Source: Cohnella abietis (lineage in GTDB: Bacteria; Bacillota; Bacilli; Paenibacillales; Paenibacillaceae). Taken from it: a DNA stretch of 64,000 nt. Every line of letters begins with the position of its first letter. Position 1 is the stretch's first letter. The notes below the pieces were generated by a model. The model was not told the DNA's origin. It saw nothing but the letters and a program-made list of their open reading frames with translations, and made no database searches. This document shows positions 1 through 64,000 of this stretch, piece after piece. Position numbers and translations under genes: made by a program. The DNA lies in assembly GCF_004295585.1 (NCBI RefSeq), contig NZ_AP019400.1, positions 959,501 to 1,023,500 of the forward strand, written 5' to 3'.

Positions 1-2
1 CG

Positions 3-95
3 AACACCTTGTCGTTCGGCTGGGCGATTAATGAAGAAGGGCAAGCATCTTCTGAAGGAGCTAGTCTGTATCGTATCGAGCCCATACAACGCTAA
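3..95 (+). CDS. C-terminal end of an unidentified protein (partial)
   Basis: The window opens inside a reading frame that gives about 30 residues (ending SLYRIEPIQR) before a TAA. The frame has ordinary amino-acid composition and is followed by a hairpin terminator, which suits the tail of a real plus-strand gene. Too little is present to name a family. A competing frame on the same strand runs to about position 110, so the choice of frame is uncertain. Confidence 0.4.
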   Translation, partial: NTLSFGWAINEEGQASSEGASLYRIEPIQR

Positions 96-143
96 GAGAT
101 GGTAAGCCAGCTCCTCCTCTGAAGAGAGGGGCGGGGGCATAGT

Positions 144-190
144 AAGAGCCTTCAATTCCCTTTTTATTAAGGGTTTTGAAGGCTCTTTTA
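144..190. terminator. Hairpin terminator between convergent genes
   Basis: A 12-bp perfect inverted repeat (AAGAGCCTTCAA with TTGAAGGCTCTT) encloses a second small stem and is followed by a short T run. It lies between the plus-strand tail at the window start and the end of the minus-strand ParB-like gene, so it may serve both. Confidence 0.8.
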
Positions 191-217
191 GAAGACTGGC
201 TTGGAAGCTAGAAATTT

Positions 218-1348
218 CTACTGTTTGACAAGCATCATATCTTTAACCGTGCGCCACTCGGCCAAATGCTTCTCAAGATCCGCTATGAGAGTATCGACGT
301 CCTGTACGAACTGATCTCTCTCCACGCCTTCAAGATTTGGCAAGTCTTTAGGGGAAAGGTGGCTAGGGGCAGGTAATGTCGCAAGCAATAAATTCAGCAT
401 GCCCTCGATGAAGCTCGTAGGGACAGGATCTTCCTCGAAAATTTCGATAGACTCTGGCGCAGCGGGTCTATTGGGGTTGTACTTAGGTATGTCTCTTGAT
501 GAGTTCTCTGGTGCTTTTGCCTTTGTCGGGCTAGCCTCACTAGCAGGCGTCGTCGAACTATTTTCCGCGGGATCGGTTGAAGTGTCAGCACTATTCACCA
601 TTTCTGGTTCAATGATGCTCTTGCTCTTGGCCCGTTCCTTCTTGTTATGCTCAAATGTAGACCAGGTCTCTAGAAGCTGGGGTCCCGTCTTGAACAATAG
701 CTTTCCTTTAGTGCCATCGGAAATTTCCTTGTCCTTAAATAGGCGAGCAATCCGCTTGACGTCAGGAACGGACATTTCGTCTGTCGCCATTATCATGGCG
801 AGGGAATCGCGATATTCCATCGGCAAGTCCTTAAGGGGCATCAGTTGATCCTCAGTTAGCTTGTCCTTGCGGATTTCCGTACCGTATACAATGAGGGCTC
901 GCACGGCAGGACTAAACTTCAGTAGGTCCAGTTTGTTCTTGATGTAAGCTTCTGGCTTCCCGAGCTTGCCGGACATATACTTAATGGAGCTGCTGAATTT
1001 AGGGTCATTCAGTAGCTTGTTGAATGCCTCGGCTTCTTCAATCGGAGAGAAGCCTTGTCGAGTCAGATTTTCCGCGATTTGCTCCAAGTAGATTTCCATC
1101 TCATCCGTAACATTGGAAACGATACATGGAATCGTTGGACGGCCCAGCATTTTACAAGCTTTGTAGCGCCTGTTGCCGTAGATAATCTTAAATCTGCCAT
1201 CATTCGTCGTTCTTACTTTGATCGGGGAAAGAAGGCCGAGCTCTTCAATGCTACTCATCAATTCTTGAAGCGCTTCTTCATCGAACTGATATCTAGGTTG
1301 ATCTGTATCTTCATCTACTAGGTGTGTTTGAATTTCAATAATATCCAT
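218..1348 (-). CDS. ParB/Spo0J-like DNA-binding protein, orphan
   Basis: This 376-aa protein has a ParB N-terminal (ParBc/CTPase-type) domain at about residues 1-95 with the signature region YGNRRYKACKML (G58-N59-R60-R61, where canonical ParB has GERR). The typical ENLTRQGFSPIEEA segment follows at 93-106, then a KorB/ParB-like helix-turn-helix to about 185. Residues 240-310 form a Ser/Thr/Pro/Ala-rich linker, and the C-terminal 70 residues form a separate helical segment. It is longer than chromosomal Spo0J (about 280 aa), and no parA or soj lies beside it, so it is probably a ParB-family regulator or accessory partition protein rather than the main Spo0J. The ATG start has AGGAG eight bases upstream. 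Confidence 0.8.
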   Translation of the reverse strand: MDIIEIQTHLVDEDTDQPRYQFDEEALQELMSSIEELGLLSPIKVRTTNDGRFKIIYGNRRYKACKMLGRPTIPCIVSNVTDEMEIYLEQIAENLTRQGFSPIEEAEAFNKLLNDPKFSSSIKYMSGKLGKPEAYIKNKLDLLKFSPAVRALIVYGTEIRKDKLTEDQLMPLKDLPMEYRDSLAMIMATDEMSVPDVKRIARLFKDKEISDGTKGKLLFKTGPQLLETWSTFEHNKKERAKSKSIIEPEMVNSADTSTDPAENSSTTPASEASPTKAKAPENSSRDIPKYNPNRPAAPESIEIFEEDPVPTSFIEGMLNLLLATLPAPSHLSPKDLPNLEGVERDQFVQDVDTLIADLEKHLAEWRTVKDMMLVKQ

Positions 1349-1579
1349 TTATTTTCTCCTATCATTTGATTAGGTCGTCAATGGATGCGACAATGGGAAC
1401 ATATGTATTATATAACAGGGTTTGATTCCTGGGAATAAGATTGCCTTATTCAACTGCTGCTAATCGCTGTTTGCTGACCGCTTTTGTCGGTTTATTTTGC
1501 GTGAGATAGAAGAAAGCTGTAAGGTAGGTAGTACAAGTATTTATCATATACGATATGAACCAAAGGGGACAGTAACCTA

Positions 1580-2326
1580 ATGACTATACAATCTCAGCAG
1601 GATATCGAACAGCTAATGAAGATTGGCAAAATTGTCGCATTAACCATTGAAGAAATGAAAAAGAGCGCCGAGCCAGGTATGACAACAAGGGAGCTTGATC
1701 TCATTGGCAAGAGGATGCTCGATCGATACGGGGCTACTTCCGCTCCTATGAAGGATGTAGCTTTTCCAGCATATACTTGTATTAGCGTTAATGAAGAGGT
1801 TGCTCATGGTATTCCAGGTGATCGTATTTTGCAGGCGGGTGATTTAGTTAACATTGACGTCTCAGCAGAGCTAGATGGATTTTATGCCGATGCTGGACAG
1901 TCGTTCCAGATTCCCCCGGTCACCACTGAGATGGACAACCTATGCAAGTATACCTATTCTACAATGATGAAGGTCATCTCTAGCTTAAAGGCTGGAGTAA
2001 AGCTGAATCAGATTGGCAAAATCATGGAGGATGAGGCGCGGAAAGGCGGATATCGAATCATAGAGAATCTATGTAGTCACGGAGTGGGCAAGTCGCTTCA
2101 TGAGGAGCCGATTAATATACTTCCTTATTATGATCGTAGCGAGCGAAGAGTATTGAAGGCTGGTCAGGTCATTACATTCGAGCCTTTCCTGTCTACAGGA
2201 GCTACTTATGTTGTTGAGCAGGGCGATGGCTGGACGTTAACTGTTCCGGATAATAGCCGCGTTGCCCAGCATGAGCATACCATTATTATTACGAATGACA
2301 AACCTATTATTGTTACCGCGTGCTAA
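1580..2326 (+). CDS. map: Methionine aminopeptidase, type I
   Basis: This cytosolic metalloenzyme removes the initiator methionine from nascent proteins. All five metal ligands of the pita-bread fold are visible: D93 (VNIDVSAELDG), D104 (YADAGQSF), H167 (SHGVGKSLHEEP), E201 (ITFEPFLS) and E213 (VVEQGDGW). Catalytic-site H76 (EEVAHGIP) and H174 are also present. The length of 248 aa is normal for type I. It is not in the ribosomal-protein/secY/adk cluster where the housekeeping copy of Firmicutes sits, so it may be a second copy resembling B. subtilis YflG. The start is ATG with AAAGGGG about 11 bases upstream. The RNase H gene follows 34 bp downstream and is probably co-transcribed. Confidence 0.93.
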   Translation: MTIQSQQDIEQLMKIGKIVALTIEEMKKSAEPGMTTRELDLIGKRMLDRYGATSAPMKDVAFPAYTCISVNEEVAHGIPGDRILQAGDLVNIDVSAELDGFYADAGQSFQIPPVTTEMDNLCKYTYSTMMKVISSLKAGVKLNQIGKIMEDEARKGGYRIIENLCSHGVGKSLHEEPINILPYYDRSERRVLKAGQVITFEPFLSTGATYVVEQGDGWTLTVPDNSRVAQHEHTIIITNDKPIIVTAC

Positions 2327-2360
2327 GTTTTAGAAAATGGAGAAAAGAGGTCGCACATAG

Positions 2361-3020
2361 ATGGCAGCTAAGCAAAAATATTACGTAGTCTGGGTCGGCA
2401 GAAAACCAGGCGTCTATACAAGCTGGGCCGACTGCCAAGAGCAGATCAATAAATTTGATGATGCTAAATTTAAGTCATACGAAACTAGGGCAGCAGCTGA
2501 TGAAGCTTATAAAGCGGGATGGAAGAAGCATTGGGGGCAAGGTCAGGGGAAAGGGAAGGTTTCTAGCGGAAGCTCCTTCAAGCCTAGCTCCTCTGGGGTA
2601 GAGACGACTGAGGAAATTGACTATAACAGTATTTCCGTCGATGTAGGGACAAGTGGTAATCCTGGTCCGGTGGAATATAAAGGCGTGGATACGCAAACGG
2701 GCGAGGTTATTTTCTCCAAGGGACCTCTTAAGAAAGGGACGAACAATCTCGGAGAGTTTCTCGCCATCGTTCACGGATTGGCGTATTTGCAAAAAATCGG
2801 AAGCAACAAAACAGTGTATAGCGACTCTGTTAACGCACTGAAGTGGGTCAAACAAAAATCGGTGTCCTCAACATTAGTTAGGGACGAGTCGACCAAGGAA
2901 ATATGGGAGCTGGTCGACCGTGCAATTGAATGGTTAAAGACCCATTCTTATTCGAATAAGGTCGTGAAATGGCAGACGAAGCAATGGGGTGAGATTAAGG
3001 CCGATTACGGGCGGAAATAA
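2361..3020 (+). CDS. rnhA: Ribonuclease H with N-terminal viroplasmin domain
   Basis: This 219-aa protein has two parts. Residues 1-52 form the small RNA/DNA-hybrid-binding viroplasmin (RNase HI N-terminal) domain, with YYVVWVGRKPGVYTSWADC and KSYETRAAADEAYKAG. After a Gly/Ser-rich linker (60-85), residues 88-215 form an RNase H fold. The acidic catalytic set is present: D94 (ISVDVG), E132 (NNLGEFLA), D155 (VYSDSVNA) and D215 near the C-terminus. It should cleave RNA in RNA-DNA hybrids. It lies 34 bp after map on the same strand. Confidence 0.9.
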   Translation: MAAKQKYYVVWVGRKPGVYTSWADCQEQINKFDDAKFKSYETRAAADEAYKAGWKKHWGQGQGKGKVSSGSSFKPSSSGVETTEEIDYNSISVDVGTSGNPGPVEYKGVDTQTGEVIFSKGPLKKGTNNLGEFLAIVHGLAYLQKIGSNKTVYSDSVNALKWVKQKSVSSTLVRDESTKEIWELVDRAIEWLKTHSYSNKVVKWQTKQWGEIKADYGRK

Positions 3021-3022
3021 GC

Positions 3023-3193
3023 TCACTTAGTAGTTACCAAGCAATAAACTGCCAATAAGATAATGCTGGATATACCTACGTAAAATAGAGCTTTAAAGAA
3101 GGTTCCCGAGACCGTATTCGTTTCTATTTGGGGGTCGGGAGGTTTAGCATCATCGGATGCTGGAGTTTCTTGAATATCGTTGTAGGTTTGCAA
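3023..3193 (-). CDS. Small single-pass membrane protein, TTG start
   Basis: This 56-residue open frame starts at TTG with a strong ribosome binding site (AAAGGAG, seven bases upstream). The first 28 residues are hydrophilic and Asp/Pro-rich; the rest is one hydrophobic segment (about residues 32-53, FFKALFYVGISSIILLAVYC) ending in a short polar tail, so N-out or N-in single-pass topology is likely. It lies 27 bp downstream of the Cse60-like gene on the same strand and may be co-transcribed with it. No family is recognised. The confidence rests on the ribosome binding site, the membrane segment and the compact spacing. Confidence 0.6.
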   Translation of the reverse strand: MQTYNDIQETPASDDAKPPDPQIETNTVSGTFFKALFYVGISSIILLAVYCLVTTK

Positions 3194-3220
3194 AATAAAG
3201 ACTCCTTTCTTTGTGCTTGA

Positions 3221-3406
3221 TCATTTTGTTTTATAGACGACTAATATCGCACTTCTTTGATCAGTTTTGTTGGCAACGATTTGTTTGCCAATTGAACCGT
3301 AACAGATATTAATGACTTGGTCATCCTGAAGGGTAGCTAGGAATTCATTTGCTCTTTTCTCCGCTAGGGAACTGTCTGTATCTACAAACTCTTTAACTTG
3401 AACCAT
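3221..3406 (-). CDS. Cse60-like small sporulation protein
   Basis: This 61-aa protein begins MVQVKEFVDTDSSLAEKRAN and ends ILVVYKTK. The pattern of an N-terminal strand (VQVKEF), a helix and a C-terminal strand recalls the Cse60/DUF2758 family, which is forespore-expressed in Bacillus; the assignment is from memory of the family pattern. An in-frame ATG further upstream exists, but this start is chosen because GAGAGGAG lies seven bases before it. A tandem repeat array lies about 150 bp upstream. Confidence 0.6.
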   Translation of the reverse strand: MVQVKEFVDTDSSLAEKRANEFLATLQDDQVINICYGSIGKQIVANKTDQRSAILVVYKTK

Positions 3407-3549
3407 CTGCATGCTCCTCTCGCATAAATCAACAATACAGATAGCACCCCGCACATGACGCTGCGGAATGCCCATATGGGATCAACATAGCATGGAGAGC
3501 AGTAAGTGTCAACAAAAGGACGTAATAATAGGAAGAGAACGACACCTTG

Positions 3550-4275
3550 GGAGCAGATGCTCGAAAATTTCGAGCAACGGGTGTTTGGAGAGGCACGATT
3601 GGAGTTAGATGTACGATATTTTCGTGCAACAGGTGTTTGACGAGGTACGTTAGGAGTTAGATGTACGATATTTTCGAGTAACGGGTGTTTGGAGAGGCAC
3701 GTTTGGAGTTAGATGTACGAATTTTTCGAACAACGGGTGTCTGGAGAGACACGTTAGGAGTTAGATGTACGAAACTTTCGAACAACGGGTGTAGTGAGAG
3801 GCATGTTTGGAGGCAGACGTTCGATATTTTCGAGCAACAGGTGTTTGGCGAGGCACGTTTCGAGGTAGATGTACGATATTTTCGAGTAACAGGTGTTTGG
3901 CGAGGTACGTTTGGAGACAGATATACGAAATTTTCGAGTAACAGGTGTTTGGAGAGGTACGGGAGGAGTTAGATGTACGATATTTTCGAATAACAGGTGT
4001 TTGGAGAGGTACGTTAGGAGTTAGATGTACGATATTTTCGAGTAACGGGTCTCGGGAGAGGTACGTTAGGAGGCAGATGTACGATATTTTCGAGTAACAG
4101 GTGTCGGAAGAGGCACGTTAGGAGGCAGATGTACGAAATTTTCGAGTAACAGATGTTTGGAGAGGCACGACCGGAGAGAGAGGCTCGAAATTTTCGAGCA
4201 ACGGTTGTAGTGAGAGGCACGTTAGGAGGCAGATGTACGATATTTTCGAACAACGGGTCTCGGGAGAGGCACGGT
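3550..4275. repeat. Tandem array 1: 14 units, exact 52-bp period
   Basis: The core TTTTCGAGTAAC recurs at 3571, 3623, 3675, 3727, 3779, 3831, 3883, 3935, 3987, 4039, 4091, 4143, 4195 and 4247: thirteen consecutive spacings of exactly 52 bp although units differ by many substitutions. A typical unit runs from the core through AGGTGTTTGGAGAGG, ACGTTAGGAG, then TTAGATGTACGATA. In some units (about 3563 and 4175) the core is a near-perfect dyad GCTCGAAA-N-TTTCGAGC. Because 52 is not a multiple of three and few stops occur, long open frames appear on both strands, but they have no ribosome binding sites and encode only the repeat. The array sits between a terminator and the upstream side of the Cse60-like gene. 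Confidence 0.95.
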
Positions 4276-4309
4276 TAGCTACATAATGTACAATTTGCTC
4301 CCAAGGAAG

Positions 4310-4350
4310 CAAACAAGCCCCCCAGCCAAGTGTCGGGGGGCTTGTTTGTG
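4310..4350 (-). terminator. Terminator of the first sugar-importer operon
   Basis: A strong GC-rich hairpin (CAAACAAGCCCCCC paired with GGGGGGCTTGTTTG) lies just downstream of the last minus-strand permease gene and next to the end of array 1. Confidence 0.85.
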
Positions 4351-4365
4351 CTGCTAGAACTATAC

Positions 4366-5244
4366 CTATTTAAGGGAGCCTTCCGTAAGTCCGCTTACGA
4401 TGTGCTTGTGGAAAAATACATAAGCTAAGATCATCGGAATCGTGATTAGGGAAAGCGCAGAAAACAGCAACTTGTAGTTGGTCACATATCGGCTTGAGAA
4501 TGCAAGGAGACCGACAGGTAAAGTTTTAAGATCATCATTCTGAATATAGAGCATGGCGAGCAACAATTCATTCCAAGCGTTCAGCGAGGAGAAGATAGCA
4601 ACCGTAGCCAGGCCTGGCCCTAGCAAAGGAAGAATAATGCGAGTAAACAGAATGCGGTCGTTACACCCGTCAATCCGTGAGGCCTCAATCAAATCCTTAG
4701 GAATTGAGTCCAGAAAGGATTTTAACAAAAATACGGCCAAAGGCAATCCAACACCGATATACGGAAGGATAAGTCCCATATAAGAGTCTTTAAGATTTAA
4801 TCGGTCGAAAATATAGCTCTGAGCGATGAAAAAGGATTGCAGGGGCATAAACAGTCCGATGACGAAAAGCATGAGCAATCCATTGCTTCCCCGGAAACGC
4901 AGCTTGCTGAAGGAGAAGGCTGCCATACTAGCAAACAGCAAAATGAAAATGACTGTTAATGATGTGACAATGACACTATTCGTAGCGTAGGTGCTAATAT
5001 GGCCGATCTTCCAGGCGTCAACCCAGTTCTGAAAGTTAATATGGTCTGGAAACTTGAACGGGCTTGTGAATATATCACGATTTTCCCGGAAGGAGGACAG
5101 AACCAGCCATATCATTGGATAGAAGTAAAAACACGAGAGCACAATCATAAATCCATAATAAGAGATCCGGGACAGCCACTGAATCAAGCTATTACCGGTA
5201 TTGTTATTTTCTCTGTCTTTTGCGCTTAAAGCGGCAGCCGCCAT
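4366..5244 (-). CDS. Sugar ABC importer permease, MalG type
   Basis: This 292-aa inner-membrane protein has six predicted membrane segments and the cytoplasmic EAA loop of binding-protein-dependent permeases (EASRIDGCNDRILFTRIILP), which contacts the ATPase. The first 25 residues are polar, then the first membrane helix begins. ATG at 5244 is chosen because AGAGGTG sits about seven bases upstream; an upstream in-frame GTG lacks a site. It is the third gene of the order binding protein, MalF-type permease, MalG-type permease. No ATPase gene accompanies it. Confidence 0.9.
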   Translation of the reverse strand: MAAAALSAKDRENNNTGNSLIQWLSRISYYGFMIVLSCFYFYPMIWLVLSSFRENRDIFTSPFKFPDHINFQNWVDAWKIGHISTYATNSVIVTSLTVIFILLFASMAAFSFSKLRFRGSNGLLMLFVIGLFMPLQSFFIAQSYIFDRLNLKDSYMGLILPYIGVGLPLAVFLLKSFLDSIPKDLIEASRIDGCNDRILFTRIILPLLGPGLATVAIFSSLNAWNELLLAMLYIQNDDLKTLPVGLLAFSSRYVTNYKLLFSALSLITIPMILAYVFFHKHIVSGLTEGSLK

Positions 5245-5289
5245 GGGTAGCACCTCTTTCTCTTTGAATCCTTACAGCATTACAGCACA

Positions 5290-6180
5290 TTAATATTCTA
5301 ACGATCCGCTGTCTTTTTTCTTCAGCTTATTGGTTAAGATACCAATAAAGGCAATGACAATGGACATGATTACCGCGAGAGCCGAACCATAGCCGATGCT
5401 CATATTGTTGAACACGACCTTAACAACATAAGTCGTTACAATTTCAGTGGAATTATAAGGGCCACCATTAGTCATGACATAGAAGAGATCGAAGGCTTGG
5501 AACCCACCTAATACGCACAACATGATAGCAACGTCTACTAGATCCCTAATCATTGGAATTTTTATTTTGAAGAAAATATCCCAGTTGGTTGCGCCGTCCA
5601 AGTATGCAGATTCATACATATCATTCGGGATTCGCTGAATTCCGGCATAGAAGATAGTCATGTAATAGCCTGCGTATACCCAGCCCGATACGAAGGTAAC
5701 GGCATAGATAGCAAACTTAGGGTCTCCTAGCCATACTCGGGTCCAGCTTTCGAGTCCAACGCTGTTCAGTACGGCGTTTAACAATCCGAAATCGGAGTTG
5801 TACACGAACTTCCACAGGTAGGATACAACGATCATAGGGAGCATAACCGGTGTGAAAAAAGCGATACGGAACAATCCACTGCCTCGTCTGTTCATCGTAA
5901 TTAAGCCAGCAAGTATCAGTCCGCAGAAAACTTCAAGGATAACGGTCAAAATAATGTAGATGAAAATGTGCCAGTAGGATAGCAAGTAGATTCGGTCATG
6001 GAAAGCGCGAGCGTAGTTGTCGAATCCGATGAAATTCATTTTGCCGAATCCGTTCCAATCATAGAAGCTGAACGCGAAGGTCAGGAGAATTGGAACTAGA
6101 ATAGTTAGGCTGAACAACAATACGGAAGGGGCTACGAACAGGTAAGGAGAGATGCTAAATTTGTGTTTCTTGCGAATCAT
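5290..6180 (-). CDS. Sugar ABC importer permease, MalF type
   Basis: This 296-aa integral membrane permease has six hydrophobic segments and the EAA loop SAYLDGATNWDIFFKIKIP. It begins MIRKKHKFSISPYLFVAPSV, the usual start of the short MalF/UgpA group that lacks the long periplasmic loop. The start is set by GGAGG seven bases before the ATG at 6180; an in-frame ATG seven codons upstream lies before that site. It forms the channel with the MalG-type subunit encoded 45 bp downstream. Confidence 0.9.
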   Translation of the reverse strand: MIRKKHKFSISPYLFVAPSVLLFSLTILVPILLTFAFSFYDWNGFGKMNFIGFDNYARAFHDRIYLLSYWHIFIYIILTVILEVFCGLILAGLITMNRRGSGLFRIAFFTPVMLPMIVVSYLWKFVYNSDFGLLNAVLNSVGLESWTRVWLGDPKFAIYAVTFVSGWVYAGYYMTIFYAGIQRIPNDMYESAYLDGATNWDIFFKIKIPMIRDLVDVAIMLCVLGGFQAFDLFYVMTNGGPYNSTEIVTTYVVKVVFNNMSIGYGSALAVIMSIVIAFIGILTNKLKKKDSGSLEY

Positions 6181-6209
6181 TGTTCCACCTCCATAGAGCA
6201 TATACAGCA

Positions 6210-6246
6210 GGAGGCCGGCGTCGCGAAAGCGAATACGTCGGCCTCC
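6210..6246 (-). promoter_or_regulatory. Intercistronic hairpin between binding protein and permease
   Basis: A GC-rich inverted repeat (GGAGGCCG with CGGCCTCC plus additional inner pairing) without a T tract lies in the 73-bp gap between the solute-binding-protein gene and the first permease gene. Such structures often stabilise the upstream mRNA and give more binding protein than permease; that role is inferred. Confidence 0.6.
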
Positions 6247-6253
6247 TTAACGG

Positions 6254-7525
6254 TTATTTTTTCAATGGTGCTATCGTGTTGTCCAGTTCAGCAAGAGCAG
6301 CTCCAGGAGTTCTGACTCCTCCAAGAACTTGGGATATAGCCATGTTAAAGGCAGCTGCCACTTCGATGTTGTAGCCCGTATCTGGAGGAGAAACCAGCAT
6401 AGTGGACTTTTTCATCATATCAATCAGGCTTAGGGAGAGGGCGTCTGTCTTTTCTGCGTCTACTCCGCCTTTGGCAATTGGGATTGCGCCTGCTTTAGCT
6501 AGTAATTCAGATGATTCAGGAGAGCTATAAAGCGCCATGAAATCTACAGCTTCTTGGAATAGCTTGGATTTCTGGTTAATTACAAAACCATTCTGAACAC
6601 CAAGCACGCTTGTTTGGTCCCCTTTTCCATTCGGCATAGAAGGAAGGTTAAAGTAACCTAGCTCTAGTTCTGGAGCGCTTTCAAGAGCACTAGACACGAG
6701 CCAGCTACCAATAGGATGCATCGCAGCTTGACCATTAAAGAAGAGGACGTCGCCTTCATCATCGGAAATTGCGTTTACACTATTGTTGATGTATTGACTG
6801 TCCCACATTTGCTTGACGTAGCCGAATGCAGTGACAAAGTCAGGGGAATTAAATGGCTGTTCCAATTGAAGAGCAGCGCTGTAAGCTTCCTCACCGACAA
6901 CACGTGAGATAAGGTGCGAAATCCAGTTTCCGCCCGGCCATAGTTCCTTGTTACCTGATGCAATGGGTGTGATATTAGCTGCTTTAATCTTTTCGCAAAC
7001 GGCAATAAATTGTTCCCACGTTTGTGGGGGTTGAATACCTAGGTCAGTAAAGATCTTCTTGTTGTACCAAATGATATTGGATACATCGCTAGCTGTAGGA
7101 ATCATATAGGTTTTACCTTCTAATTCCATCCCTTTGAAATCACCAGGCTCGAATGAGTTTTTCAATCCATCCTGTTTTAAAGCCTCTGTTAAATCCGCTG
7201 CGTATCCGCTTTCTATCCTTGTTTTAAGGCGTTCTCCAGCCCATTCGAAATAAATGTCAGGGGCATTGGCGCCCGTAAGTAAGTTTGGAAGACCAACAGA
7301 TTGGTAGATGGCATCCTCTTGATAATTCAGCTCGACTTTAATATTGGGATGAGCGTCCTCATATTTACTTTTGATTTGTTCCCATACTTTAATGATGCCT
7401 TCACCAGGAGATACCATTGCAATTCGTAGAGTTGTATCCCTTTTTGAAGAAGAAGAAGATCCAGAACATCCTGCGATTGCTACTACAAGTGCGACTAGCA
7501 TGAGTCCAATTATCATTTTTTTCAT
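6254..7525 (-). CDS. Sugar-binding lipoprotein of ABC importer
   Basis: This 423-aa extracellular solute-binding protein (family 1, MalE-like) carries a lipoprotein signal peptide with lipobox VAIAGC (Cys20) followed by a Ser-rich tether. Family features follow: FTDLGIQPPQTWEQF in the first lobe and the hinge-region segment containing NGFVINQKSK and AVDFMALYSSPESSE. It captures an oligosaccharide outside the membrane for the two permeases encoded downstream. It is transcribed away from the SLH-protein gene, and the gap between them holds two copies of the likely GntR operator. AAAGGGG precedes the ATG. The substrate is not evident; linkage to GH4 and NagB suggests a beta-glycoside or amino-sugar disaccharide. 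Confidence 0.9.
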   Translation of the reverse strand: MKKMIIGLMLVALVVAIAGCSGSSSSSKRDTTLRIAMVSPGEGIIKVWEQIKSKYEDAHPNIKVELNYQEDAIYQSVGLPNLLTGANAPDIYFEWAGERLKTRIESGYAADLTEALKQDGLKNSFEPGDFKGMELEGKTYMIPTASDVSNIIWYNKKIFTDLGIQPPQTWEQFIAVCEKIKAANITPIASGNKELWPGGNWISHLISRVVGEEAYSAALQLEQPFNSPDFVTAFGYVKQMWDSQYINNSVNAISDDEGDVLFFNGQAAMHPIGSWLVSSALESAPELELGYFNLPSMPNGKGDQTSVLGVQNGFVINQKSKLFQEAVDFMALYSSPESSELLAKAGAIPIAKGGVDAEKTDALSLSLIDMMKKSTMLVSPPDTGYNIEVAAAFNMAISQVLGGVRTPGAALAELDNTIAPLKK

Positions 7526-7667
7526 CGTTTATGTGCCCCTTTTGTAAGATTTATTTAGTAAAGCACCTCTAATTACAGGTTCGGACCAGACAATACGGGT
7601 TGAACTTCACCGCCTTCAGTGGGTATATTTGTAATTTAATGTATACAAACCATACAATGTTTCTGAT

Positions 7668-7679
7668 TTGTAGTAACAA
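7668..7679. promoter_or_regulatory. Likely GntR-regulator operator, importer side
   Basis: The dyad TTGTAGTAACAA (TTGT-N4-ACAA) lies upstream of the sugar-binding lipoprotein gene. It matches, in inverse orientation, the copy at 7865 and four copies around the GntR and GH4 genes. Confidence 0.6.
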
Positions 7680-7825
7680 TATAACTGCATTGTAATGATC
7701 GTAACAACATATTGTCAATGGATTTATTCCAGAATATTGAGGTTTTGAAGGTTTTTTTAGAAGAACTACTTATAGTGGGAAGTAGAAAAAAATCAAAAAA
7801 AGTTTGTTGTGATGAAATAAACATA

Positions 7826-7854
7826 TTGACAATTTGTTATAATAATAAATAATA
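7826..7854 (+). promoter_or_regulatory. Probable promoter of the SLH-protein gene
   Basis: A perfect -35 hexamer TTGACA at 7826-7831 is followed, after about 17 bp of AT-only DNA, by ATAATA. The AT-rich stretch contains several possible -10 elements, so the exact -10 is uncertain. The putative operator at 7865-7876 would lie just at or after the transcription start. Confidence 0.5.
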
Positions 7855-7864
7855 AAGTAATGAA

Positions 7865-7876
7865 ATGTTACTACAA
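7865..7876. promoter_or_regulatory. Likely GntR-regulator operator, SLH-gene side
   Basis: ATGTTACTACAA is the reverse-orientation counterpart of the site at 7668 and overlaps the expected transcription start of the SLH gene, a position suited to repression. Confidence 0.6.
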
Positions 7877-7909
7877 TGTGACGAGGGGGACGGACAGGAA
7901 TTACCCGTT

Positions 7910-7924
7910 ATGTAATCGCTTTCT
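7910..7924. promoter_or_regulatory. Possible catabolite-responsive element (cre)
   Basis: ATGTAATCGCTTTCT matches the Gram-positive cre consensus WTGNAANCGNWWNCA with one mismatch at the last position. It lies about 100 bp before the SLH-protein start, where CcpA binding could block or modulate transcription. Confidence 0.45.
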
Positions 7925-8022
7925 GATTGTGTGTGCATGTTTAAGGTAGGGATCAAGCAAGACTGTACAGAACGATGGTGGTCACAATTAAAATGGAGTT
8001 TCGAGTCGAGGGAGGAACAAAA

Positions 8023-9798
8023 GTGAGAAGAAAGCTAAAGAAAAGTATCATAATTGCGATGACGTCGACGATGGTGTTTACATACGGCCAGCTGTCGAGC
8101 GCGGCAACAGTAACGAAAGAAGTAATTCCAACGTGGGCTTCAGCCGAGCTAGCCTCGTGGAAGCAGCTTGGGCTCCTTAAAGGAGACCAGAACGGTTTAA
8201 TTCAGCCAAACCAAGCGGTGACGAAGGCTGAGTTCCTTGCTTTCGTTAATCGAGTTTTTAATTACACTCTAACGAGTGATAAGTCATTTGGTGATGTAGC
8301 ACCTACTGCATGGTACGCCAAGGATATTTCCAAAGCTGCAGCTGCGGGCATTGTGCTTGGAGATTCGAAGGGGAACGTAGCACCTTTAGAAATTTTGACT
8401 AGAGAAAAAGCTGCAATCATTCTAAGCCGTGTATTTGATGTTGCTTCATCGGCAAGCTCAGGTACTAAATTCGCAGATGACGGGAAAATTTCCTCATGGG
8501 CGGCGGAAGCTGTGTATGCCATGAAGGGTGCGGGCTACGTAGAGGGCACGGCCAACGGCTCGTTCCAGCCTCAGAAAGCATTGACCCGCGCAGAAGCAGT
8601 TAAAATGATTAACAATGTTATGGGACTTCTTATTGCAGATTCTGCTGCGCATGCAGATGTTAAAGGTGGAAATTTGGTCGTAAACACGGCTGGAGGATCT
8701 TTAACTAACGCGACAATTTCAGGCAACCTGTACATTACCCCAGGTGTTGGCGAAGGGGACTTCACGATCGAAGATTCTCAAATCGCCGGAACGGTATATG
8801 TACTGGGTGGTGGAGAGCATAGCGTTATTTTCAAAAACAGTAAGGCGAAGCATGTAAAGATTAATAAGCCGACTAGCCCACTTCGGTTTGTCATTAGCGG
8901 GAATTCCTCTGCAAATAGCATCGATGTTTTCTCTAGCGCAGAGATCGTAAATGAGACGTCAAATCCGATTGCTAGCTTAACTATCCTAGCAAGCTCGACG
9001 GATACGGTAAATGTAACGGGTGATGTTAAAGACTTGGTTGTGAATTCAGGATCGATATTAAATGTTGGAGAGTCCAACATCTCTAAGCTTACTTTCTCCA
9101 AGCTGGCTAAAGGCAGCAAAGCTAAGCTGAACAAAAAAGCAAAAGTTGCAAGCTTAGTTGCAGACGCCCCAGTGAGCATTACGGGAGAGGGTACTATCGA
9201 TGAAGCTACAATTAACTCAGATGGTGTGGTATTGGATCAAGCACCAACTAAGCTGATTCTTAATGCAGCAAGCGCGAGCATTTCCGGTAAAGAAGTGAAG
9301 AAAGACCCAGGCACTATTACTGGGGGTGGAAGCGGTGGTCCAGTAGATCCGGGCACTCCAGTAGACATGAGTACTAAGCTGTATCCATATTCCGATGTTC
9401 TTTCTAAATTTAGCGATAATGGCGCACAAGGGGATGTGAAGAAATATATTCAGTTCCTTCAGGATCCTAGCTACAAGCCATCGATAGCGAATGAAATGAC
9501 CTTCGTGCCAGATCTGGTGAATGCCAAAACTTTTGTTAACCAGAGCTTTACGGTTAAGCCTTCTATTTTTCCTTCTATGAGAGGGGTAAACACTTCTGTT
9601 CTTGTCGAAAATCGGACCCAATTGTGGATAGGTACTAATAAAGGAGTAACAAAGATCAATCTAGCAACCAATGAGATGACCGAATACACGACAAGTAATG
9701 AACAGCTTCTTGATGATTTTGTATTATTGTTAATTTCCGATGGCAGCACAGGTGTATATGCAATAACAGAAACAGGAGTATCTTATATCCGCAAATAA
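8023..9798 (+). CDS. S-layer-homology surface protein with beta-solenoid and propeller-type tail
   Basis: This protein has 591 aa when started at the GTG at 8023, which has GGAGG seven bases upstream; an in-frame ATG 16 codons earlier has none. Residues 1-30 form a signal peptide (KKSIIIAMTSTMVFTYGQLSSAA). Three SLH repeats follow (about 33-195), each with the turn before TRAEA/TKAEF/TREKA, which bind pyruvylated secondary cell-wall polymer. Residues 205-440 are rich in short beta-strand motifs (GGNLVVNTAGGSLTNATISG and similar), suggesting a beta-solenoid. After a Gly/Pro linker (GGGSGGPVDPGTP) the C-terminus ends in a two-component-propeller-like repeat (LWIGTNKGVTKINLATNEMT). The next gene begins 17 bp downstream and carries similar propeller repeats. 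Confidence 0.85.
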   Translation: MRRKLKKSIIIAMTSTMVFTYGQLSSAATVTKEVIPTWASAELASWKQLGLLKGDQNGLIQPNQAVTKAEFLAFVNRVFNYTLTSDKSFGDVAPTAWYAKDISKAAAAGIVLGDSKGNVAPLEILTREKAAIILSRVFDVASSASSGTKFADDGKISSWAAEAVYAMKGAGYVEGTANGSFQPQKALTRAEAVKMINNVMGLLIADSAAHADVKGGNLVVNTAGGSLTNATISGNLYITPGVGEGDFTIEDSQIAGTVYVLGGGEHSVIFKNSKAKHVKINKPTSPLRFVISGNSSANSIDVFSSAEIVNETSNPIASLTILASSTDTVNVTGDVKDLVVNSGSILNVGESNISKLTFSKLAKGSKAKLNKKAKVASLVADAPVSITGEGTIDEATINSDGVVLDQAPTKLILNAASASISGKEVKKDPGTITGGGSGGPVDPGTPVDMSTKLYPYSDVLSKFSDNGAQGDVKKYIQFLQDPSYKPSIANEMTFVPDLVNAKTFVNQSFTVKPSIFPSMRGVNTSVLVENRTQLWIGTNKGVTKINLATNEMTEYTTSNEQLLDDFVLLLISDGSTGVYAITETGVSYIRK

Positions 9799-9815
9799 AG
9801 GAAGGAGATTTACAT

Positions 9816-12413
9816 ATGTTGAAAACAACTAAAAAGACTATGGTGGGAATATTAGCTGCCTCCTTAATGCTTACACTTCCCGTTAGTCAAGTTTTTGCAT
9901 CAGTTGGAAAGCCTGCCAATGCCCAATATTCTGCTGTCCAGCTTAAAGCTACCCCGACTAAGGAAATGACCTATTATAAAGCGGGAGATAGTACAATTCC
10001 AAAAGACATTGTATGGGTAACGGAAAAGACAGATCTGACATTTCTTCCAAATGCGGTTACAGATGATGTCACTAGTGTAGTAAAGGATGCGGACGGCGTT
10101 TTCTGGATAGGAACAGAGAACGGTTTGCAACGCGTGGACTTTAAAGAGACGGATGCGAGAGATATTGTTCAGTATCTTGCGGGACCACAGTACCTCTATG
10201 GCGGAGACGATCATATTACAGGATTAGCAAGTGATGGCGAGGGCGGTATTTGGGCAAGAACAGCCACAGGTGTTACGCGTATTGCTATGCCTAAGAAGAC
10301 ACTGTATAAGAAGTCTACTGTTTACGAGAAATTGATCACACCAGTAAACGATCGGCTAGGGATGGTTACGGGTACTAACTTTACATTCACAGAAACTAAT
10401 CCTGCTATAACATCTGTAAATTACAGCTCCCCTACAGGAGTATTTACAGGTCATCCTTCTTCAAGTGATAACGATGGCTTGTGGACTGCCATGTATGCGT
10501 TAGGCGAAATCTTTAGGTATTCAACGCTTAAAGGTGAATATGGTACAAATGCTTCCCCTGACCAGAAGGCTGAAATAACTGCAGCAAAATCTGCGGCGCT
10601 CAGAGCAACGAAAGCAGTCTTGTTGCTTGATTACGTGTCTGGACGTGGAAATGGCTATCCTGCTCGTTCTTACATGCTTACTAGTGAAGCAGGAGCGCAA
10701 ACGAAAACAGGCGATGACTATGGATATCAACCAGAGGAAAATGGGTTCTGGTTCCACCACGTCGTTGGACCGGATGCAGTTAACCCTAATGGAATTATTC
10801 CAAGCCTAAGAAGGGATGAAGCTCCCATTGGCTATTCCATTGTAAGAGTAACAAGAGATTCTATGACTAAGAAGGGATCGACTCTTTTCCCATCTGGTGG
10901 TACAGATGTTATGAACTACAATGGAATCGCCCTAAGCCCAGCTGCAATAGATGGTCTTAATGAAACACGTCCTATTGGGCAAAAGCTGGGAGAAGATATT
11001 AAAACGAATATTGGTAAGGCAAATAAGCCTATTTATCAAGTTCTTCCAGTTATAACTACTAGTACGAATAATAACCTTAATTTCGAAGACAAAACAACTA
11101 GTAGTGCGAACCGTCCTCTATTCCAGCTTACAGCACCAGTTTACGAGCAAATACCGACCTTTTTCAATGACTTGCTTCCTAATATTATTGTCGACGGACA
11201 TATTGATATGAATCAAATTGTATACAAAGCAGACACCTCTTCGGATGAAATAGCGGGGCATTCCGCGTTGTTCTTCGCCGCATATAAATATTTATGTGAC
11301 GAGCCTGCTGATGTGGAAACGAATGAACTAAAGCGACTAATCGCTCAAGCTTCAAACCGTTTGACTAACCTAATTCTAGAGGATGACCATTACTATATTG
11401 AAGACGCAACTGGGAAGTCTACTCAATGGTCCCGCTGGTTGGCGCAATACTTCAATGACAGCGTGAGCCTTATGAAAGGAAACTCTCTCTGGAGCTTCAA
11501 TGTCGGAGTGGATGAAGAAGGTGAAGATGCCTTATCCTACGGTTACGAAGACGGACCATTGAATGCTTTGGGAGTTATGGGGCTTCTCAAGACCGCGATG
11601 TACGTTACTGCTGCTGACTACCCAGAAAATCAGCAGAAATTCAGTTTAGCTTATGATTTAGCGTTTGACGGTGGATACAGTACAGAAGCTCCATTCGTAA
11701 ATGGTAAGGGTTATATTGATCTAGCTAATGAGTACATTGAACGTAGATTAGTACGTCAAGCAACGAATGCTTATGGTACTAACGGTAATAAGTTAGTGAC
11801 GGAGGAGGCTCCTGGATATGCGGTGCTTTCGAAAGATATTGATTGGAAAAAAAAGCTACAGATAGATACTAACATTAATGCAACCTTGCACCAGGACTGG
11901 ACGCAATATATAAACTATTCAGATGAAGAGCTTGGATGGTTTCCTGTATTTCAGCTAATTATGTTGGAGAAAGATCCACAAAGACTTCAACAGATCGTAT
12001 CTGCATTCGACCAATGGTACTCCAATGAAGTACGGGAGGAAAACCCATTCTATACTTTCCTCTATCAGTTAGCACATCCAACGTACACGAATGTGGATTT
12101 GAATTCTGCTGTAAGGTTCCTTTACCGCATGCCGCAATATCGCATCACGTTCAAGTCGCAATATAATCGTCAGGATGTTCTTTACATCGAGCCTGGTGAT
12201 CGTGACAAACATTCTCAAACGAACTACGTTCTGACGCCAGACGAAAGACTGATTATTAAGAACAACAATAATCCGTTTAAAACGATTGAGGGTGAGTATT
12301 CCGTCAATCCGAATTTTAATTACAAGGTTCAAGATGAATTGGAAAGTGCTACAGTATTTACCCTCCCATACTGGATGGGGCGTTACTTCGGAATTATTGA
12401 AGAAGTGAAGTAA
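9816..12413 (+). CDS. Large secreted protein: propeller repeats plus helical glycosidase-like region
   Basis: This 865-aa protein has a clear signal peptide (residues 1-29, VGILAASLMLTLPVSQVFA). Residues 75-165 contain two Reg_prop-type repeats (FWIGTENGLQRVDF; GIWARTATGVTRIAM). The remainder is a long, aromatic- and Asp-rich, mainly helical region with blocks such as SSDNDGLWTAMYALGEIFRY, RGNGYPARSYML and SSDEIAGHSALFFAAYKYL. This spacing of helices with acidic and Trp/Tyr residues recalls alpha-toroid carbohydrate-active enzymes, but I do not recognise a named family, so catalysis is not claimed. Start ATG has GGAAGGAG. It is translated right after the SLH protein, and a strong terminator follows, so the two form a bicistronic surface unit. 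Confidence 0.75.
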   Translation: MLKTTKKTMVGILAASLMLTLPVSQVFASVGKPANAQYSAVQLKATPTKEMTYYKAGDSTIPKDIVWVTEKTDLTFLPNAVTDDVTSVVKDADGVFWIGTENGLQRVDFKETDARDIVQYLAGPQYLYGGDDHITGLASDGEGGIWARTATGVTRIAMPKKTLYKKSTVYEKLITPVNDRLGMVTGTNFTFTETNPAITSVNYSSPTGVFTGHPSSSDNDGLWTAMYALGEIFRYSTLKGEYGTNASPDQKAEITAAKSAALRATKAVLLLDYVSGRGNGYPARSYMLTSEAGAQTKTGDDYGYQPEENGFWFHHVVGPDAVNPNGIIPSLRRDEAPIGYSIVRVTRDSMTKKGSTLFPSGGTDVMNYNGIALSPAAIDGLNETRPIGQKLGEDIKTNIGKANKPIYQVLPVITTSTNNNLNFEDKTTSSANRPLFQLTAPVYEQIPTFFNDLLPNIIVDGHIDMNQIVYKADTSSDEIAGHSALFFAAYKYLCDEPADVETNELKRLIAQASNRLTNLILEDDHYYIEDATGKSTQWSRWLAQYFNDSVSLMKGNSLWSFNVGVDEEGEDALSYGYEDGPLNALGVMGLLKTAMYVTAADYPENQQKFSLAYDLAFDGGYSTEAPFVNGKGYIDLANEYIERRLVRQATNAYGTNGNKLVTEEAPGYAVLSKDIDWKKKLQIDTNINATLHQDWTQYINYSDEELGWFPVFQLIMLEKDPQRLQQIVSAFDQWYSNEVREENPFYTFLYQLAHPTYTNVDLNSAVRFLYRMPQYRITFKSQYNRQDVLYIEPGDRDKHSQTNYVLTPDERLIIKNNNNPFKTIEGEYSVNPNFNYKVQDELESATVFTLPYWMGRYFGIIEEVK

Positions 12414-12422
12414 ACCAACAAC

Positions 12423-12452
12423 AAAAAAAGAGGGGTTCGCCCCTCTTTTTTT
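12423..12452. terminator. Bidirectional rho-independent terminator
   Basis: AAAAAAAGAGGGG-TTCG-CCCCTCTTTTTTT is a near-perfect hairpin with A and T tracts on both sides, between the convergent 865-aa gene and the GntR regulator. Confidence 0.95.
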
Positions 12453-12461
12453 ACGTTCATA

Positions 12462-13175
12462 TTAGAAAAATCGTTCAATGGTGTAATTCGGGAAGTCGCC
12501 GCGGAACACGCCGAAGCTATATTCCAATGGAGTGTTATCGGATAAATAAGTGAAGGTTTTGATTTGTAGGCAAGGGGAGCCTTCCTTGACATTGAGCAGC
12601 TTTTTGGCTGTTTTATCAGCTAGGATTGGCTTAAGCTGTTCAACTGCACGGTGGACCTTGAGATTGTATTTGGTTTCAAGAAAGCTGAACAGAGAACCAT
12701 CTGAGTAGTCATTGACTAGTCCAGGAGCCATACTCCAGGCAATGTGAGTTCTCTCATAGAGAAGGGGCTCATTGTCAGCATAGCGGACTCTTAGTAGCTG
12801 ATTGATAGGAGCGCTGGGCGGAATGTTAAGAAACTCATCAAGTGGGGATTCAGCCGGAATAACCTTAGCTTCTAGTAGCTTGCTTTTAGGCTCTTTACCC
12901 TGCATGAGCACATCTTCCGTAAAGCTGCGCGTTTGGATTAGCTGCAGCTCCTTGCGTTTAACGAAGGTACCTCGTCCTTGAATACGCTCCAGAATTCCTT
13001 GGAACTCAAGCTCATTAAGAGCGAGACGTATTGTGGTACGGCTGGCATTGTATAAAATACACAATTCGGCTTCAGTTGGCAATTTTTGACCAACACTGTA
13101 AATGCCTGTTTGAATTTGCTTGAGAAGCTTCTCTTTAATGTTAAAGTACAAGGAACTAGTTTGACGCTTTGTCAC
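12462..13175 (-). CDS. GntR/HutC-family transcriptional regulator (UTRA domain)
   Basis: This 237-aa cytoplasmic regulator has an N-terminal winged helix (residues 8-72, including GQKLPTEAELCILYNASRTT and LNELEFQGILERIQGRGTFV) and a C-terminal UTRA ligand domain (about 90-235, with RVRYADNEPLLYERTHIAW and LEYSFGVFRGD). This is the family of NagR/DasR/YvoA and of beta-glucoside regulators, whose ligands are usually sugar phosphates. The start is GTG with GGAGG nine bases upstream. It is divergent from the GH4-nagB operon, and repeated dyads of the form WTGTTAnnACAA flank it, so autoregulation and control of both neighbouring transcription units are likely. Confidence 0.9.
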   Translation of the reverse strand: MTKRQTSSLYFNIKEKLLKQIQTGIYSVGQKLPTEAELCILYNASRTTIRLALNELEFQGILERIQGRGTFVKRKELQLIQTRSFTEDVLMQGKEPKSKLLEAKVIPAESPLDEFLNIPPSAPINQLLRVRYADNEPLLYERTHIAWSMAPGLVNDYSDGSLFSFLETKYNLKVHRAVEQLKPILADKTAKKLLNVKEGSPCLQIKTFTYLSDNTPLEYSFGVFRGDFPNYTIERFF

Positions 13176-13205
13176 TACAAATTTCCTCCACTAATCAATT
13201 TTATT

Positions 13206-13217
13206 TTATTATAACAT
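13206..13217. promoter_or_regulatory. Likely operator upstream of the GntR gene
   Basis: TTATTATAACAT (reverse ATGTTATAATAA) lies about 30 bp before the GntR start, in the position of an autoregulatory operator. It is the weakest of the six copies. Confidence 0.45.
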
Positions 13218-13270
13218 AGCTATTAATGGTGTTAAAGTCAGGCTGTGTCAATCACATAATTGTCATGAAT

Positions 13271-13282
13271 ATGTTATTACAA
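13271..13282. promoter_or_regulatory. Likely GntR operator, intergenic
   Basis: ATGTTATTACAA lies midway between the divergent gntR and GH4 genes and fits the shared dyad. Confidence 0.55.
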
Positions 13283-13372
13283 AACGATTTTTGTATAAAA
13301 GAACTCATTCGACAAATTATGACAACCAACTTCTTACAGGTATTTGAGTGTATCTCTTAATGACAAATTTTG

Positions 13373-13422
13373 TTGACTAAATGTTATACCAAATACTATA
13401 ATTTAATTAAAGGTTATAACAA
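13373..13422 (+). promoter_or_regulatory. GH4-nagB promoter with two overlapping operators
   Basis: A -35 TTGACT (13373-13378) and -10 TATAAT (13397-13402) are 18 bp apart. One dyad, ATGTTATACCAA (13381-13392), fills the spacer, and another, AGGTTATAACAA (13411-13422), covers the expected transcription start. This is a standard repression layout. Confidence 0.75.
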
Positions 13423-13517
13423 ATTAATTGTTGTTAATATCTAGATTGGATAGCGACGGAACAATACTGGTAAAAAGTAAACGCGTAAATCTTCAACTAC
13501 AAGAGAGGTTGTTGTTA

Positions 13518-14837
13518 ATGGTTCACAAAAAACAGTTAAAGGTAGCCGTCATTGGTGGAGGGTCATCGTACACGCCTGAATTGGTTGAAGGGCTTATTAA
13601 ACGCCGGCATGAATTGCCTATTAAGGATCTCTATTTGGTGGACGTAGAATCCGGCCGGGAAAAGCTAGAAATCGTTGGGGCACTTGCTAAGCGAATGGTT
13701 GAGAAGGCTGGGGCAGATATTCGCATTCACCTTACGCTAGATAGAGCTGAGGCCATACGTGATGCTGACTTCGTAACCACTCAATTGAGAGTTGGTCAAC
13801 TAGAGGCTCGGGGGTGGGACGAACGAATTCCGCTTAAGTACAATTGCATAGGCCAAGAGACGACAGGTGCTGGTGGCTTCGCTAAGGCACTTCGAACCAT
13901 CCCAGTCATTCTCGATATTTGCAAGGAGATGGAGGAGCTTGCTCCGAATGCATTCCTACTGAACTTTACCAATCCGGCGGGCATTGTCACACAGGCTGCG
14001 CTAAAATACAGCAAAATTAAGACGATTGGCTTGTGCAATCTACCCATTGGCTTAAAGATGCAGATCGCTGAGTTCTACGAGGTTGATGTCTCCAAGGTTG
14101 ATATTGAAATGATCGGCATTAACCATCTCAACTGGACAACCCGAATTATTGTCGACGGAGAGGATGTTTCTGAAGCGTTCTTGCTTAAGGCAGCCGGGGC
14201 AAAAGGCTTAACAATGAAGAACATTTCGGACCTCGAATGGGATGGACAATTCTTGCAATCTCTAGGGGCTTTACCTTGCAGCTATCACCGATATTATTAC
14301 ATGAAGGATGCCATGCTTGCAGAGCAGCTCGTGGACTTGCAAACAGAGGGTACACGCGCAGATGTCGTAAAGAAGGTCGAGCTAGAATTGTTCGAGCTCT
14401 ATAAGGACCCTAGCTTATCTATTAAACCACCACAGCTAGAGCAAAGAGGCGGAGCTTACTATTCGGAGGTGGCGGTCAACTTAATGACCTCCATATACAA
14501 TAACAAGAAGGATATCCAGACTGTTAATGTAAGAAACAATGGTATCATTCCATTTTTGCCAGACGATGCGTCAGTGGAGGTTAATTCCATCATTGATGCC
14601 GATGGAGCACATCCTATTCAGGTTACGAAACAAGTTGGTCCTGAAATAAGGGGCTTAATGCAATTGGTGAAGGCTTATGAGGAATTAACTGTAGAAGCAG
14701 CGGTTCATGGCAATCTTAAGGCTGCTTTGCAGGCATTAACTATCCACCCGTTGGTAGGCAATGCGGACACTGCACAGCTTATCCTGAATGACATCATGGA
14801 GCAAAATAAACCATTTCTCCCCCAATTCCAAAGATGA
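13518..14837 (+). CDS. Glycoside hydrolase family 4, 6-phospho-beta-glucosidase type
   Basis: This 439-aa NAD- and Mn-dependent GH4 enzyme has an N-terminal Rossmann segment VAVIGGGSSYTPE (residues 9-21), NFTNPAGIVTQA (149-160), and the metal ligands Cys173 (GLCNLPIG) and His203 (GINHLNW). The GQETTGAGGFAKALRTIP block is typical of the LicH/CelF/ChbF branch acting on 6-phospho-beta-glucosides or chitobiose-phosphate. The start is the ATG at 13518 with AGAGAGG upstream; the frame is open further upstream to near the promoter but without a site. The stop overlaps the nagB start by four bases (ATGA). Pairing with NagB favours an amino-sugar disaccharide as substrate, which is an inference. Confidence 0.88.
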   Translation: MVHKKQLKVAVIGGGSSYTPELVEGLIKRRHELPIKDLYLVDVESGREKLEIVGALAKRMVEKAGADIRIHLTLDRAEAIRDADFVTTQLRVGQLEARGWDERIPLKYNCIGQETTGAGGFAKALRTIPVILDICKEMEELAPNAFLLNFTNPAGIVTQAALKYSKIKTIGLCNLPIGLKMQIAEFYEVDVSKVDIEMIGINHLNWTTRIIVDGEDVSEAFLLKAAGAKGLTMKNISDLEWDGQFLQSLGALPCSYHRYYYMKDAMLAEQLVDLQTEGTRADVVKKVELELFELYKDPSLSIKPPQLEQRGGAYYSEVAVNLMTSIYNNKKDIQTVNVRNNGIIPFLPDDASVEVNSIIDADGAHPIQVTKQVGPEIRGLMQLVKAYEELTVEAAVHGNLKAALQALTIHPLVGNADTAQLILNDIMEQNKPFLPQFQR

Positions 14838-15565
14838 GATTCCATATCCTACCGACAGCCGCAGACATTCATGAACAGGTAGCAGACCAGTTCTGCAAGC
14901 TGTTAAGTGAACAGCCATTTTCCAAATTAGGCTTGGCAACTGGAAGCACGCCTATTGGGATTTATACATCATTAGTTAGACGATTTAGGGCAGGTGAGGT
15001 ATCGTTTCGTAATGCAACCTCCTTTAACCTAGATGAATATGTGGGCATTTCCGAAGATCATCCGGAAAGCTATCATAGCTACATGGACAGCAAGCTGTTT
15101 CAACACATTGATCTTGCACCGGGGAGTAGTTACTTACCGAATGGCAATGCAACAGATCTGCAAGAGGAGTGTTCACGATACGACAATCTGCTTCGGGATG
15201 CAGGGCGTATCGATTTGCAGCTGGTTGGTATCGGTCATAATGGGCACATAGGGTTCAACGAGCCGGGAAGATCGCTACGCAGCGGAACTCACCTAGTGAA
15301 GCTGGATGAATCTACACGACAAGCAAATGCACGATTTTTCGATAGAATAGAGGATGTACCAACTCAGGCATTAACGATGGGGATGGATACCATTCTAAAA
15401 GCAAGAACGGTTCTGCTCGTTGTTACAGGCGCTGATAAGGCAGCTACTGTACATCGGGCTCTAACCGGCCCTATTGAGACGGAATGTCCCGCTTCCCTGC
15501 TTCAATTGCATCCGGATCTTCACGTCTATATGGACGTGGAGGCGGGGCTGCATTTTACCGAGTGA
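14834..15565 (+). CDS. nagB: Glucosamine-6-phosphate deaminase
   Basis: This 243-aa cytosolic enzyme converts glucosamine-6-phosphate to fructose-6-phosphate and ammonia. It shows the sugar-phosphate-binding LATGSTPIGIY (residues 34-44), FNLDEYVG with the catalytic Asp, the active-site segment GIGHNGHIGFNEPG, and TMGMDTILKA. Its length matches Bacillus NagB/GamA. Its ATG overlaps the GH4 stop codon, so the two are translationally coupled and share the GntR-controlled promoter. No nagA deacetylase is adjacent; if the substrate is N-acetylated, that step must be encoded elsewhere. Confidence 0.95.
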   Translation: MRFHILPTAADIHEQVADQFCKLLSEQPFSKLGLATGSTPIGIYTSLVRRFRAGEVSFRNATSFNLDEYVGISEDHPESYHSYMDSKLFQHIDLAPGSSYLPNGNATDLQEECSRYDNLLRDAGRIDLQLVGIGHNGHIGFNEPGRSLRSGTHLVKLDESTRQANARFFDRIEDVPTQALTMGMDTILKARTVLLVVTGADKAATVHRALTGPIETECPASLLQLHPDLHVYMDVEAGLHFTE

Positions 15566-15603
15566 CGGTAACATACACCCCAGCTCCTTAATCGCTCACA
15601 AAT

Positions 15604-15648
15604 AACGCCGATTTCTACAGACGATTGTCTATGGAAATCGGCGTTTTT
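15604..15648. terminator. Terminator between nagB and the methyltransferase
   Basis: AACGCCGATTTC pairs with GAAATCGGCGTT and is followed by a T run; it lies between convergent genes. Confidence 0.9.
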
Positions 15649-15673
15649 ATTTATCTATAATACTTTGATAGGG

Positions 15674-16552
15674 TTACTCTTTCTGCTTAGAGGCCCCTTT
15701 GGATTGTTCCCGAAGCGTATTCCGATCCCAGAAGACACCTTCCGAATAACCTTGGATGGAGGTGTCGATGCTTGCGAGGTCGAGTCTTTTCTCGGTGAGG
15801 CAGCAGAAGGTTTCGTCGATTTCAATGCTTACGAAATGACGATTCAGTTTTTTTGCAACGGTAGATGTAGTACCTGCTCCGCCGAAAGGATCGAACACGA
15901 CATCATGCTCATCAGAGCTTGCTAGAATGATCTTAGCGAGCAGCTTTTCCGGCTTCTGCGTCGGGTGGTCTGTATTTTCAGGCATCGACCAGAATGGAAC
16001 CGTTAAATCCGTCCACAGATTAGAGGGGTGAGTGAGTCGGAAATTCCCGTCTGAATGCTCATCCCAATCTTTAGGCTTCCCGCTTTCGGTTCGATAGGGA
16101 GCGACAACCTTGCGCTTTACCTTAACGCGGTCTACATAAAACTTGTAGTCCTCTGATTTTGTGCAGTGCCAGATGTCCTCTGAAGCATTCTTCCAATTCG
16201 TTAATGCGCCCCGACCCTTTTCACGTTCCCAGGTAATTCGGTTAATGATGTTAAGATATTTAGAGGCAACCTCATAAATAGAATGGCTAGACCTCCAATC
16301 ACCGCAGATATAGACCGTGGCGTTGGGCTTCAGTATGCGAATGATGCGGGAAAACCAAGAGTCCATCCATTGTGTATACTGTTGATTGTTCATCTGGGTA
16401 AAGGTTTTACCATTAAAGCTTTTCGTTAAATTATAGGGAGGGTCTATGAATAGTAGATCGACGAATTCATCTGGCAAGTAATCTAGCGCTTCAAAAAGAT
16501 TCTGGTTAATTGTGCGATTAATGATTTCCTCGGGACTGGCTTTCGTGCTCAA
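15674..16552 (-). CDS. Site-specific DNA methyltransferase (beta class), orphan
   Basis: The protein has the amino-methyltransferase catalytic motif DPPYNL (motif IV) at about residues 37-42 and the SAM-binding motif I (VFDPFGGAGTTS) near residue 223. Motif IV before motif I is the beta-class order, giving N6-adenine or N4-cytosine methylation. GRGALTNWKNASEDIWHCTKS is also typical. No restriction endonuclease is adjacent. The first usable standard initiator is a TTG at 16552, but it lacks a ribosome binding site. Protein-like sequence in the same frame (including ITLNESEITKYRDQLITL) continues 32 codons upstream to a TAG at 16649 with no ATG, GTG or TTG; CTG codons near 16640 follow GGGGG. 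The true start may therefore be CTG, or the 5' end may be damaged. Confidence 0.85.
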   Translation of the reverse strand: MSTKASPEEIINRTINQNLFEALDYLPDEFVDLLFIDPPYNLTKSFNGKTFTQMNNQQYTQWMDSWFSRIIRILKPNATVYICGDWRSSHSIYEVASKYLNIINRITWEREKGRGALTNWKNASEDIWHCTKSEDYKFYVDRVKVKRKVVAPYRTESGKPKDWDEHSDGNFRLTHPSNLWTDLTVPFWSMPENTDHPTQKPEKLLAKIILASSDEHDVVFDPFGGAGTTSTVAKKLNRHFVSIEIDETFCCLTEKRLDLASIDTSIQGYSEGVFWDRNTLREQSKGASKQKE

Positions 16553-16771
16553 AGTAATCAGCTGATCTCTATATTTTGTTATCTCGGATTCATTTAACGT
16601 GATTGTTCTGTTTCTATCTGCTCTCTTTTTCTCGTTATCCAGAACCAGCTACCCCCGCTCTAACCTATTCGATAAGATGTTATTTCTATTATAATAGGAT
16701 AACTGAACTCTTTCACTTGTTATCTCGTATTATGGCGAGAATAGAGAAACTCAATAAGCGGAGATGACCAC

Positions 16772-18115
16772 ATGAAGCTGTTTATTCATCGCAAGGATTT
16801 ACGAATTACGGATTTGCCAGCATTTGATTATATAAGGACGCTCGGTGATTCCAGCCTGCATATATTGATCCTTGACCCCTATTTGTTGCGTAATGGTAGG
16901 CATAATGAGCATAGTGGCGTTCAATTTCTGCGACATGCGGGTCGTCTTCGGGAAGCGTATGCCCGGGAAAATGCAACTCTGCATATCTATTATGGAGAAC
17001 CTGCGATAGTCTTACGCTGGTTACTAGAGCAGCATCCTACTATAGATGAACTGATCTATCATCAGGACTTCACACCCTATGCTATTGGGCGAGATCGTCA
17101 AATAGCTCAAGTAGCTATGGACGCTGATGTTAGGGTCACAGCTTTGCCGGATCTCACACTTATCTCGCTAGCAAGCTTTCACCAGATGTCCGGACGAAGT
17201 GAAGGCTATAAGGTGTTCACACCCTTTTACCGCAAATGGTTGGATTACTTGCAGGATTTCTACCATCCTCCATTTACAACTAGCCTAAAGGAACTGTCTC
17301 CTATTGTAGGAGAGATTTCGGGGGATTCAGCGGAGTCATTTGTTGTACCGATGCATCTGCAAGAGGTGATGCTGGAGGAGAATCATCCGATTTCTCCCGA
17401 AGAGGTGTTAGAAGACTTTCTGGATGAGAAGATCGTACAATACGCAAACAACAGAGATAAGTATGCCATAGATGCTACGAGCGGGATTAGCCGTTTTTTG
17501 AATGTAGGTGCCATATCGGTAAGGACTGTCTATGAGAAGCTTATGCTACATTCAGACGCAGTCGAAAGCTGGAAACGCCAGCTAGCTTGGCGGGATTTCT
17601 ATATTTATCAAGCTCATATGGACCCTCGTTTTTTCCGTTATGAGAAGGAGTTCGATCTCTCTCCACTGAATGAGCAATATTTTCGCGCATGGTCGGAGGG
17701 GAAGACTGGTATTCCTATTATCGATGCAGCGATGCGGGAGCTCAATGAGACAGGGTGCATGCCCAACCGACTGCGCATGGTAACAGCGATGTTTCTCACG
17801 AAAAATTTACTCTGTCCCTTTACCTACGGGGAACGGTACTTCCGTCTTAAGCTGATGGATTATGATAATGTGCTAAACCGCGGGGGATGGTTGTGGTGCT
17901 CATCGCTGGGGTTTGATGCTGCGCCTTATTTTCGAATTATGAACCCAGTCACACAATCGCAGACTCATGATCCTAGCGGTGCTTATCTTAGACGTTGGCT
18001 TCCGGAGCTTGCTCATTTAAGTGATAAACAAATTCATCTGCCCCAGCCGAATGCCATCGTGGATTTGAAGATTTCACGCGCAAGGGCTATTGAAGTCTAC
18101 AAAAATATTGTTTGA
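16772..18115 (+). CDS. phr: Deoxyribodipyrimidine photolyase
   Basis: This 447-aa flavoprotein repairs cyclobutane pyrimidine dimers using light. The N-terminal alpha/beta antenna domain begins KLFIHRKDLRITDLPAFDYI. The C-terminal FAD domain has LAWRDFYIYQ, the DAAMRELNETGCMPNRLRM block, and NRGGWLWCSSLGFDAAPYFR then MNPVTQS, the usual class I photolyase signatures. The length is standard. GGAG lies eight bases before the ATG. It is divergent from the methyltransferase gene with about 120 bp between coding regions. Confidence 0.93.
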   Translation: MKLFIHRKDLRITDLPAFDYIRTLGDSSLHILILDPYLLRNGRHNEHSGVQFLRHAGRLREAYARENATLHIYYGEPAIVLRWLLEQHPTIDELIYHQDFTPYAIGRDRQIAQVAMDADVRVTALPDLTLISLASFHQMSGRSEGYKVFTPFYRKWLDYLQDFYHPPFTTSLKELSPIVGEISGDSAESFVVPMHLQEVMLEENHPISPEEVLEDFLDEKIVQYANNRDKYAIDATSGISRFLNVGAISVRTVYEKLMLHSDAVESWKRQLAWRDFYIYQAHMDPRFFRYEKEFDLSPLNEQYFRAWSEGKTGIPIIDAAMRELNETGCMPNRLRMVTAMFLTKNLLCPFTYGERYFRLKLMDYDNVLNRGGWLWCSSLGFDAAPYFRIMNPVTQSQTHDPSGAYLRRWLPELAHLSDKQIHLPQPNAIVDLKISRARAIEVYKNIV

Positions 18116-18189
18116 TAGGGCGTGTCTAGTTTAGCTCATTTACTGTATAATTTTTCTATTAGTGTTAAGAGGGAGAGTACAGTTAATAG

Positions 18190-21100
18190 ATGCTGACCAT
18201 AGGCGATAAAATGCTGCGTTTGATCTGGGGAAATACGGATGAAGATAAGAAAGAGAACACCCGGGTTATAGGGCTGTTCTTTTATTTGTTTTGCGTTGTT
18301 TCGGCCTCAACGCTAGGCAGAACAGCAGCGGATACATTGTTCCTGTCACGCTTCAATGCATCACAGCTGTCTTTGATGTATTTGCCACAGGCAGCATCGT
18401 TGATTATAGCCGGAATTCTCTTTCAGCGATATGGTAGCCGAGTTCGTCTGGACCGACTTATTTTCTTTCTTATCCCTGCTGTCTCTATACTCGTAGTGTT
18501 GTCCCGAATCGGTGTTGGACTAGACCTCGTTTGGGTTTATCCTACTATATATGTCGGTTACGACGTCATTAACTTTCTCATGATCGTCTGCTTCTGGCAG
18601 TTCGCATCCTCTGTCCTTGATCAACGGAAGGCTAAGAAAACCATTCCTCTAGTCGGAAGTGGGGGGATAGTTGGAGGGATCATAAGCGGTTTTGGGTTAA
18701 AGCTGATAGCGCCGCTGGTGGGCACCGCAAATCTGATCTATATTTACGCTGGACTCCAGCTACTCGCCTTAGTAGCGGTATTCTTCGTAAGACGGCTGAG
18801 TATGGGAGCAACAGAAGCCTTTGACAGCCCGCAACCTACCAAGACTAAATCGGATAAACGAACGAAGGAATCGAATGCCGGTCTATTCAAGAATGTCCCT
18901 CATTTGAAATATGTGGCTATTATGTCTGCTGCGCTCGTTATTTCTTTAACGCTTATTGATTACCAATTCAAAGTCATCTTAAGGGGCACTCTGCAAAATG
19001 ATGCTTTGGCGGGGTTCATGGGTAGCTTCTATGGGTTTTCTGGCTTGTGTGCGTTGCTCGTACAGCTGTTCGTAGCGGGTAAGCTAGTAAGCCGTTTCGG
19101 AGTTATGACTTCGATTCTGGTATTCCCTGTTGCCTTATTCGCAGGAAGTATAGGCATTCTGTTCATCCCTGTTCTAGCAATGGCTATTCTAGTCAAGGGT
19201 AGTGATAAGGTTGTAGGTGACACGATTTATTCTTCGGTTAACCAGCTCATCATGTTTCCAATCTCTCCGAAATGGCGAAATCGAGCCAAGGGATTTCTTG
19301 ATGGCGTTATTCGTAATGGAGCCAAGGGTGTTGCCGCGGTCAGCTTAATTATTCTATCGCCACTACTAAGCGCGCGGGAACTTAGCTTTATCATCGTCCC
19401 GTTGTTAGGTGTGGGGATTTATGCGGCTATTCGGGTTAAGAAGGCTTACTTGCAGATGCTTCTGTCTACATTAGAAAAGCGTGGTGACGAGCTTCAAGAA
19501 GGCGAGCTAGATCTGATGGATCCGGCCAGTCGTCAATTGTTAGTTGGAGCGCTCGGAAGTGCGGATCGCCAGCAAGCATTGTATGCGTTGCGGGTTTTAG
19601 GCAATTTGAATGAATTTGATCTAACTCCATACATTCCTGATTTGCTTCGTCATTCTTCTCCGGAGGTGAGTGTGGAAGCCTTGATCTATGTGGAGCGGAC
19701 AAAGCCCACTGGCATGGAGAAAGAGCTTGTAAAAATATTAAGTGAGACTGCTACTAGTGATAAAAGAGTACAATCGCAGGCACTTATTGCGCTCGCGGCC
19801 TATGCTGAGGAGGAGTATCTGGAGATCATATCCCAGAGGCTGGAAGCAGATGAGGTTGAAATAAAGGCCGGGGCTATCGCGGGACTTATTAAATATTACG
19901 GAATTGAAGGGATGTTTCAGGCTGTTGGAACACTTAAAGCCTTAATTGAAAGTGCTAAAGAAGAAGAGAGAACAGCAATGGCTTCGCTCTTCGGTCGAAT
20001 TGGCATTAGAGAGTTCTACAAGCCGCTCCTTTCTCTGCTGCAGGATCCATCGCCGGATGTTCGTAGATGTGCCTTAAGCTCTGCGGCAATATTACGCGTG
20101 CCTGAGCTTGTTCCCTATTTAGTACCTTTGCTCCAGGAAAGTAAAACTCGCTCGGATGCAATCGATACCTTGGCTTCATATGAAGATAAAGTCATTTTAC
20201 CCCTGCTTGAGCCTTATCTTGATGGGGAAGTGGCTGCTTTGCACGTGCCTAAGGTATTTGAAAGAATAGGGACCAAGGTAGCCTTCCAGCATCTGATTCG
20301 GAAATATGCGGCGGTACGTTATGATATGCGGGGGAAGCTGCTTGAAGCAATGGTCGGGATACGAAGTAAAGATATTCAGGTAGATCATAAAGAAATTGAA
20401 CGATTAGCTCTTATGGAGCTTAGAGACTATGGCCGTTTTGCTGCGCATAATAATTGGAATCCTGAGACTATCGATGATAATGAGGTGTGGAATGCTGTAG
20501 AGCAGCTACGCTCAGCGACATTCCGTAGGGTTTTTCAGCTGTTGGGTCTAGCTTATGATGTAAACACGATAGATGCGGTTTACCTTGGATGGAGCGAAGG
20601 AGACGCTAGAAGACAGGCCAATGCTACAGAGATCATGGACCAGATGCTTCAAGGTGAACTGCGTACAGAGCTGACCAAGTGGATGATGGCACCGCGGACG
20701 GCTACCTCGGAGAAAGGTGTCTCTTCAAAAGCGAGAAGCTGGAACTGGCTGTATGATCACGGGGACGAAGGAATACGTAGAGCTATTCATTTTGCGATGC
20801 TGGAAGAGGGGGGCGGCCTTCTGGTTGAGGAATTCAAGGATGGCGCTTTGCTGGCTAATAGGTCGGAAAATGAAGCTTTACGAGAGAGTATGTGGGCGAT
20901 TCGGGCGCTTAGAAATGCATCCTTGTTCGAGGGATTCACGAGTAGAGATCTAATGTCTATCGTTCAGTATACAAAGTTAATTCAAGTTCCGATGGGGGAG
21001 CTCGTATTTCAGGAAAAAGACCCGGGAGATTCGCTGTACTTGATCAGAGAAGGTCGGGCAGGCGTGTATCGGGATGGGGATTTAGTGGATGAACAATTGG

Positions 21101-21801
21101 CGGGAGATAGCTTTGGTCAGACTTCAGTGCTGACAAGAAGACTGCGTACAGCTACTATTCGCGCGGAAACGGATTTAAGCTTGCTGCGTTTAGACTCCTC
21201 GGATTTCTATGAAGCAATGTTTGACAGGACAGAGCTGGCGTTGGAAATGATGAAAAGGCTGTCCCGTAAGCTCCGTTCAGCAATGGCTGATCAGAAGCAA
21301 ACGGCTCAGGTGGAGACGGGTACTTCCGTGGAGCATGTAGCTCAAGGTGCTGCTACTGTGGAAGGTTCGGTCATCAATAATGAGTCGCAGAGTCAGGTGA
21401 TATTGCGTAGAGTACTTGTGCTGCAGAAGATTGAGCTGTTCGCACATTTGTTTCCGGAAGACTTCATTCGTCTAGCGCACCGAGTGGAGGAGGTTGTCTA
21501 TGAGCCGGGTGAAGTCATCTGCCGCTTGGATGAATATGGCGATACAATGTTCGGTATTATTGAAGGTGGCATTCGTGTTCACCGAGGTTCGGAAACTTTG
21601 GCTAATCTCGGAGTTGGGCAATGCTTCGGGGAGATGGCCATTATCGATAGCGGTCCTCGCTCAGCAGATTGCACGGCTGTAGAGCATACCGTCCTGCTGA
21701 GGCTGCATCGGCATCAGGTATTCTCCTTCTGCTTCCAGCAGATCGATGTGCTGAAAAGCATGGTCAAGGTGCTAGCCGACCGCTTGCGGGAGACTGCTTA
21801 G
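18190..21801 (+). CDS. Transporter-HEAT-repeat-double cNMP-binding fusion protein
   Basis: This is a 1203-aa multidomain membrane protein. Residues 25-425 form an MFS-like or nucleotide-translocase-like region with about 12 hydrophobic segments (GRTAADTLFLSRF, LVGSGGIVGGIISGFG, VVGDTIYSSVNQLIMFPISP). Residues 440-870 are helical HEAT-type repeats (PDVRRCALSSAAILRVPELV, SPEVSVEALIYV). Two cyclic-nucleotide-binding-type domains follow: about 915-1035 (LYLIREGRAGVYRDGDLV, GDSFGQTSVL) and about 1080-1200 (FGIIEGGIRVHRGS, GQCFGEMAIIDSGPRSADC). The second keeps the FGE-(x)n-R-(S/T)A phosphate-binding cassette; the first has FGQ and RTAT, so its ligand binding is less certain. The role is unknown; regulated transport or membrane signalling is plausible. 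A purine-rich GGGAG lies 11 bases before the ATG. Confidence 0.8.
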   Translation: MLTIGDKMLRLIWGNTDEDKKENTRVIGLFFYLFCVVSASTLGRTAADTLFLSRFNASQLSLMYLPQAASLIIAGILFQRYGSRVRLDRLIFFLIPAVSILVVLSRIGVGLDLVWVYPTIYVGYDVINFLMIVCFWQFASSVLDQRKAKKTIPLVGSGGIVGGIISGFGLKLIAPLVGTANLIYIYAGLQLLALVAVFFVRRLSMGATEAFDSPQPTKTKSDKRTKESNAGLFKNVPHLKYVAIMSAALVISLTLIDYQFKVILRGTLQNDALAGFMGSFYGFSGLCALLVQLFVAGKLVSRFGVMTSILVFPVALFAGSIGILFIPVLAMAILVKGSDKVVGDTIYSSVNQLIMFPISPKWRNRAKGFLDGVIRNGAKGVAAVSLIILSPLLSARELSFIIVPLLGVGIYAAIRVKKAYLQMLLSTLEKRGDELQEGELDLMDPASRQLLVGALGSADRQQALYALRVLGNLNEFDLTPYIPDLLRHSSPEVSVEALIYVERTKPTGMEKELVKILSETATSDKRVQSQALIALAAYAEEEYLEIISQRLEADEVEIKAGAIAGLIKYYGIEGMFQAVGTLKALIESAKEEERTAMASLFGRIGIREFYKPLLSLLQDPSPDVRRCALSSAAILRVPELVPYLVPLLQESKTRSDAIDTLASYEDKVILPLLEPYLDGEVAALHVPKVFERIGTKVAFQHLIRKYAAVRYDMRGKLLEAMVGIRSKDIQVDHKEIERLALMELRDYGRFAAHNNWNPETIDDNEVWNAVEQLRSATFRRVFQLLGLAYDVNTIDAVYLGWSEGDARRQANATEIMDQMLQGELRTELTKWMMAPRTATSEKGVSSKARSWNWLYDHGDEGIRRAIHFAMLEEGGGLLVEEFKDGALLANRSENEALRESMWAIRALRNASLFEGFTSRDLMSIVQYTKLIQVPMGELVFQEKDPGDSLYLIREGRAGVYRDGDLVDEQLAGDSFGQTSVLTRRLRTATIRAETDLSLLRLDSSDFYEAMFDRTELALEMMKRLSRKLRSAMADQKQTAQVETGTSVEHVAQGAATVEGSVINNESQSQVILRRVLVLQKIELFAHLFPEDFIRLAHRVEEVVYEPGEVICRLDEYGDTMFGIIEGGIRVHRGSETLANLGVGQCFGEMAIIDSGPRSADCTAVEHTVLLRLHRHQVFSFCFQQIDVLKSMVKVLADRLRETA

Positions 21802-21819
21802 GTGGGGATTACCTCGCTC

Positions 21820-22140
21820 TGGCACCGACTAACTCGCGCGTTAAGCGGAGGCACGGACTAATTCGAGCGTGGCAGGGTGCAGATGTGCGTAGCTGAGCGG
21901 AGATGCCGACTAACTCGAGCTTGGTATGGTGCAAAGGTGGAGAGTTAAGCGGAGTGGCCGACTAATTCGAGCTTGGTATGATGCAGATGTGGGTAGCTAA
22001 GAGGAGAAGCCGACTAATTCGATCGTGGCAGGGTGCAGATGTGGAGAGTTAAGCGGAGATGCCGACTAATTCGACGTGACAGGGTGCAGATGTGGGTATC
22101 TAAGCGGAGTGACCGACTAATTCGCGTGTGGCAGTGTGCA
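21820..22140. repeat. Tandem array 2: 52-bp units
   Basis: The core GACTAAYTCGAGC occurs at 21827 (partial unit), 21856, 21908, 21960, 22012, 22064 and 22115, giving four spacings of exactly 52 and one of 51. Between cores run GGTGCAGATGTGGAGAGTTAAGCGGAG-like sequences. It fills the gap between the end of the HEAT/cNMP gene and the terminator of the convergent membrane-protein gene. It has the same unit type as array 3. Confidence 0.93.
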
Positions 22141-22161
22141 GAGGGGAATTTTGAAATGAAG

Positions 22162-22188
22162 AAAGAGCCCGAGTGTCCTGGGCTCTTT
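22162..22188 (-). terminator. Terminator of the 285-aa membrane protein gene
   Basis: AAAGAGCCC pairs with GGGCTCTTT over a 9-base loop, just downstream of the minus-strand gene; the A-rich flank gives a T-rich tail on the minus strand. Confidence 0.85.
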
Positions 22189-22207
22189 CATTGTCTGTAT
22201 CTTAGAT

Positions 22208-23065
22208 TTAATCGTCATCATCACTGCGCTCAGGATGGTAGTTATAATCACTGTCTTTATTATTACTTTCTCCCCATGACCGCCCTGCATCGCTATCATA
22301 TTGTTCAACCGTGTTTCGATCTAAATTCCACATCCGTGCGTTATCCGCTTGTATAGCTGCATTATCACGATCATTTTGCTTTCTCTTAGCGAGATCGTCA
22401 CCATCATCATAAGAATTGTGACGATTTCTTTCGTCGTCACGCCCGCCGTAATAGTCGCCAGAGTATCCTTTAGAAGAGGAAACTTTGACACTGGCGAACA
22501 TAAAGACGAGAAATGTAAAGATAAACAAAAATGGATATACATAAATCAATTTATCGTGTAAATAAAAGAAGGGTGCTTGCGAGAGTGCATAGGCGAATCT
22601 CGCTTTCAAGAAAGCGCCATCCAAAACAGATGTGAAAGATGCTTGTAAAATGGCATAAATGAAATAACAAAGCATATACAAGCTTAGCAGTCTTGTTGTA
22701 CGTCTGAAGTACCAGCCGTATAACAAACAAGGCACAATAACAATGCTCATAATTTTTAATGGTTGGTGGATACTGGAGAGATTAAACATCAAGTATCCAA
22801 ACATCCCGTACGAAATAGCAGCATATAAACGGCTCCATATATCGTATTTTTTCTTTTTGGCCAAATACAGCATGCATGTAAAAACTAACAAAAACACAAC
22901 CGGATACCAGAATTGCGTCGGTGTATAGGACCACCATCCATAATACTCCTCATTCATCACGACATTAATAACCCCAATAAGGAGTGGGTGGAATAATTTC
23001 ATATACAAAAAAGACAAAGCTAGGAATATAAAGAAGACATCTAATTTTCTTGCGTGCTTATACAT
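22208..23065 (-). CDS. Unidentified polytopic membrane protein with charged tail
   Basis: This 285-aa protein has about seven hydrophobic segments in residues 8-195 (for example FFIFLALSFLYMKLFHPLLI, FWYPVVFLLVFTCMLYLA and YVYPFLFIFTFLVFMFASV). A very hydrophilic cytoplasmic tail of about 85 residues is rich in Asp, Arg, Asn and Tyr and ends in SDDDD. No family is recognised. Its ATG has AAAGGATG nine bases upstream. The gene stands alone between two convergent 52-bp arrays. It uses more AT-rich codons than the neighbouring HEAT/cNMP gene. Confidence 0.75.
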   Translation of the reverse strand: MYKHARKLDVFFIFLALSFLYMKLFHPLLIGVINVVMNEEYYGWWSYTPTQFWYPVVFLLVFTCMLYLAKKKKYDIWSRLYAAISYGMFGYLMFNLSSIHQPLKIMSIVIVPCLLYGWYFRRTTRLLSLYMLCYFIYAILQASFTSVLDGAFLKARFAYALSQAPFFYLHDKLIYVYPFLFIFTFLVFMFASVKVSSSKGYSGDYYGGRDDERNRHNSYDDGDDLAKRKQNDRDNAAIQADNARMWNLDRNTVEQYDSDAGRSWGESNNKDSDYNYHPERSDDDD

Positions 23066-23334
23066 GTATATTCATCCTTTTATAAAATATAAAATCCGAA
23101 TGCTACTTCTATGTACTCTGATAAACCACCTCCTACTGAAAATAGTCGTAGCTCAAATAATACCATTTGAACTACCTCTTTAGCACTATGTTTTTTGAGA
23201 GGTGGATTGATTTTTGCTCCGTCCTGCTCTGCTCAAGATGCCGCTCTGTGGGAATCAGAATGATTATCTATTGCCAATTTTCAGGGGATTTGATATCTTA
23301 AATGTAATAACTAACGAAAATACGCGTGAAGCAC
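23066..23334. other. Divergent intergenic region, no gene recognised
   Basis: About 270 bp separate the membrane-protein start from the hairpin before the next plus-strand gene. I see the AT-rich upstream region of the minus-strand gene and one 37-codon plus-strand frame beginning at about 23193 without a ribosome binding site, which I do not accept as a gene. Confidence 0.4.
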
Positions 23335-23374
23335 ACGCCACTAACTCCTTTTTGGAGCTGGTGGCGTTTTTATT
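23335..23374 (+). terminator. Terminator-like hairpin just upstream of the next gene
   Basis: ACGCCACTAACTCC pairs imperfectly with GGAGCTGGTGGCGT and is followed by TTTTTATTTT. It ends only about seven bases before the ribosome binding site of the gene at 23396, and no gene precedes it on this strand, so it could act as a leader attenuator. Confidence 0.6.
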
Positions 23375-23395
23375 TTCCTCGAAGGAGTGGTTGAG

Positions 23396-24064
23396 ATGTT
23401 TGAGAAGAAGTATGCAGACTTTTGGAAGGAGCAAGTCCGGGGAGTTAGTGGTCAACGACTGGAGATGCTCCAAAGGGATTTAACGGGTACAAAAAAGCTG
23501 TTGGAGGGGGTGCTTTTGCCGGTTTTCGGTTCTTTTGAAGAGTTGTCTCTTGAGTATGAGTTGGTCAGTCTCTCAGGCACAAAAATATACGGAGATGTAT
23601 GTCACCCTCAGCTTAGATTAGTGTTCGAGGAAGACCATTACGTCACCCATGCTGAGAAGATCACAAGAGACCGCTTCTCATTTGAGAGGGCACGAGCGCG
23701 CTCAGTGGCCGTACTTGGGTACACTTATTTTCCGTATAGTCGGGACGAGTTAGAGAAAAAGCCGGAATTTTGTCAAAGGAACCTGTACGAATTGATAGGG
23801 AGAATTGGAGGTGTTGAAAAATCAGGATTGTACCATTTACCTGTTTATGAGCGGGAGCTGATGAGATTCGCTATTTTACGTAATAAACCGTTTCAATTAC
23901 CGGTAGCGTGTGAATGGCTTCAACTTAAGAGGGAGGCTTGCAGAAAAATAATAAAGAATTTGGAACTCAAAGATATGTTATACCCATTAGGCGGGGGGAG
24001 TGTTAGGTGTCACGAGTTTATGATAACAGAAAAGGGGGCGTCTTTGCTGTATCAGCGTACGTAG
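23396..24064 (+). CDS. Protein with possible PD-(D/E)XK nuclease-like fold and C-terminal winged helix
   Basis: This 222-aa protein starts at an ATG with GAAGGAG eight bases upstream; an in-frame GTG three codons earlier overlaps that site. Residues 60-118 read GTKIYGDVCHPQLRLVFEED, then HAEKITRDRFSFERARARSV and LGYTYFPYSRDEL. The order acidic residue (D67), E-containing strand (E78/E79), conserved His85, R-D-R helix and a strand ending before DEL recalls the DUF559/Vsr-like nuclease fold. The C-terminal 70 residues (VACEWLQLKREACRKIIKNL, then EFMITEKGASLL) look like a winged helix. I know no named family. It is flanked by 52-bp arrays 2 and 3, with a hairpin just upstream. Confidence 0.6.
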   Translation: MFEKKYADFWKEQVRGVSGQRLEMLQRDLTGTKKLLEGVLLPVFGSFEELSLEYELVSLSGTKIYGDVCHPQLRLVFEEDHYVTHAEKITRDRFSFERARARSVAVLGYTYFPYSRDELEKKPEFCQRNLYELIGRIGGVEKSGLYHLPVYERELMRFAILRNKPFQLPVACEWLQLKREACRKIIKNLELKDMLYPLGGGSVRCHEFMITEKGASLLYQRT

Positions 24065-24114
24065 TCATGGGCTATTAAAGGAGAGACAATATTGTAGGAA
24101 AGACTGAGAAGAAA

Positions 24115-24718
24115 TGAGTGGTTCCGCGTACTAATTCGTGCGTGGAGGGGAGCAGAGGTAGATAGTTAAGAGGAGCCGCCGACTAATTCGAGCGTGGCAG
24201 AGTGCGAAGGTGGAGAGTTAAGAGGAGCCGCCGACTAATTCGTGGGTGGCAAGGTGCGAAGGATGAAAGTTAAGAGGAGCCGCCGACTAATTCGAGCGTG
24301 GCAAGGTGCGGAGGTGGAGAGTTAAGAGGAGATGCCGACTAATTCGAGCGTGGCAAGGTGCGAAGGTGGAGAGCTAAGAGGAGCCGCCGACTAACTCGAG
24401 CGTGACAAGGTGCGGAGGTAGATAGTTAAGAGGAGCCGCCGACTAACTCGAGCGTGACAAGGTGCGAAGGTGGAGAGTTAAGAGGAGATGCTGACTAACT
24501 CGAGCGTTGCAAGGTTCGGAGGTGGAGAGTTAAGAGGAGATGCCGACTAATTCGAGCGTGACAAGGTGCGAAGGTGCAGAGTTAAGAGGAGCCGCCGACT
24601 AATTCGAGCGTGACAAGGTGCGAAGGATGAAAGTTAAGAGGAGATGCCGACTAATTCGAGCGTGGCAAGGTGCGGAGGTGGAGAGTTAAGAGGAGATGCC
24701 GACTAATTCGAGCGCTGT
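24115..24718. repeat. Tandem array 3: 12 units, exact 52-bp period
   Basis: The core ACTAAYTCGAGCG recurs at 24130, 24182, 24234, 24286, 24338, 24390, 24442, 24494, 24546, 24598, 24650 and 24702: eleven spacings, all exactly 52 bp. Units are highly similar (AAGAGGAGCCGCCGACTAAT, then TCGAGCGTGGCAAGGTGCGA, AGGTGGAGAGTT) with two variants of the segment before the core (GCCGCCG or GATGCCG). It fills the convergent gap between the nuclease-like gene and the cyclophilin terminator. No spacers differ, so it is not a CRISPR. Confidence 0.97.
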
Positions 24719-24745
24719 GGGGATCAGAGCTGCGCGAGCCTACAT

Positions 24746-24793
24746 AAAAAAAGCCTTCAAAACCACAAAAACAGTGGTGTTGAAGGCTTTTGT
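24746..24793 (-). terminator. Terminator of the cyclophilin gene
   Basis: AAAAGCCTTCAA pairs with TTGAAGGCTTTT, with an inner ACCAC/GTGGT stem; the A-rich left flank is a T tract on the minus strand. Confidence 0.9.
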
Positions 24794-24826
24794 ACTAGAT
24801 AAAGGGGAACTATTGGTTAAATGCTG

Positions 24827-25525
24827 TTACTTAATGATTTCCGGTTCTGGAGCATCGACACCGCGAGTGTCCACGGTAACCTTTTGCATAATTGGTGGTG
24901 TTGTTGGACGGTCGTTGGCGCCAGTAGGAAGAGCAACGATTTCGTTAACGACATCCATGCCTTCGATTACTTTACCGAACGCAGCATATGCTCCATCCAA
25001 ATGAGGAGAATTTGCTACCATCAAGAAAAACTGGGAGCCAGCACTGTTTGGATCTTGCGCACGGGCCATGGATAATACGCCAGCCGTATGCTTAAGCTTG
25101 TTCTCAAAGCCATTCTGAGTAAACTCACCAGCGATAGAGTAGCCTGGGCCGCCCATGCCTGTTCCATCAGGATCGCCACCTTGAATCATGAAGCCAGGAA
25201 TAACACGGTGGAAAATCGTGCCGTCGTAGAAGCCTTTTTTCACAAGGGAGATGAAATTGTTTACGCTATTTGGTGCAACTTTAGGGTAAAGCTCAACTTT
25301 AATTGTCTTACCGCTATCCATTTCAATAGTGACGATAGGGTTATCGCCAGATGTGTCTACTTCGCTCATTGGTGTAGCCTCCTGTGTGGGTGCAGCGCCG
25401 TTACCATTGGTAGCCGTTGCATCTGTTGAGTTATTTTTTCTTTCCTTATCTCCGCACCCTGTTAAGATGAGCAGAAGTGCAAAGATCGTAAGCAGCGAAA
25501 CAACCAAGCGGTTTTTTGCAATCAT
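24827..25525 (-). CDS. Cyclophilin-type peptidyl-prolyl isomerase lipoprotein
   Basis: This 232-aa protein has a lipoprotein signal peptide (lipobox LLTG-C or nearby, sequence LLILTGCGDKERK), a Thr/Ala/Asn-rich tether to about residue 60, and a complete cyclophilin domain. The active-site segment is GTIFHRVIPGFMIQGGDP, followed by SAGSQFFLM and YAAFGKVIEG. It should catalyse proline isomerisation in secreted proteins at the outer face of the membrane. AAGGGG precedes the ATG. It is monocistronic, between array 3 and the divergent ABC exporter genes. Confidence 0.93.
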   Translation of the reverse strand: MIAKNRLVVSLLTIFALLLILTGCGDKERKNNSTDATATNGNGAAPTQEATPMSEVDTSGDNPIVTIEMDSGKTIKVELYPKVAPNSVNNFISLVKKGFYDGTIFHRVIPGFMIQGGDPDGTGMGGPGYSIAGEFTQNGFENKLKHTAGVLSMARAQDPNSAGSQFFLMVANSPHLDGAYAAFGKVIEGMDVVNEIVALPTGANDRPTTPPIMQKVTVDTRGVDAPEPEIIK

Positions 25526-25694
25526 GGATCAGGTCCCCTTGTCTCTTTTTCATTCTGTATCATATCATTTGCTGAGCACGGAATCCACCTTCAGGGTTTC
25601 CAGTCGCACTAAAATGTGGGTAAAATAGAAGTACAATGTTCATAGTTGCGGACACGGATTACTTTAGAGCGCCTAATGCACTGGGGGACACGTA

Positions 25695-27437
25695 GTGAAA
25701 CAAGTTCTTTATTTTATTGGGAAATATCGTGTGGCTGCCTGGATGGCGGTTTTTCTAATGCTGGTTGAGCTTACTGTCGAGCTGGTCCAGCCTTTGCTTA
25801 TTTCCAAAATTATTGATGAAGGAATCGCGTATCAGAATAGCTCTGTCGTGCTGTTATGGAGTGGTGTTCTAGTGGCGGGAACTCTCATTGCTTTCGGTGC
25901 TGGTATATTGAGCTCATTTTACGCGTCACATGTTAGCCAGAGCTTGGGCTACGACATCCGAGAATCGCTTTACGATAAGATGCAATCTTTCTCTTATGCG
26001 GTGTTTAATCGATTCGCCACCTCTTCTCTCATCACTCGCTTAACGAATGATGTTACACAGGTTCAGGATACGACGTTCATGGGGCTTCGTTTTATGCTGC
26101 GTGTGCCGTTGGTCGTCTTAGGTAGCATGATTATGGCGTTGGTTGTGCATGCGAAGCTTGGTTTTCTATTGCTTCTGACAGTGCCAGCGCTGCTCATATT
26201 TATTATTTGGATTGTCAAAAAAGCGGCTATGCTATTCAAAAAGGTTCAACAGAGGCTTGATAGGGTTAACGGAGTTATGCAGGAGAGCTTAACGGGGATG
26301 CGTCTTATACGGGTGTTCGTGCGTAAGGAACAGGAAGAAACAAGATTTGCTCGACATAGTGAGCAATTAATGCAGAGCTCGACCTCGGCTATGCGCTTAA
26401 CAGAAATCACTTTGCCGTTTATTGTTCTTATTATGAATGCAGGGATTATTGCTGTTCTATGGTTTGGAAATCTAGAAATTCGAGCGGGCAGCGCAACTAC
26501 CGGTGAGGTAGTAGCCATTGCAAACTATTCGCTTCGGACAGCGGGCGCACTATCAGCGCTATCTATGCTCATATCGACATTTTCAAGAGCTCGCGCTTCT
26601 GCAGGACGTATTAATGAGGTGCTTGTGACAGATAGTGAGTCGCGTACTGCAACAGAAGCAACGAAGGTATCAGGCGGAATAAGAGAGGGCAGCTTGGAGT
26701 TTGATAGCATTACCTTTCGATATCCGGATATGGAGGTTCCTGTGCTAGAGGATATTTCATTCCGTGCAAACCCAGGTGAAACGGTAGCTATATTGGGTGC
26801 AACGGGCTCAGGGAAATCTTCGCTAATACAGCTTATTCTTCGTTTATATGAGGAGAATAGTGGTGTCATCCGAATTGATGGTCGTGATATTCATGAGCTT
26901 GATATGCGAGCTCTTCACGATTCAATCGGGTACGTACCGCAGGAGGTTTTGTTGTTTACCGGGACGCTACGCGAAAATATAGCCTGGGGAATGGACAATG
27001 TAAGCATGGAGCAGGTAATCGAGGCTGCTAAGCTAGCGCAGATCCATGACACAATCATACAGCTTCCGAACGGCTATAATACGATGCTAGGGCAAAGGGG
27101 CATTAATCTTTCCGGTGGTCAGAAGCAACGGGTATCTATTGCTAGGGCACTCATCCGTAAGCCTGTTATTTTGCTGCTTGATGACAGCACGAGTGCTTTG
27201 GATGTGCGGACCGAAGCTGCACTACTGCAGGCACTTCAAGGTATGTCTTGCACAACTATTCTCATTACTCAGAAAATCAGCTCCACCTTAAACGCAGACC
27301 TCATTCTACTATTAGATGATGGCCGACTCATAGCTCAGGGTAATCATAAGCAGCTCATGGAAAATAACTCTTTGTATCGCCGCATCTATGAATCGCAATT
27401 CGGGGAGGAGGGGTCGCATGTGGGAAGCTCTAAGTGA
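25695..27437 (+). CDS. ABC exporter half-transporter with degenerate ATP site
   Basis: This 580-aa fused membrane/ATPase protein has six membrane segments (1-310) and a nucleotide-binding domain. Walker A is GATGSGKSS and the signature LSGGQKQR is canonical. Walker B reads VILLLDDSTSALD, with Asp in place of the catalytic Glu, and the H-loop reads LITQKIS, with Gln in place of His. The start is GTG with TGGGGGA upstream. It overlaps the second half-transporter by 20 bp. The pair resembles B. subtilis YheI/YheH and BmrC/BmrD-type heterodimers, which export drugs or peptides; the substrate is unknown. Confidence 0.93.
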   Translation: MKQVLYFIGKYRVAAWMAVFLMLVELTVELVQPLLISKIIDEGIAYQNSSVVLLWSGVLVAGTLIAFGAGILSSFYASHVSQSLGYDIRESLYDKMQSFSYAVFNRFATSSLITRLTNDVTQVQDTTFMGLRFMLRVPLVVLGSMIMALVVHAKLGFLLLLTVPALLIFIIWIVKKAAMLFKKVQQRLDRVNGVMQESLTGMRLIRVFVRKEQEETRFARHSEQLMQSSTSAMRLTEITLPFIVLIMNAGIIAVLWFGNLEIRAGSATTGEVVAIANYSLRTAGALSALSMLISTFSRARASAGRINEVLVTDSESRTATEATKVSGGIREGSLEFDSITFRYPDMEVPVLEDISFRANPGETVAILGATGSGKSSLIQLILRLYEENSGVIRIDGRDIHELDMRALHDSIGYVPQEVLLFTGTLRENIAWGMDNVSMEQVIEAAKLAQIHDTIIQLPNGYNTMLGQRGINLSGGQKQRVSIARALIRKPVILLLDDSTSALDVRTEAALLQALQGMSCTTILITQKISSTLNADLILLLDDGRLIAQGNHKQLMENNSLYRRIYESQFGEEGSHVGSSK

Positions 27438-29250
27438 GCCCTTCCGCTACAAGAAGTCGAAAGCAGTGATCAGCCTAGAGAAAACGATCCCTACTAAACG
27501 CGAGAAGCAGAAGGCGAAAGACTGGCAATCAACCATACGGCGAATAGGGAAATATCTTTCTCATCACAAAGGACGGCTAAGTCTTGTGCTGCTTATGGTC
27601 TTGTTGAGCTCAGGGCTAACCTTGCTCGGACCTTATTTGATCGGCAGGGCGATTGATCATTATTTGGCAGGTCCGGGAGGCACACCTTGGGTGTTATTTC
27701 TGGCAGGACTTGCAACCGTGTATGTTCTAAGCTCATTAATCGGCTGGTTGCAGAGCATATGGATGATTACTATATCTCAGGAGACAGTTTATAGGATGAG
27801 GGTGGAGCTATTCGGTCATCTACACCGGTTGCCCATTCCGTTCTTCGCCAAGCGTCAGCGCGGAGAATTGATGAGCCGTATGACCAATGACATGGATAAC
27901 GTGAGCTCAACCTTAAATAGCTCTGCGATTCAAGTGTTTTCTAGCGTGCTCATTCTCATTGGAACGGTTACAGTAATGCTTTTTCTTAGTCCACTGCTTA
28001 CCTTGCTCACATTTTTGATCGTTCCTGCTATGGTAGTGGGGATGAAGTGGATTACACGAAGAACTGGCGTATTGTTTAAGGAGCGGCAGCGCAATTTAGG
28101 GGAGTTGAACGGCTACATTGAAGAAACGCTCTCTGGTCAGCGTATCGTCAAAGCCTTCTCCCAAGAAAATAGAGTCATTGGCGAGTTCCGTCAGCGTAAT
28201 GATCAAATCAGGCTTTCTGGCTTCTGGGCACAAACGATATCGGGGTTTGTTCCTAAGCTGATGAATGGGCTCAATAATATAAGCTTTGCCATCATTGCTG
28301 GTGTGGGAGGCATTCTGGCCATTCGTGGAGCGATAACCGTAGGTGTTATCGTTGTTTTCGTCGAGTATGCTAGGCAGTTTACTCGCCCGCTTAATGATCT
28401 AGCAAACCAGTGGAATACGTTGCTGTCAGCTATTGCAGGAGCGGAGCGGGTATTCGAAATTTTAGATGAAGAAGAGGAAGACAAGGATGAGAGCACGGCA
28501 ATAACACTTGAAGCCATTCAGGGTGAAGTCGAGTTCTCTCATGTATCGTTTTCTTACAATAAAAGCGAACAGACACTTAAGGATATTAGCTTCAAGGCAC
28601 AGGCTGGTGAAACAATAGCCATTATTGGTCCGACCGGGGCCGGTAAAACATCGCTCATCCAGCTGCTTTCTCGCTTCTACGAGGCGGATGGTGGACAGAT
28701 TACTATCGATGGTCATGATATTACTTCAATTAAACGAGAGAGCCTTCGTTCTCATATGGCTTTTGTTCTGCAGGATTCCTTCTTATTCGAGGGGACGATT
28801 CGTGAAAATATACGTTATGGCAAACTTGATGCGACAGATGAACAAGTGGAAGAGGCTGCGAGATTAGCGAATGCGCATTCGTTCATTGTGCGGCTACCGG
28901 GCGGCTATGACAAAATTTTGCAAGGAGACGGCAGCGGCATTAGCCAAGGGCAGAAGCAGCTGCTTGCGATAGCGAGGGCAATTCTTGCTGATCCGGCTAT
29001 TCTCGTTCTAGATGAAGCGACGAGTAGCATAGATACCGTTACGGAAATAAAAATTCAAGAGGGGCTGCAGCGGTTAATGGAAGGGCGCACTAGCTTTGTC
29101 ATTGCCCATCGCTTAAATACAATTCGTAGGGCTGATCGTATCCTTGTCCTTAAAGACGGGAGTCTTCTTGAAGCAGGCTCACATGATGAGCTGGTGGCTA
29201 AAGGTAATCTTTACAGCGAGCTTTATTATGGGCATGGACAGCTTCTGTAG
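27418..29250 (+). CDS. ABC exporter half-transporter, catalytically complete subunit
   Basis: This 610-aa partner of the preceding gene starts at the ATG at 27418 inside the end of that gene, with GGGGAGGAGG just upstream. It has a polar N-terminal extension of about 50 residues, six membrane segments and an ATPase domain. Walker A is GPTGAGKTS, Walker B is ILVLDEATSSID with the catalytic Glu, and the H-loop His is in VIAHRLN. Its signature motif is altered (ISQGQKQL instead of LSGGQ). The altered signature would face the degenerate site of the partner, so the heterodimer has one active and one degenerate ATP site. Confidence 0.93.
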   Translation: MWEALSEPFRYKKSKAVISLEKTIPTKREKQKAKDWQSTIRRIGKYLSHHKGRLSLVLLMVLLSSGLTLLGPYLIGRAIDHYLAGPGGTPWVLFLAGLATVYVLSSLIGWLQSIWMITISQETVYRMRVELFGHLHRLPIPFFAKRQRGELMSRMTNDMDNVSSTLNSSAIQVFSSVLILIGTVTVMLFLSPLLTLLTFLIVPAMVVGMKWITRRTGVLFKERQRNLGELNGYIEETLSGQRIVKAFSQENRVIGEFRQRNDQIRLSGFWAQTISGFVPKLMNGLNNISFAIIAGVGGILAIRGAITVGVIVVFVEYARQFTRPLNDLANQWNTLLSAIAGAERVFEILDEEEEDKDESTAITLEAIQGEVEFSHVSFSYNKSEQTLKDISFKAQAGETIAIIGPTGAGKTSLIQLLSRFYEADGGQITIDGHDITSIKRESLRSHMAFVLQDSFLFEGTIRENIRYGKLDATDEQVEEAARLANAHSFIVRLPGGYDKILQGDGSGISQGQKQLLAIARAILADPAILVLDEATSSIDTVTEIKIQEGLQRLMEGRTSFVIAHRLNTIRRADRILVLKDGSLLEAGSHDELVAKGNLYSELYYGHGQLL

Positions 29251-29258
29251 TTTACAAC

Positions 29259-29302
29259 AAAAACAGCTTTCGCTAACCCAAAGATCAGCGAGGGCTGTTT
29301 TT
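29259..29302 (+). terminator. Terminator of the ABC exporter operon
   Basis: AAAAACAGC plus an inner CGCT stem pairs with AGCG and GGCTGTTTTT. Confidence 0.85.
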
Positions 29303-29417
29303 GCTTAATCGCTATGGGGTGGGGTTCCTTCTTTATAATTTCTTCAGATTATCCACGAGTTGTTCCTTATCTTTATTTCTTATGATGTGTTCATCAAGTA
29401 ATCCAAGGAAGCTGGAG

Positions 29418-30110
29418 ATGATGAACATGAATTTGAACTTGAAAATAAGCTCAGGAAAACAAAGGAGAAGTGTGCAATATAAACCCCTACTGTGGCTACT
29501 CGTCATTCCACTATTGAACATCGTTTATGAACTGTTGAACCATTCTGGAGACAATGTTCATTCCTTAGTAACTTCTTTAGACGTCAGTACCCCCTTCATT
29601 CCTGTATTTATCATTCCCTATGTTCTTTGGTATCCGTTTCTGTTGGGTGTTTTAGTTCTCATTCTGCGAAAAAACGTGCAGAAGTATTACCAAACGGTGC
29701 TGGCTCTCTGCATGGGTCTCATCCTCTGCGACCTGATCTACATCTGCTTCCAAACGATGGTGCCACGGCCAGAGGTTGCTCCAAATGGGTTCCTTCATCA
29801 ACTTGTATCCTTGGTTTACGCCAGCGATAAGCCATTCAACTGTTTTCCAAGCATTCATGTGCTGACGAGCACGCTGATGATCGCGGGTTCCTCTATTATA
29901 AGATGGAAAATTAGAATTCCGATTGTCGTGGTAGCCTGGAGTATTATTGCCTCCACCTTGTTTATAAAGCAGCATGTTATCGCCGATGTCATTGCTGGTA
30001 TGCTGGCGGCTAAGCTCGTGTTCGAGCTGTCTGGGCGACTCCTGCCCTTCTTACAGAATCGCATGGCGACCCGCAATGCTAAGGGGGGACGTTATGAGAA
30101 TCATAAGTAG
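29418..30110 (+). CDS. PAP2-family membrane phosphatase
   Basis: This 230-aa protein has about six hydrophobic segments and the PAP2 active-site pattern: VPRP at about residue 117, CFPSIHVLTS (general acid/base His) and KQHVIADVIAG (nucleophilic His region). The first motif lacks the usual upstream Lys and PSGH is replaced by PSIH, as in the inositolphosphotransferase/PAP2_3-like branch. It probably removes phosphate from a lipid such as undecaprenyl- or phosphatidylglycerol-phosphate, or transfers a head group. Start ATG at 29418 has AAGGAAG seven bases upstream; upstream in-frame codons lie within the previous terminator region. It overlaps the following methyltransferase gene by 17 bp. Confidence 0.85.
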   Translation: MMNMNLNLKISSGKQRRSVQYKPLLWLLVIPLLNIVYELLNHSGDNVHSLVTSLDVSTPFIPVFIIPYVLWYPFLLGVLVLILRKNVQKYYQTVLALCMGLILCDLIYICFQTMVPRPEVAPNGFLHQLVSLVYASDKPFNCFPSIHVLTSTLMIAGSSIIRWKIRIPIVVVAWSIIASTLFIKQHVIADVIAGMLAAKLVFELSGRLLPFLQNRMATRNAKGGRYENHK

Positions 30111-30684
30111 AGAGACTCGTATCTTCCTCCGTAAATTTCTCGTTCAACCGAAGCAGATTGGAAGCGTCGTTCCGAGTTCGAAATTTCTGGCGAGTAAAAT
30201 GGTCGGTTCCATTCCTTGGGATAACGTTGAAGCTGTAGCAGAGTTAGGTGCCGGTACTGGCGCCATAACTAGATATATTGCTGAAAGGGTACGTCCTAGC
30301 ACCAAAGTGTATTTGTTTGAAAAAGACGCCAGAATGAGGAGGAAGCTAAAGGAAGATTACCCCGATTTTATCTGTTCTGCAAATGCCACTAATTTGTTCC
30401 CCGTTCTAAAGTCGAATGGGGATACGATAGGGGGGAAGCAGCTCGATTGCATCATTAGCGGGCTCCCGTTTTACAATTTCCCTCAAGTGGTCCGGGATCA
30501 ACTCATGGAACAGATCGAAATCTCTTTGAAACCAGGTGGTTTATTCGTCGCCTTTCAATATTCACTTCAGATGAGGAAGCAGATGGCTAAGTTATTTAAT
30601 ATAGAGAGAATTTATTTTGTCCCGCTGAATTTCCCCCCGGCGTTCGTCTATGTTTGTCGGCAAAGGGTTGAGTCAGAAGGATGA
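30094..30684 (+). CDS. Class I SAM methyltransferase, phospholipid N-methyltransferase type
   Basis: This 196-aa protein starts at an ATG preceded by GGGGGG inside the end of the PAP2 gene. The N-terminus (FLRKFLVQPKQIGSVVPSSK) and the SAM-binding AELGAGTGAITRYIAERV closely follow the PmtA/KsgA-like layout, with acidic FEKD at the end of strand 2 and ISGLPFYNFP as motif IV-like segment. PmtA-like enzymes methylate phosphatidylethanolamine, but some relatives modify other substrates. The overlap with PAP2 supports a membrane-lipid role. Confidence 0.8.
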   Translation: MRIISRETRIFLRKFLVQPKQIGSVVPSSKFLASKMVGSIPWDNVEAVAELGAGTGAITRYIAERVRPSTKVYLFEKDARMRRKLKEDYPDFICSANATNLFPVLKSNGDTIGGKQLDCIISGLPFYNFPQVVRDQLMEQIEISLKPGGLFVAFQYSLQMRKQMAKLFNIERIYFVPLNFPPAFVYVCRQRVESEG

Positions 30685-30745
30685 CTACAATTTACTCCCG
30701 GTATAGAATAGAGAGACGACAACCCTCGTGGAGGTTAGTGATCAT

Positions 30746-31444
30746 ATGGTGCTAAATAAGAATACCATTCTCATTGTCGATGACGATTCCGAAATACGTG
30801 ACGTCATTCATATTTATTTGCGAAATGAAGGGTTTCGGGTGCTGGAAGCGGAGAATGGCTATCAGGCTTTAGACATCGTGAAAGCAGATTCTGTCCAACT
30901 TGTTATTTTAGACGTTATGATGCCCGAACTGGATGGAATCAAGGCTTGTTTGAAAATACGAGAAACGACTAACATTCCTATCATTATGCTGTCCGCCAAA
31001 CAGGAGGACATCGATAAAATTACAGGGCTTTCGACGGGAGCAGATGATTATGTCACCAAACCGTTCAGTCCATTTGAGCTTATGGCAAGAGTCAAGGCCC
31101 AGCTTCGGCGTCAGGGTTATATAACTAGACCAAGCATTGATGCATCCGTCATATCTATTAACGAGATGAACATTGATATCGCACAGCACCAAGTGACCGT
31201 AAGGGGAAAAGATGTGCAGCTGACTCCGTTGGAATTCGCGATTCTTGAGCTTCTGGCCAGTCACAAGGGGCAAGTTTTCCATGCAGATAAAATCTACGAG
31301 AAGGTGTGGAAGGAACCGTCAGGATATTCGGACAACACGGTAATGGTTCATATTCGAAACATTCGGGAGAAAATAGAAGAAAACCCACGCCAGCCTCGTT
31401 ATATCAAGACAGTATGGGGAGTGGGGTATAAAATTGAAAAATAA
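30746..31444 (+). CDS. OmpR-family response regulator (VanR-like)
   Basis: This 232-aa regulator has a receiver domain (NTILIVDDDSE, phospho-acceptor Asp in LVILDVMMPELDG, Lys in TKPFSPFEL) and a C-terminal winged helix (VQLTPLEFAILELL, YSDNTVMVHIRNIREKIEE, IKTVWGVGYKIEK). ATG at 30746 is preferred, 11 bases after GGAGG; an in-frame GTG six codons upstream overlaps that site. Its end overlaps the kinase start. It follows PAP2 and the methyltransferase by about 60 bp and may control them. Confidence 0.93.
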   Translation: MVLNKNTILIVDDDSEIRDVIHIYLRNEGFRVLEAENGYQALDIVKADSVQLVILDVMMPELDGIKACLKIRETTNIPIIMLSAKQEDIDKITGLSTGADDYVTKPFSPFELMARVKAQLRRQGYITRPSIDASVISINEMNIDIAQHQVTVRGKDVQLTPLEFAILELLASHKGQVFHADKIYEKVWKEPSGYSDNTVMVHIRNIREKIEENPRQPRYIKTVWGVGYKIEK

Positions 31445-32510
31445 ACTCCTTGCATTCCTCACTGGGAAGAGAAACATCCGTGTGCAAATGATTTGGGCGT
31501 CTTTTCTTAGTTTCTGGCTGGCGTTCATTGTAGCCGCCACTGTGCCTATTAAAGACATACCTTTTTTTCCGTATCAGTTAATGATATTCATTGCGGGCTT
31601 CTTCTTTACCTTTTTCTTCTTAACGCGTAAGACGATTCGTTATTTATTGACATTAGGTGATGGACTTACCGTCATCTCACAAGGGAATCTACATTATCGT
31701 ATTCCAATGCTACGAGAGGATGAGCTAGGCAAGATAGCCGAAAACATAAATGCGATGGCCGAAAAGCTAGAAAGCCAGATTGAGAAAGAAAGGCAGGCCG
31801 AGAAATCGAAAATGGAGCTCATTACAGGCGTTTCCCATGATTTGAGAACGCCTCTAACGAGTATTATCGGTTACATGGATTTGCTTAAAGATAAAGCGTA
31901 TCAAGATGAGGCTGAATATGAACGGTTTGTCGGGAACGCCTATAACAAAGCAATACAATTAAAAATGCTCATAGATGAATTGTTTGAGTATACACGTCTA
32001 ACCTCGAATGAAGTAAAGCTGAAGCTTGAACGGATCGACCTTCGGGAGCTTCTCAGTCAAATGATTGTAGAATTTGAGCCTCTTGCTAAAGAGAATGAGG
32101 TTTCTTTAGAGACGGGTTTAATCCCGCAATCCTTATTTTTGGTAATAGATCCTGAGCAAATCAGGAGAGCGATCGATAATCTGTTAATGAATGCATTGAA
32201 GTTCACTGTTAAACCTGGTTTTATTTCAATAGGTCTCACGATTCTTCGAGACGGCAGCAGAACTGCGAAAGCAAGGATTACCATTGAGAACAAGGGCATT
32301 CCAATTACAAAGGTACAAGAAGAAAGGTTGTTCGAGCGTTTCTACAAAGCCGACGATTCCAGATCAAACCCGACCTCATCAAGCGGGTCGGGTTTGGGAT
32401 TATCGATAACGAGAAGTATTATTGAGCTGCACGGTGGAGAAATCTATTTCAATCATTCGGCAGGACAATTTTACTTTGGCATGGAACTCCCCCTGCAAAG
32501 CAATTTCTAA
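31434..32510 (+). CDS. Sensor histidine kinase (VanS-like)
   Basis: This 358-aa kinase starts at a TTG that overlaps the response-regulator stop by 11 bases. It has two closely spaced membrane segments (residues 22-62) with almost no extracellular loop, a HAMP linker, a HisKA box with phospho-acceptor His in GVSHDLRTPLTS (about residue 138), and a HATPase domain with an N box near LLMNALKFT and GSGLGLSI. The short loop makes it an intramembrane-sensing-type kinase, often tied to cell-envelope stress in Firmicutes. Confidence 0.92.
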   Translation: MKNKLLAFLTGKRNIRVQMIWASFLSFWLAFIVAATVPIKDIPFFPYQLMIFIAGFFFTFFFLTRKTIRYLLTLGDGLTVISQGNLHYRIPMLREDELGKIAENINAMAEKLESQIEKERQAEKSKMELITGVSHDLRTPLTSIIGYMDLLKDKAYQDEAEYERFVGNAYNKAIQLKMLIDELFEYTRLTSNEVKLKLERIDLRELLSQMIVEFEPLAKENEVSLETGLIPQSLFLVIDPEQIRRAIDNLLMNALKFTVKPGFISIGLTILRDGSRTAKARITIENKGIPITKVQEERLFERFYKADDSRSNPTSSSGSGLGLSITRSIIELHGGEIYFNHSAGQFYFGMELPLQSNF

Positions 32511-32680
32511 TTATTGAGTTCGTCCGTATTTTTCACAGAAATCATTCTGGCTTACTAGAAAAAGTTGCAAATCTGTGAACCTTCAGTGTGCCATTATCAT
32601 AATGAGTGGAAACTCATGTTATACTAGAGGGAGTATTCCGAGATAATTCGGGTAATGATCAGAGGGGTTGTTGTTGAACG

Positions 32681-32902
32681 ATGAATGCATTTGAAGACTG
32701 GAACCAGAAAATCAAGAAAACCTTTAACGCGACTAGCACGGAAGAGGTATTGACCTTGACCGAAGCAGGAAACCTCCTGGGGCTGTCCAAAGACCAAATG
32801 AAAGTATATGTGGATAAGCACGGGCTAACTAAAATGCCGATCATGAGAAGCGTACATCGCTACCTCTTGCTGAAAAGCGAGATTGATCGAATTGTAGGGT
32901 AA
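32681..32902 (+). CDS. Small conserved-looking protein, possible DNA-binding
   Basis: This 73-aa protein contains VLTLTEAGNLLGLSKDQMKVYVDKHGL at residues 23-49, which fits a MerR/excisionase-like helix-turn-helix, followed by RSVHRYLLLKSEIDRIVG. I cannot assign a named family. A GAGGGG sequence lies 13 bases before the ATG and a good terminator follows, supporting a real monocistronic gene. Confidence 0.65.
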   Translation: MNAFEDWNQKIKKTFNATSTEEVLTLTEAGNLLGLSKDQMKVYVDKHGLTKMPIMRSVHRYLLLKSEIDRIVG

Positions 32903-32931
32903 CATTGAGGTTACCCGCCCATTGAATATAA

Positions 32932-32958
32932 CCCCAACCTCTTGAGGTTGGGGCTTTC
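32932..32958 (+). terminator. Terminator of the 73-aa gene
   Basis: CCCCAACCTC-TT-GAGGTTGGGG is a perfect 10-bp stem followed by CTTTCC. A weaker hairpin GGGTAAC/GTTACCC (32897-32915) lies directly at the stop codon. Confidence 0.8.
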
Positions 32959-32988
32959 CTGCAGTATAAGGCTAAGGAGGGATTAGGA

Positions 32989-33240
32989 ATGAGCATTACG
33001 GCTGACGAGGTTGCGGATTGGATGTTTACAGAGCTAAGAAACAGCGGAATTTTGCATCAAGCAGAAGCTGTTAACTACATTAAGACCAACTTCGGCGAAC
33101 ATTTTATTTACGTTAATGAGAATGGTCATGCATCAATCGATAAGGAAGTTAAAAAAGCTTTCAAAAAACGCCACGGTGGTAAGGCTGCTTGGGATCGAGA
33201 TGCCTTCTACTGGGGATGGACCTCTTCGATTAAAGTGTAG
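32989..33240 (+). CDS. DUF6953-type small protein
   Basis: This 83-aa protein (MSITADEVADWMFTELRNSG, FGEHFIYVNENGHASIDKEV) matches the pattern I recall for the DUF6953 family: an N-terminal helix, the central YVNENG turn, and a charged C-terminal half. No function is known. AAGGAGGG lies just upstream of the ATG. Its 3' end is only 12 bp from the convergent L,D-transpeptidase gene. Confidence 0.7.
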   Translation: MSITADEVADWMFTELRNSGILHQAEAVNYIKTNFGEHFIYVNENGHASIDKEVKKAFKKRHGGKAAWDRDAFYWGWTSSIKV

Positions 33241-33252
33241 GATAAGCTTGCT

Positions 33253-33756
33253 TTATTTTTGAATAAGGACGGGAGTACCCACCTTGATTTTATCATATAG
33301 CCATTGAACTTCTTTGTTATACATGCGGATGCATCCTAAAGAAGCGTAAGTCCCAATGGACTTGGGATTCGCATTTCCATGTATAGCATAGCTATAGCTT
33401 ACTTTTTTCCCGATCTTCACTTCAAGACCTAGCCAACGATCTCCAAGCGGGTTTTTTGGATCTCCGCCTTTAATTTTTTCCTTATAATACGGTCGATTTT
33501 TGATCTTCTCATGAATCTTAAACAATCCTTCGGGTGTATACGAGGGCTTCTTTCCCGTTGCGACTGAAAAAGCTTTTACTAGCTTTCCCTTGGCGTAATA
33601 CATCAGCTTGTTGCTTGATTTATCTATGACGATAAATTGTTCATAAGCGGTATACTTGCTGTTAAGCTTAGTGCTCTCAGCGGCGTTAGTTATTGCGGGC
33701 ATCATAAAAATAAAAACGATGGTGATCAAGACACAGCGATGCATCATTTGTTGCAA
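33253..33756 (-). CDS. L,D-transpeptidase (YkuD domain), secreted
   Basis: This 167-aa protein has a signal peptide (CVLITIVFIFMMPAITNAA) followed directly by a YkuD domain. The catalytic motif is SYAIHGNANPKSIGTYASLG then CIRM (His and Cys of HGx(n)SxGCIR). It forms 3-3 or related peptidoglycan cross-links outside the membrane. It lacks a LysM domain, unlike Bacillus YkuD. The start is TTG, seven bases after GGGGGG; an ATG three codons later is possible. Confidence 0.92.
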   Translation of the reverse strand: MQQMMHRCVLITIVFIFMMPAITNAAESTKLNSKYTAYEQFIVIDKSSNKLMYYAKGKLVKAFSVATGKKPSYTPEGLFKIHEKIKNRPYYKEKIKGGDPKNPLGDRWLGLEVKIGKKVSYSYAIHGNANPKSIGTYASLGCIRMYNKEVQWLYDKIKVGTPVLIQK

Positions 33757-33871
33757 ATAGTTCCCCCCTTTATTTTAACCTATATGCAGGCAGACTCTTA
33801 AATAGTCGCAGCAATGGGGCGGGGGAAGGCTATTTGCTATTTGATTAAATGAAAAGTCGGTGTTCTTGAAT

Positions 33872-34087
33872 CTAACGTTTTCTCAGCTCGAAAAATTCGC
33901 AAGCTTCCCGGGAGTGGTAGGCTAGATCGCCAACCCCTGCTTGGACAACGACGGTTTGCTGGTCGAATCGAATAATGATCCCGTTAGTATCAATAATGTG
34001 ATCGTTCTTAAAGACACGCAGGCGAGCTTGACGCTGCATAGCTTCCTCAAAATCTTGATCGGTTATTAGCCGTATACTCTGTGACAT
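33872..34087 (-). CDS. Small hypothetical protein
   Basis: This 71-aa frame (MSQSIRLITDQDFEEAMQRQ, then VFKNDHIIDTNGIIIRFDQQ, TVVVQAGVGDLAYHSREACE) alternates an N-terminal helix with beta-strands. No family is recognised. The composition is protein-like and GGAGC lies upstream of the ATG at ordinary distance. It stands alone between the L,D-transpeptidase and coiled-coil genes. Confidence 0.6.
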   Translation of the reverse strand: MSQSIRLITDQDFEEAMQRQARLRVFKNDHIIDTNGIIIRFDQQTVVVQAGVGDLAYHSREACEFFELRKR

Positions 34088-34167
34088 GATGTAGGGCTCC
34101 TTCGTATGGCCATGTTTAACTTTGCGGTAAGTTATAGATGTCTATTATACCTTTTCTTGTATGCATA

Positions 34168-34992
34168 TTATAGGAATTGAGCTTTGGTCTTAACGATAAT
34201 GTCAGTTATTTTACCTTCAAGAATATAAATTTTCTGCTGCTGCTCTACAATCTGACGTGAGAGCATGACTAGGGTTGAGAGGGAATCAAGAGTGCTTGGG
34301 ATATCGCTTTTTTTAGTCGCGTGTTTGAAATTAGTCCATACTGGAGACAAGCTCGTCCGAGGCAGGCTAATAGCCCCCCTGTGAGCTTTAATCTGAACCT
34401 TGAGTGGATCGATCGTGTCCAGCTTGTCCCGAGCTGACTTGATCGTCAGGGAAGTAGCACCCTTGGCAGTTTTGTAAGCTTCCTCCTTGTTTTTAATATC
34501 CTCACGAGCAAGCTTAACGGATAGCTTTAATACATCTGCTTGTGTACTAAGCATTGTGGTTAATGTTTTGTTTTTTAATTTCTTCGCAACGGTAATTTGT
34601 TTGTTAACAGAGCTGTATGTTTCGAATAATGGTTTATAACGATTTTTGGTTTGCTTGACCTGAGCCTCTAGCTTGGTTAGTTTATCTGCGTTAATATCCC
34701 TAATTTGCTTACGGAGAGCTAATAGAGCTTCTTCATTGCGGTAATGGATGGCCTTGATCTTCGTTTCGTTTTCTTGATCCTGCTTAAGTAGGTTACTTAG
34801 CTCGTTGTATAGCCCATTGAGCTTTGCAGCCGTTGTCTTATCCGCTGAAGCTGCGGTTTTGTCGAAGGCCTCTTTAATTGGTGCGGTTAACTCTGGCTTA
34901 GCTGCCGATACTAGAGGGGGAGACATAGTAACCATAATCAGACACAGAAGCGCAAGACGCCATAAAAATGAAGCTGTTTTTCTTTGTAACAT
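34168..34992 (-). CDS. Secreted coiled-coil protein
   Basis: This 274-aa protein starts at the ATG preceded by AAGGAGGG; ten in-frame codons upstream lie before the site. It has a signal peptide (residues 8-30, FLWRLALLCLIMVTMSPPLV) and is then almost entirely helical with Lys/Leu/Thr-rich heptads (NADKLTKLEAQVKQTKNRYK, AREDIKNKEEAYKTAKGATS). No enzymatic motif is visible. It might be a wall-associated or chaperone-like factor. A promoter and a strong terminator-like hairpin precede it, so expression is probably attenuated. Confidence 0.75.
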   Translation of the reverse strand: MLQRKTASFLWRLALLCLIMVTMSPPLVSAAKPELTAPIKEAFDKTAASADKTTAAKLNGLYNELSNLLKQDQENETKIKAIHYRNEEALLALRKQIRDINADKLTKLEAQVKQTKNRYKPLFETYSSVNKQITVAKKLKNKTLTTMLSTQADVLKLSVKLAREDIKNKEEAYKTAKGATSLTIKSARDKLDTIDPLKVQIKAHRGAISLPRTSLSPVWTNFKHATKKSDIPSTLDSLSTLVMLSRQIVEQQQKIYILEGKITDIIVKTKAQFL

Positions 34993-35020
34993 AACGGATT
35001 CCCTCCTTGATTTGGACGAC

Positions 35021-35071
35021 AAAAAAGCACCTGCAAGAAAGGCTTGTAAAAGCCTTTGCTTACGGGTGCTT
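35021..35071 (-). promoter_or_regulatory. Leader hairpin resembling an attenuator
   Basis: Read on the minus strand, AAGCACC (35065-35071 region) pairs with GGTGCTT followed by TTTTT, enclosing a second stem AAAGGCTT/AAGCCTTT. This is a full intrinsic terminator located between the promoter and the coiled-coil gene. An alternative upstream pairing (CTTACG with CGTAAG) would disrupt it. No known riboswitch class is recognised. Confidence 0.6.
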
Positions 35072-35107
35072 CCGTCGTAAGTGTGGAAAATTCAGTTGTG
35101 TCCGTTC

Positions 35108-35136
35108 AATATACCGAACTGAGCAGAGAGTGTCAA
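35108..35136 (-). promoter_or_regulatory. Promoter of the coiled-coil protein gene
   Basis: On the minus strand TTGACA (35131-35136) and TATATT (35108-35113) are separated by exactly 17 bp, giving a leader of about 100 nt before the start codon. Confidence 0.85.
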
Positions 35137-35176
35137 GAGAACAGTGCGTATTTGATTCATATTGTTGCGAATCGAA

Positions 35177-35734
35177 TTATAGGAAATCCTCATCCTGCTC
35201 GCTGTCTGCTTCCATATAGACTGCGACAAGGACGATACTCAGCTCGTCACTAATATTAACAACCCTATGTGGTGTACAAGCATTCCAACGGAAGGAATCC
35301 CCTTCTTCTAGTCGGGCGGAGTCTTCCCCTTGCTCTGCTATGATTTGTCCCTTAACAACGAAATGAACCTCTTCTCCAGGATGAGCGTGTGGAGCTTCCC
35401 CTGTTGAAGCGCCAGGTGGAAATTCCACAAGACGGAGCTTCATATTTTTCGAAGAGCCTAGATGCTCTACCTTTAAGCTTTCGCTGCCGCTTGTTGTTAT
35501 CTTGCGATCTCCTTTACGGACGATGCTCATTCGCTCTTCTTTTTTCATAAGCAAATAGGTCAAAGGAACTTTCAGCGCAGTCGCGATATGATCTAAAGTT
35601 GCAATGGAGGGGGAGGTTTTATTGGTTTCAACCTGGCTCATAAAGCCTTGGGACAAGCCCGTTTCCTCGCATATTTGGGCAATGGTAATCTTCTTTCGCT
35701 TTCGGATTGCCCGAATCGTGGAGCCGATGTCCAT
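35177..35734 (-). CDS. XRE-cupin transcriptional regulator
   Basis: This 185-aa regulator has an N-terminal XRE/HTH_3 domain (residues 3-60, KKITIAQICEETGLSQGFMS, QVETNKTSPSIATLDHIA) and a C-terminal cupin_2 domain (about 105-180, HAHPGEEVHFVVKGQIIAEQ, GDSFRWNACTPHRVVN). Such proteins sense small metabolites in the cupin barrel. GAGGAG lies nine bases before the chosen ATG; an ATG three codons earlier directly abuts it. It is divergent from the esterase-dioxygenase operon, which it may control. Confidence 0.9.
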   Translation of the reverse strand: MDIGSTIRAIRKRKKITIAQICEETGLSQGFMSQVETNKTSPSIATLDHIATALKVPLTYLLMKKEERMSIVRKGDRKITTSGSESLKVEHLGSSKNMKLRLVEFPPGASTGEAPHAHPGEEVHFVVKGQIIAEQGEDSARLEEGDSFRWNACTPHRVVNISDELSIVLVAVYMEADSEQDEDFL

Positions 35735-35886
35735 CGAAACCATCTCCTCATAAATATTTGTAATACAAACTATATTTTGATATTAACAATTTTTTGATTG
35801 ACTTTCTAGTGCGAACACATATAAATTAGTTATATAAAATATTATTTTCTATTGGTAATAAAATATAAAGTGGGGAGGACACCTTC

Positions 35887-36531
35887 ATGACAATCGCTTA
35901 CGAATATGATATCCATTTGCCTCCGAACAGGGAGCCTGGACGCAACTATCCAACGATTTTCACGCTTCACGGTAAAGGATCCAACGAACGCAATATGTTT
36001 AGTCTGGTTGAATCGCTATCCGATGAGTTTATTATTGTCGGAATTCGTGGAAACTTCATTCTAGGAGCGGGATTTCAATATTATGAATTGAAAAGCTTAG
36101 GGAATCCGATCCGCGAGCAGTTCGATTTAGCGATTAAACAGCTGGAAAGCTTCATCTCATACGCGTCAGAAAAGTATCCAATCGATCAAGCTCAGCGTTA
36201 TCTGCTCGGATTTAGTCAGGGGGCTATCCTGTCGATGACGCTTGCGATGACGATGGGAGAGCAATTAAAGGGCATAGTAGCTTTGAACGGATATGTACCT
36301 CAGTTCGTGAAAACGGAGTATCCACTTTCAAGTACTGACAAGGTGCACGTATTTATATCTCATGGACAATATGACTCCGTATTTCCCCTGCGAATCGGGG
36401 AAGAGAATGCCGCTTATTTTCAAACACTAACGTCATATCTCACTTTCAAAACCTATCCAACCGATCATGGTGTCTCTGAAGACAATCAACGAGATATTAT
36501 CAAATGGTTTAAGGAGCGTGAACAAGTATGA
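35887..36531 (+). CDS. Alpha/beta-hydrolase, carboxylesterase/phospholipase type
   Basis: This 214-aa hydrolase has the nucleophile elbow GFSQGAILSM (Ser in GxSxG), an Asp in HGQYDSVFPL and a His in PTDHGVSED, a complete triad of the MhqD/YodD-like carboxylesterase group. The oxyanion segment TLHGKGSNE is also present. In B. subtilis, related hydrolases sit with ring-cleaving dioxygenases in quinone/aromatic stress operons. Here the dioxygenase gene starts within the stop codon (ATGA overlap). Confidence 0.88.
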   Translation: MTIAYEYDIHLPPNREPGRNYPTIFTLHGKGSNERNMFSLVESLSDEFIIVGIRGNFILGAGFQYYELKSLGNPIREQFDLAIKQLESFISYASEKYPIDQAQRYLLGFSQGAILSMTLAMTMGEQLKGIVALNGYVPQFVKTEYPLSSTDKVHVFISHGQYDSVFPLRIGEENAAYFQTLTSYLTFKTYPTDHGVSEDNQRDIIKWFKEREQV

Positions 36532-37301
36532 TGCCATCCTATTTTTTCGCACATGGTGCGCCTTCACTCGTGCTTGATGAGCTTGAATATACAACTTTCC
36601 TGAAAAGCTTTTCCACGACAATCCCTAAGCCTAAGGCTATTGTCCTTTTCTCCGCACACTGGGAAAGCCGTACACAAACGGTTAGCGACGTGCCATCGAC
36701 GTACTCTACTATCTATGATTTTTCTGGTTTTCAGGATGAGCTATATGAGATGACCTATCCAGCTAGAGGTGAAGGCTCCGTTAGCAAGGAGATAGAGCAG
36801 CTTTTTAAGAAGCATGGCATTGAGAGTGCTATTGATGTAGAGAGAGGGCTCGATCATGGGGCATGGGCAATTCTGAAGCTGATGTATCCGGATGCGGACA
36901 TTCCTGTTATTACTTTGTCGGTCAACCGGTACCATACGAATGAGGAGCAATACCGAATTGGCAAAGCTCTCGCCGAGCTGCGGGAAAAGGATGTTCTGAT
37001 TATTGGCAGTGGAGGTACCGTTCATAATTTACGTAGATTAAATTGGCGGGCAGACGTTGCTGAAGCATGGGCGGAAGCCTTCGATAAGTGGCTTGAGGAT
37101 AAGCTGCTCGCTTGGGATACTCAAGCGCTGTTCGAATACCGGGCGCAAGCTCCGTATGCAGTGGAGGCCGTGCCGACGAATGAGCATTTTATCCCACTGT
37201 TACTAGCTATGGGTGCTGGGGATGGAAATCGCCAAGCAAAGCTGTTGCATCGTAGCTATCAATATGGCACTCTTAGCTTAAGCTGCTGGCAGTTTAACTG
37301 A
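36528..37301 (+). CDS. Extradiol ring-cleavage dioxygenase, LigB/DODA type
   Basis: This 257-aa class III extradiol dioxygenase has the expected His positions: FFAHGAPSLV, VLFSAHWES, GLDHGAWAIL and GSGGTVHNLRRL, of which the first two and HNLR provide the Fe(II)/Zn site in YgiD and plant DODA. It should open catechol-type rings between adjacent hydroxyl-bearing carbons, as in DOPA. It is translationally coupled to the esterase. Confidence 0.92.
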   Translation: MMPSYFFAHGAPSLVLDELEYTTFLKSFSTTIPKPKAIVLFSAHWESRTQTVSDVPSTYSTIYDFSGFQDELYEMTYPARGEGSVSKEIEQLFKKHGIESAIDVERGLDHGAWAILKLMYPDADIPVITLSVNRYHTNEEQYRIGKALAELREKDVLIIGSGGTVHNLRRLNWRADVAEAWAEAFDKWLEDKLLAWDTQALFEYRAQAPYAVEAVPTNEHFIPLLLAMGAGDGNRQAKLLHRSYQYGTLSLSCWQFN

Positions 37302-37351
37302 TCGCAGCTATCAGGAGCTATTGATCCATAGAATAGGGAGCGGGATTGTTA

Positions 37352-37717
37352 ATGGTAGTTACAGCAGCTATTTTGGCAGGTATTGTGGCTTTGGAGCATG
37401 TGTATATTCTTATTATGGAAATGTTTCTTTGGACGTCTCCTAGTACTCGCCAAAGATTCGGCACTTCCGAAAGCTTTGCAAAAGATACTAAGTCACTTGC
37501 AGCTAATCAAGGCTTGTACAATGGGTTTCTTGCTGCAGGTCTTGTATGGGGTCTACTGCATCCGAATACAACGTTCGGTTATCAAATTCAAATTTTCTTC
37601 CTTGTCTGTGTCCTCGTTGCTGCTGTATTTGGGGGCTTTACTGCTAAAAGATCGATCCTTATCGTTCAGGGCGTTCCTGCAGCAGCCGCATTGATCTTTG
37701 TGTTACTTGCTCAATGA
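37352..37717 (+). CDS. DUF1304 family membrane protein
   Basis: This 121-aa protein has four hydrophobic segments and the DUF1304 hallmarks: an N-terminal GIVALEHVYILIMEMFLW segment with Glu and His in the first helix, then ANQGLYNGFLAAGL. Function is unknown. The ATG at 37352 is preferred; a TTG two codons earlier is nearer to GGGAG and also possible. It is the third gene of the operon, 50 bp after the dioxygenase. Confidence 0.85.
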   Translation: MVVTAAILAGIVALEHVYILIMEMFLWTSPSTRQRFGTSESFAKDTKSLAANQGLYNGFLAAGLVWGLLHPNTTFGYQIQIFFLVCVLVAAVFGGFTAKRSILIVQGVPAAAALIFVLLAQ

Positions 37718-37794
37718 TAAAAAGTCGGGTTAGCTGGCGAAATAAGGAACCGATGGTTCACTAATATAGCCAAAGTCGGCTTAATAGATAACTA

Positions 37795-37846
37795 AAAGAA
37801 GCTTGTCCAAGTCGGTAGAAATACCGCTACGGAGGGCTTCTTTTTT
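37795..37846 (+). terminator. Terminator of the dioxygenase operon
   Basis: AAGAAGC pairs with GCTTCTT followed by six T; the hairpin also contains an internal GCGGTATTTC-like stem. A closely related terminator ends the MMPL gene at 48219. Confidence 0.8.
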
Positions 37847-38008
37847 GCGCTATCAGCTTTCAGAAATGCTTCATGCCTACCCATCACTAATTAACGATTA
37901 TTAATGAATACCGTTGATTTAGTCAAACAATCGTTAATCGCTTGCGTAGAAAACGAATCTTACATCATTTAACATAATAGCTACAAACAATATGAAGATG
38001 GTGATGGA

Positions 38009-39004
38009 ATGAAAGGCGACACGATTTCTCCTCTGCACGATAATGAAACACCTCCAGTACGAAAGGCCGACCGATCTGGGAAACTCGGAGTATGGAGACG
38101 ATTTATCAACCAGTGGGACTACCAACTTATGATTCTTCCATCGCTGGCGTTCATTATCGTATTTAGCTACATCCCAATGTGGGGCGTCCTCATCTCCTTC
38201 CAGGATTACAATCTGTTCAAGGGATTTGGCGCGAGCCCATGGGTCGGAATGAAGCATTTCCAAATGTTCTTCGAATCTCCTGAGTTCTGGAACATCATGC
38301 GAAACACGTTAGCAATTAGCTTGTTAAAGCTCGCGATTGCTTTCCCGGCACCGATTTTTCTAGCTCTAATGCTAAACGAAGTACGGAATATGGCCTTTAA
38401 GAGAATTGTACAGACGGTTACCTACATTCCCCATTTTATTTCATGGGTTGTCGTATCTGGCTTAGTATTCTCCATGCTGTCGGCAGACAACGGTCCTGTA
38501 AATGATGTGCTTCAGAAGTTTTCCTTAATAGATAAGCCCATTAATTTTCTATCCATTCCTGAATACTTCTGGGGAATTCTTGTTTCCGTTGGTGTATGGA
38601 AAGAGATTGGATTTGGTTCCATCGTCTACTTAGCTGCAATAGCAGGAATTGATCCAGCATTATACGAGGCAGCGGCACTAGATGGAGCTAATCGATTCAA
38701 ACAAATTTTCTTAATTACGATTCCAAGTATCTCGCCGGTTATTATCATTTTCCTAATTCTAGGCATCGGTAATATTCTGAACGCAGGCTTCGAGGACATT
38801 CTCTTGATGACGAAAAACCTGACAAACGGTATTGTAATGCCTTACGCCGAAGTTATCGACACTTATGTGTACCAGATGGGGATTATGAACCAACGTTATT
38901 CTTATGCAACTGCTGCTGGTCTATTCAAATCAGTTCTAAGCGTCATATTATTGTTTCTTGCCAACGGCATTGCTCGTCGGCTTGGGAAAGCAAGTCTTTG
39001 GTAA
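38009..39004 (+). CDS. Sugar ABC importer permease, LplB type
   Basis: This 331-aa permease has a polar N-terminal extension of about 30 residues, then six membrane segments and the EAA loop EAAALDGANRFKQIFLITIP. The block WDYQLMILPSLAFIIVFSYI and PMWGVLISFQDYN are characteristic of the LplB/YteP group that imports complex saccharides. It is the first gene of a permease-permease-binding protein-regulator order. GGTGATGG precedes the ATG. Confidence 0.9.
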   Translation: MKGDTISPLHDNETPPVRKADRSGKLGVWRRFINQWDYQLMILPSLAFIIVFSYIPMWGVLISFQDYNLFKGFGASPWVGMKHFQMFFESPEFWNIMRNTLAISLLKLAIAFPAPIFLALMLNEVRNMAFKRIVQTVTYIPHFISWVVVSGLVFSMLSADNGPVNDVLQKFSLIDKPINFLSIPEYFWGILVSVGVWKEIGFGSIVYLAAIAGIDPALYEAAALDGANRFKQIFLITIPSISPVIIIFLILGIGNILNAGFEDILLMTKNLTNGIVMPYAEVIDTYVYQMGIMNQRYSYATAAGLFKSVLSVILLFLANGIARRLGKASLW

Positions 39005-39038
39005 GGTAAGTCCATCTCCTTGAAATGGAAGCGATGAT

Positions 39039-39926
39039 ATGAAATTAAACTTCTCTGATAAAGTCCTGCAGACCGTCATTTACTTCTTGCTTTTTGTGCT
39101 AGCATTCCTAACGTTCTATCCATTCTGGAACTCACTGGTCATCTCCTTCAACGTAGGTAGTGATACCTCAATAGGTGGTATTACCTTCTGGCCAAGGAAG
39201 TTCACATTTGAAAATTACGAGATTGTATTTAAGGAAAAGAATATATTCCATGCTTACTTAGTAACGATTGGCCGTACAATTCTTGGCACAGCAGTTTCTA
39301 TGTTTTTCACAGCGCTGTTCGCTTATGGCTTGTCCAAGAAAGGCATCGTGTTTAAGAAGGGATACATGATCATTTGTATAGTTACCATGTATTTCAGCGG
39401 TGGACTTATCCCTTATTTCATTCTCGTATATAACCTACACCTATATGATACATTCACGTTTCTGATCATTCATGGAATGGTCAATGTGTACAACATGATT
39501 ATCTTTCGCACATTTTTTTCAGAGCTTCCAGATGGCTTGGAAGAGTCTGGTCGCATTGACGGCTGCTCCAATTTCGGTGTGTTTTTCCGCATTGTGCTTC
39601 CGATTTCCGGTCCTGTTGTCGCCACCTTGGGGTTGTTTACAGCAGTTGGCTTATGGAATGACTGGTTCACACCTGCGGTGTTCATAAGCAATCAGAATTT
39701 GATACCGTTACAGACTCTATTAGTACAAATCGTAAATGCTGGACAAACCGCGACCTTGATTGCGAATTTGAACACCTACGCTCAAAGCGCCGTCCAGAAC
39801 TCGGTTACCGTTAAAGCATTACAGATGGCTACGATGATGATTGCTACATTGCCTATCCTATTCGTCTACCCATTCTTGCAGAAATACTTCGTCAAAGGCG
39901 CATTGGTAGGGTCTTTGAAAGAATAA
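39039..39926 (+). CDS. Sugar ABC importer permease, LplC/YtcP type
   Basis: This 295-aa permease with six membrane segments carries LTFYPFWNSLVISFNVGSD near the N-terminus and the EAA loop EESGRIDGCSNFGVFFRIVLP. It is the partner of the LplB-type subunit encoded 34 bp upstream. The C-terminus FVKGALVGSLKE is typical of this family. Confidence 0.92.
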   Translation: MKLNFSDKVLQTVIYFLLFVLAFLTFYPFWNSLVISFNVGSDTSIGGITFWPRKFTFENYEIVFKEKNIFHAYLVTIGRTILGTAVSMFFTALFAYGLSKKGIVFKKGYMIICIVTMYFSGGLIPYFILVYNLHLYDTFTFLIIHGMVNVYNMIIFRTFFSELPDGLEESGRIDGCSNFGVFFRIVLPISGPVVATLGLFTAVGLWNDWFTPAVFISNQNLIPLQTLLVQIVNAGQTATLIANLNTYAQSAVQNSVTVKALQMATMMIATLPILFVYPFLQKYFVKGALVGSLKE

Positions 39927-40003
39927 AAGTAGTTATTCGCGGCGTCAGCATGCGACATCCGCTTATGACATATATAATGTGAATTAAAGAGAGGGGAAAC
40001 GAC

Positions 40004-41728
40004 ATGAATTTTAAGAAAAGCGCAAGCTTCCTTCTGATCAGCCTACTCAGCATTGGCTTGCTGCTCTCGGCTTGTTCAAGTAAGAACGAAAATAGTAGTC
40101 CATCTCCGTCCCAATCTGCGAGTGCACCTAATGCAAGCTCGCCGGAAAGCACACCCGAAGAAACATCTAGCCCAGAGGTAGCGGGTGATGTGCAAGCGAA
40201 AGTAAAACCTGTTAAATTTTCCTTATTCGTCAATTATGATTGGTACACTGCACCAACATGGGAAGAACGTCCTCAAGCTAAATGGATTACTGATAACTTG
40301 AAAGTAACGCTGGAGCCTGTTCAATCTAATGGGGCAGCAGCTCAAAAGCTAAACGCTATGATCGTATCTAACGGTCTTTCAGATGTTATCGTGCTTGATC
40401 GTGGTAAAGACGTTGAACGCTTGCAGGAAGCTGGCAAGCTAGTAGCTCTTGATCCATTTCTCGAGAAATATCCAGAGTATGTAAAGACTGTTGGCGAACA
40501 AACACTTAACATGCTTCGCAGCAGCGACGGCAAATTATATCAATTACCAAACTGGTTTATTAACGGTGAGAATGGTAACGGAAACGCTGCTTATCTCGTC
40601 GAGAAGAAAATTTACAAGGCGCTTGGCTCGCCAGCCCTTGAAACATGGGATGATCTTGAAGCTTATCTGAAGCAGGTTAAAGAAAAGTATCCTACCGTTG
40701 TACCTCTCGATTTCGGCGAAGTCCGTGATGGAGTAGACGTGCAAATGCTAGGTATGCTGTTCAGCGGATCTGCTGAAGATATTACGCCAAGCTTTATTTC
40801 CCCGGGTACTGGGCAAATCTTCGGTGTTCCGAACGGAAATACATTGAATTCCGTATTCAAGGATCAAGCATTTAAAGATGCAGCCATATATAGCAGTAAA
40901 TTGTTCCGCCAAGGATTGACCTCGAGCGACATGTTCACACAGACTCGGGATCAAATTAAAGAAAAGCTGTTGAAGGGTCAGATCGCGGTATTCGGCGCCT
41001 ATGATGCCGTTGTTGAAGGAATTGGCCGTGAGGCAAACAATGTGTTGGCAGCAAAAGATCCAGAAGACGGCTACGAGGTTATCTGGCCAGTTCACAAAAG
41101 CGGCGTAGATAAGAACAAGATTTATCCATCTGGTTTTAACACGCTAGGCTGGAACGTAAACGTTATTACTACGAATGCTAAAGATCCTGAAGCTATTTTC
41201 GCTTATTACAACTGGGCTTCTAGCCCACAAGGACAACAAGTATTGTTCTTCGGTCCTGAAGGATTGTTCTATGATAAAGTAGAAGATGGCGTTCCAATCC
41301 CTAACGATGCTTATATCAATCGTGACCGTAAGAAATATGATGAGCTTAAGATCGGGGAGTTCAACTGGTCTGGAAACACAGCTTACGTAGATTCTACTAA
41401 GGGCAAGCGTGAGAAATTGCTGCCATTGGAAGCACAAGATTGGACGACTTTAGGTCAAGCGAATGTTTCATTTAAGACTTCTAAGGATATTACACAATTC
41501 TCAAATCTTGATCCGTCTCCGACTTCTGAAGAAGGCATTATCCTACAACGCTTGAAGGATCACTACAAGCAGCTTGTTCCTAAAATCTTCTTTGCGAAGA
41601 GTGATGATGAAGTACTCAGCTTGATTGATAAAGCTGACCAAGAAGCAACGAAGATCGGATACGACAAAGTACTGAAGTGGAAGACGGATGTATGGCAAGC
41701 AAACTTGAAAAAGCTACAAGGACAATAA
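40004..41728 (+). CDS. Large sugar-binding lipoprotein, LplA/YtcQ type
   Basis: This 574-aa extracellular solute-binding protein has a lipobox LLLSAC (Cys25 region) followed by a long Ser/Pro/Glu-rich tether (residues 28-65). It is larger than MalE-type proteins, as usual for LplA/YtcQ partners of LplB/LplC. Conserved blocks include ETWDDLEAYLKQVKEKYP and ASSPQGQQVLFFGPEGLFYD. AGAGGGG lies upstream of the ATG. A strong terminator directly follows, separating it from the regulator genes. The substrate is probably an oligosaccharide but cannot be named. Confidence 0.92.
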   Translation: MNFKKSASFLLISLLSIGLLLSACSSKNENSSPSPSQSASAPNASSPESTPEETSSPEVAGDVQAKVKPVKFSLFVNYDWYTAPTWEERPQAKWITDNLKVTLEPVQSNGAAAQKLNAMIVSNGLSDVIVLDRGKDVERLQEAGKLVALDPFLEKYPEYVKTVGEQTLNMLRSSDGKLYQLPNWFINGENGNGNAAYLVEKKIYKALGSPALETWDDLEAYLKQVKEKYPTVVPLDFGEVRDGVDVQMLGMLFSGSAEDITPSFISPGTGQIFGVPNGNTLNSVFKDQAFKDAAIYSSKLFRQGLTSSDMFTQTRDQIKEKLLKGQIAVFGAYDAVVEGIGREANNVLAAKDPEDGYEVIWPVHKSGVDKNKIYPSGFNTLGWNVNVITTNAKDPEAIFAYYNWASSPQGQQVLFFGPEGLFYDKVEDGVPIPNDAYINRDRKKYDELKIGEFNWSGNTAYVDSTKGKREKLLPLEAQDWTTLGQANVSFKTSKDITQFSNLDPSPTSEEGIILQRLKDHYKQLVPKIFFAKSDDEVLSLIDKADQEATKIGYDKVLKWKTDVWQANLKKLQGQ

Positions 41729-41751
41729 GTTTTATCTATAACTAAGCGTTA

Positions 41752-41784
41752 AGAGAGGGTATACTCAATATACCCTCTCTTTTC
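41752..41784 (+). terminator. Terminator between binding protein and regulator genes
   Basis: AGAGAGGGTATA-CTCAA-TATACCCTCTCT is a perfect 12-bp stem followed by TTTTCT. It ends 22 bp before the response-regulator start, so the regulators depend on read-through or a weak internal promoter. Confidence 0.92.
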
Positions 41785-41805
41785 TCCATGAAGGAGCGCA
41801 TGTTC

Positions 41806-43380
41806 ATGTATAGAGCTGTATTAGTAGATGACGAGAAATACGACCTTGAAGGACTTCGCCAGCTTATACCTTGGCAGGAGCTCGGTATTGAGGTTGTTTG
41901 TAGTGAGAATAGACCCCTTGCTGCTTTAAGCTATATTGATAATCATCCAATAGATATTCTTGTAACCGATATCAAAATGCCAGTACTAACCGGTCTTGAG
42001 CTATCCCGTAAGGCGCTGGAGAAAAATCCGAATCTTAGAACGATATTCATTAGCGGCTATCAGGATTTCGAATACGCCAAGGAGGCACTTAATCTCAAGG
42101 CTGATGGCTATATTCTTAAGCCAGTCGATGATAATGAGATTGCGGCGCTGCTCAGTAAAGTTGTAGTAGATATTAATACAGAACGGAAAAAGAAGCAGGA
42201 TGAATCTCATTTTACACAATCATTCGAGTTTGTTAAGAGTGACTTCCTACAGCATTTGCTGGAAGGAAAATTTAACGGTGAGGCGCTGCCAGCATTTCTT
42301 GAGCGTCATCCATTGGAAATAGCTATAGGGGCGCAGGCTAATGCTGTTGTTCTGGAATTAGACGATGTGCTTTGGAAAAACAAGCAATTGATCGAAAATG
42401 GGGAATCGGAATTAGTTCGTACGATGCGGCAAATGACCACCTATATCAAGGAGCGTAAGCTTGGTCCGTGGTGCGAGATGTCCCCTTCACAAATCGCATT
42501 TATTTATACAGGCAAAGCCTCGAGCTTGGAAGACATTCTAATAGAGTTGAATCAATACGTTCGGGATAATACCTTATTTACCCTTACCTCTAGTTATGGG
42601 GATGTGGCAACATTTCCAGATGGCATCTCTCGTTCCTTCATACAGGCGAAGGAGCTTATTGGGAATAAGATGTTTCTAGGCAAGAACCGCATTATACCGC
42701 CAACGCTTTCTAAGCTGCAGATCGTTAAGGACGCTAAAGATTTGAACGTGATTCTTGATGCTATGTTCGGCGCAGTTGCCCAATACGATCTCGTGAAAAT
42801 TTGCGATTGTATGGACGACTTGTTCGATAATGTAAGAACGTTCGAGCATCCAGTGAAAGTATATAGCTTCTCCATACACATCACCTCCAAGCTAGAGGCT
42901 TATTTAAATACAGTTAAAGAGACATTCGAAAGTCTGCTTGGGTGGGGCTTCGAGCATCTGGAAGTGATTAGACAATTCGAAACGGTTGACGATATTAAGT
43001 CATGGCTTCGCAAGACGTTATTCGAAATATCAGAACGGCTATTTCTGAAGAAGCAGAACAAGAGTAACCGTCTGATCGGACCAATCGAGCAGTATATTCA
43101 GAATCATCTCGCAGACGAGCTTACTTTAAGGGAAATAGCTAACAAATTTTCCTATTCGGCGAATCATATGGGCTTTTTGTTTAAGGATCAGACAGGTGAG
43201 AGCTTTAACGAATATTTGGTACGCAATCGGATGGAAATGGCCAAAACCCTGCTTCAAGATCCTTTGCTTAAAATATACGAGGTTGCTGACAAGGTTGGAT
43301 ACAAAAGCTTAGCCTATTTCAGCAGGCTGTTTAGAGAGCATTTCGGCATCACTCCAGGAGACTATCGAAAGCAGGTTTGA
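41806..43380 (+). CDS. YesN-type response regulator with AraC domain
   Basis: This 524-aa regulator has an N-terminal receiver (RAVLVDDEKYDLEGLRQLIP, phospho-acceptor Asp in DILVTDIKMPVLTG, Lys in YILKPVDD), a long central region and two C-terminal AraC helix-turn-helix motifs (LTLREIANKFSYSANHMGFL and IYEVADKVGYKSLAYFSRLF). ATG at 41806 is chosen because AAGGAG is nine bases upstream; an in-frame ATG six codons earlier overlaps the terminator side. It should activate the upstream importer operon in response to the kinase. Confidence 0.93.
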   Translation: MYRAVLVDDEKYDLEGLRQLIPWQELGIEVVCSENRPLAALSYIDNHPIDILVTDIKMPVLTGLELSRKALEKNPNLRTIFISGYQDFEYAKEALNLKADGYILKPVDDNEIAALLSKVVVDINTERKKKQDESHFTQSFEFVKSDFLQHLLEGKFNGEALPAFLERHPLEIAIGAQANAVVLELDDVLWKNKQLIENGESELVRTMRQMTTYIKERKLGPWCEMSPSQIAFIYTGKASSLEDILIELNQYVRDNTLFTLTSSYGDVATFPDGISRSFIQAKELIGNKMFLGKNRIIPPTLSKLQIVKDAKDLNVILDAMFGAVAQYDLVKICDCMDDLFDNVRTFEHPVKVYSFSIHITSKLEAYLNTVKETFESLLGWGFEHLEVIRQFETVDDIKSWLRKTLFEISERLFLKKQNKSNRLIGPIEQYIQNHLADELTLREIANKFSYSANHMGFLFKDQTGESFNEYLVRNRMEMAKTLLQDPLLKIYEVADKVGYKSLAYFSRLFREHFGITPGDYRKQV

Positions 43381-45134
43381 TTCCTTTGATCCTAAGAAAA
43401 TCGGATGCTTATATCCCATTGAGGTATAAACTGCTCATCTCCTATCTGCTGCTCGTCCTGACACCCGTTATTGTTATCGGAACCTATGCTTATATTACCT
43501 CGGTTAATTCAAGCGAGGAGCATACCCGAAGCAATCTTGAGATCGCTGTTAAGCAGATCGGCAGCAACGTGGACTTCCGCCTGGCAGATGTCATTCGCGG
43601 GTCGGAGGATATTTTTGCGGATCAATCGTTATCCCGCATATTATCCGGCTATTATTTGGACTACGAAAAATATAAGATCATGACGCAATACATTTTGCCG
43701 AAGATAGAATCTGCGGTCAATTTGCCCTTTCTCGACGCGAAGCTGTCCATATACTTGAATAATACGAATATTAGTGAATTCTATTACGATGATCGTAAGC
43801 CTAGCGAAGGAGAAGGGCGCCAGTACTCGATATATCATATTAACAGAATTGAAAATGCAATCTGGTACAAGTCTCTGAAGTTGAATTATGAGACACAGGA
43901 GTGGATACAGATCGAGAGCGACGTTACTAACGGCAAGATCTCGTTCGTACGTCCTGTTATTAATTATGAGACCTTGCTGCCTATCGGACTCATTAAGATG
44001 AATGTGAATTTGAAAGATATTTTTTACGATGTTGATTTTACGAAGCTAGGTAAGGATAGTCTACTTTTTGTCGTTGACGGCAACAATCAGCTGCTTTATG
44101 CAAGCTCGCGGGTTGATAGCGAATCTAATCTCTTGTCGGGGGCTAAGGGCGGATATGTTAGCCAGCCTAATCAATACATGCAGATTAAGCAGAAGATTTC
44201 CAACATGGATGCGAGCATCATTGCTTGGGTACCTACGTCATCCTTCCAAGAAAACTCACAGAAGGTTCGTAATCTTACCATTCTCATTTGTATGCTGAGT
44301 CTCCTGGTACTCACGTTGATTAGCTGGCTTATGTCTCGCTATTTCTCTAAGAGATTCCTGAAGCTGATCCGATCCTTGACCGCCTTTAAGGAAGGGGATT
44401 TCCACAAGCGGATGGTTGTACCGGGCAAGGATGAGTTTTCACAAATCGGGCAAGCCTTTAATGATATGGCCTCTAATATGGAAAGTCTCATTAGTGAGGT
44501 TTATTTGAGCAAGCTGGAGAAAAAGGAAGTCGAGCTTCAGGTACTCCATTCTCAAATGAATCCTCATTTCTTGTACAACACGTTCTCCTCTATCAGTCGA
44601 ATGGCTAAGCTAGGGGAAATTGAGAAAATGCATGAAATGATACGTGAATTAGCGAAATTCTACCGGTTGACGCTTAACAAAGGAGAAATGATTATCTCTC
44701 TGGAGAAGGAGCTACAAATTATACAATCCTATGTCGACATCCAGCGGATCAAATTCGGCAACCGGGTTGTTGTAACCTACGAAATCGACGAGACCCTATT
44801 GGAGTTGGATACGGTAAAATTTATTTTGCAGCCGTTTGTCGAGAATGTGCTTGAGCACGCGTGGTACGATGACGAGATTCATCTCATCATTCGAATCGGG
44901 GTGGACGGGAATGACATTTGCTTAGAGGTGCAGGACAACGGTCTCGGTATGAAGCAGGAGTCGATTGAACAGGTGCTGGATCCTTCGGAGAAAGGTATCG
45001 GCTACGGCATTCGGAATGTCGATCAAAGAATTAAGCTTCAATTCGGCAAAGGCTACGGGGTTAGCATTGAAAGCGTAGTTGGGGAAGGCACTAAGGTACA
45101 AATTCGTTTTCCTAAGTACAGGCATTCAAACTAG
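43377..45134 (+). CDS. YesM-type sensor histidine kinase
   Basis: This 585-aa kinase begins at a TTG overlapping the regulator stop (TTGA). It has two membrane segments (about 18-38 and 298-318) enclosing an extracellular Cache-like sensor region, a HAMP domain (YFSKRFLKLIRSLTAFKEGD), the His_kinase motif HSQMNPHFLYNTFSSISRMA with the phospho-acceptor His, and a HATPase domain (FVENVLEHAW, GLGMKQESIE). It probably senses an extracellular sugar, possibly through the cognate binding protein. Confidence 0.93.
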   Translation: MIPLILRKSDAYIPLRYKLLISYLLLVLTPVIVIGTYAYITSVNSSEEHTRSNLEIAVKQIGSNVDFRLADVIRGSEDIFADQSLSRILSGYYLDYEKYKIMTQYILPKIESAVNLPFLDAKLSIYLNNTNISEFYYDDRKPSEGEGRQYSIYHINRIENAIWYKSLKLNYETQEWIQIESDVTNGKISFVRPVINYETLLPIGLIKMNVNLKDIFYDVDFTKLGKDSLLFVVDGNNQLLYASSRVDSESNLLSGAKGGYVSQPNQYMQIKQKISNMDASIIAWVPTSSFQENSQKVRNLTILICMLSLLVLTLISWLMSRYFSKRFLKLIRSLTAFKEGDFHKRMVVPGKDEFSQIGQAFNDMASNMESLISEVYLSKLEKKEVELQVLHSQMNPHFLYNTFSSISRMAKLGEIEKMHEMIRELAKFYRLTLNKGEMIISLEKELQIIQSYVDIQRIKFGNRVVVTYEIDETLLELDTVKFILQPFVENVLEHAWYDDEIHLIIRIGVDGNDICLEVQDNGLGMKQESIEQVLDPSEKGIGYGIRNVDQRIKLQFGKGYGVSIESVVGEGTKVQIRFPKYRHSN

Positions 45135-45176
45135 GAAAAAGCGACTTGCAAAAACAGAAGGATAATGATAATATTC

Positions 45177-45195
45177 TGTTTGAACGTTCATTCAA
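45177..45195. promoter_or_regulatory. TetR operator upstream of its own gene
   Basis: TGTTTGAACGTTCATTCAA contains the perfect palindrome TGAACGTTCA and shares 15 of 19 positions with the palindrome before the MMPL gene (45858). This is the standard arrangement for an autoregulated TetR-exporter pair. Confidence 0.8.
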
Positions 45196-45237
45196 CTTTA
45201 CCGTTTGCAAAAACTATACTATGCAGGGTGTGAGCCG

Positions 45238-45831
45238 ATGACAGATGCAGACAAAAGAGACAGAATAATTGCGGCCGCTTATGACGTATTATCTAAGAAG
45301 GGTTTTGATAAAGCCTCTACTAAGGAAATAGCGAATACAGCTGGAGTGGCACAGGGCCTGATCAATTATTATTTTCCAAGCAAGGATTTACTGTTCGCTG
45401 AAGTGTTCCGTCGGGAAACAAAGAAGTATTGTGCTACATTCGGACCATTGGCTCTAGACGGTAAACCACTATCGATTACGAGCATAGCGGGAATGCTTGA
45501 AGAGCCTAAGAGCAGGGCTTTGCAGGAGCCAGAATGGTTTAGGCTTCGCTACGAGCTGTCGGCAATTGGGCTGCGGAATGACAATGCTAAAGAAATATTG
45601 AAAGAAATGCTTACCACGAAAAAACAGCATATTAGCGCCGTGATCCAATCTATAGAAAAGGTGTCACCGGAGCAAGCCGATACACTGGCATCTATTCTAT
45701 ACGCTGTCATTGATGGCTTGGGCTTGCAGAAGGTTGCGGACCCTGAGTTTAAGTATGATGAAGCTTATGGAATGCTGGCAGGTATGCTGGGTGCTTATTA
45801 TCAAATGATCAGTAAGAAAGAAGAAGCCTAA
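45238..45831 (+). CDS. TetR-family transcriptional repressor
   Basis: This 197-aa regulator has an N-terminal helix-turn-helix (residues 7-53, KGFDKASTKEIANTAGVAQG, LINYYFPSKDLLFAEVF) and an all-helical ligand domain. ATG at 45238 follows GGTGTGAGCCG; the frame stays open 11 codons upstream without a site. It precedes an MMPL exporter gene and probably represses it and itself through the shared 19-bp dyad; the inducer is likely an exported lipid or drug. Confidence 0.9.
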   Translation: MTDADKRDRIIAAAYDVLSKKGFDKASTKEIANTAGVAQGLINYYFPSKDLLFAEVFRRETKKYCATFGPLALDGKPLSITSIAGMLEEPKSRALQEPEWFRLRYELSAIGLRNDNAKEILKEMLTTKKQHISAVIQSIEKVSPEQADTLASILYAVIDGLGLQKVADPEFKYDEAYGMLAGMLGAYYQMISKKEEA

Positions 45832-45848
45832 GCAAGGTGCTTCTTTTT
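45821..45848 (+). terminator. Terminator overlapping the tetR stop codon
   Basis: AAGAAGC pairs with GCTTCTT followed by TTTTAT. It separates tetR from the MMPL gene, which then has its own operator. Confidence 0.65.
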
Positions 45849-45857
45849 ATTAGTAAT

Positions 45858-45876
45858 TGTTTGAATGGTCAAACAA
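45858..45876. promoter_or_regulatory. TetR operator before the MMPL exporter gene
   Basis: TGTTTGAATGGTCAAACAA is a palindrome with arms TTGTTTGA/TCAAACAA and lies about 30 bp before the exporter start codon. Confidence 0.8.
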
Positions 45877-45905
45877 GAAAAGAAAAAGAGAAAGACGGTG
45901 GAGAG

Positions 45906-48191
45906 ATGCACGCATTACTACAAGGTTGGGGAAAAGCTCTTTATAAGGTTAGATGGGTTATTGTGGTTGCTTGGATTGTGGTTGCCTTGCTCGGAGGTTA
46001 TGCCTTCGGAAAGCTAACCCCGCTGCTTAGCGGTGGAGGCTGGGAGGTTCCGAATTCGCAATCGCTCACAGCAGGTAAGCTTCTGGCATCGGAGTTTGAA
46101 GGTAGGTCAGAAAGCTCAATGACTTTAGTGCTCCGGGACCCGGAGCATGCGGTAGGCTCATCAGAATATAACGACAAGCTGAAGCAGATCGTTGATCGGT
46201 TGGAGACGGAGGAAGGCGTATCTGGTGTGTTCAGCGTGCTTACCGCTTCTAAGGGAATCGGCTCCGGTCTAGTCGGGAAAGACCCTAATCTCAGCATTGC
46301 GTTCGTCAATATGGATATGAAATTAGATTTTGTAATAAACAAAGCACCTGATTATCAGAAGCGGGTTGTAGATCAGGCTAAAAGCCTTGGAGTTGAAGCG
46401 TATCTAGTAGGCGGAGCGGCATTCTGGGGTGAAAGCAGTGTACAGAGCCAGCAAGGGCTGGCCAAGGCTGAGTTAATTGTGTTTCCGCTAATTATCATTA
46501 TTCTTCTTCTCGTATTCCGTTCTATTGTAGCAACTGTTATTCCATTGATTGTTACGATTGCATCTGTGCTTGCAGCTATGGGTATCGTATACTTGGTGGC
46601 GCTGCAAGTGGACCTCTCGGTATTTGTAACCAATTCCGCAATGATGTTAGGGCTTGGTGTAGGAATAGACTATTCTCTCTTCATGGTCAGCAGGTTTAAG
46701 AATGAGCTTATAGCTAATGGGAACAACAAACAAGATGCAATAGTGAAAACATTGGGGACGGCTGGTCATACGGTATTTTTCTCAGGGATTACGGTTATCG
46801 CCGCGCTTTCTGCCTTATTCATCGTCCCATTGGCTGCCATTAAAGCCATTGCATTCGGAGGTATTGTCGTTGTGTTCGTGGCAGGGCTGGCTAGCTTGAC
46901 TCTGCTTCCTGCCGTGCTTGTCATTCTAGGTGCTCGGATTAACAAGGGAAGTATTCCGTTCCTGCGTCCTCGTCAAAGCACGAAAGTAAGCGGCTGGAAG
47001 CGTTGGACCAAAGCAATCATGCGTCGTCCAGTGCTGTTCCTAGTTCTTACAGTAATAGCTTTAGGAGCATTGGCTAGTCCTGCACTTGATATGAAGCTGG
47101 ATTCCCCAGACATACGTATGCTGCCAGCGGACACGTCAGTTCGGACGGGATTTAAACTGATGGAGAAATCTTTCGGCGTTGGCGCGTCAAATCAAGTGAG
47201 CATTGTGCTTCATAACGATGGCAAGGATTTAAGCACGCCAGATTCGCTTACTAAGATAAATGAGCTTCAAGCCGAACTAGGGAAACAAGCCCATGTCGCA
47301 GGTGTAACCTCCGTTAGCTCCTTTTTCCCAGGGATGGATACGAGCATCGTGTCTGGATTACTAGGTGCAGGCGGAAGTGCTTTGCCAGCTGATGTTAGCT
47401 TAATGGCCAATCGTTACGTCAGTCGTGACCGCCATACGGTTTTGTTGGAAGTAGCGCTGGATCAATACGGATCTAGTGATATCGGCAGGGATGTGGTGAA
47501 GCATCTAAGAGATACGATGCTACCGGGGTTTGATTTGCCAGAGGGGACCTCGTTCAGCATTGGCGGGGAAACGATGGCCGGGATGGATGCTTCTAAGGCA
47601 ATTAACGATAGCTTACTGCCTGCGCTGAGTATCATGCTTGTCTTGATTTTTATCATTCTGGTCTTCTCCTTTAAGAGCATATTGCTACCCCTTAAGGCGA
47701 TTATTCTGAATTTATTATCGGTAGCTGCTACCTACGGTATTCTCGTATTTGTGTTCGCGCTCGGACACGGATCGGAAATATTCAATGTGGAAGCTAACGG
47801 CTATATCATTCACTTCGTTCCTGTGCTGCTGCTTGCTTTGTTGTTCGGTCTCAGTACCGATTATGAAGTGTTTCTCGTTAGCCGTATTAAAGAAGAGTAC
47901 GATCTAAGCGGAGAGCATGAAGAAAGTATTGCCGAAGGTATGGAAAAGACGGGTCCTCTTATTACCGGTGCCGCTATATTAATGGTTGCTGTATTCTCTG
48001 GATTCGCATTCTCCGGTGTGCTTCCGATTCAGATGCTCGGCTTTGGAATGGCTGTGGCGATTGCGATCGATTCAACAATCGTTCGGATGCTTTTGGTACC
48101 TGTAACTATGAAGCTGCTTGGACGGTTAAGCTGGTGGTTTCCGGGACGAAGTAACAAACCTGATTCCTCAAAGCCGAATGAGACTAACTAG
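45906..48191 (+). CDS. MMPL/RND-family exporter
   Basis: This 761-aa polytopic protein has about 12 membrane segments arranged as two halves, each with a large extracellular loop after the first segment. It shows MMPL motifs such as GLGVGIDYSLFMVSRFKNEL in the first half and LLFGLSTDYEVFLVSRIKEE in the second, with the conserved Asp-Tyr pairs of the proton relay. It should export lipids or hydrophobic drugs using the proton gradient. ATG at 45906 is chosen with GGTGGAG immediately upstream; the frame is open 23 codons further but overlaps the operator. Confidence 0.93.
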   Translation: MHALLQGWGKALYKVRWVIVVAWIVVALLGGYAFGKLTPLLSGGGWEVPNSQSLTAGKLLASEFEGRSESSMTLVLRDPEHAVGSSEYNDKLKQIVDRLETEEGVSGVFSVLTASKGIGSGLVGKDPNLSIAFVNMDMKLDFVINKAPDYQKRVVDQAKSLGVEAYLVGGAAFWGESSVQSQQGLAKAELIVFPLIIIILLLVFRSIVATVIPLIVTIASVLAAMGIVYLVALQVDLSVFVTNSAMMLGLGVGIDYSLFMVSRFKNELIANGNNKQDAIVKTLGTAGHTVFFSGITVIAALSALFIVPLAAIKAIAFGGIVVVFVAGLASLTLLPAVLVILGARINKGSIPFLRPRQSTKVSGWKRWTKAIMRRPVLFLVLTVIALGALASPALDMKLDSPDIRMLPADTSVRTGFKLMEKSFGVGASNQVSIVLHNDGKDLSTPDSLTKINELQAELGKQAHVAGVTSVSSFFPGMDTSIVSGLLGAGGSALPADVSLMANRYVSRDRHTVLLEVALDQYGSSDIGRDVVKHLRDTMLPGFDLPEGTSFSIGGETMAGMDASKAINDSLLPALSIMLVLIFIILVFSFKSILLPLKAIILNLLSVAATYGILVFVFALGHGSEIFNVEANGYIIHFVPVLLLALLFGLSTDYEVFLVSRIKEEYDLSGEHEESIAEGMEKTGPLITGAAILMVAVFSGFAFSGVLPIQMLGFGMAVAIAIDSTIVRMLLVPVTMKLLGRLSWWFPGRSNKPDSSKPNETN

Positions 48192-48218
48192 GGTATTCGA
48201 TAAAACAAATTGTTGATG

Positions 48219-48271
48219 AAGAAGCTTGTCCAATGCGGAGTACTAGCTACCGTGGGCAGGCTTCTTTTTTT
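48219..48271 (+). terminator. Terminator of the MMPL gene
   Basis: AAGAAGCTTGTCC pairs with GGGCAGGCTTCTT and is followed by seven T. Confidence 0.85.
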
Positions 48272-48279
48272 AATTGTTT

Positions 48280-48294
48280 TTGTAAGCGATTACC
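48280..48294. promoter_or_regulatory. Possible cre site before the LacI gene
   Basis: TTGTAAGCGATTACC agrees with WTGNAANCGNWWNCA except at the last base, consistent with CcpA control of this sugar locus. Confidence 0.5.
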
Positions 48295-48392
48295 GTAAGG
48301 GAGGCAATTACCGCTCAGCTTTCGCACGCAACCTTTGGGCAACGTTTTGTTTGACAGAAGCCGCTCTGATTGGCTATGATGAAGAAGTTATA

Positions 48393-48404
48393 TTTGGGCC
48401 CAAA
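48393..48404. promoter_or_regulatory. LacI-type operator upstream of the lacI-family gene
   Basis: The perfect palindrome TTTGGGCCCAAA lies 20 bp before the regulator start codon and recurs (11 of 12 bases) before the GH4 gene at 49646. Confidence 0.7.
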
Positions 48405-48423
48405 AATTCAAGGTGGTGAAACA

Positions 48424-49470
48424 ATGGCTACTTTAAAAGATATTGCGGAAAAGGTAGGCGTCTCGATATCGACCGTATCCCGGGTGCTGAACAACGATGA
48501 CAGCAAAATCGTCAACGCGATCACGAAGGAGAAAATAGTGGTCACCGCCAAAGAGCTGGGTTATCGGACTAGCGGCTGGTCAAGGCGGTCGAAGGGGGAC
48601 GGAGGAGCGAAGCCTGCGGTAACGAAACGTGCCGGGTGCATCATCTCGCTTCCACAGGAAAATTATTCGTACCCGTACTTTTCGCTAGTGTTAAAAGGAA
48701 TAGAGAAAGGGCTTGCCGATCGGGGATACGGGCTGGCCTTCATTCATACGAGGGACGAGCTTCGGGACCCTTCCGTTCAGCAGCAGATTATTCAGGATAG
48801 CCACGTAGATGGAGTGATCATCATCGAGGGAATCGACCCTCCTATCTATGATTCGCTGAAGAAACATATTCCTACGATTGTTGGCGTTGATGTGAACGAC
48901 CCGACCATCCCTACGGTATCGTATGACAGGGTTTCGGCTTCGCAAGCGGCCGTCAAGCATTTGATCGAGCAAGGGCACCGGAAGATCGGATTCATTGGAG
49001 GGCTTGGGCTATCGGGCGATATTTTTCGTGAAAAACGGTTCCGGGGCTATCGTTATGCGCTGTTGGAAGCGGAAATTGAGCTGGAGAATAAGTGGATTCT
49101 GAACGCTGAATGGCAAATCGAGACCAGCTTTGAATTGATGAGCGAATTAGTGAAGGGACCGCGGACCGAATTGCCAACGGCATTCTTCGTGGCGAGCGAC
49201 GTTATGGCCATCGCGGCGATGCGGGCGGTTACGGAAGTCGGCTTGCGCGTTCCGGAAGACATCGCCTTCTTCGGTGTGGACAACATTGATATTTCACAAT
49301 ATACGTCACCGCCGTTATCAACAATTCACGTGCCTAAATATGAGATCGGGCAGACGGCGGCCTATTTATTGTCCGACTATCTGGAGGGAAAGCTAACATT
49401 TCCGATAAAGGCGCTGCTTCCCTATGATTTGAAAATCAGGCGTTCTTCCGTTAAAGAGCAGAACCTGTAA
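48424..49470 (+). CDS. LacI-family transcriptional regulator
   Basis: This 348-aa repressor has an N-terminal LacI helix-turn-helix (ATLKDIAEKVGVSISTVSRV) with hinge helix and a periplasmic-binding-protein-like sugar domain (GVIIIEGIDPPIYDSLKKHI, IGFIGGLGLSGDIFREKRFR, FGVDNIDISQYTSPPLSTIH). ATG follows AAGGTGG; an in-frame ATG 18 codons earlier overlaps the operator. It is the first gene of a saccharide cluster. From here on the coding sequence appears richer in G/C at third positions than the preceding genes. Confidence 0.93.
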   Translation: MATLKDIAEKVGVSISTVSRVLNNDDSKIVNAITKEKIVVTAKELGYRTSGWSRRSKGDGGAKPAVTKRAGCIISLPQENYSYPYFSLVLKGIEKGLADRGYGLAFIHTRDELRDPSVQQQIIQDSHVDGVIIIEGIDPPIYDSLKKHIPTIVGVDVNDPTIPTVSYDRVSASQAAVKHLIEQGHRKIGFIGGLGLSGDIFREKRFRGYRYALLEAEIELENKWILNAEWQIETSFELMSELVKGPRTELPTAFFVASDVMAIAAMRAVTEVGLRVPEDIAFFGVDNIDISQYTSPPLSTIHVPKYEIGQTAAYLLSDYLEGKLTFPIKALLPYDLKIRRSSVKEQNL

Positions 49471-49498
49471 AAACGTGCTTGCGATAGACTGATTTGAA

Positions 49499-49546
49499 GG
49501 AGCTGTTCCCCCTGCGCTTAGAGGGGAGCAGCTCTTTCTTTTTGTT
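49499..49546 (+). terminator. Terminator of the lacI-family gene
   Basis: GGAGCTGTTCCCCCT pairs with GAGGGGAGCAGCTC, followed by TTTCTTTTTG. Confidence 0.88.
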
Positions 49547-49568
49547 TCACAGGAAATGAACTTTCTCA

Positions 49569-49656
49569 TTGACTTTTTTACCCATAAGGAGATAAGATTG
49601 ACTTAGAAAAGTTTGGGGCAAAAAATAGTGCAAATAAGCAAAAACTTTGGGCCCAA
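49569..49656 (+). promoter_or_regulatory. GH4 operon promoter region with LacI-type operator
   Basis: A -35-like TTGACT (49569-49574) and -10-like ATAAGA/TAAGAT (about 49593-49599) precede the palindrome TTTGGGCCCAA at 49646-49656, which lies 28 bp before the GH4 start and matches the palindrome upstream of the regulator. The operator assignment is stronger than the promoter assignment. Confidence 0.6.
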
Positions 49657-49683
49657 CAAAAAAGCATACAAAGGGGTGCATCC

Positions 49684-50988
49684 ATGAACAAAGTAACGAT
49701 TATAGGCGCAGGAAGCAGTTTCACCAAAAATCTCGTCGTCGATATGATCAATATTCCGAATTTGGGCGACGATGTAACGGTCGGTTTAATCGACCTTGAT
49801 CCCGGTCGTTTGAACTTAGCCAAGCAATTGGTGGAGAAGGTCATTGCTCTGGCGGGTAGGAAGTGGCAGGTTATTGCCTCTACGGACCGCAAGGAAGTGC
49901 TTCCGGACTCGAGATTTGTTATTAATCAAATTGAAGTCCACGGGCTGCAGACGGTCAAGTTCGAATATGAAATCCCGCTGAAATATGGAGTGAAGCAATG
50001 TATCGGCGATACGCTCGGTCCAGGAGGGTTATTCAAAACGCTGAGAACGCTTCCAGCTTGGCTTGAAATTATCCGGGATGTCGAAACCTATTGTCCGGAT
50101 TGCGTGATCTTGAACTATACAAACCCGATGTCCGCGGTTACGTTAGCTACCGTCAAATCGACACAGATTCCCATTGTCGGCTTGTGTCACTCCATTCAGA
50201 ATTCGTCCGCGCAGCTTGCGAAGTACTTAGACGTGCCTTACGAAGAACTGAAGTGGAGAGCTGGAGGCATCAACCATATGTCTTGGTTCTTAGAGCTATC
50301 GCACAATGGACGGGATTTGTATCCGGATCTTAAGGAACGGATGAAAAACCCCGAGCTGCTGAGGAAAGATCCGGTGAGACTGGATGCCATGCAATACTTA
50401 GGGGCATTCGTATCTGAATCAAGCGGCCATTTCTCGGAATACATTCCTTATTATCGCAAGCGCGAGGATTTGCTCGAACGTCATTGCGGGGTCGGATACA
50501 ACGGAGGCACCGGGTTTTACGCCAATAACTGGCCGAAATGGAGACAAGAGAACGACGAGCAAATTTTGAAAAGGATTTCCGGGCAGGAAGAAATCGACTT
50601 CGAATCGTCCAACGAGTATGCGGCCGTTATTATGGACGCGATGATCAATAACACGCCTAAGGTCATTTACGGCAACGTTGCAAATACCGGATTGATCGAT
50701 AACCTGTCGAATGAAGGGGTCGTCGAGGTAGCATGTCTAATTGATCGCAATGGCATTCACCCGACTCACTTCGGAAGACTTCCCGAGCATTTGGCGGCAT
50801 TGTGCCGAAGCAACATGGCCTTCTTCGAGCTGGCGGTGTCCGCTGTGCTGAACAACGATAAGGAAGCTGCGCTTCATGCGCTTATGATTGACCCACTTAC
50901 ATCTGCAGTCTGCTCCCTTGATGAAATCAAAGCGATGTTCGATGAATTGTACGAGGCGGAGAAGCCGTATATCGCGGAGCTGCGTTAA
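49684..50988 (+). CDS. Glycoside hydrolase family 4, alpha-galactosidase/alpha-galacturonidase type
   Basis: This 434-aa NAD/Mn-dependent enzyme has the Rossmann motif IIGAGSSFTKN (residues 6-16), NYTNPMSAVTLA (144-155), and metal ligands Cys168 (VGLCHSIQ) and His198 (GGINHMSW). The GLCHS-Q and GINHMSW forms are those of the MelA/LplD/AglA branch acting on alpha-galactosides or alpha-uronides, not of the phospho-beta-glucosidase branch represented at 13518. That suits import of unphosphorylated saccharide by the ABC system encoded downstream. AAAGGGG lies nine bases before the ATG. Confidence 0.9.
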   Translation: MNKVTIIGAGSSFTKNLVVDMINIPNLGDDVTVGLIDLDPGRLNLAKQLVEKVIALAGRKWQVIASTDRKEVLPDSRFVINQIEVHGLQTVKFEYEIPLKYGVKQCIGDTLGPGGLFKTLRTLPAWLEIIRDVETYCPDCVILNYTNPMSAVTLATVKSTQIPIVGLCHSIQNSSAQLAKYLDVPYEELKWRAGGINHMSWFLELSHNGRDLYPDLKERMKNPELLRKDPVRLDAMQYLGAFVSESSGHFSEYIPYYRKREDLLERHCGVGYNGGTGFYANNWPKWRQENDEQILKRISGQEEIDFESSNEYAAVIMDAMINNTPKVIYGNVANTGLIDNLSNEGVVEVACLIDRNGIHPTHFGRLPEHLAALCRSNMAFFELAVSAVLNNDKEAALHALMIDPLTSAVCSLDEIKAMFDELYEAEKPYIAELR

Positions 50989-51060
50989 CTTGCTATAGCA
51001 AAAAGGCATTGCATTTACATTGCATTTATCCATAATCTATCCATTCAGGGGGAACGTTTC

Positions 51061-52362
51061 ATGAAAAAGACGTTTGCGATGATATTGGCTCTAATAATGA
51101 TGGTAAGCATTGTTCTTGCGGGCTGTTCCAAGAGCGGCAATAACGATAGCACAGCAAATGCTGGACAGAGCGGGGACAAGCCGATCAAGCTCGTCTGGTG
51201 GGTTCACGAAAACCCTTCGTTCGTCGATGCTAACAAGAAAATGATTGAAGAGTATAAGAAGGTTAAGCCGAATGTAACGATTGATCTTCAGGTATTCCCG
51301 TACGATGCGTTTATCCAGAAAATTAGAGTATCTATGAATACGAATACGGCTCCCGATATCGTTCAAATGTTCGGTACTTGGGTGCGTGAGTATGCCAAAA
51401 ACGGTTTGTTGGAGCCGTCTTCGAACGGGGCTGCGCTTGAAGCGGAAATTTACCCTGCGGCCATCGGCGGTTTCCAATACGAAGGCAAAGTCTATGGCGC
51501 ACCGCACGAATTCAACATTGAGAACGGGGCAGCGCTTAGGTACCCTAAAAAGTTCAAGGAAGCAGGCATTGAGAAGGACCCTTCGACTTGGGCAGAACTT
51601 ATTGAAGATGCTAAGAAGCTGACGAAACGCGATGGAAATAAAATTACCGTCAGAGGCTTGGATATCACCTCCAACGACAGCGTTGTTTTCTACTTCCTTT
51701 CGATGATTCAACAGCAGGGCTCCGATTTCTGGAACGAAGATCAGTCGCAGGTCCGTTTAACGACTCCGGAAGCCGTTAAAGCGATGCAGGAGTTGGTTGA
51801 TCTGGTTCAAGTGCATAAGGTAACCGACTTGACGAAGCTGGGCACGCCGGACGAACCTTACATCGTTTTCTACAAGGGAATGTCGGCAATGACGACAGCC
51901 GGACCTTGGACGATTGCCGAAGGGCAGAACACGTATAACGTTCAAGATTTTGATTATATGCCGATTCCGTCCTATACGGATAAGCCTCCCGTGTTCAGCT
52001 CTGAATCGGGCTGGGGGGAAGTCGTGTCTAGCAGGAGCTCGAATGCGCAAGCCGCGTGGGAATTCGTTCAATTCATGACGGAGGATGAGAACGCATCCGC
52101 TTGGAACCTTCGTACTTCGTCTATTCCCGCCAAGAAGAAGGTTGCAGAAGATCCGAAATATCTTGAACGCGCGCCAATGGTCAAAGCTGTCCTAGATATT
52201 TTGCCTAACGGGAGTTGGATCGGACCTTTGGCCGACCGCGATTATTTTTTCAAGGCGATCAATGACGCTTACGCCCAAATCACTTATGGGAAAGTCAACG
52301 TTCAGGATGGCTTGAAGACAGCGGAAAACGACATCAACAAGATGCTGAAGGCTAAGCAGTAG
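51061..52362 (+). CDS. Sugar-binding lipoprotein of third ABC importer
   Basis: This 433-aa family 1 solute-binding protein has a lipobox VLAGC (about Cys21) and a Ser/Asn/Gly tether. Characteristic blocks are KPNVTIDLQVFPYDAFIQKI near the N-terminus, MFGTWVREYAKNGLLEP, and WEFVQFMTEDENASAWNLRT. GGGGGAACG precedes the ATG. It lies between GH4 and two permease genes and is followed by an intercistronic hairpin. Confidence 0.92.
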   Translation: MKKTFAMILALIMMVSIVLAGCSKSGNNDSTANAGQSGDKPIKLVWWVHENPSFVDANKKMIEEYKKVKPNVTIDLQVFPYDAFIQKIRVSMNTNTAPDIVQMFGTWVREYAKNGLLEPSSNGAALEAEIYPAAIGGFQYEGKVYGAPHEFNIENGAALRYPKKFKEAGIEKDPSTWAELIEDAKKLTKRDGNKITVRGLDITSNDSVVFYFLSMIQQQGSDFWNEDQSQVRLTTPEAVKAMQELVDLVQVHKVTDLTKLGTPDEPYIVFYKGMSAMTTAGPWTIAEGQNTYNVQDFDYMPIPSYTDKPPVFSSESGWGEVVSSRSSNAQAAWEFVQFMTEDENASAWNLRTSSIPAKKKVAEDPKYLERAPMVKAVLDILPNGSWIGPLADRDYFFKAINDAYAQITYGKVNVQDGLKTAENDINKMLKAKQ

Positions 52363-52375
52363 CGATGATTGAAAG

Positions 52376-52402
52376 GTCGGGAGGCGTGATTGGCCTCCCG
52401 AC
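52376..52402 (+). promoter_or_regulatory. Intercistronic hairpin after the binding-protein gene
   Basis: GTCGGGAGGC pairs perfectly with GCCTCCCGAC over a 7-base loop, without a T tract, just before the first permease gene. The same placement is seen at 6210. Confidence 0.7.
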
Positions 52403-52428
52403 GCTTATATTTGGAGGCGGTCCTTAAG

Positions 52429-53313
52429 ATGTCGAAACAACAAGTATCCGAGCGAAGATTCATCGCCCTATCGCTGACTCCGATTGTTATTTTATTTTTG
52501 GTATTTTCCGTAATCCCAATCGCAATCGGTACTGTGCTGATGTTCTTTGATTATTCTCCCTTATCCAATTCTATTCCGTTTGCGGGCTTCAAGCATATTC
52601 AAGAATTATTTTCGGATAAAATGTTCTTCAAATCGCTTGGAGTCACCTTTACGTTCGTCATAGTCGCGATTCCCGCGAACATCGTAGTGACGTTGCTGAT
52701 AGCGATGGGCATTAACAAGATTCACGACGGCTTCTGGAAAAACAGCTTTCGCACTCTATTCTTTCTACCGGCGATAGCGCCCCTAGCAGGCTCCGCGGTC
52801 ATTTGGACGACGATGTTCAATGCGGACAGCGGGGTAGTGAACATGGCGTTCAAGCTGCTAGGACTGCCCTCGGTCAACTGGCTAACAGACCCGTCCACCG
52901 CGCTTCTGTCCGTCATCATTATGACGTTATGGGCCGATATCGGCTACAATATCGTATTGTTCATGGCTGGACTTGACTCCATCCCGGAATCGCTTTATGA
53001 AGCGGCGGAGTTAGATGGAGCTTCCAAATGGCATGTGTTTTGGAGTATTTCGCTGCCGATGCTTAGCCGTACGATGCTGTTTGTGTTCATCATGACCAGT
53101 ATTTCCTACTTCCAGATGTTCCCTCAATTCCAGATTATGACCAAGGGCGGACCTCTGCATGAAACCTACGTGCTGGCACTTAATATTTATGATCAAGCAT
53201 TCTCGTTCATGAACATGAGCTATGCGTCTGCTATGGCGTTCATGATGCTGATTATTATCCTTATTCTAACCCTGATCCAGATGCGGATCGGCCGATCCCA
53301 ATGGGAGCATTGA
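52429..53313 (+). CDS. Sugar ABC importer permease, MalF/UgpA type
   Basis: This 294-aa permease has six membrane segments and the EAA loop EAAELDGASKWHVFWSISLP. ATG at 52429 is preceded by GGAGG at 11 bases. It ends inside the 5' flank of the next permease gene, with 11 bp between stop and start. Confidence 0.92.
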   Translation: MSKQQVSERRFIALSLTPIVILFLVFSVIPIAIGTVLMFFDYSPLSNSIPFAGFKHIQELFSDKMFFKSLGVTFTFVIVAIPANIVVTLLIAMGINKIHDGFWKNSFRTLFFLPAIAPLAGSAVIWTTMFNADSGVVNMAFKLLGLPSVNWLTDPSTALLSVIIMTLWADIGYNIVLFMAGLDSIPESLYEAAELDGASKWHVFWSISLPMLSRTMLFVFIMTSISYFQMFPQFQIMTKGGPLHETYVLALNIYDQAFSFMNMSYASAMAFMMLIIILILTLIQMRIGRSQWEH

Positions 53314-53324
53314 GGAGGAACAAC

Positions 53325-54152
53325 ATGCGGACAAAAAAATGGGACTTGCCGTATATACTGCTCTTTGCGGCATTGTTGATCGGATCTTTAGTTATGTTTG
53401 TGCCCTATTTATGGATGGTGCTTACGTCGTTTAAGAGCAACTCGGAAATTCTGACCTCCTCCAATCATTTGCTGCCACAGGAGCCAACCTTATCCGGTTA
53501 CAGGAAGGTGCTCGGAGAGGTTCCTTTTTTTCGCTGGTTTCTGAACAGTTTATCGACTTCGGCCATCGTTACAGTCGGTGCGATGTTCTCTAGCGCGTTG
53601 GCTGGCTACATTTTCGCCAAGTTTCGTTTCCGGGGCAAACGTCTGCTGTTCGTCGTCATACTCGCGACAATGATGGTACCCTTCCAGATCGTTATGGTTC
53701 CAACCTATATCATCATTTCTAAGTTGAACCTGGTTAATGACCTCTCGGCAATCGTCATTCCTTATCTTGTCAGTGCGTTCGGCATCTTCCTTGCGAAGCA
53801 ATTTATTGAGGCGATTCCGAACGAATTAATCGAAGCAGCGCGGATGGATGGGGCCTCCGAATTCCGCACATTCTGGTCTCTCGTGCTTCCGCAGATTAAG
53901 CCGGCATTGTCGGCGCTTGCGATTTTCTCGTTCATGGCTTCGTGGAACAACTACTTGTGGCCATTGATTATTCTGAACGAAGAGTCGAAAATGACCGTTC
54001 CGCTTGCGCTCGTGTTTTTCAACGGGCAGAACGTAGTGAACTACAACGTTGTTATGTCGGCCGCGGTGCTGATCATGATTCCGGTGGTCGTCATCTTCCT
54101 GATCTTCCAGAAGCAATTCATCAAAGGGCTAACGATGACCGGATTCAAGTGA
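53325..54152 (+). CDS. Sugar ABC importer permease, MalG/UgpE type
   Basis: This 275-aa permease has six membrane segments and EAA loop EAARMDGASEFRTFWSLVLP. ATG at 53325 is set by AGGAGG six bases upstream, inside the end of the preceding gene's flank; an in-frame ATG eight codons earlier overlaps the previous gene. No ATPase gene follows; a broken MFS gene and a sugar kinase do. Confidence 0.92.
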   Translation: MRTKKWDLPYILLFAALLIGSLVMFVPYLWMVLTSFKSNSEILTSSNHLLPQEPTLSGYRKVLGEVPFFRWFLNSLSTSAIVTVGAMFSSALAGYIFAKFRFRGKRLLFVVILATMMVPFQIVMVPTYIIISKLNLVNDLSAIVIPYLVSAFGIFLAKQFIEAIPNELIEAARMDGASEFRTFWSLVLPQIKPALSALAIFSFMASWNNYLWPLIILNEESKMTVPLALVFFNGQNVVNYNVVMSAAVLIMIPVVVIFLIFQKQFIKGLTMTGFK

Positions 54153-54194
54153 GAGCAACTTATCGTTCGCCCATGTTATAGGAGAGTCTGATGC

Positions 54195-54782
54195 ATGGAT
54201 AATCGGAAAGTTCGCATGACACACGAAGCGACTTTAACATTGGCGATGCACGGGTTTTCTGGAGGGGCTTACGCTCTTTATCCCGGCATTGCTGCTCTAT
54301 GAGGTGTTCGAGCGCGAGAATGTTGTCAGCATTGCGCTTGCCGCTACTTCACTTGTCTAGGTTGCTGCAAGTTTATACATGTCAAGACGGGGGGAAATGG
54401 AACGTGCCCCGGTCTACATGCTGTTTTGTTCCTTCGGGATCGCGCTGGGGGCTTTGGTCTTATTCGGCGGTACGGGTACAGCACAGGCAATTATCTTTCT
54501 GGTTATTGTCGCGTGCTTGAATCCGATTTATCATAATACGTTTATATCGCGTTTTTTTCTGAGACGGACAAACTCCCGCTGAAGGGCTCCTTTCGTATCG
54601 AATCCGTCGTCCTATACGAATCGCTACTTAACGTCGGCCGCGCTTTCCCGCTGGTCGTACTCCTTCCGTTTGCGGATTCGCTCCAGCTTGAGGCACTCTG
54701 GATTGCGTTCGCTTGCGCAGGTTCGCTGCAAGGAGTCGCGGTGTGGGTGACGTTTCGCAAGATAAAGCAAAACATGACCTAG
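54195..54782 (+). pseudogene. Decayed MFS-type transporter gene
   Basis: A good start (GGAGAG then ATG at 54195, MDNRKVRMTHEATLTLAMHG) opens a frame that must shift near 54290 to continue as LLYEVFERENVVSIALAATS, hits an in-frame TAG at about 54358, continues VAASLYMSRRGEMERAPVYM and on through LFCSFGIALGALVLFGGTGT, then shifts again near 54565 to continue ETDKLPLKGSFRIESVVLYE through to a TAG at 54780. The pieces together give about 195 residues of hydrophobic transporter-like sequence, half of a normal MFS protein. At least two frameshifts and one stop make it non-functional unless the sequence contains errors. Confidence 0.75.
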
Positions 54783-54797
54783 AGAGAGGGGACTGAC

Positions 54798-55733
54798 ATG
54801 AGTAAAATCGTGTACATTGTCGGAGAGCTGAATCCGGATGTGATTTTATCCGGGCCGGACGTGAAGCCGGAGCCGAACAAGGAGAAACTGATCGAGCATT
54901 TCGAGCTTACGCTCGGCTCATCTTCGGCTATTACCGCATGCGTGCTTGCCCGATTGGGTGTTGATGTGAGGTTTGTCTCCATCGTAGGCAACGATGAGTA
55001 CGGTCGCTTTTGCGTGGAACGGCTTAATCAATATGGGGTGAATACGAATTCCGTGATGTTCACGGACCAGGAGAAAACGGGTGTAACCTTCTCCTTATCG
55101 ACTCCAAGAGACCGTTCTTTGCTGACTTATATGGGCACAATCCCAATGGTGGAGCCAAGCCTTATCCCTCTGGGAGAAATTGTGCGGGAGGCCGATCATC
55201 TTCATTTCGGTTCTTTTTTTCTGCAGGAACGAATGAAGCTTCATTGGCTGGACCTGTTCCGTCAAGTTCGGGAGCAGGGCATTACCACCAGCTTTGATAC
55301 CGGCTATGATCCGCATGAGCGTTGGAATCGAGAGATTATTGAGCCGCTGCTAGCCCAAACTGATTATTTCGTGCCAAGTGAGACGGAAGCTGAGCATATC
55401 TTCGGTACCTCCGATCCCGTAAGTCTGTTAGATAGGCTTCCTGAGAAGCGGGGCCTAGTCGCATTGAAGCGCGGCAGTGAGGGGGCTTCCCTGCTGGACT
55501 CTGCAGATAATTGGATTCATGCTAGTCCATTTCGGGTAGAGCCAATCGATACGACAGGGGCGGGGGATTCCTTTAATGCTGGATTTCTTTATGCGGTATT
55601 GCATGGCGCAACGCCTCAGGAGCGCCTTCGCTTCGCTTCCGCTTGCGGCGCGATGGCCACTCTTCGTATTGGTGGAGTGAATGGTGCGCCTTCGGCGGAC
55701 GAGGTTCGGGAGTTTATATTGAAGCAATGCTGA
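54798..55733 (+). CDS. PfkB-family carbohydrate kinase
   Basis: This 311-aa ribokinase-family enzyme has the N-terminal substrate region (VGELNPDVILSGPDVKPEPN), the early signature around GNDEYGRFCVERLNQYGVNT, and the C-terminal PfkB signature PIDTTGAGDSFNAGFLYAVL with the catalytic Asp and anion hole. It phosphorylates a sugar or sugar acid in the cytosol. In a cluster with a possible uronide GH4, 2-keto-3-deoxygluconate or a related keto-sugar is a reasonable but unproven substrate. AGAGGGG precedes the ATG. Confidence 0.9.
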   Translation: MSKIVYIVGELNPDVILSGPDVKPEPNKEKLIEHFELTLGSSSAITACVLARLGVDVRFVSIVGNDEYGRFCVERLNQYGVNTNSVMFTDQEKTGVTFSLSTPRDRSLLTYMGTIPMVEPSLIPLGEIVREADHLHFGSFFLQERMKLHWLDLFRQVREQGITTSFDTGYDPHERWNREIIEPLLAQTDYFVPSETEAEHIFGTSDPVSLLDRLPEKRGLVALKRGSEGASLLDSADNWIHASPFRVEPIDTTGAGDSFNAGFLYAVLHGATPQERLRFASACGAMATLRIGGVNGAPSADEVREFILKQC

Positions 55734-55962
55734 GAGAGGGCAACTCGGAAGAAATGAAAATTCAGCCATTCGGAAGGGAGGTGATGAGAGAAGTCACTAA
55801 AGGTTTGTTCAACTATTAGATGGCATAAGTCTCTTACATCTTTACATAGCTCTGATAGCTTGAAACAAACGTATGCAGTCGTTTTATTTGGGAAGGCTCT
55901 TGTTTGTATTGCAGCAACCGGTAAGCGAGCAATAAAAATGAGAATGGGAGATGAATGACCAA

Positions 55963-57504
55963 ATGAAAAAGTGGATGATTTCTCTTGCGATTCTTCTTGT
56001 GCTTGGTGTTTCCTCTATTGGTGAGTTTGACGGTCGGTCCTATGCTACTGGTACGGACTATTACGTTTCGACAACCGGAAGTGACAGCAATGCCGGGACA
56101 AGCACGACGTCCGCTTGGAAAACGCTGCAGTATGCCGCAAATACAGTTCCGGCAGGCAGCACAGTCAACGTACTGGGAGGTGTGTATAATCAGAAGGTGA
56201 AAATTACGCAATCCGGTTCGGCTTCTGCAGGTCCGATCACTTTTCAAAATTATGCTTCGCAGACGGCTGTGATCGATGGAACGGGTCTTTCCGTCGGAGT
56301 TCAAGAAGGTCTAATCGATATAGAGGATGCCAGCTACATCGTAGTGAAAGGATTTGAAATTCGGAATCTCCAAACCAGTACGAAAAATAAAATGCCGATA
56401 GGTATTTTCATCCATGGAGCGGGCAGCCAAATCGAGGTTCGCAATAATAAAATTCATGATATCAAAAATACGGCAACGCTCAGCTCTAATTTAGCTGGGC
56501 GCGACGCTCATGGAATCGCTGTATATGGCACAAAGGCGCCAGCATCTTTAAGTAATTTGACCATTGACGGGAACGAACTCTATAATCTTGTGCTAGGCTC
56601 CAGCGAATCTCTGGTCGTGAACGGCAACGTAGACACCTTCTTTATTACGAATAATCTCGTTCACGACAACGATAATATCGGGATCGACTTGATCGGTTTC
56701 GAGGGGAAATCGCCTTCTACGGCTTATGATCAGGCAAGGAATGGAACGGTCAGTGGTAATACGGTATACAACATCACTTCGGTAAATAACCCTTCTTATG
56801 GCCGCACGCTTCCGAACGGCTCATATGGCGCAGATGGCATTTATGTAGATGGCGGCAAAGACAGTATTATTGAAAGAAACTACAGCTACAACAACGATAT
56901 CGGTATTGAGATCGCAAGCGAGCATGCAGGTAAATCCACTAGCGGTATTACGATCCGTAACAATTTTGTTTACAACAACAACTACACCGGGATTGCCATG
57001 GGTGGATATGATACGAAACGCGGCTCCACCGCTAATTGTGTCATCGTTGGAAATACGTTGTACAAGAATGATACTAAAGGCTTGAATGGCGGACAGCTTC
57101 TCATTCAATACGATACGAAGAACAATATCGTGAAAAACAATATTATGGTGGCCAGTTCCAGCAATATTTTGTTCTATAATGGCTACACGCTGAATAGCGG
57201 CAACGTTGTAGATTATAATCTTTACTTTGCACCAGGGGGTTCTACCGGAGCACAGTGGCGTTGGAAGAATGTGGCGTACACTGGCTTCGCCGCCTACAAG
57301 ACGGGGAGCAGCAATGATGCCCACTCGTTATTTGTAGACCCGGCATTGGTGAACGCAGCGGCAGGCGATTTGCATCTTACAGCGTCGTCCCCGGCCATTA
57401 ATGCGGGAGATACCGATCTGTCTATTATCGGAGCATTTGATATTGATGGCAACGCGAGAGTGCAAGGCACGAGCGTCGATATTGGCGCTCACGAGCGCTC
57501 TTAA
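55963..57504 (+). CDS. Secreted right-handed beta-helix protein, polysaccharide-lyase-like
   Basis: This 513-aa protein has a signal peptide (MKKWMISLAILLVLGVSSIG) followed by TDYYVSTTGSDSNAGTSTTS and AWKTLQYAANTVPAGSTVNV, the DUF1565-type entry to pectate-lyase-like beta-helices. Many IxxNxxxxN turns follow (ITNNLVHDNDNIGIDLIG, ITIRNNFVYNNNYTGIAMGG). The end (ASSPAINAGDTDLSIIGAFD, IDGNARVQGTSVDIGAHE) is the choice-of-anchor Q C-terminal repeat. Probably a polysaccharide lyase or binding protein supplying oligosaccharides to the upstream importer. ATG at 55963 is preferred, 12 bases after GGGAG; an ATG four codons earlier abuts the site. Confidence 0.82.
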   Translation: MKKWMISLAILLVLGVSSIGEFDGRSYATGTDYYVSTTGSDSNAGTSTTSAWKTLQYAANTVPAGSTVNVLGGVYNQKVKITQSGSASAGPITFQNYASQTAVIDGTGLSVGVQEGLIDIEDASYIVVKGFEIRNLQTSTKNKMPIGIFIHGAGSQIEVRNNKIHDIKNTATLSSNLAGRDAHGIAVYGTKAPASLSNLTIDGNELYNLVLGSSESLVVNGNVDTFFITNNLVHDNDNIGIDLIGFEGKSPSTAYDQARNGTVSGNTVYNITSVNNPSYGRTLPNGSYGADGIYVDGGKDSIIERNYSYNNDIGIEIASEHAGKSTSGITIRNNFVYNNNYTGIAMGGYDTKRGSTANCVIVGNTLYKNDTKGLNGGQLLIQYDTKNNIVKNNIMVASSSNILFYNGYTLNSGNVVDYNLYFAPGGSTGAQWRWKNVAYTGFAAYKTGSSNDAHSLFVDPALVNAAAGDLHLTASSPAINAGDTDLSIIGAFDIDGNARVQGTSVDIGAHERS

Positions 57505-57512
57505 TTGAATCC

Positions 57513-57565
57513 AAGGGGATTGTTCTTGCGGGCTTTTATAGCCGCGGTGACGATCCCCTTTTTTG
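57513..57565 (+). terminator. Terminator of the beta-helix gene
   Basis: AAGGGGAT pairs with ATCCCCTT followed by TTTT, enclosing an inner GCGG/CCGC stem. Confidence 0.88.
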
Positions 57566-57593
57566 AGCGTATCTATCCGATTTAGGTGTGTAG

Positions 57594-57599
57594 TATAAT
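57594..57599 (+). promoter_or_regulatory. topB -10 element, which decides the start codon
   Basis: TATAAT at 57594-57599, preceded by TGTGTAG, predicts transcription from about 57606. An in-frame ATG at 57602 would then be untranscribed, so translation must begin later, at the TTG at 57656. No good -35 hexamer is visible. Confidence 0.6.
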
Positions 57600-57655
57600 C
57601 AATGTATGAAAAATACACGGATTATGATTTCCTATCGGAAAGGAACGAACCAATT

Positions 57656-59998
57656 TTGAAGACGTTGGTCATAGCGGAAAAACCTGATATGGGCCGAAAC
57701 ATTGCTTCCGTCATTGAGCCGAAGGCACAGAATAGGCGCTCTTATCTTGAGGGCGATAATTACATTATCACCTGGGCGATCGGCCATCTTATTGGGCTTG
57801 CAGAGCCAGACCTCTATGATGACAAGTATAAAAAATGGAGATTTGGCGACCTGCCAATCATTCCAGATGATTTCAAGCTGCTTCCTAATCCACGGACGAA
57901 GGATCAGCTTCATGTGATTGAAGAGCTTGCGGCACGAAGTAACGCGCTTGTTAATGCGTGTGATGCGGGGCGGGAAGGTCAGCATATTTTCTCACTAATT
58001 GTTAGGCACCTGCATTTGAAACAACCAGTTAAACGATTATGGATATCCGATCTTACGGCTGAAACAATTCGTAAAGGCTTCGACCAATTAAAGGACAATA
58101 CGGAGTATGAGAATCTAACACAGGCGGCTCGGGTTCGCAGCGAAGCGGATTGGCTTATTGGAATGAATGGCTCGCGCGCCTTTACGACGAAGCATAATGA
58201 GCTATTGTCTGTTGGTAGAGTGCAAACGCCGGTGCTCGCGCTGATTTATGATCGTCAGAAGCAGATTGAAGCGTTTGATTCCTTAAAATTTTATGACATC
58301 ACTGGTTTGTTTGCGCAGCAAGCGACTAACTATAGAGGTATTTGGCAAGGGGAACGGTTAACCGATCCTGAGAAAGCGGAAGCAATAGCTGCCAAGGTGA
58401 AGGGTAAAACGGGTGTGGTGGCGAGTTATGACGTGAAGGATACGAAGGAGTATCCTTTTAAGCTATATGATTTGACTCTGCTGCAGAGAGAAGCGAATGG
58501 GAAGTTCAGCTTCTCAGCCAAAAAAACGTTGGATACCGCGCAGGCGCTCTACGAAAAGCATAAAGTGATCTCTTATCCACGGACGAATTCAAATTATGTG
58601 AACGAGCAAAACATACCTGAGATGCACAAAATTTTAGATTCCATGCGAAGCTCACCAGATTATGGGGATTTCGTGAAGGACGCTAACAAGAAGCTAGTTC
58701 ACACGAACAACAAGAATGTCTGCAATCCCGCCAAGGTCGAGGATCACCACGCGATTATGCCGACGATGAAAAAACCGCAAGGGCTTAGTCCGGATGAGCG
58801 TAAGCTTTACGATCTGATCGTGAAAAGGTTTCTGTCACACTTTTATCCAGCGGCAGAATATAAAGTGCACACAGTTATGACCGAGGTGGAAAAAGAGAGC
58901 TTCAGAACAACAGTTAAGCAACTGCTGTCCCTGGGGTGGAAAGTAATTTACGCGGATTCGACGCCTACTAAGACGACTAAGGATAACGGTAAAGATAAAG
59001 ACGACGGCGGGGGCTCTGCCGAGGACGAGGAGCAGGAGACAGATGCTCCGTTCGAGATAGACGCTAGTTTGCCTGTTGTTTGTAATGATGTTGAAGTGAA
59101 AGCTAAGGAAACTCAACCTCCTAAGCATTTTACCGAAGGTACGCTACTTAAAGCGATGGAGAGCGCAGGCAAGCAGATCGAGGATGAAGAGCTTCGTGAT
59201 GCAATGAAGGATTCGGGATTAGGCACTCCGGCTACGCGCGCAGCGACGATCGAGCGGTTGAAGCAGGTTGGTTATATGGACATGCAAGGTAAGAAAATAG
59301 TCATCACGCCTAAAGGACGGATGGCTATCGAGCTCATCCGTGGAGCGGGAGTCGAGCTGCTAACTTCCCCGGAAATGACTGGACAGTGGGAGCGGCGGTT
59401 GACGGAAATTTCTCGTGGACAAGCATCTGCTGATATATTCATGGGAAATGTGAAGAAGTTTACGACGCTAATCATTGATAAGGTTAATCTTCAGCGTCCT
59501 GCTGCTAAGAATGCCTTTGCCAAGCCTGAACCTCCTGTGAAAGAGGCGAAGGGGAAGAGGAAGCCACCTGGTGATGGGAAGGATACAGGAGTTGGAGGAG
59601 CTACTGCGCCAAAGAAAACAAGAGCAACATCGGCGAAGGGAGCTTCTACTAAAGCCTCATCTGGGACTGCATCTTCCTCCTCTACAACTACCGCTGATGC
59701 TTTGCCGTCTGCCACTCAACCAAGTATTGTTGGTGTTTGCCCGAGGCCAGGATGTGGAGGCCAAATCTTCATGGGACGTAAGGGTTATGGCTGCAGCAAT
59801 TATAAAACCGGCTGTGGCTTTGTTATCTGGAAGGAAAGTCTGGATCGCACCTTAACCGATACTATGGTAAAAGCGCTGATCGAGAAGGGGAAGACGAGCA
59901 AGCTGAAGTTCGGCGGCAAGGCTGATGAAGAAGCCTATGAAGCGCGAATCATCCTCAAAAACGAGGCGACCGGCGAGCTCGTATTGGAACGATCTTGA
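57656..59998 (+). CDS. topB: DNA topoisomerase III
   Basis: This 780-aa type IA topoisomerase begins (TTG) MKTLVIAEKPDMGRNIASVI, with the Toprim Glu, and continues with LVNACDAGREGQHIFSLIVR, the Toprim acidic motif. The active-site Tyr lies in VISYPRTNSNYVNEQNIPEM. It cuts and passes single DNA strands and decatenates chromosomes. The catalytic core is followed by a long Lys/Ala/Thr/Ser-rich linker (about residues 650-700) and a zinc-ribbon-like end (GVCPRPGCGGQIFMGRKGYG, CSNYKTGCGFVIWKE). It is somewhat longer than Bacillus TopB because of an insertion rich in Lys/Asp/Glu/Gly near 450-480 and this tail. Confidence 0.93.
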   Translation: MKTLVIAEKPDMGRNIASVIEPKAQNRRSYLEGDNYIITWAIGHLIGLAEPDLYDDKYKKWRFGDLPIIPDDFKLLPNPRTKDQLHVIEELAARSNALVNACDAGREGQHIFSLIVRHLHLKQPVKRLWISDLTAETIRKGFDQLKDNTEYENLTQAARVRSEADWLIGMNGSRAFTTKHNELLSVGRVQTPVLALIYDRQKQIEAFDSLKFYDITGLFAQQATNYRGIWQGERLTDPEKAEAIAAKVKGKTGVVASYDVKDTKEYPFKLYDLTLLQREANGKFSFSAKKTLDTAQALYEKHKVISYPRTNSNYVNEQNIPEMHKILDSMRSSPDYGDFVKDANKKLVHTNNKNVCNPAKVEDHHAIMPTMKKPQGLSPDERKLYDLIVKRFLSHFYPAAEYKVHTVMTEVEKESFRTTVKQLLSLGWKVIYADSTPTKTTKDNGKDKDDGGGSAEDEEQETDAPFEIDASLPVVCNDVEVKAKETQPPKHFTEGTLLKAMESAGKQIEDEELRDAMKDSGLGTPATRAATIERLKQVGYMDMQGKKIVITPKGRMAIELIRGAGVELLTSPEMTGQWERRLTEISRGQASADIFMGNVKKFTTLIIDKVNLQRPAAKNAFAKPEPPVKEAKGKRKPPGDGKDTGVGGATAPKKTRATSAKGASTKASSGTASSSSTTTADALPSATQPSIVGVCPRPGCGGQIFMGRKGYGCSNYKTGCGFVIWKESLDRTLTDTMVKALIEKGKTSKLKFGGKADEEAYEARIILKNEATGELVLERS

Positions 59999-60019
59999 GC
60001 ATGTTGGAACTACGATAGA

Positions 60020-60160
60020 AATTAGTTTAGAGATTACTTAGAAGCTAAGACGAAATTACTTTAGAAATTACTCGAGAAACTAAAATAGAAATTACTCTAG
60101 AAATTACTCTAGAAATTACTCTAGAAATTACTCTAGAAATTACTCTAGAAACTAAGTTGG
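60020..60160. repeat. 12-bp tandem repeat (AGAAATTACTCT)
   Basis: The 12-mer AGAAATTACTCT is repeated five times in perfect register between about 60088 and 60148, each junction making a TCTAGA, with degenerate copies on both sides. It starts about 20 bp after the topB stop and has no associated gene. Confidence 0.92.
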
Positions 60161-60172
60161 AAACCACGCTGG

Positions 60173-60206
60173 AAAACCACTTGTCTTCACGGACTAGTGG
60201 TTTTTT
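60173..60206 (+). terminator. Terminator downstream of topB
   Basis: AAAACCACT pairs with AGTGGTTTT followed by TTGC. Confidence 0.82.
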
Positions 60207-60399
60207 GCTACCCAAACTAACTATTATCCGCAAATGTGCCCACCCGCGTTGTTGAGTAACCTTATTTAATACATCGTATATTCTTATTCCACCGAGACTC
60301 CCAAGCTCACCTCCTACATTTACTCTGTTCTTCACTTCTCCCGCCACTCCCACGGTCACACCTATCCCATTTCACCTCACGTCTACCCCCATATCCATA

Positions 60400-60685
60400 A
60401 GAACAATGCACTGAGGGCTACTAAGGGAGCAGAAAATCCTCATCCCGGAGGGAATAACGCACTGAGGGCTACTAAGGGAGCTGAAAACTCTCATCCCGGA
60501 GGGAATAACGCACTGAGGGCTACTAAAGGAGGCGAAAATCCTCATTCGCGGAGGATTAACGCACTGAGGGCTACTAAGGGAGGCGAAAATCCTCATCCGC
60601 GAGGGAATAACGCACTGAGGGCTACTAAGGGATCCAAAAATTCTCATCCCCGAGGAAATAACGCACTGAGGGCTACTAAGCCCGC
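60400..60685. repeat. Tandem array 4: 6 units, exact 51-bp period
   Basis: CTGAGGGCTACTAAGG occurs at 60411, 60462, 60513, 60564, 60615 and 60666, all spacings exactly 51. The intervening part (GAAAATCCTCATCCCGGAGG, then GAATAACGCA) varies more. Because 51 is a multiple of three, the minus strand reads as a 17-residue repeat (MRIFASLSSPQCVIPS-like), but no ribosome binding site or upstream promoter was seen, so it is probably non-coding. Confidence 0.93.
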
Positions 60686-60699
60686 CGAATATTCGTTCC

Positions 60700-60870
60700 C
60701 GTCCGTCTCAATTTGCCCTCATTAGTCCTCATCCGTCCTCATCCGTCCCCGTCCGTCCCAATTTGCCCTCATTAGTCCTCATCCGTTCTCCAATCCGTCT
60801 CAATCCCCTCATCCGTTCTCCAATCCGTCTCAATCCCCTCATCCGTCCTCCGAATCCCCATCCCCACAGA
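60700..60870. repeat. Pyrimidine-rich short repeats (CTCATCCGTC type)
   Basis: Variants of CCTCATCCGTC, TCCAATCCGTCTCAATCCC and CAATTTGCCCTCATTAGTCC alternate for about 160 bp. The plus strand is strongly C/T-biased with almost no G. It directly follows array 4 and precedes the IF-3-like gene. Confidence 0.8.
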
Positions 60871-60980
60871 AAAAAGCATTTAAACCAACTACCCATCTCT
60901 GGATGAACCTACGTCCGTTAGATTCATGTCCCAATAATGCCTATGCTATAATGTTGGATAAGTATAGGAGGCGGGAAACG

Positions 60981-61469
60981 ATGATTATTATGAATGAAAA
61001 AATAAAAGCATCCGAGGTGCATCTCACTGGAATTAGAGGGGAGGATCTTGGAGTTGTATCTAGGGACGAAGCATTGGCGTTGGCCCGCAAGCACAAGGTT
61101 GATCTTGTATGTACCTCGCTGTTCAGTAGCCCTCCACCTTGTAAGCTGGTCAGTAGAGGTGCGGCAAAGCAAGAGGTAGCTAAAGAGAAGCAGGATACTC
61201 GCAAAAAGGAACAACCGCTTAAGCTTAAGGAGATCAGACTTACTGCAAATATTGAAGAGCATGATTATGATACGAAGCAACGGCAAGCGGAAAAGCTATT
61301 AAGCTCAGGTAACGCTGTACAGCTGGTCGTTAAGATTCAGGGCAAGGAAGGACCGAAAGCGAAAGAGGTGCTGGAGCGGCTGTTAAAGGATTTGTCGGCT
61401 AGTGGGAAGAAGGAAACGGGCATCCAAATTAGTGGAAAACAAGCAGCCGTTCGAGTCAATCCAATTTGA
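60981..61469 (+). CDS. Divergent translation initiation factor IF-3 paralogue
   Basis: This 162-aa protein has an IF-3 N-terminal domain (NEKIKASEVHLTGIRGEDLG, VVSRDEALALARKHKVDLV), the charged linker (KEKQDTRKKEQPLKLKEIRL) and an IF-3 C-terminal domain (EEHDYDTKQRQAEKLLSSGN). Important parts differ from housekeeping IF-3: the FRGRE segment reads VKIQGKEG and the domain ends early. It is not next to rpmI/rplT, so a housekeeping infC should exist elsewhere. AGGAGG lies nine bases before the ATG, and TATAAT occurs near 60945. It may bind 30S subunits under special conditions. Confidence 0.85.
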   Translation: MIIMNEKIKASEVHLTGIRGEDLGVVSRDEALALARKHKVDLVCTSLFSSPPPCKLVSRGAAKQEVAKEKQDTRKKEQPLKLKEIRLTANIEEHDYDTKQRQAEKLLSSGNAVQLVVKIQGKEGPKAKEVLERLLKDLSASGKKETGIQISGKQAAVRVNPI

Positions 61470-61532
61470 AGAAGTACTTTTTGCATGCACACCGCAGGCT
61501 AAAATAATAATAAACTCCGAGGGTGAAAACAC

Positions 61533-62591
61533 GTGGCAAAAATACCGGATACGATCATTAATGAAATAAGAGCAAATGCTGATAACGGTAATGGCAATCT
61601 TACGCAGGGGACTTTGGATTACATCTACGAGGCTAAGCTATTTAAGCTTTTTGTACCAATGGAATTAAACGGTTTGATGCTGTCTCTGCCTGAAGCCTTG
61701 AAAGTGTTTGAAAAGGCGGCGTGGATTGATGGAAGCTTTGGATGGTTAGTGACTATTGGTTCGGGCGGCGGTTTTTTCTCTGCAACACTAGCTCCGGAGC
61801 AGGCTCGACAGTTTTTCAGTCATAGCAAGGCCGTTGTCGCTGGAAGTGGTCATCCGAATGGAGTCGCGAAACGAGTTGATGGCGGGTACAATGTGAGCGG
61901 CGAATGGAAATATTGTAGCGGGTCTACATACGCAAGCGTATTTACAGCGAATTGCCGCATACAAAATGAGGATGGAGAAGAAGAGCAAGTCCGGTCTTTT
62001 GCTTTTCTGCCAGAGCAGGTAAGTATCATCAAGGATTGGAATGCCTTTGGCCTAAAGGCGACCGAAAGTCATACGATTGCTGTTGAGCAGGCTTTTGTCC
62101 CGACAGAGCGTACATTTGATACTTCCAGTGCTCCTAATTATGAGTATCCTATTTTTCGATATCCGTTCTTGCCTTTTGCTCAAACCTCATTCGCTGCTGT
62201 ATGTCTGGGCATATGTAGGCACTTTCTTGAGGAATCCCGATCCTTTGCTGAAGCTCGCGAAGTAAGCTGGTCACAGTCTTATCCTCTTCGTTTGCAAGGA
62301 CTCCTTCATAAGCTTGAGGAACAAGAGGCTAGATTAGAGGCTGTTTCTGAGCAATTTTACAATTCGGTTGTGCATTCTTGGGAAGATTTTATTACCGACT
62401 TTACCCTCCCGGAAGCTAAGCAGGATGAGGTTAGCCAAATTTGCAAGGAGGTTGCCAGAGCTTCGTTAGAATGTGCACATACGATTTTCCCACTTCTCGG
62501 TATGACGGCTCTTATGGAGGATAACTTACTAAATAGGATATGGCGTGATTTGCATACCGTTACCCAACATAGTGTGCTTGTATCGGTATAG
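61533..62591 (+). CDS. Acyl-CoA-dehydrogenase-like flavoprotein
   Basis: This 352-aa protein follows the acyl-CoA dehydrogenase/flavin monooxygenase (DszC, HpaB-like) layout: N-terminal helical domain (TLDYIYEAKLFKLFVPMELN, LPEALKVFEKAAWIDGSFGW), a central beta domain (VDGGYNVSGEWKYCSGSTYA) and a C-terminal helical domain ending LLNRIWRDLHTVTQHSVLVS. The WRDLHTVTQH ending is typical of this oxygenase-type group rather than of fatty-acid dehydrogenases. The substrate is unknown. The start is GTG with GAGGGTG upstream. Confidence 0.85.
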   Translation: MAKIPDTIINEIRANADNGNGNLTQGTLDYIYEAKLFKLFVPMELNGLMLSLPEALKVFEKAAWIDGSFGWLVTIGSGGGFFSATLAPEQARQFFSHSKAVVAGSGHPNGVAKRVDGGYNVSGEWKYCSGSTYASVFTANCRIQNEDGEEEQVRSFAFLPEQVSIIKDWNAFGLKATESHTIAVEQAFVPTERTFDTSSAPNYEYPIFRYPFLPFAQTSFAAVCLGICRHFLEESRSFAEAREVSWSQSYPLRLQGLLHKLEEQEARLEAVSEQFYNSVVHSWEDFITDFTLPEAKQDEVSQICKEVARASLECAHTIFPLLGMTALMEDNLLNRIWRDLHTVTQHSVLVSV

Positions 62592-62998
62592 GAGCGGGAT
62601 AGGTTCACTTAGCAATGAAATGTGTTTCTACAGCTGTTATAACAGAAGTGAGTAAGCATATACTTATATTCTTGAAAAGCCCATGCACCAGCAGTAGTAA
62701 TAAGCCATATAATGTAATAAAACATCGGATAAAGGCATAATGTGAAAACGGTTTCGACAAACGGTACATATGCCACTTATTAAGGGAGAAGATGAGTTAC
62801 TGGAGACGCTCCTAAATGTGAGTTGGATTTAGGGTGTATGTGTGACCGAGCCTAGATAGAGGTAGGTTTTAGACCATTTATTGAGCATAATAGTCCTTGA
62901 AATGGTAATCATAATTAAGCTGCATATACGTTTCATGAGTTGCTTGAGAGCACACTGAAAAAAGCGTTTGCAAAAATGAGGTTGTTAGGAGATTTGGT
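62592..62998. other. Intergenic region without recognisable gene
   Basis: About 400 bp follow the flavoprotein gene. I see no convincing open frame, tRNA or terminator, only a cre-like sequence near 62742 and, at the end, the cold-shock-gene promoter. Confidence 0.5.
62742..62757. promoter_or_regulatory. cre-like sequence without evident target
   Basis: GTGAAAACGGTTTCGA matches the cre core (TGNAANCGNWWNC) with a mismatch at the final A. No gene starts within 300 bp downstream, so it may be chance. Confidence 0.35.
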
Positions 62999-63027
62999 TT
63001 GCTTTTTATTAGGGCTTCTGGTATAGT
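62999..63027 (+). promoter_or_regulatory. Cold-shock gene promoter
   Basis: TTGCTT and TATAGT are separated by exactly 17 bp, predicting a leader of about 130 nt before the csp start codon. Confidence 0.7.
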
Positions 63028-63055
63028 AAGAACTATCGAAATCGTGACCTGGATT

Positions 63056-63105
63056 CACAAAATGGAAAGGGTTATTGTTTTGAATGTGACCCTTTTTATT
63101 TTGTG
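63056..63105 (+). promoter_or_regulatory. Long hairpin in the csp leader
   Basis: CACAAAAT plus AAAGGGTTA pairs with TGACCCTTT plus ATTTTGTG around a loop. It lies wholly in the predicted 5' leader. It resembles a terminator or a thermosensitive leader fold. Confidence 0.6.
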
Positions 63106-63165
63106 GATTTTTTATTCGTATGAATAAAAAAGTTCATGAGGCATTAGAAGTTGGAGGTGAATTAC

Positions 63166-63366
63166 ATGCAAACAGGTACAGTTAAATGGTTTAATGCGGA
63201 CAAAGGCTTCGGTTTCATCGAAGTTGAAGGCGGAAACGATGTATTCGTGCATTTCAGCGCGATCACTGGTGAAGGCTTCAAAACTTTGGACGAAGGACAA
63301 CGCGTTCAATTCAACGTGGTACAAGGCAACCGTGGACCACAAGCGGAGAACGTTGTTAAACTGTAA
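63166..63366 (+). CDS. csp: Cold-shock protein, CspA family
   Basis: This 66-aa single-domain OB-fold RNA chaperone has RNP1 KGFGFIEV and RNP2 VFVHFSAI with the usual KWFNADKG start and QVxFxVxQGxRGPQAxNV-like end ([20 protein letters not shown]). It binds single-stranded RNA and melts structures at low temperature. GGAGGTG lies about seven bases before the ATG at 63166. A YdjO-type gene, also cold-inducible in Bacillus, follows after a terminator. Confidence 0.97.
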
Positions 63367-63381
63367 ATCCAAGACAAAGAT

Positions 63382-63413
63382 GCCCTTAACGGTAAGTTAA
63401 GGGCGTTTTTTTT
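63382..63413 (+). terminator. Terminator of csp
   Basis: GCCCTTAAC-GGTAA-GTTAAGGGC is a perfect 9-bp stem followed by GTTTTTTTT. Confidence 0.95.
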
Positions 63414-63443
63414 GGTTATGCTATAGGAAAAGGGGGTTCGTCC

Positions 63444-63674
63444 ATGTACTCACGGAAGAAATCGTTAGAGGAGATCCCTGAAGAAATGACGGCGATCTGG
63501 TCCTGCACGAGTGAGGGCTGTAAGGGGTGGATGAGGGATAACTTCGCGTTCGAAACAATCCCGACATGTGGGATTTGTAACACACCGATGGAAAGCGGAA
63601 CAAGAATGCTTCCAGCGCTTGTTAACACGAATCGCGATCAGAAATCCCTCCGCAAGGGCGTCTCAATCGGATAA
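63444..63674 (+). CDS. YdjO-type cold-inducible zinc-ribbon protein
   Basis: This 76-aa protein contains WSCTSEGCKGWMRDNFAFET and PTCGICNTPMESGTRMLPAL. The two Cys pairs (C-x4-C and C-x2-C) suggest a zinc site, and the sequence follows the B. subtilis YdjO family, described as cold-inducible. AAAGGGGG precedes the ATG. It lies 77 bp after the cold-shock gene on the same strand; read-through past the csp terminator could link them. Confidence 0.85.
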   Translation: MYSRKKSLEEIPEEMTAIWSCTSEGCKGWMRDNFAFETIPTCGICNTPMESGTRMLPALVNTNRDQKSLRKGVSIG

Positions 63675-63688
63675 CCATGATTATGCAA

Positions 63689-63716
63689 GAGGGCACCGCG
63701 AGAGGTGCTCTTTTTC
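63689..63716 (+). terminator. First terminator after the ydjO-type gene
   Basis: AGAGGGCACC pairs with GGTGCTCT around GCGAGA, followed by TTTTCTTTT. Confidence 0.82.
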
Positions 63717-63728
63717 TTTTAGGCTTAG

Positions 63729-63757
63729 AAACTCGGCGCATCTGCGTCGAGTTTTTT
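63729..63757 (+). terminator. Second tandem terminator
   Basis: AACTCGGCGC pairs with GCGTCGAGTT (one wobble or mismatch) followed by seven T, only 13 bp after the previous hairpin. Confidence 0.82.
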
Positions 63758-63893
63758 TGTGCGTTATTCCAAATGTATAAGTTTCACGCTACTCATTTTT
63801 GAATAACCTCCGACATAAACATTCTTTCGCTATCCAAAAGACAGCGTAAGCTGTTTATGCTTGGAACAGGAGTATAAGATTCCTATTTTGAAT

Positions 63894-63922
63894 TGTGATC
63901 TTTCCTGAATATGTATTATAAT
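63894..63922 (+). promoter_or_regulatory. Promoter-like sequence at the window end
   Basis: TATAAT (63917-63922 region) with TTGTGA about 18 bp upstream, then GAGGTGAAATGG. The frames that follow stop within 10 to 16 codons before the window ends, so no gene is called. Confidence 0.35.
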
Positions 63923-64000
63923 GGATGAATCTTTCAGTTGAGGTGAAATGGGATGTATCTCCACTTTGTTCGAGGTAGCTAGCTCCCGGGCTGGGTAAAA

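Follow-up and report, generated by a model that had tools for sequence, protein, structure and literature searches.

The window, that is, the whole stretch of 64,000 nucleotides analyzed here, covers positions 959501-1023500 of the 7.06-Mb single-contig genome of Cohnella abietis. Close to its beginning, an array of tandem units is flanked by the terminator of an ABC permease gene on one side and by a small Cse60-like ORF on the other, and further arrays of similar unit length were found in the same window (Table 1). The Cse60-like ORF is located elsewhere in relatives. A gene encoding a ParB-like protein (ParB_N and HTH_ParB) is present at 218-1348, far from the origin and 2.2 kb from the 14-unit array; its product is a possible candidate for the protein binding the dyad described below. 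The array upstream of infC is flanked by repeats of short units, 12/36-bp GAAATTACTCTA and 10-bp CCTCATCCGT (60008-60163 and 60694-60857); in total, repeats occupy about 0.85 kb between the topoisomerase gene and infC.

Table 1. Features of the window discussed in the text (window coordinates).
Feature	Position	Strand	Remarks
RNase H-type gene	2361..3020	+	Cauli_VI and RNase_H
Small Cse60-like ORF beside the array	3221..3409	-	20.2 bits, just below the Pfam cut-off of 20.7
14-unit array	3550..4275	+	family A; tandem 52-bp units, single orientation
First of 14 dyad cores of the array	3556..3578	.	axis at 3567 and then at 52-bp intervals up to 4243; arms of 9 bp, centre of 5 bp
Intrinsic terminator of the permease gene	4313..4352	-	strong, -22.9 kcal/mol; between permease gene and array
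ABC transporter permease gene	4366..5253	-	3' end towards the array
Second 52-bp array	21840..22144	-	family F2 (core TTAGTCGG...CTTAAC); 104-bp higher-order repeat; between convergent genes
Third 52-bp array	24130..24714	-	family F2; 11 copies; between convergent genes
51-bp array	60401..60680	+	family F1 (core AATAACGCACTGAGGGCTACTAAG); upstream of infC

In a Cohnella relative (G006), about 0.1 kb separates the stop codon of the RNase H gene from the permease end, which leaves an empty site without an array; furthermore, none of 31 Cohnella and Paenibacillus loci carried an array at the orthologous position. Hence, the 14-unit array either arose recently or disappeared elsewhere. In Cohnella terricola (L133, 9616-9900), a different 51-bp array directly precedes the ortholog of the RNase H gene; it lies on the side opposite to that of the 14-unit array.

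The initial annotation had described 14 units with 13 exact 52-bp spacings and no indels, and this description was confirmed. TRF placed the array at 3568-4278 with a period of 52, 13.7 copies, 83% matches, 0% indels, and a score of 811. The self-match was 0.81 at an offset of 52 as compared to about 0.17-0.33 at all other offsets from 40 to 61, and a unit HMM delimited 14 units connected by 13 steps of exactly 52 bp each. The array is more regular than chance. In the suggested comparison of substitutions with indels, adjacent units differed by a mean of 9.3 substitutions per 52 positions at 0% indels.

Arrays were counted in a 2.444-Mb sample of the genome comprising 60 evenly spaced 20-kb tiles, 59 tiles between these, and the window, which had been picked for holding arrays and therefore slightly biases array density. 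When tandem arrays with 3.5 or more copies were counted, periods of 51 bp (n = 40) and 52 bp (n = 25) prevailed, followed by 50 bp (n = 2), 103 bp (n = 2, alternating 51 and 52), and 49 bp (n = 1); every other period above 20 bp occurred once. A period of 51 or 52 bp was thus found in 65 of 92 arrays, or in 65 of the 81 with a period of at least 20 bp. Sixty-seven arrays of period 51/52 span 33.9 kb, corresponding to 1.4% of the sample, and extrapolation to the genome gives about 190 such arrays or about 220 including irregular ones. One of the longest arrays of another period in the sample is a 60-bp repeat with 23.7 copies at genome position 4942258 (L072, 958-2377).

The arrays belong to at least six sequence families plus singletons, and each family has its own period (22/22, 16/16, 8/8 and so on). 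Family A occupies 40 loci, and its core pattern occurs 363 times in the genome as compared to two times for the reversed control; the F1 core is present in 179 copies. A genome-wide repeat had been considered as an alternative origin of the array, and this is what was found: its family comprises 40 loci, among about 190-220 arrays in the genome. Solitary cores outside arrays are few. Lone cores of F2 and A at genome positions 6889152 and 6889293 (L232, about 6627 and 6768) and 3069844 (L056, about 10944) are seeds or remnants; two of them are located directly behind intrinsic terminators. At genome position 6594840 (L086, about 6440), one F1 core lies between family-A-like half sites, CAGTTGCTCGAA and CAGTTACTCGAA, about 51 bp apart, forming a mixed unit of two families.

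Unit length was also conserved beyond the 14-unit array, which supports the length conservation considered earlier. Considering all families, 578 of 623 steps were exact (93%), 41 deviated by 1 bp and four by more, so that 99.4% fell within 1 bp. The rigid period proposed earlier holds for all 13 steps of the 14-unit array but is not absolute in family A, where 320 of 361 steps measured 52 bp, 25 measured 51 bp and six 53 bp, the remainder being scattered, at 10.6 substitutions per step. A position of the sites on one face of the helix had been suggested from the length of 52 bp; this is close to five turns and fits, but it is insufficient alone. Arrays at periods of 41-42 or 62-63 bp, one helical turn away, were absent from the 2.444-Mb sample, and none of the 623 steps deviated by one turn. 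Therefore, the distance itself is fixed in addition to the phase, and pure helical phasing was rejected.

Constancy within one array is explained by in-register turnover without selection; the recurrence of 51-52 bp in unrelated families is what needs a cause. Duplication whose step is fixed near five helical turns, followed by in-register recombination that holds the length with no selection involved, is a distinctly unlikely cause. Higher-order periods of 104, 153, 156, and 207 bp do point to multi-unit duplication, near and distant units are almost equal in similarity, and in-register exchange alone preserves unit length; however, such a by-product predicts neither the dyad geometry shared between families nor the conserved arms described below.

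The 14-unit array belongs to a known class, the only one matched in the literature searched: the Firmicute repeats of constant 52-nt size, a class which reportedly dates from an article by Subirana and Messeguer in J Bacteriol in 2020. Repeats of this class have a constant size, form several families per genome, and are particularly abundant in Paenibacillus, which belongs to the same family as Cohnella (Subirana and Messeguer, Int J Mol Sci 2021, PMC8161180). Those of B. coagulans are partly conserved among strains, and short sequences and their reverse often co-occur in one repeat (PMC8161180). The arrays studied here share with this class a non-coding nature, units of 51-53 nt repeated four times or more, a length that stays constant while the sequence varies, several families in each genome, and a scarcity of other repeat sizes. 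The class is described as largely species-specific in sequence, which applies to the F1 core, whereas the family A core extends to other Cohnella species; furthermore, unlike the repeats listed in PMC8161180, the present arrays are more numerous and have a period fixed per family. Added here are the shared odd-axis dyad, the bias towards convergent gaps, and the cross-species core, some of which the 2020 paper may mention.

Other repeat systems show partial likeness. CRISPR loci also combine a partly palindromic core with a spacer of constant length, but here all units of an array share one linker and the period is too short; no cas families were detected among ten proteins flanking the window's arrays. 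Mycobacterial MIRU/VNTR loci likewise consist of tandem repeats, about 50-100 bp in size, scattered among intergenic regions; to our knowledge, a dyad and a strict length of 51-52 bp are not MIRU traits, a distinction made by description rather than by sequence.

The array had been proposed to carry a clean dyad, GCTCGAAA-N-TTTCGAGC, as expected of a protein-binding array. This dyad is present in two units only (at about 3559 and 4183); conserved instead over 389 family A units is the pattern TG..CGA-N5-TCG..CA with unpaired columns inside, which matches the 14-unit array at 3558-3578, 3662-3682, 3714-3734, and onward. In this corrected form the dyad supports an array of putative protein-binding sites. 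Of the 52 columns of the family A unit, columns 14, 16-22, and 28-36 hold most of the information, and arrays diverge from one another less in their cores (0.25) than in their linkers (0.46). Among 40 deleted bases, none was located in the arms and seven in the 5-bp centre, the others being outside the core.

A common core geometry, namely an odd-axis dyad with a 5-bp centre, was found across families. For 20 non-redundant units from Cohnella, 5.45 of 8 pairs (span 3-10) matched as compared to 4.84 ± 0.157 for shuffles (p = 3e-4), and the 10-pair span used for Bacillus (3-12) gave p = 1.3e-3. For 23 published Bacillus families, whose consensuses come from Table 1 of PMC8161180 after visual removal of redundant entries, 6.91 of 10 pairs matched as compared to 5.12 ± 0.155 (p = 3e-4, the permutation floor). 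The Cohnella signal is significant but much weaker than that of Bacillus. Even-axis and mirror controls were flat (p = 0.13 to 0.9). In Cohnella, high pairing is seen 3-6 and 8-10 positions from the axis and drops at 7; in Bacillus, it extends over positions 3-13. Choosing the best axis inflates these per-position fractions, an effect from which the permutation test is free as shuffles choose likewise. The outer core letters depend on the clade, being TTAG-like in Cohnella and TGTC-like in Bacillus, and the inner stem positions pair inside a family and differ between families. Two exceptions were noted: the dyad of one relative (L118) is strong and has an even axis, and the F1 core keeps every letter yet pairs little. 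This poor symmetry despite perfect conservation speaks against reading the arrays as rows of protein sites.

A structured transcript had been named as an alternative and found no support. Units folded no better than shuffles, with a mean z of -0.1 to -0.3. The stem showed no G-U preference, G-T mismatches amounting to 102 as compared to 135 A-C in the leading sense and to 54 as compared to 74 in the gene sense. Covariation did not exceed linkage, paired changes surpassing expectation equally whether complementary or not, and no Rfam covariance model matched within the window. An RNA hairpin was therefore rejected, and the dyad is read at the DNA level, more likely as a site for a dimer than as a hairpin in single strands. 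It is very unlikely that the arrays are transcribed to serve as sponges or to be processed into small RNAs. Small RNAs were suggested by Subirana and Messeguer next to nucleoid proteins, both as guesses, and the B. coagulans repeats are reported to be transcribed (PMC8161180); in addition, a few families do show negative folding z-scores. On the other hand, in tandem contexts the gene-sense strand folds worse than the antisense strand, the permease terminator shields the 14-unit array from the permease gene, and a terminator was detected before the array at 34% of facing gene ends.

Array placement was biased towards convergent and away from divergent gaps. Convergent gaps held 27-29 of about 74 arrays as compared to 9-12 expected from intergenic length, and divergent gaps 3-5 as compared to 16-18 (four settings of a home-made hexamer-model gene caller; p at most 5e-4). 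The median distance from an array to the facing stop codon was 114 bp. This placement fits promoter avoidance, which could be purely passive and does not prove a function. The threefold excess in convergent gaps would also be expected of bidirectional terminators or insulators against read-through between convergent genes; however, a GC hairpin with a T-run occurred in only two of 82 array entries as compared to 44% of control gene ends. Intrinsic terminators were thus rejected, and this explanation of the arrays is extremely improbable.

With respect to replication, family A showed an orientation bias of 29:11, F1 of 22:9, and a third family of roughly 16:7 (the latter two counted by hand from match lists), and several other families showed none; therefore, only a modest bias is claimed. 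Perfect replication polarity was rejected, as exact F1 cores appeared to be all co-oriented with the fork but the full F1 list is not, and gene-sense polarity was rejected for family A (7 to 9). On the leading strand, A exceeded T in 63 of 77 arrays as compared to 55% of other intergenic gaps; no bias of G over C was found in the arrays.

Relatives were compared using one genome per species. Variable unit lengths in related strains, which would have argued against conservation, did not appear: 11 of 16 arrays of at least 2.5 copies measured 51 or 52 bp. The family A core is present in six other Cohnella species, hence in seven in all, with its sequence kept and with different linkers; its period is 51 bp in G006 and 52 bp in G028 and G021, and its presence in G032, G002, and G025 was judged from pattern counts against a reversed-pattern control.

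A selfish satellite is an unlikely, though possible, origin of these arrays. The core would form a hairpin with a 5-nt loop in single-stranded DNA and be multiplied, without any host function, through replication restart or a structure-specific enzyme, with the step of 51-52 nt set by this machinery. Pairing inside families without conservation of sequence between them would also fit a hairpin, the deletions spare the arms and affect the centre and linker, G+C amounts to 51% in arrays as compared to 41% in other intergenic DNA, and the F1 core had 0 copies in 36 other Cohnella genomes. Against this, the family A core is kept in seven species, cores outside arrays are scarce, and phages and plasmids gave no match to the 14-unit array, an origin from which was rejected. 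The arrays resemble REP/BIME/REPIN elements as short imperfect dyads in many copies at gene ends; unlike these, they are tandem and in one orientation at a fixed period of 51-52, inverted unit pairs being absent from nearly all arrays and mixed-strand loci restricted to two near-palindromic patterns. Furthermore, no match to the RAYT transposase (Y1, PF01797) was obtained in the genome although positive controls matched, and RAYT-driven REP was rejected as the enzyme is absent. Five RVT_1 matches indicate reverse transcriptases in the genome; nothing links them to the arrays.

We favor the reading that the array is a satellite-like row of dyad sites for a dimeric DNA-binding protein, to which we assign a probability of roughly 0.45. 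Each unit of 51-52 bp would offer one dyad site at the DNA level, occupied by a putative dimeric protein, and adjacent dimers may contact each other or wrap the intervening DNA; we propose that this is why five-turn phase and absolute distance are both fixed. The linker sequence would be free, with core arms and spacing maintained, and in-register recombination would multiply and homogenize the units. Arrays would settle in gene-end gaps, chiefly convergent ones, where no promoter is disturbed, and would probably be architectural or insulating there. The occurrence of at least six families in one genome speaks against this reading, as it would require either several specificities or a single tolerant protein. 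By analogy, such arrays might work like eukaryotic alpha satellite with CENP-B boxes or like parS and iteron arrays, that is, as evenly spaced protein sites in homogenized repeats. A more doubtful extension is that all 51-52-bp repeats of Bacillaceae and Paenibacillaceae carry one odd-axis dyad with a 5-bp centre per five turns, read by a single, undescribed DNA-binding protein family with divergent specificities that forms a chromatin-like stepped filament.

The dyad geometry common to unrelated sequences provides a concrete handle on what reads the Firmicute 52-nt repeats: it names the part to bind (the core of 23-27 bp), the free part (the linker), and the spacing to perturb. If such a protein is found, it would be a satellite-bound component of bacterial chromatin with a logic like that of CENP-B or ParB arrays, covering about 1.4% of the genome.
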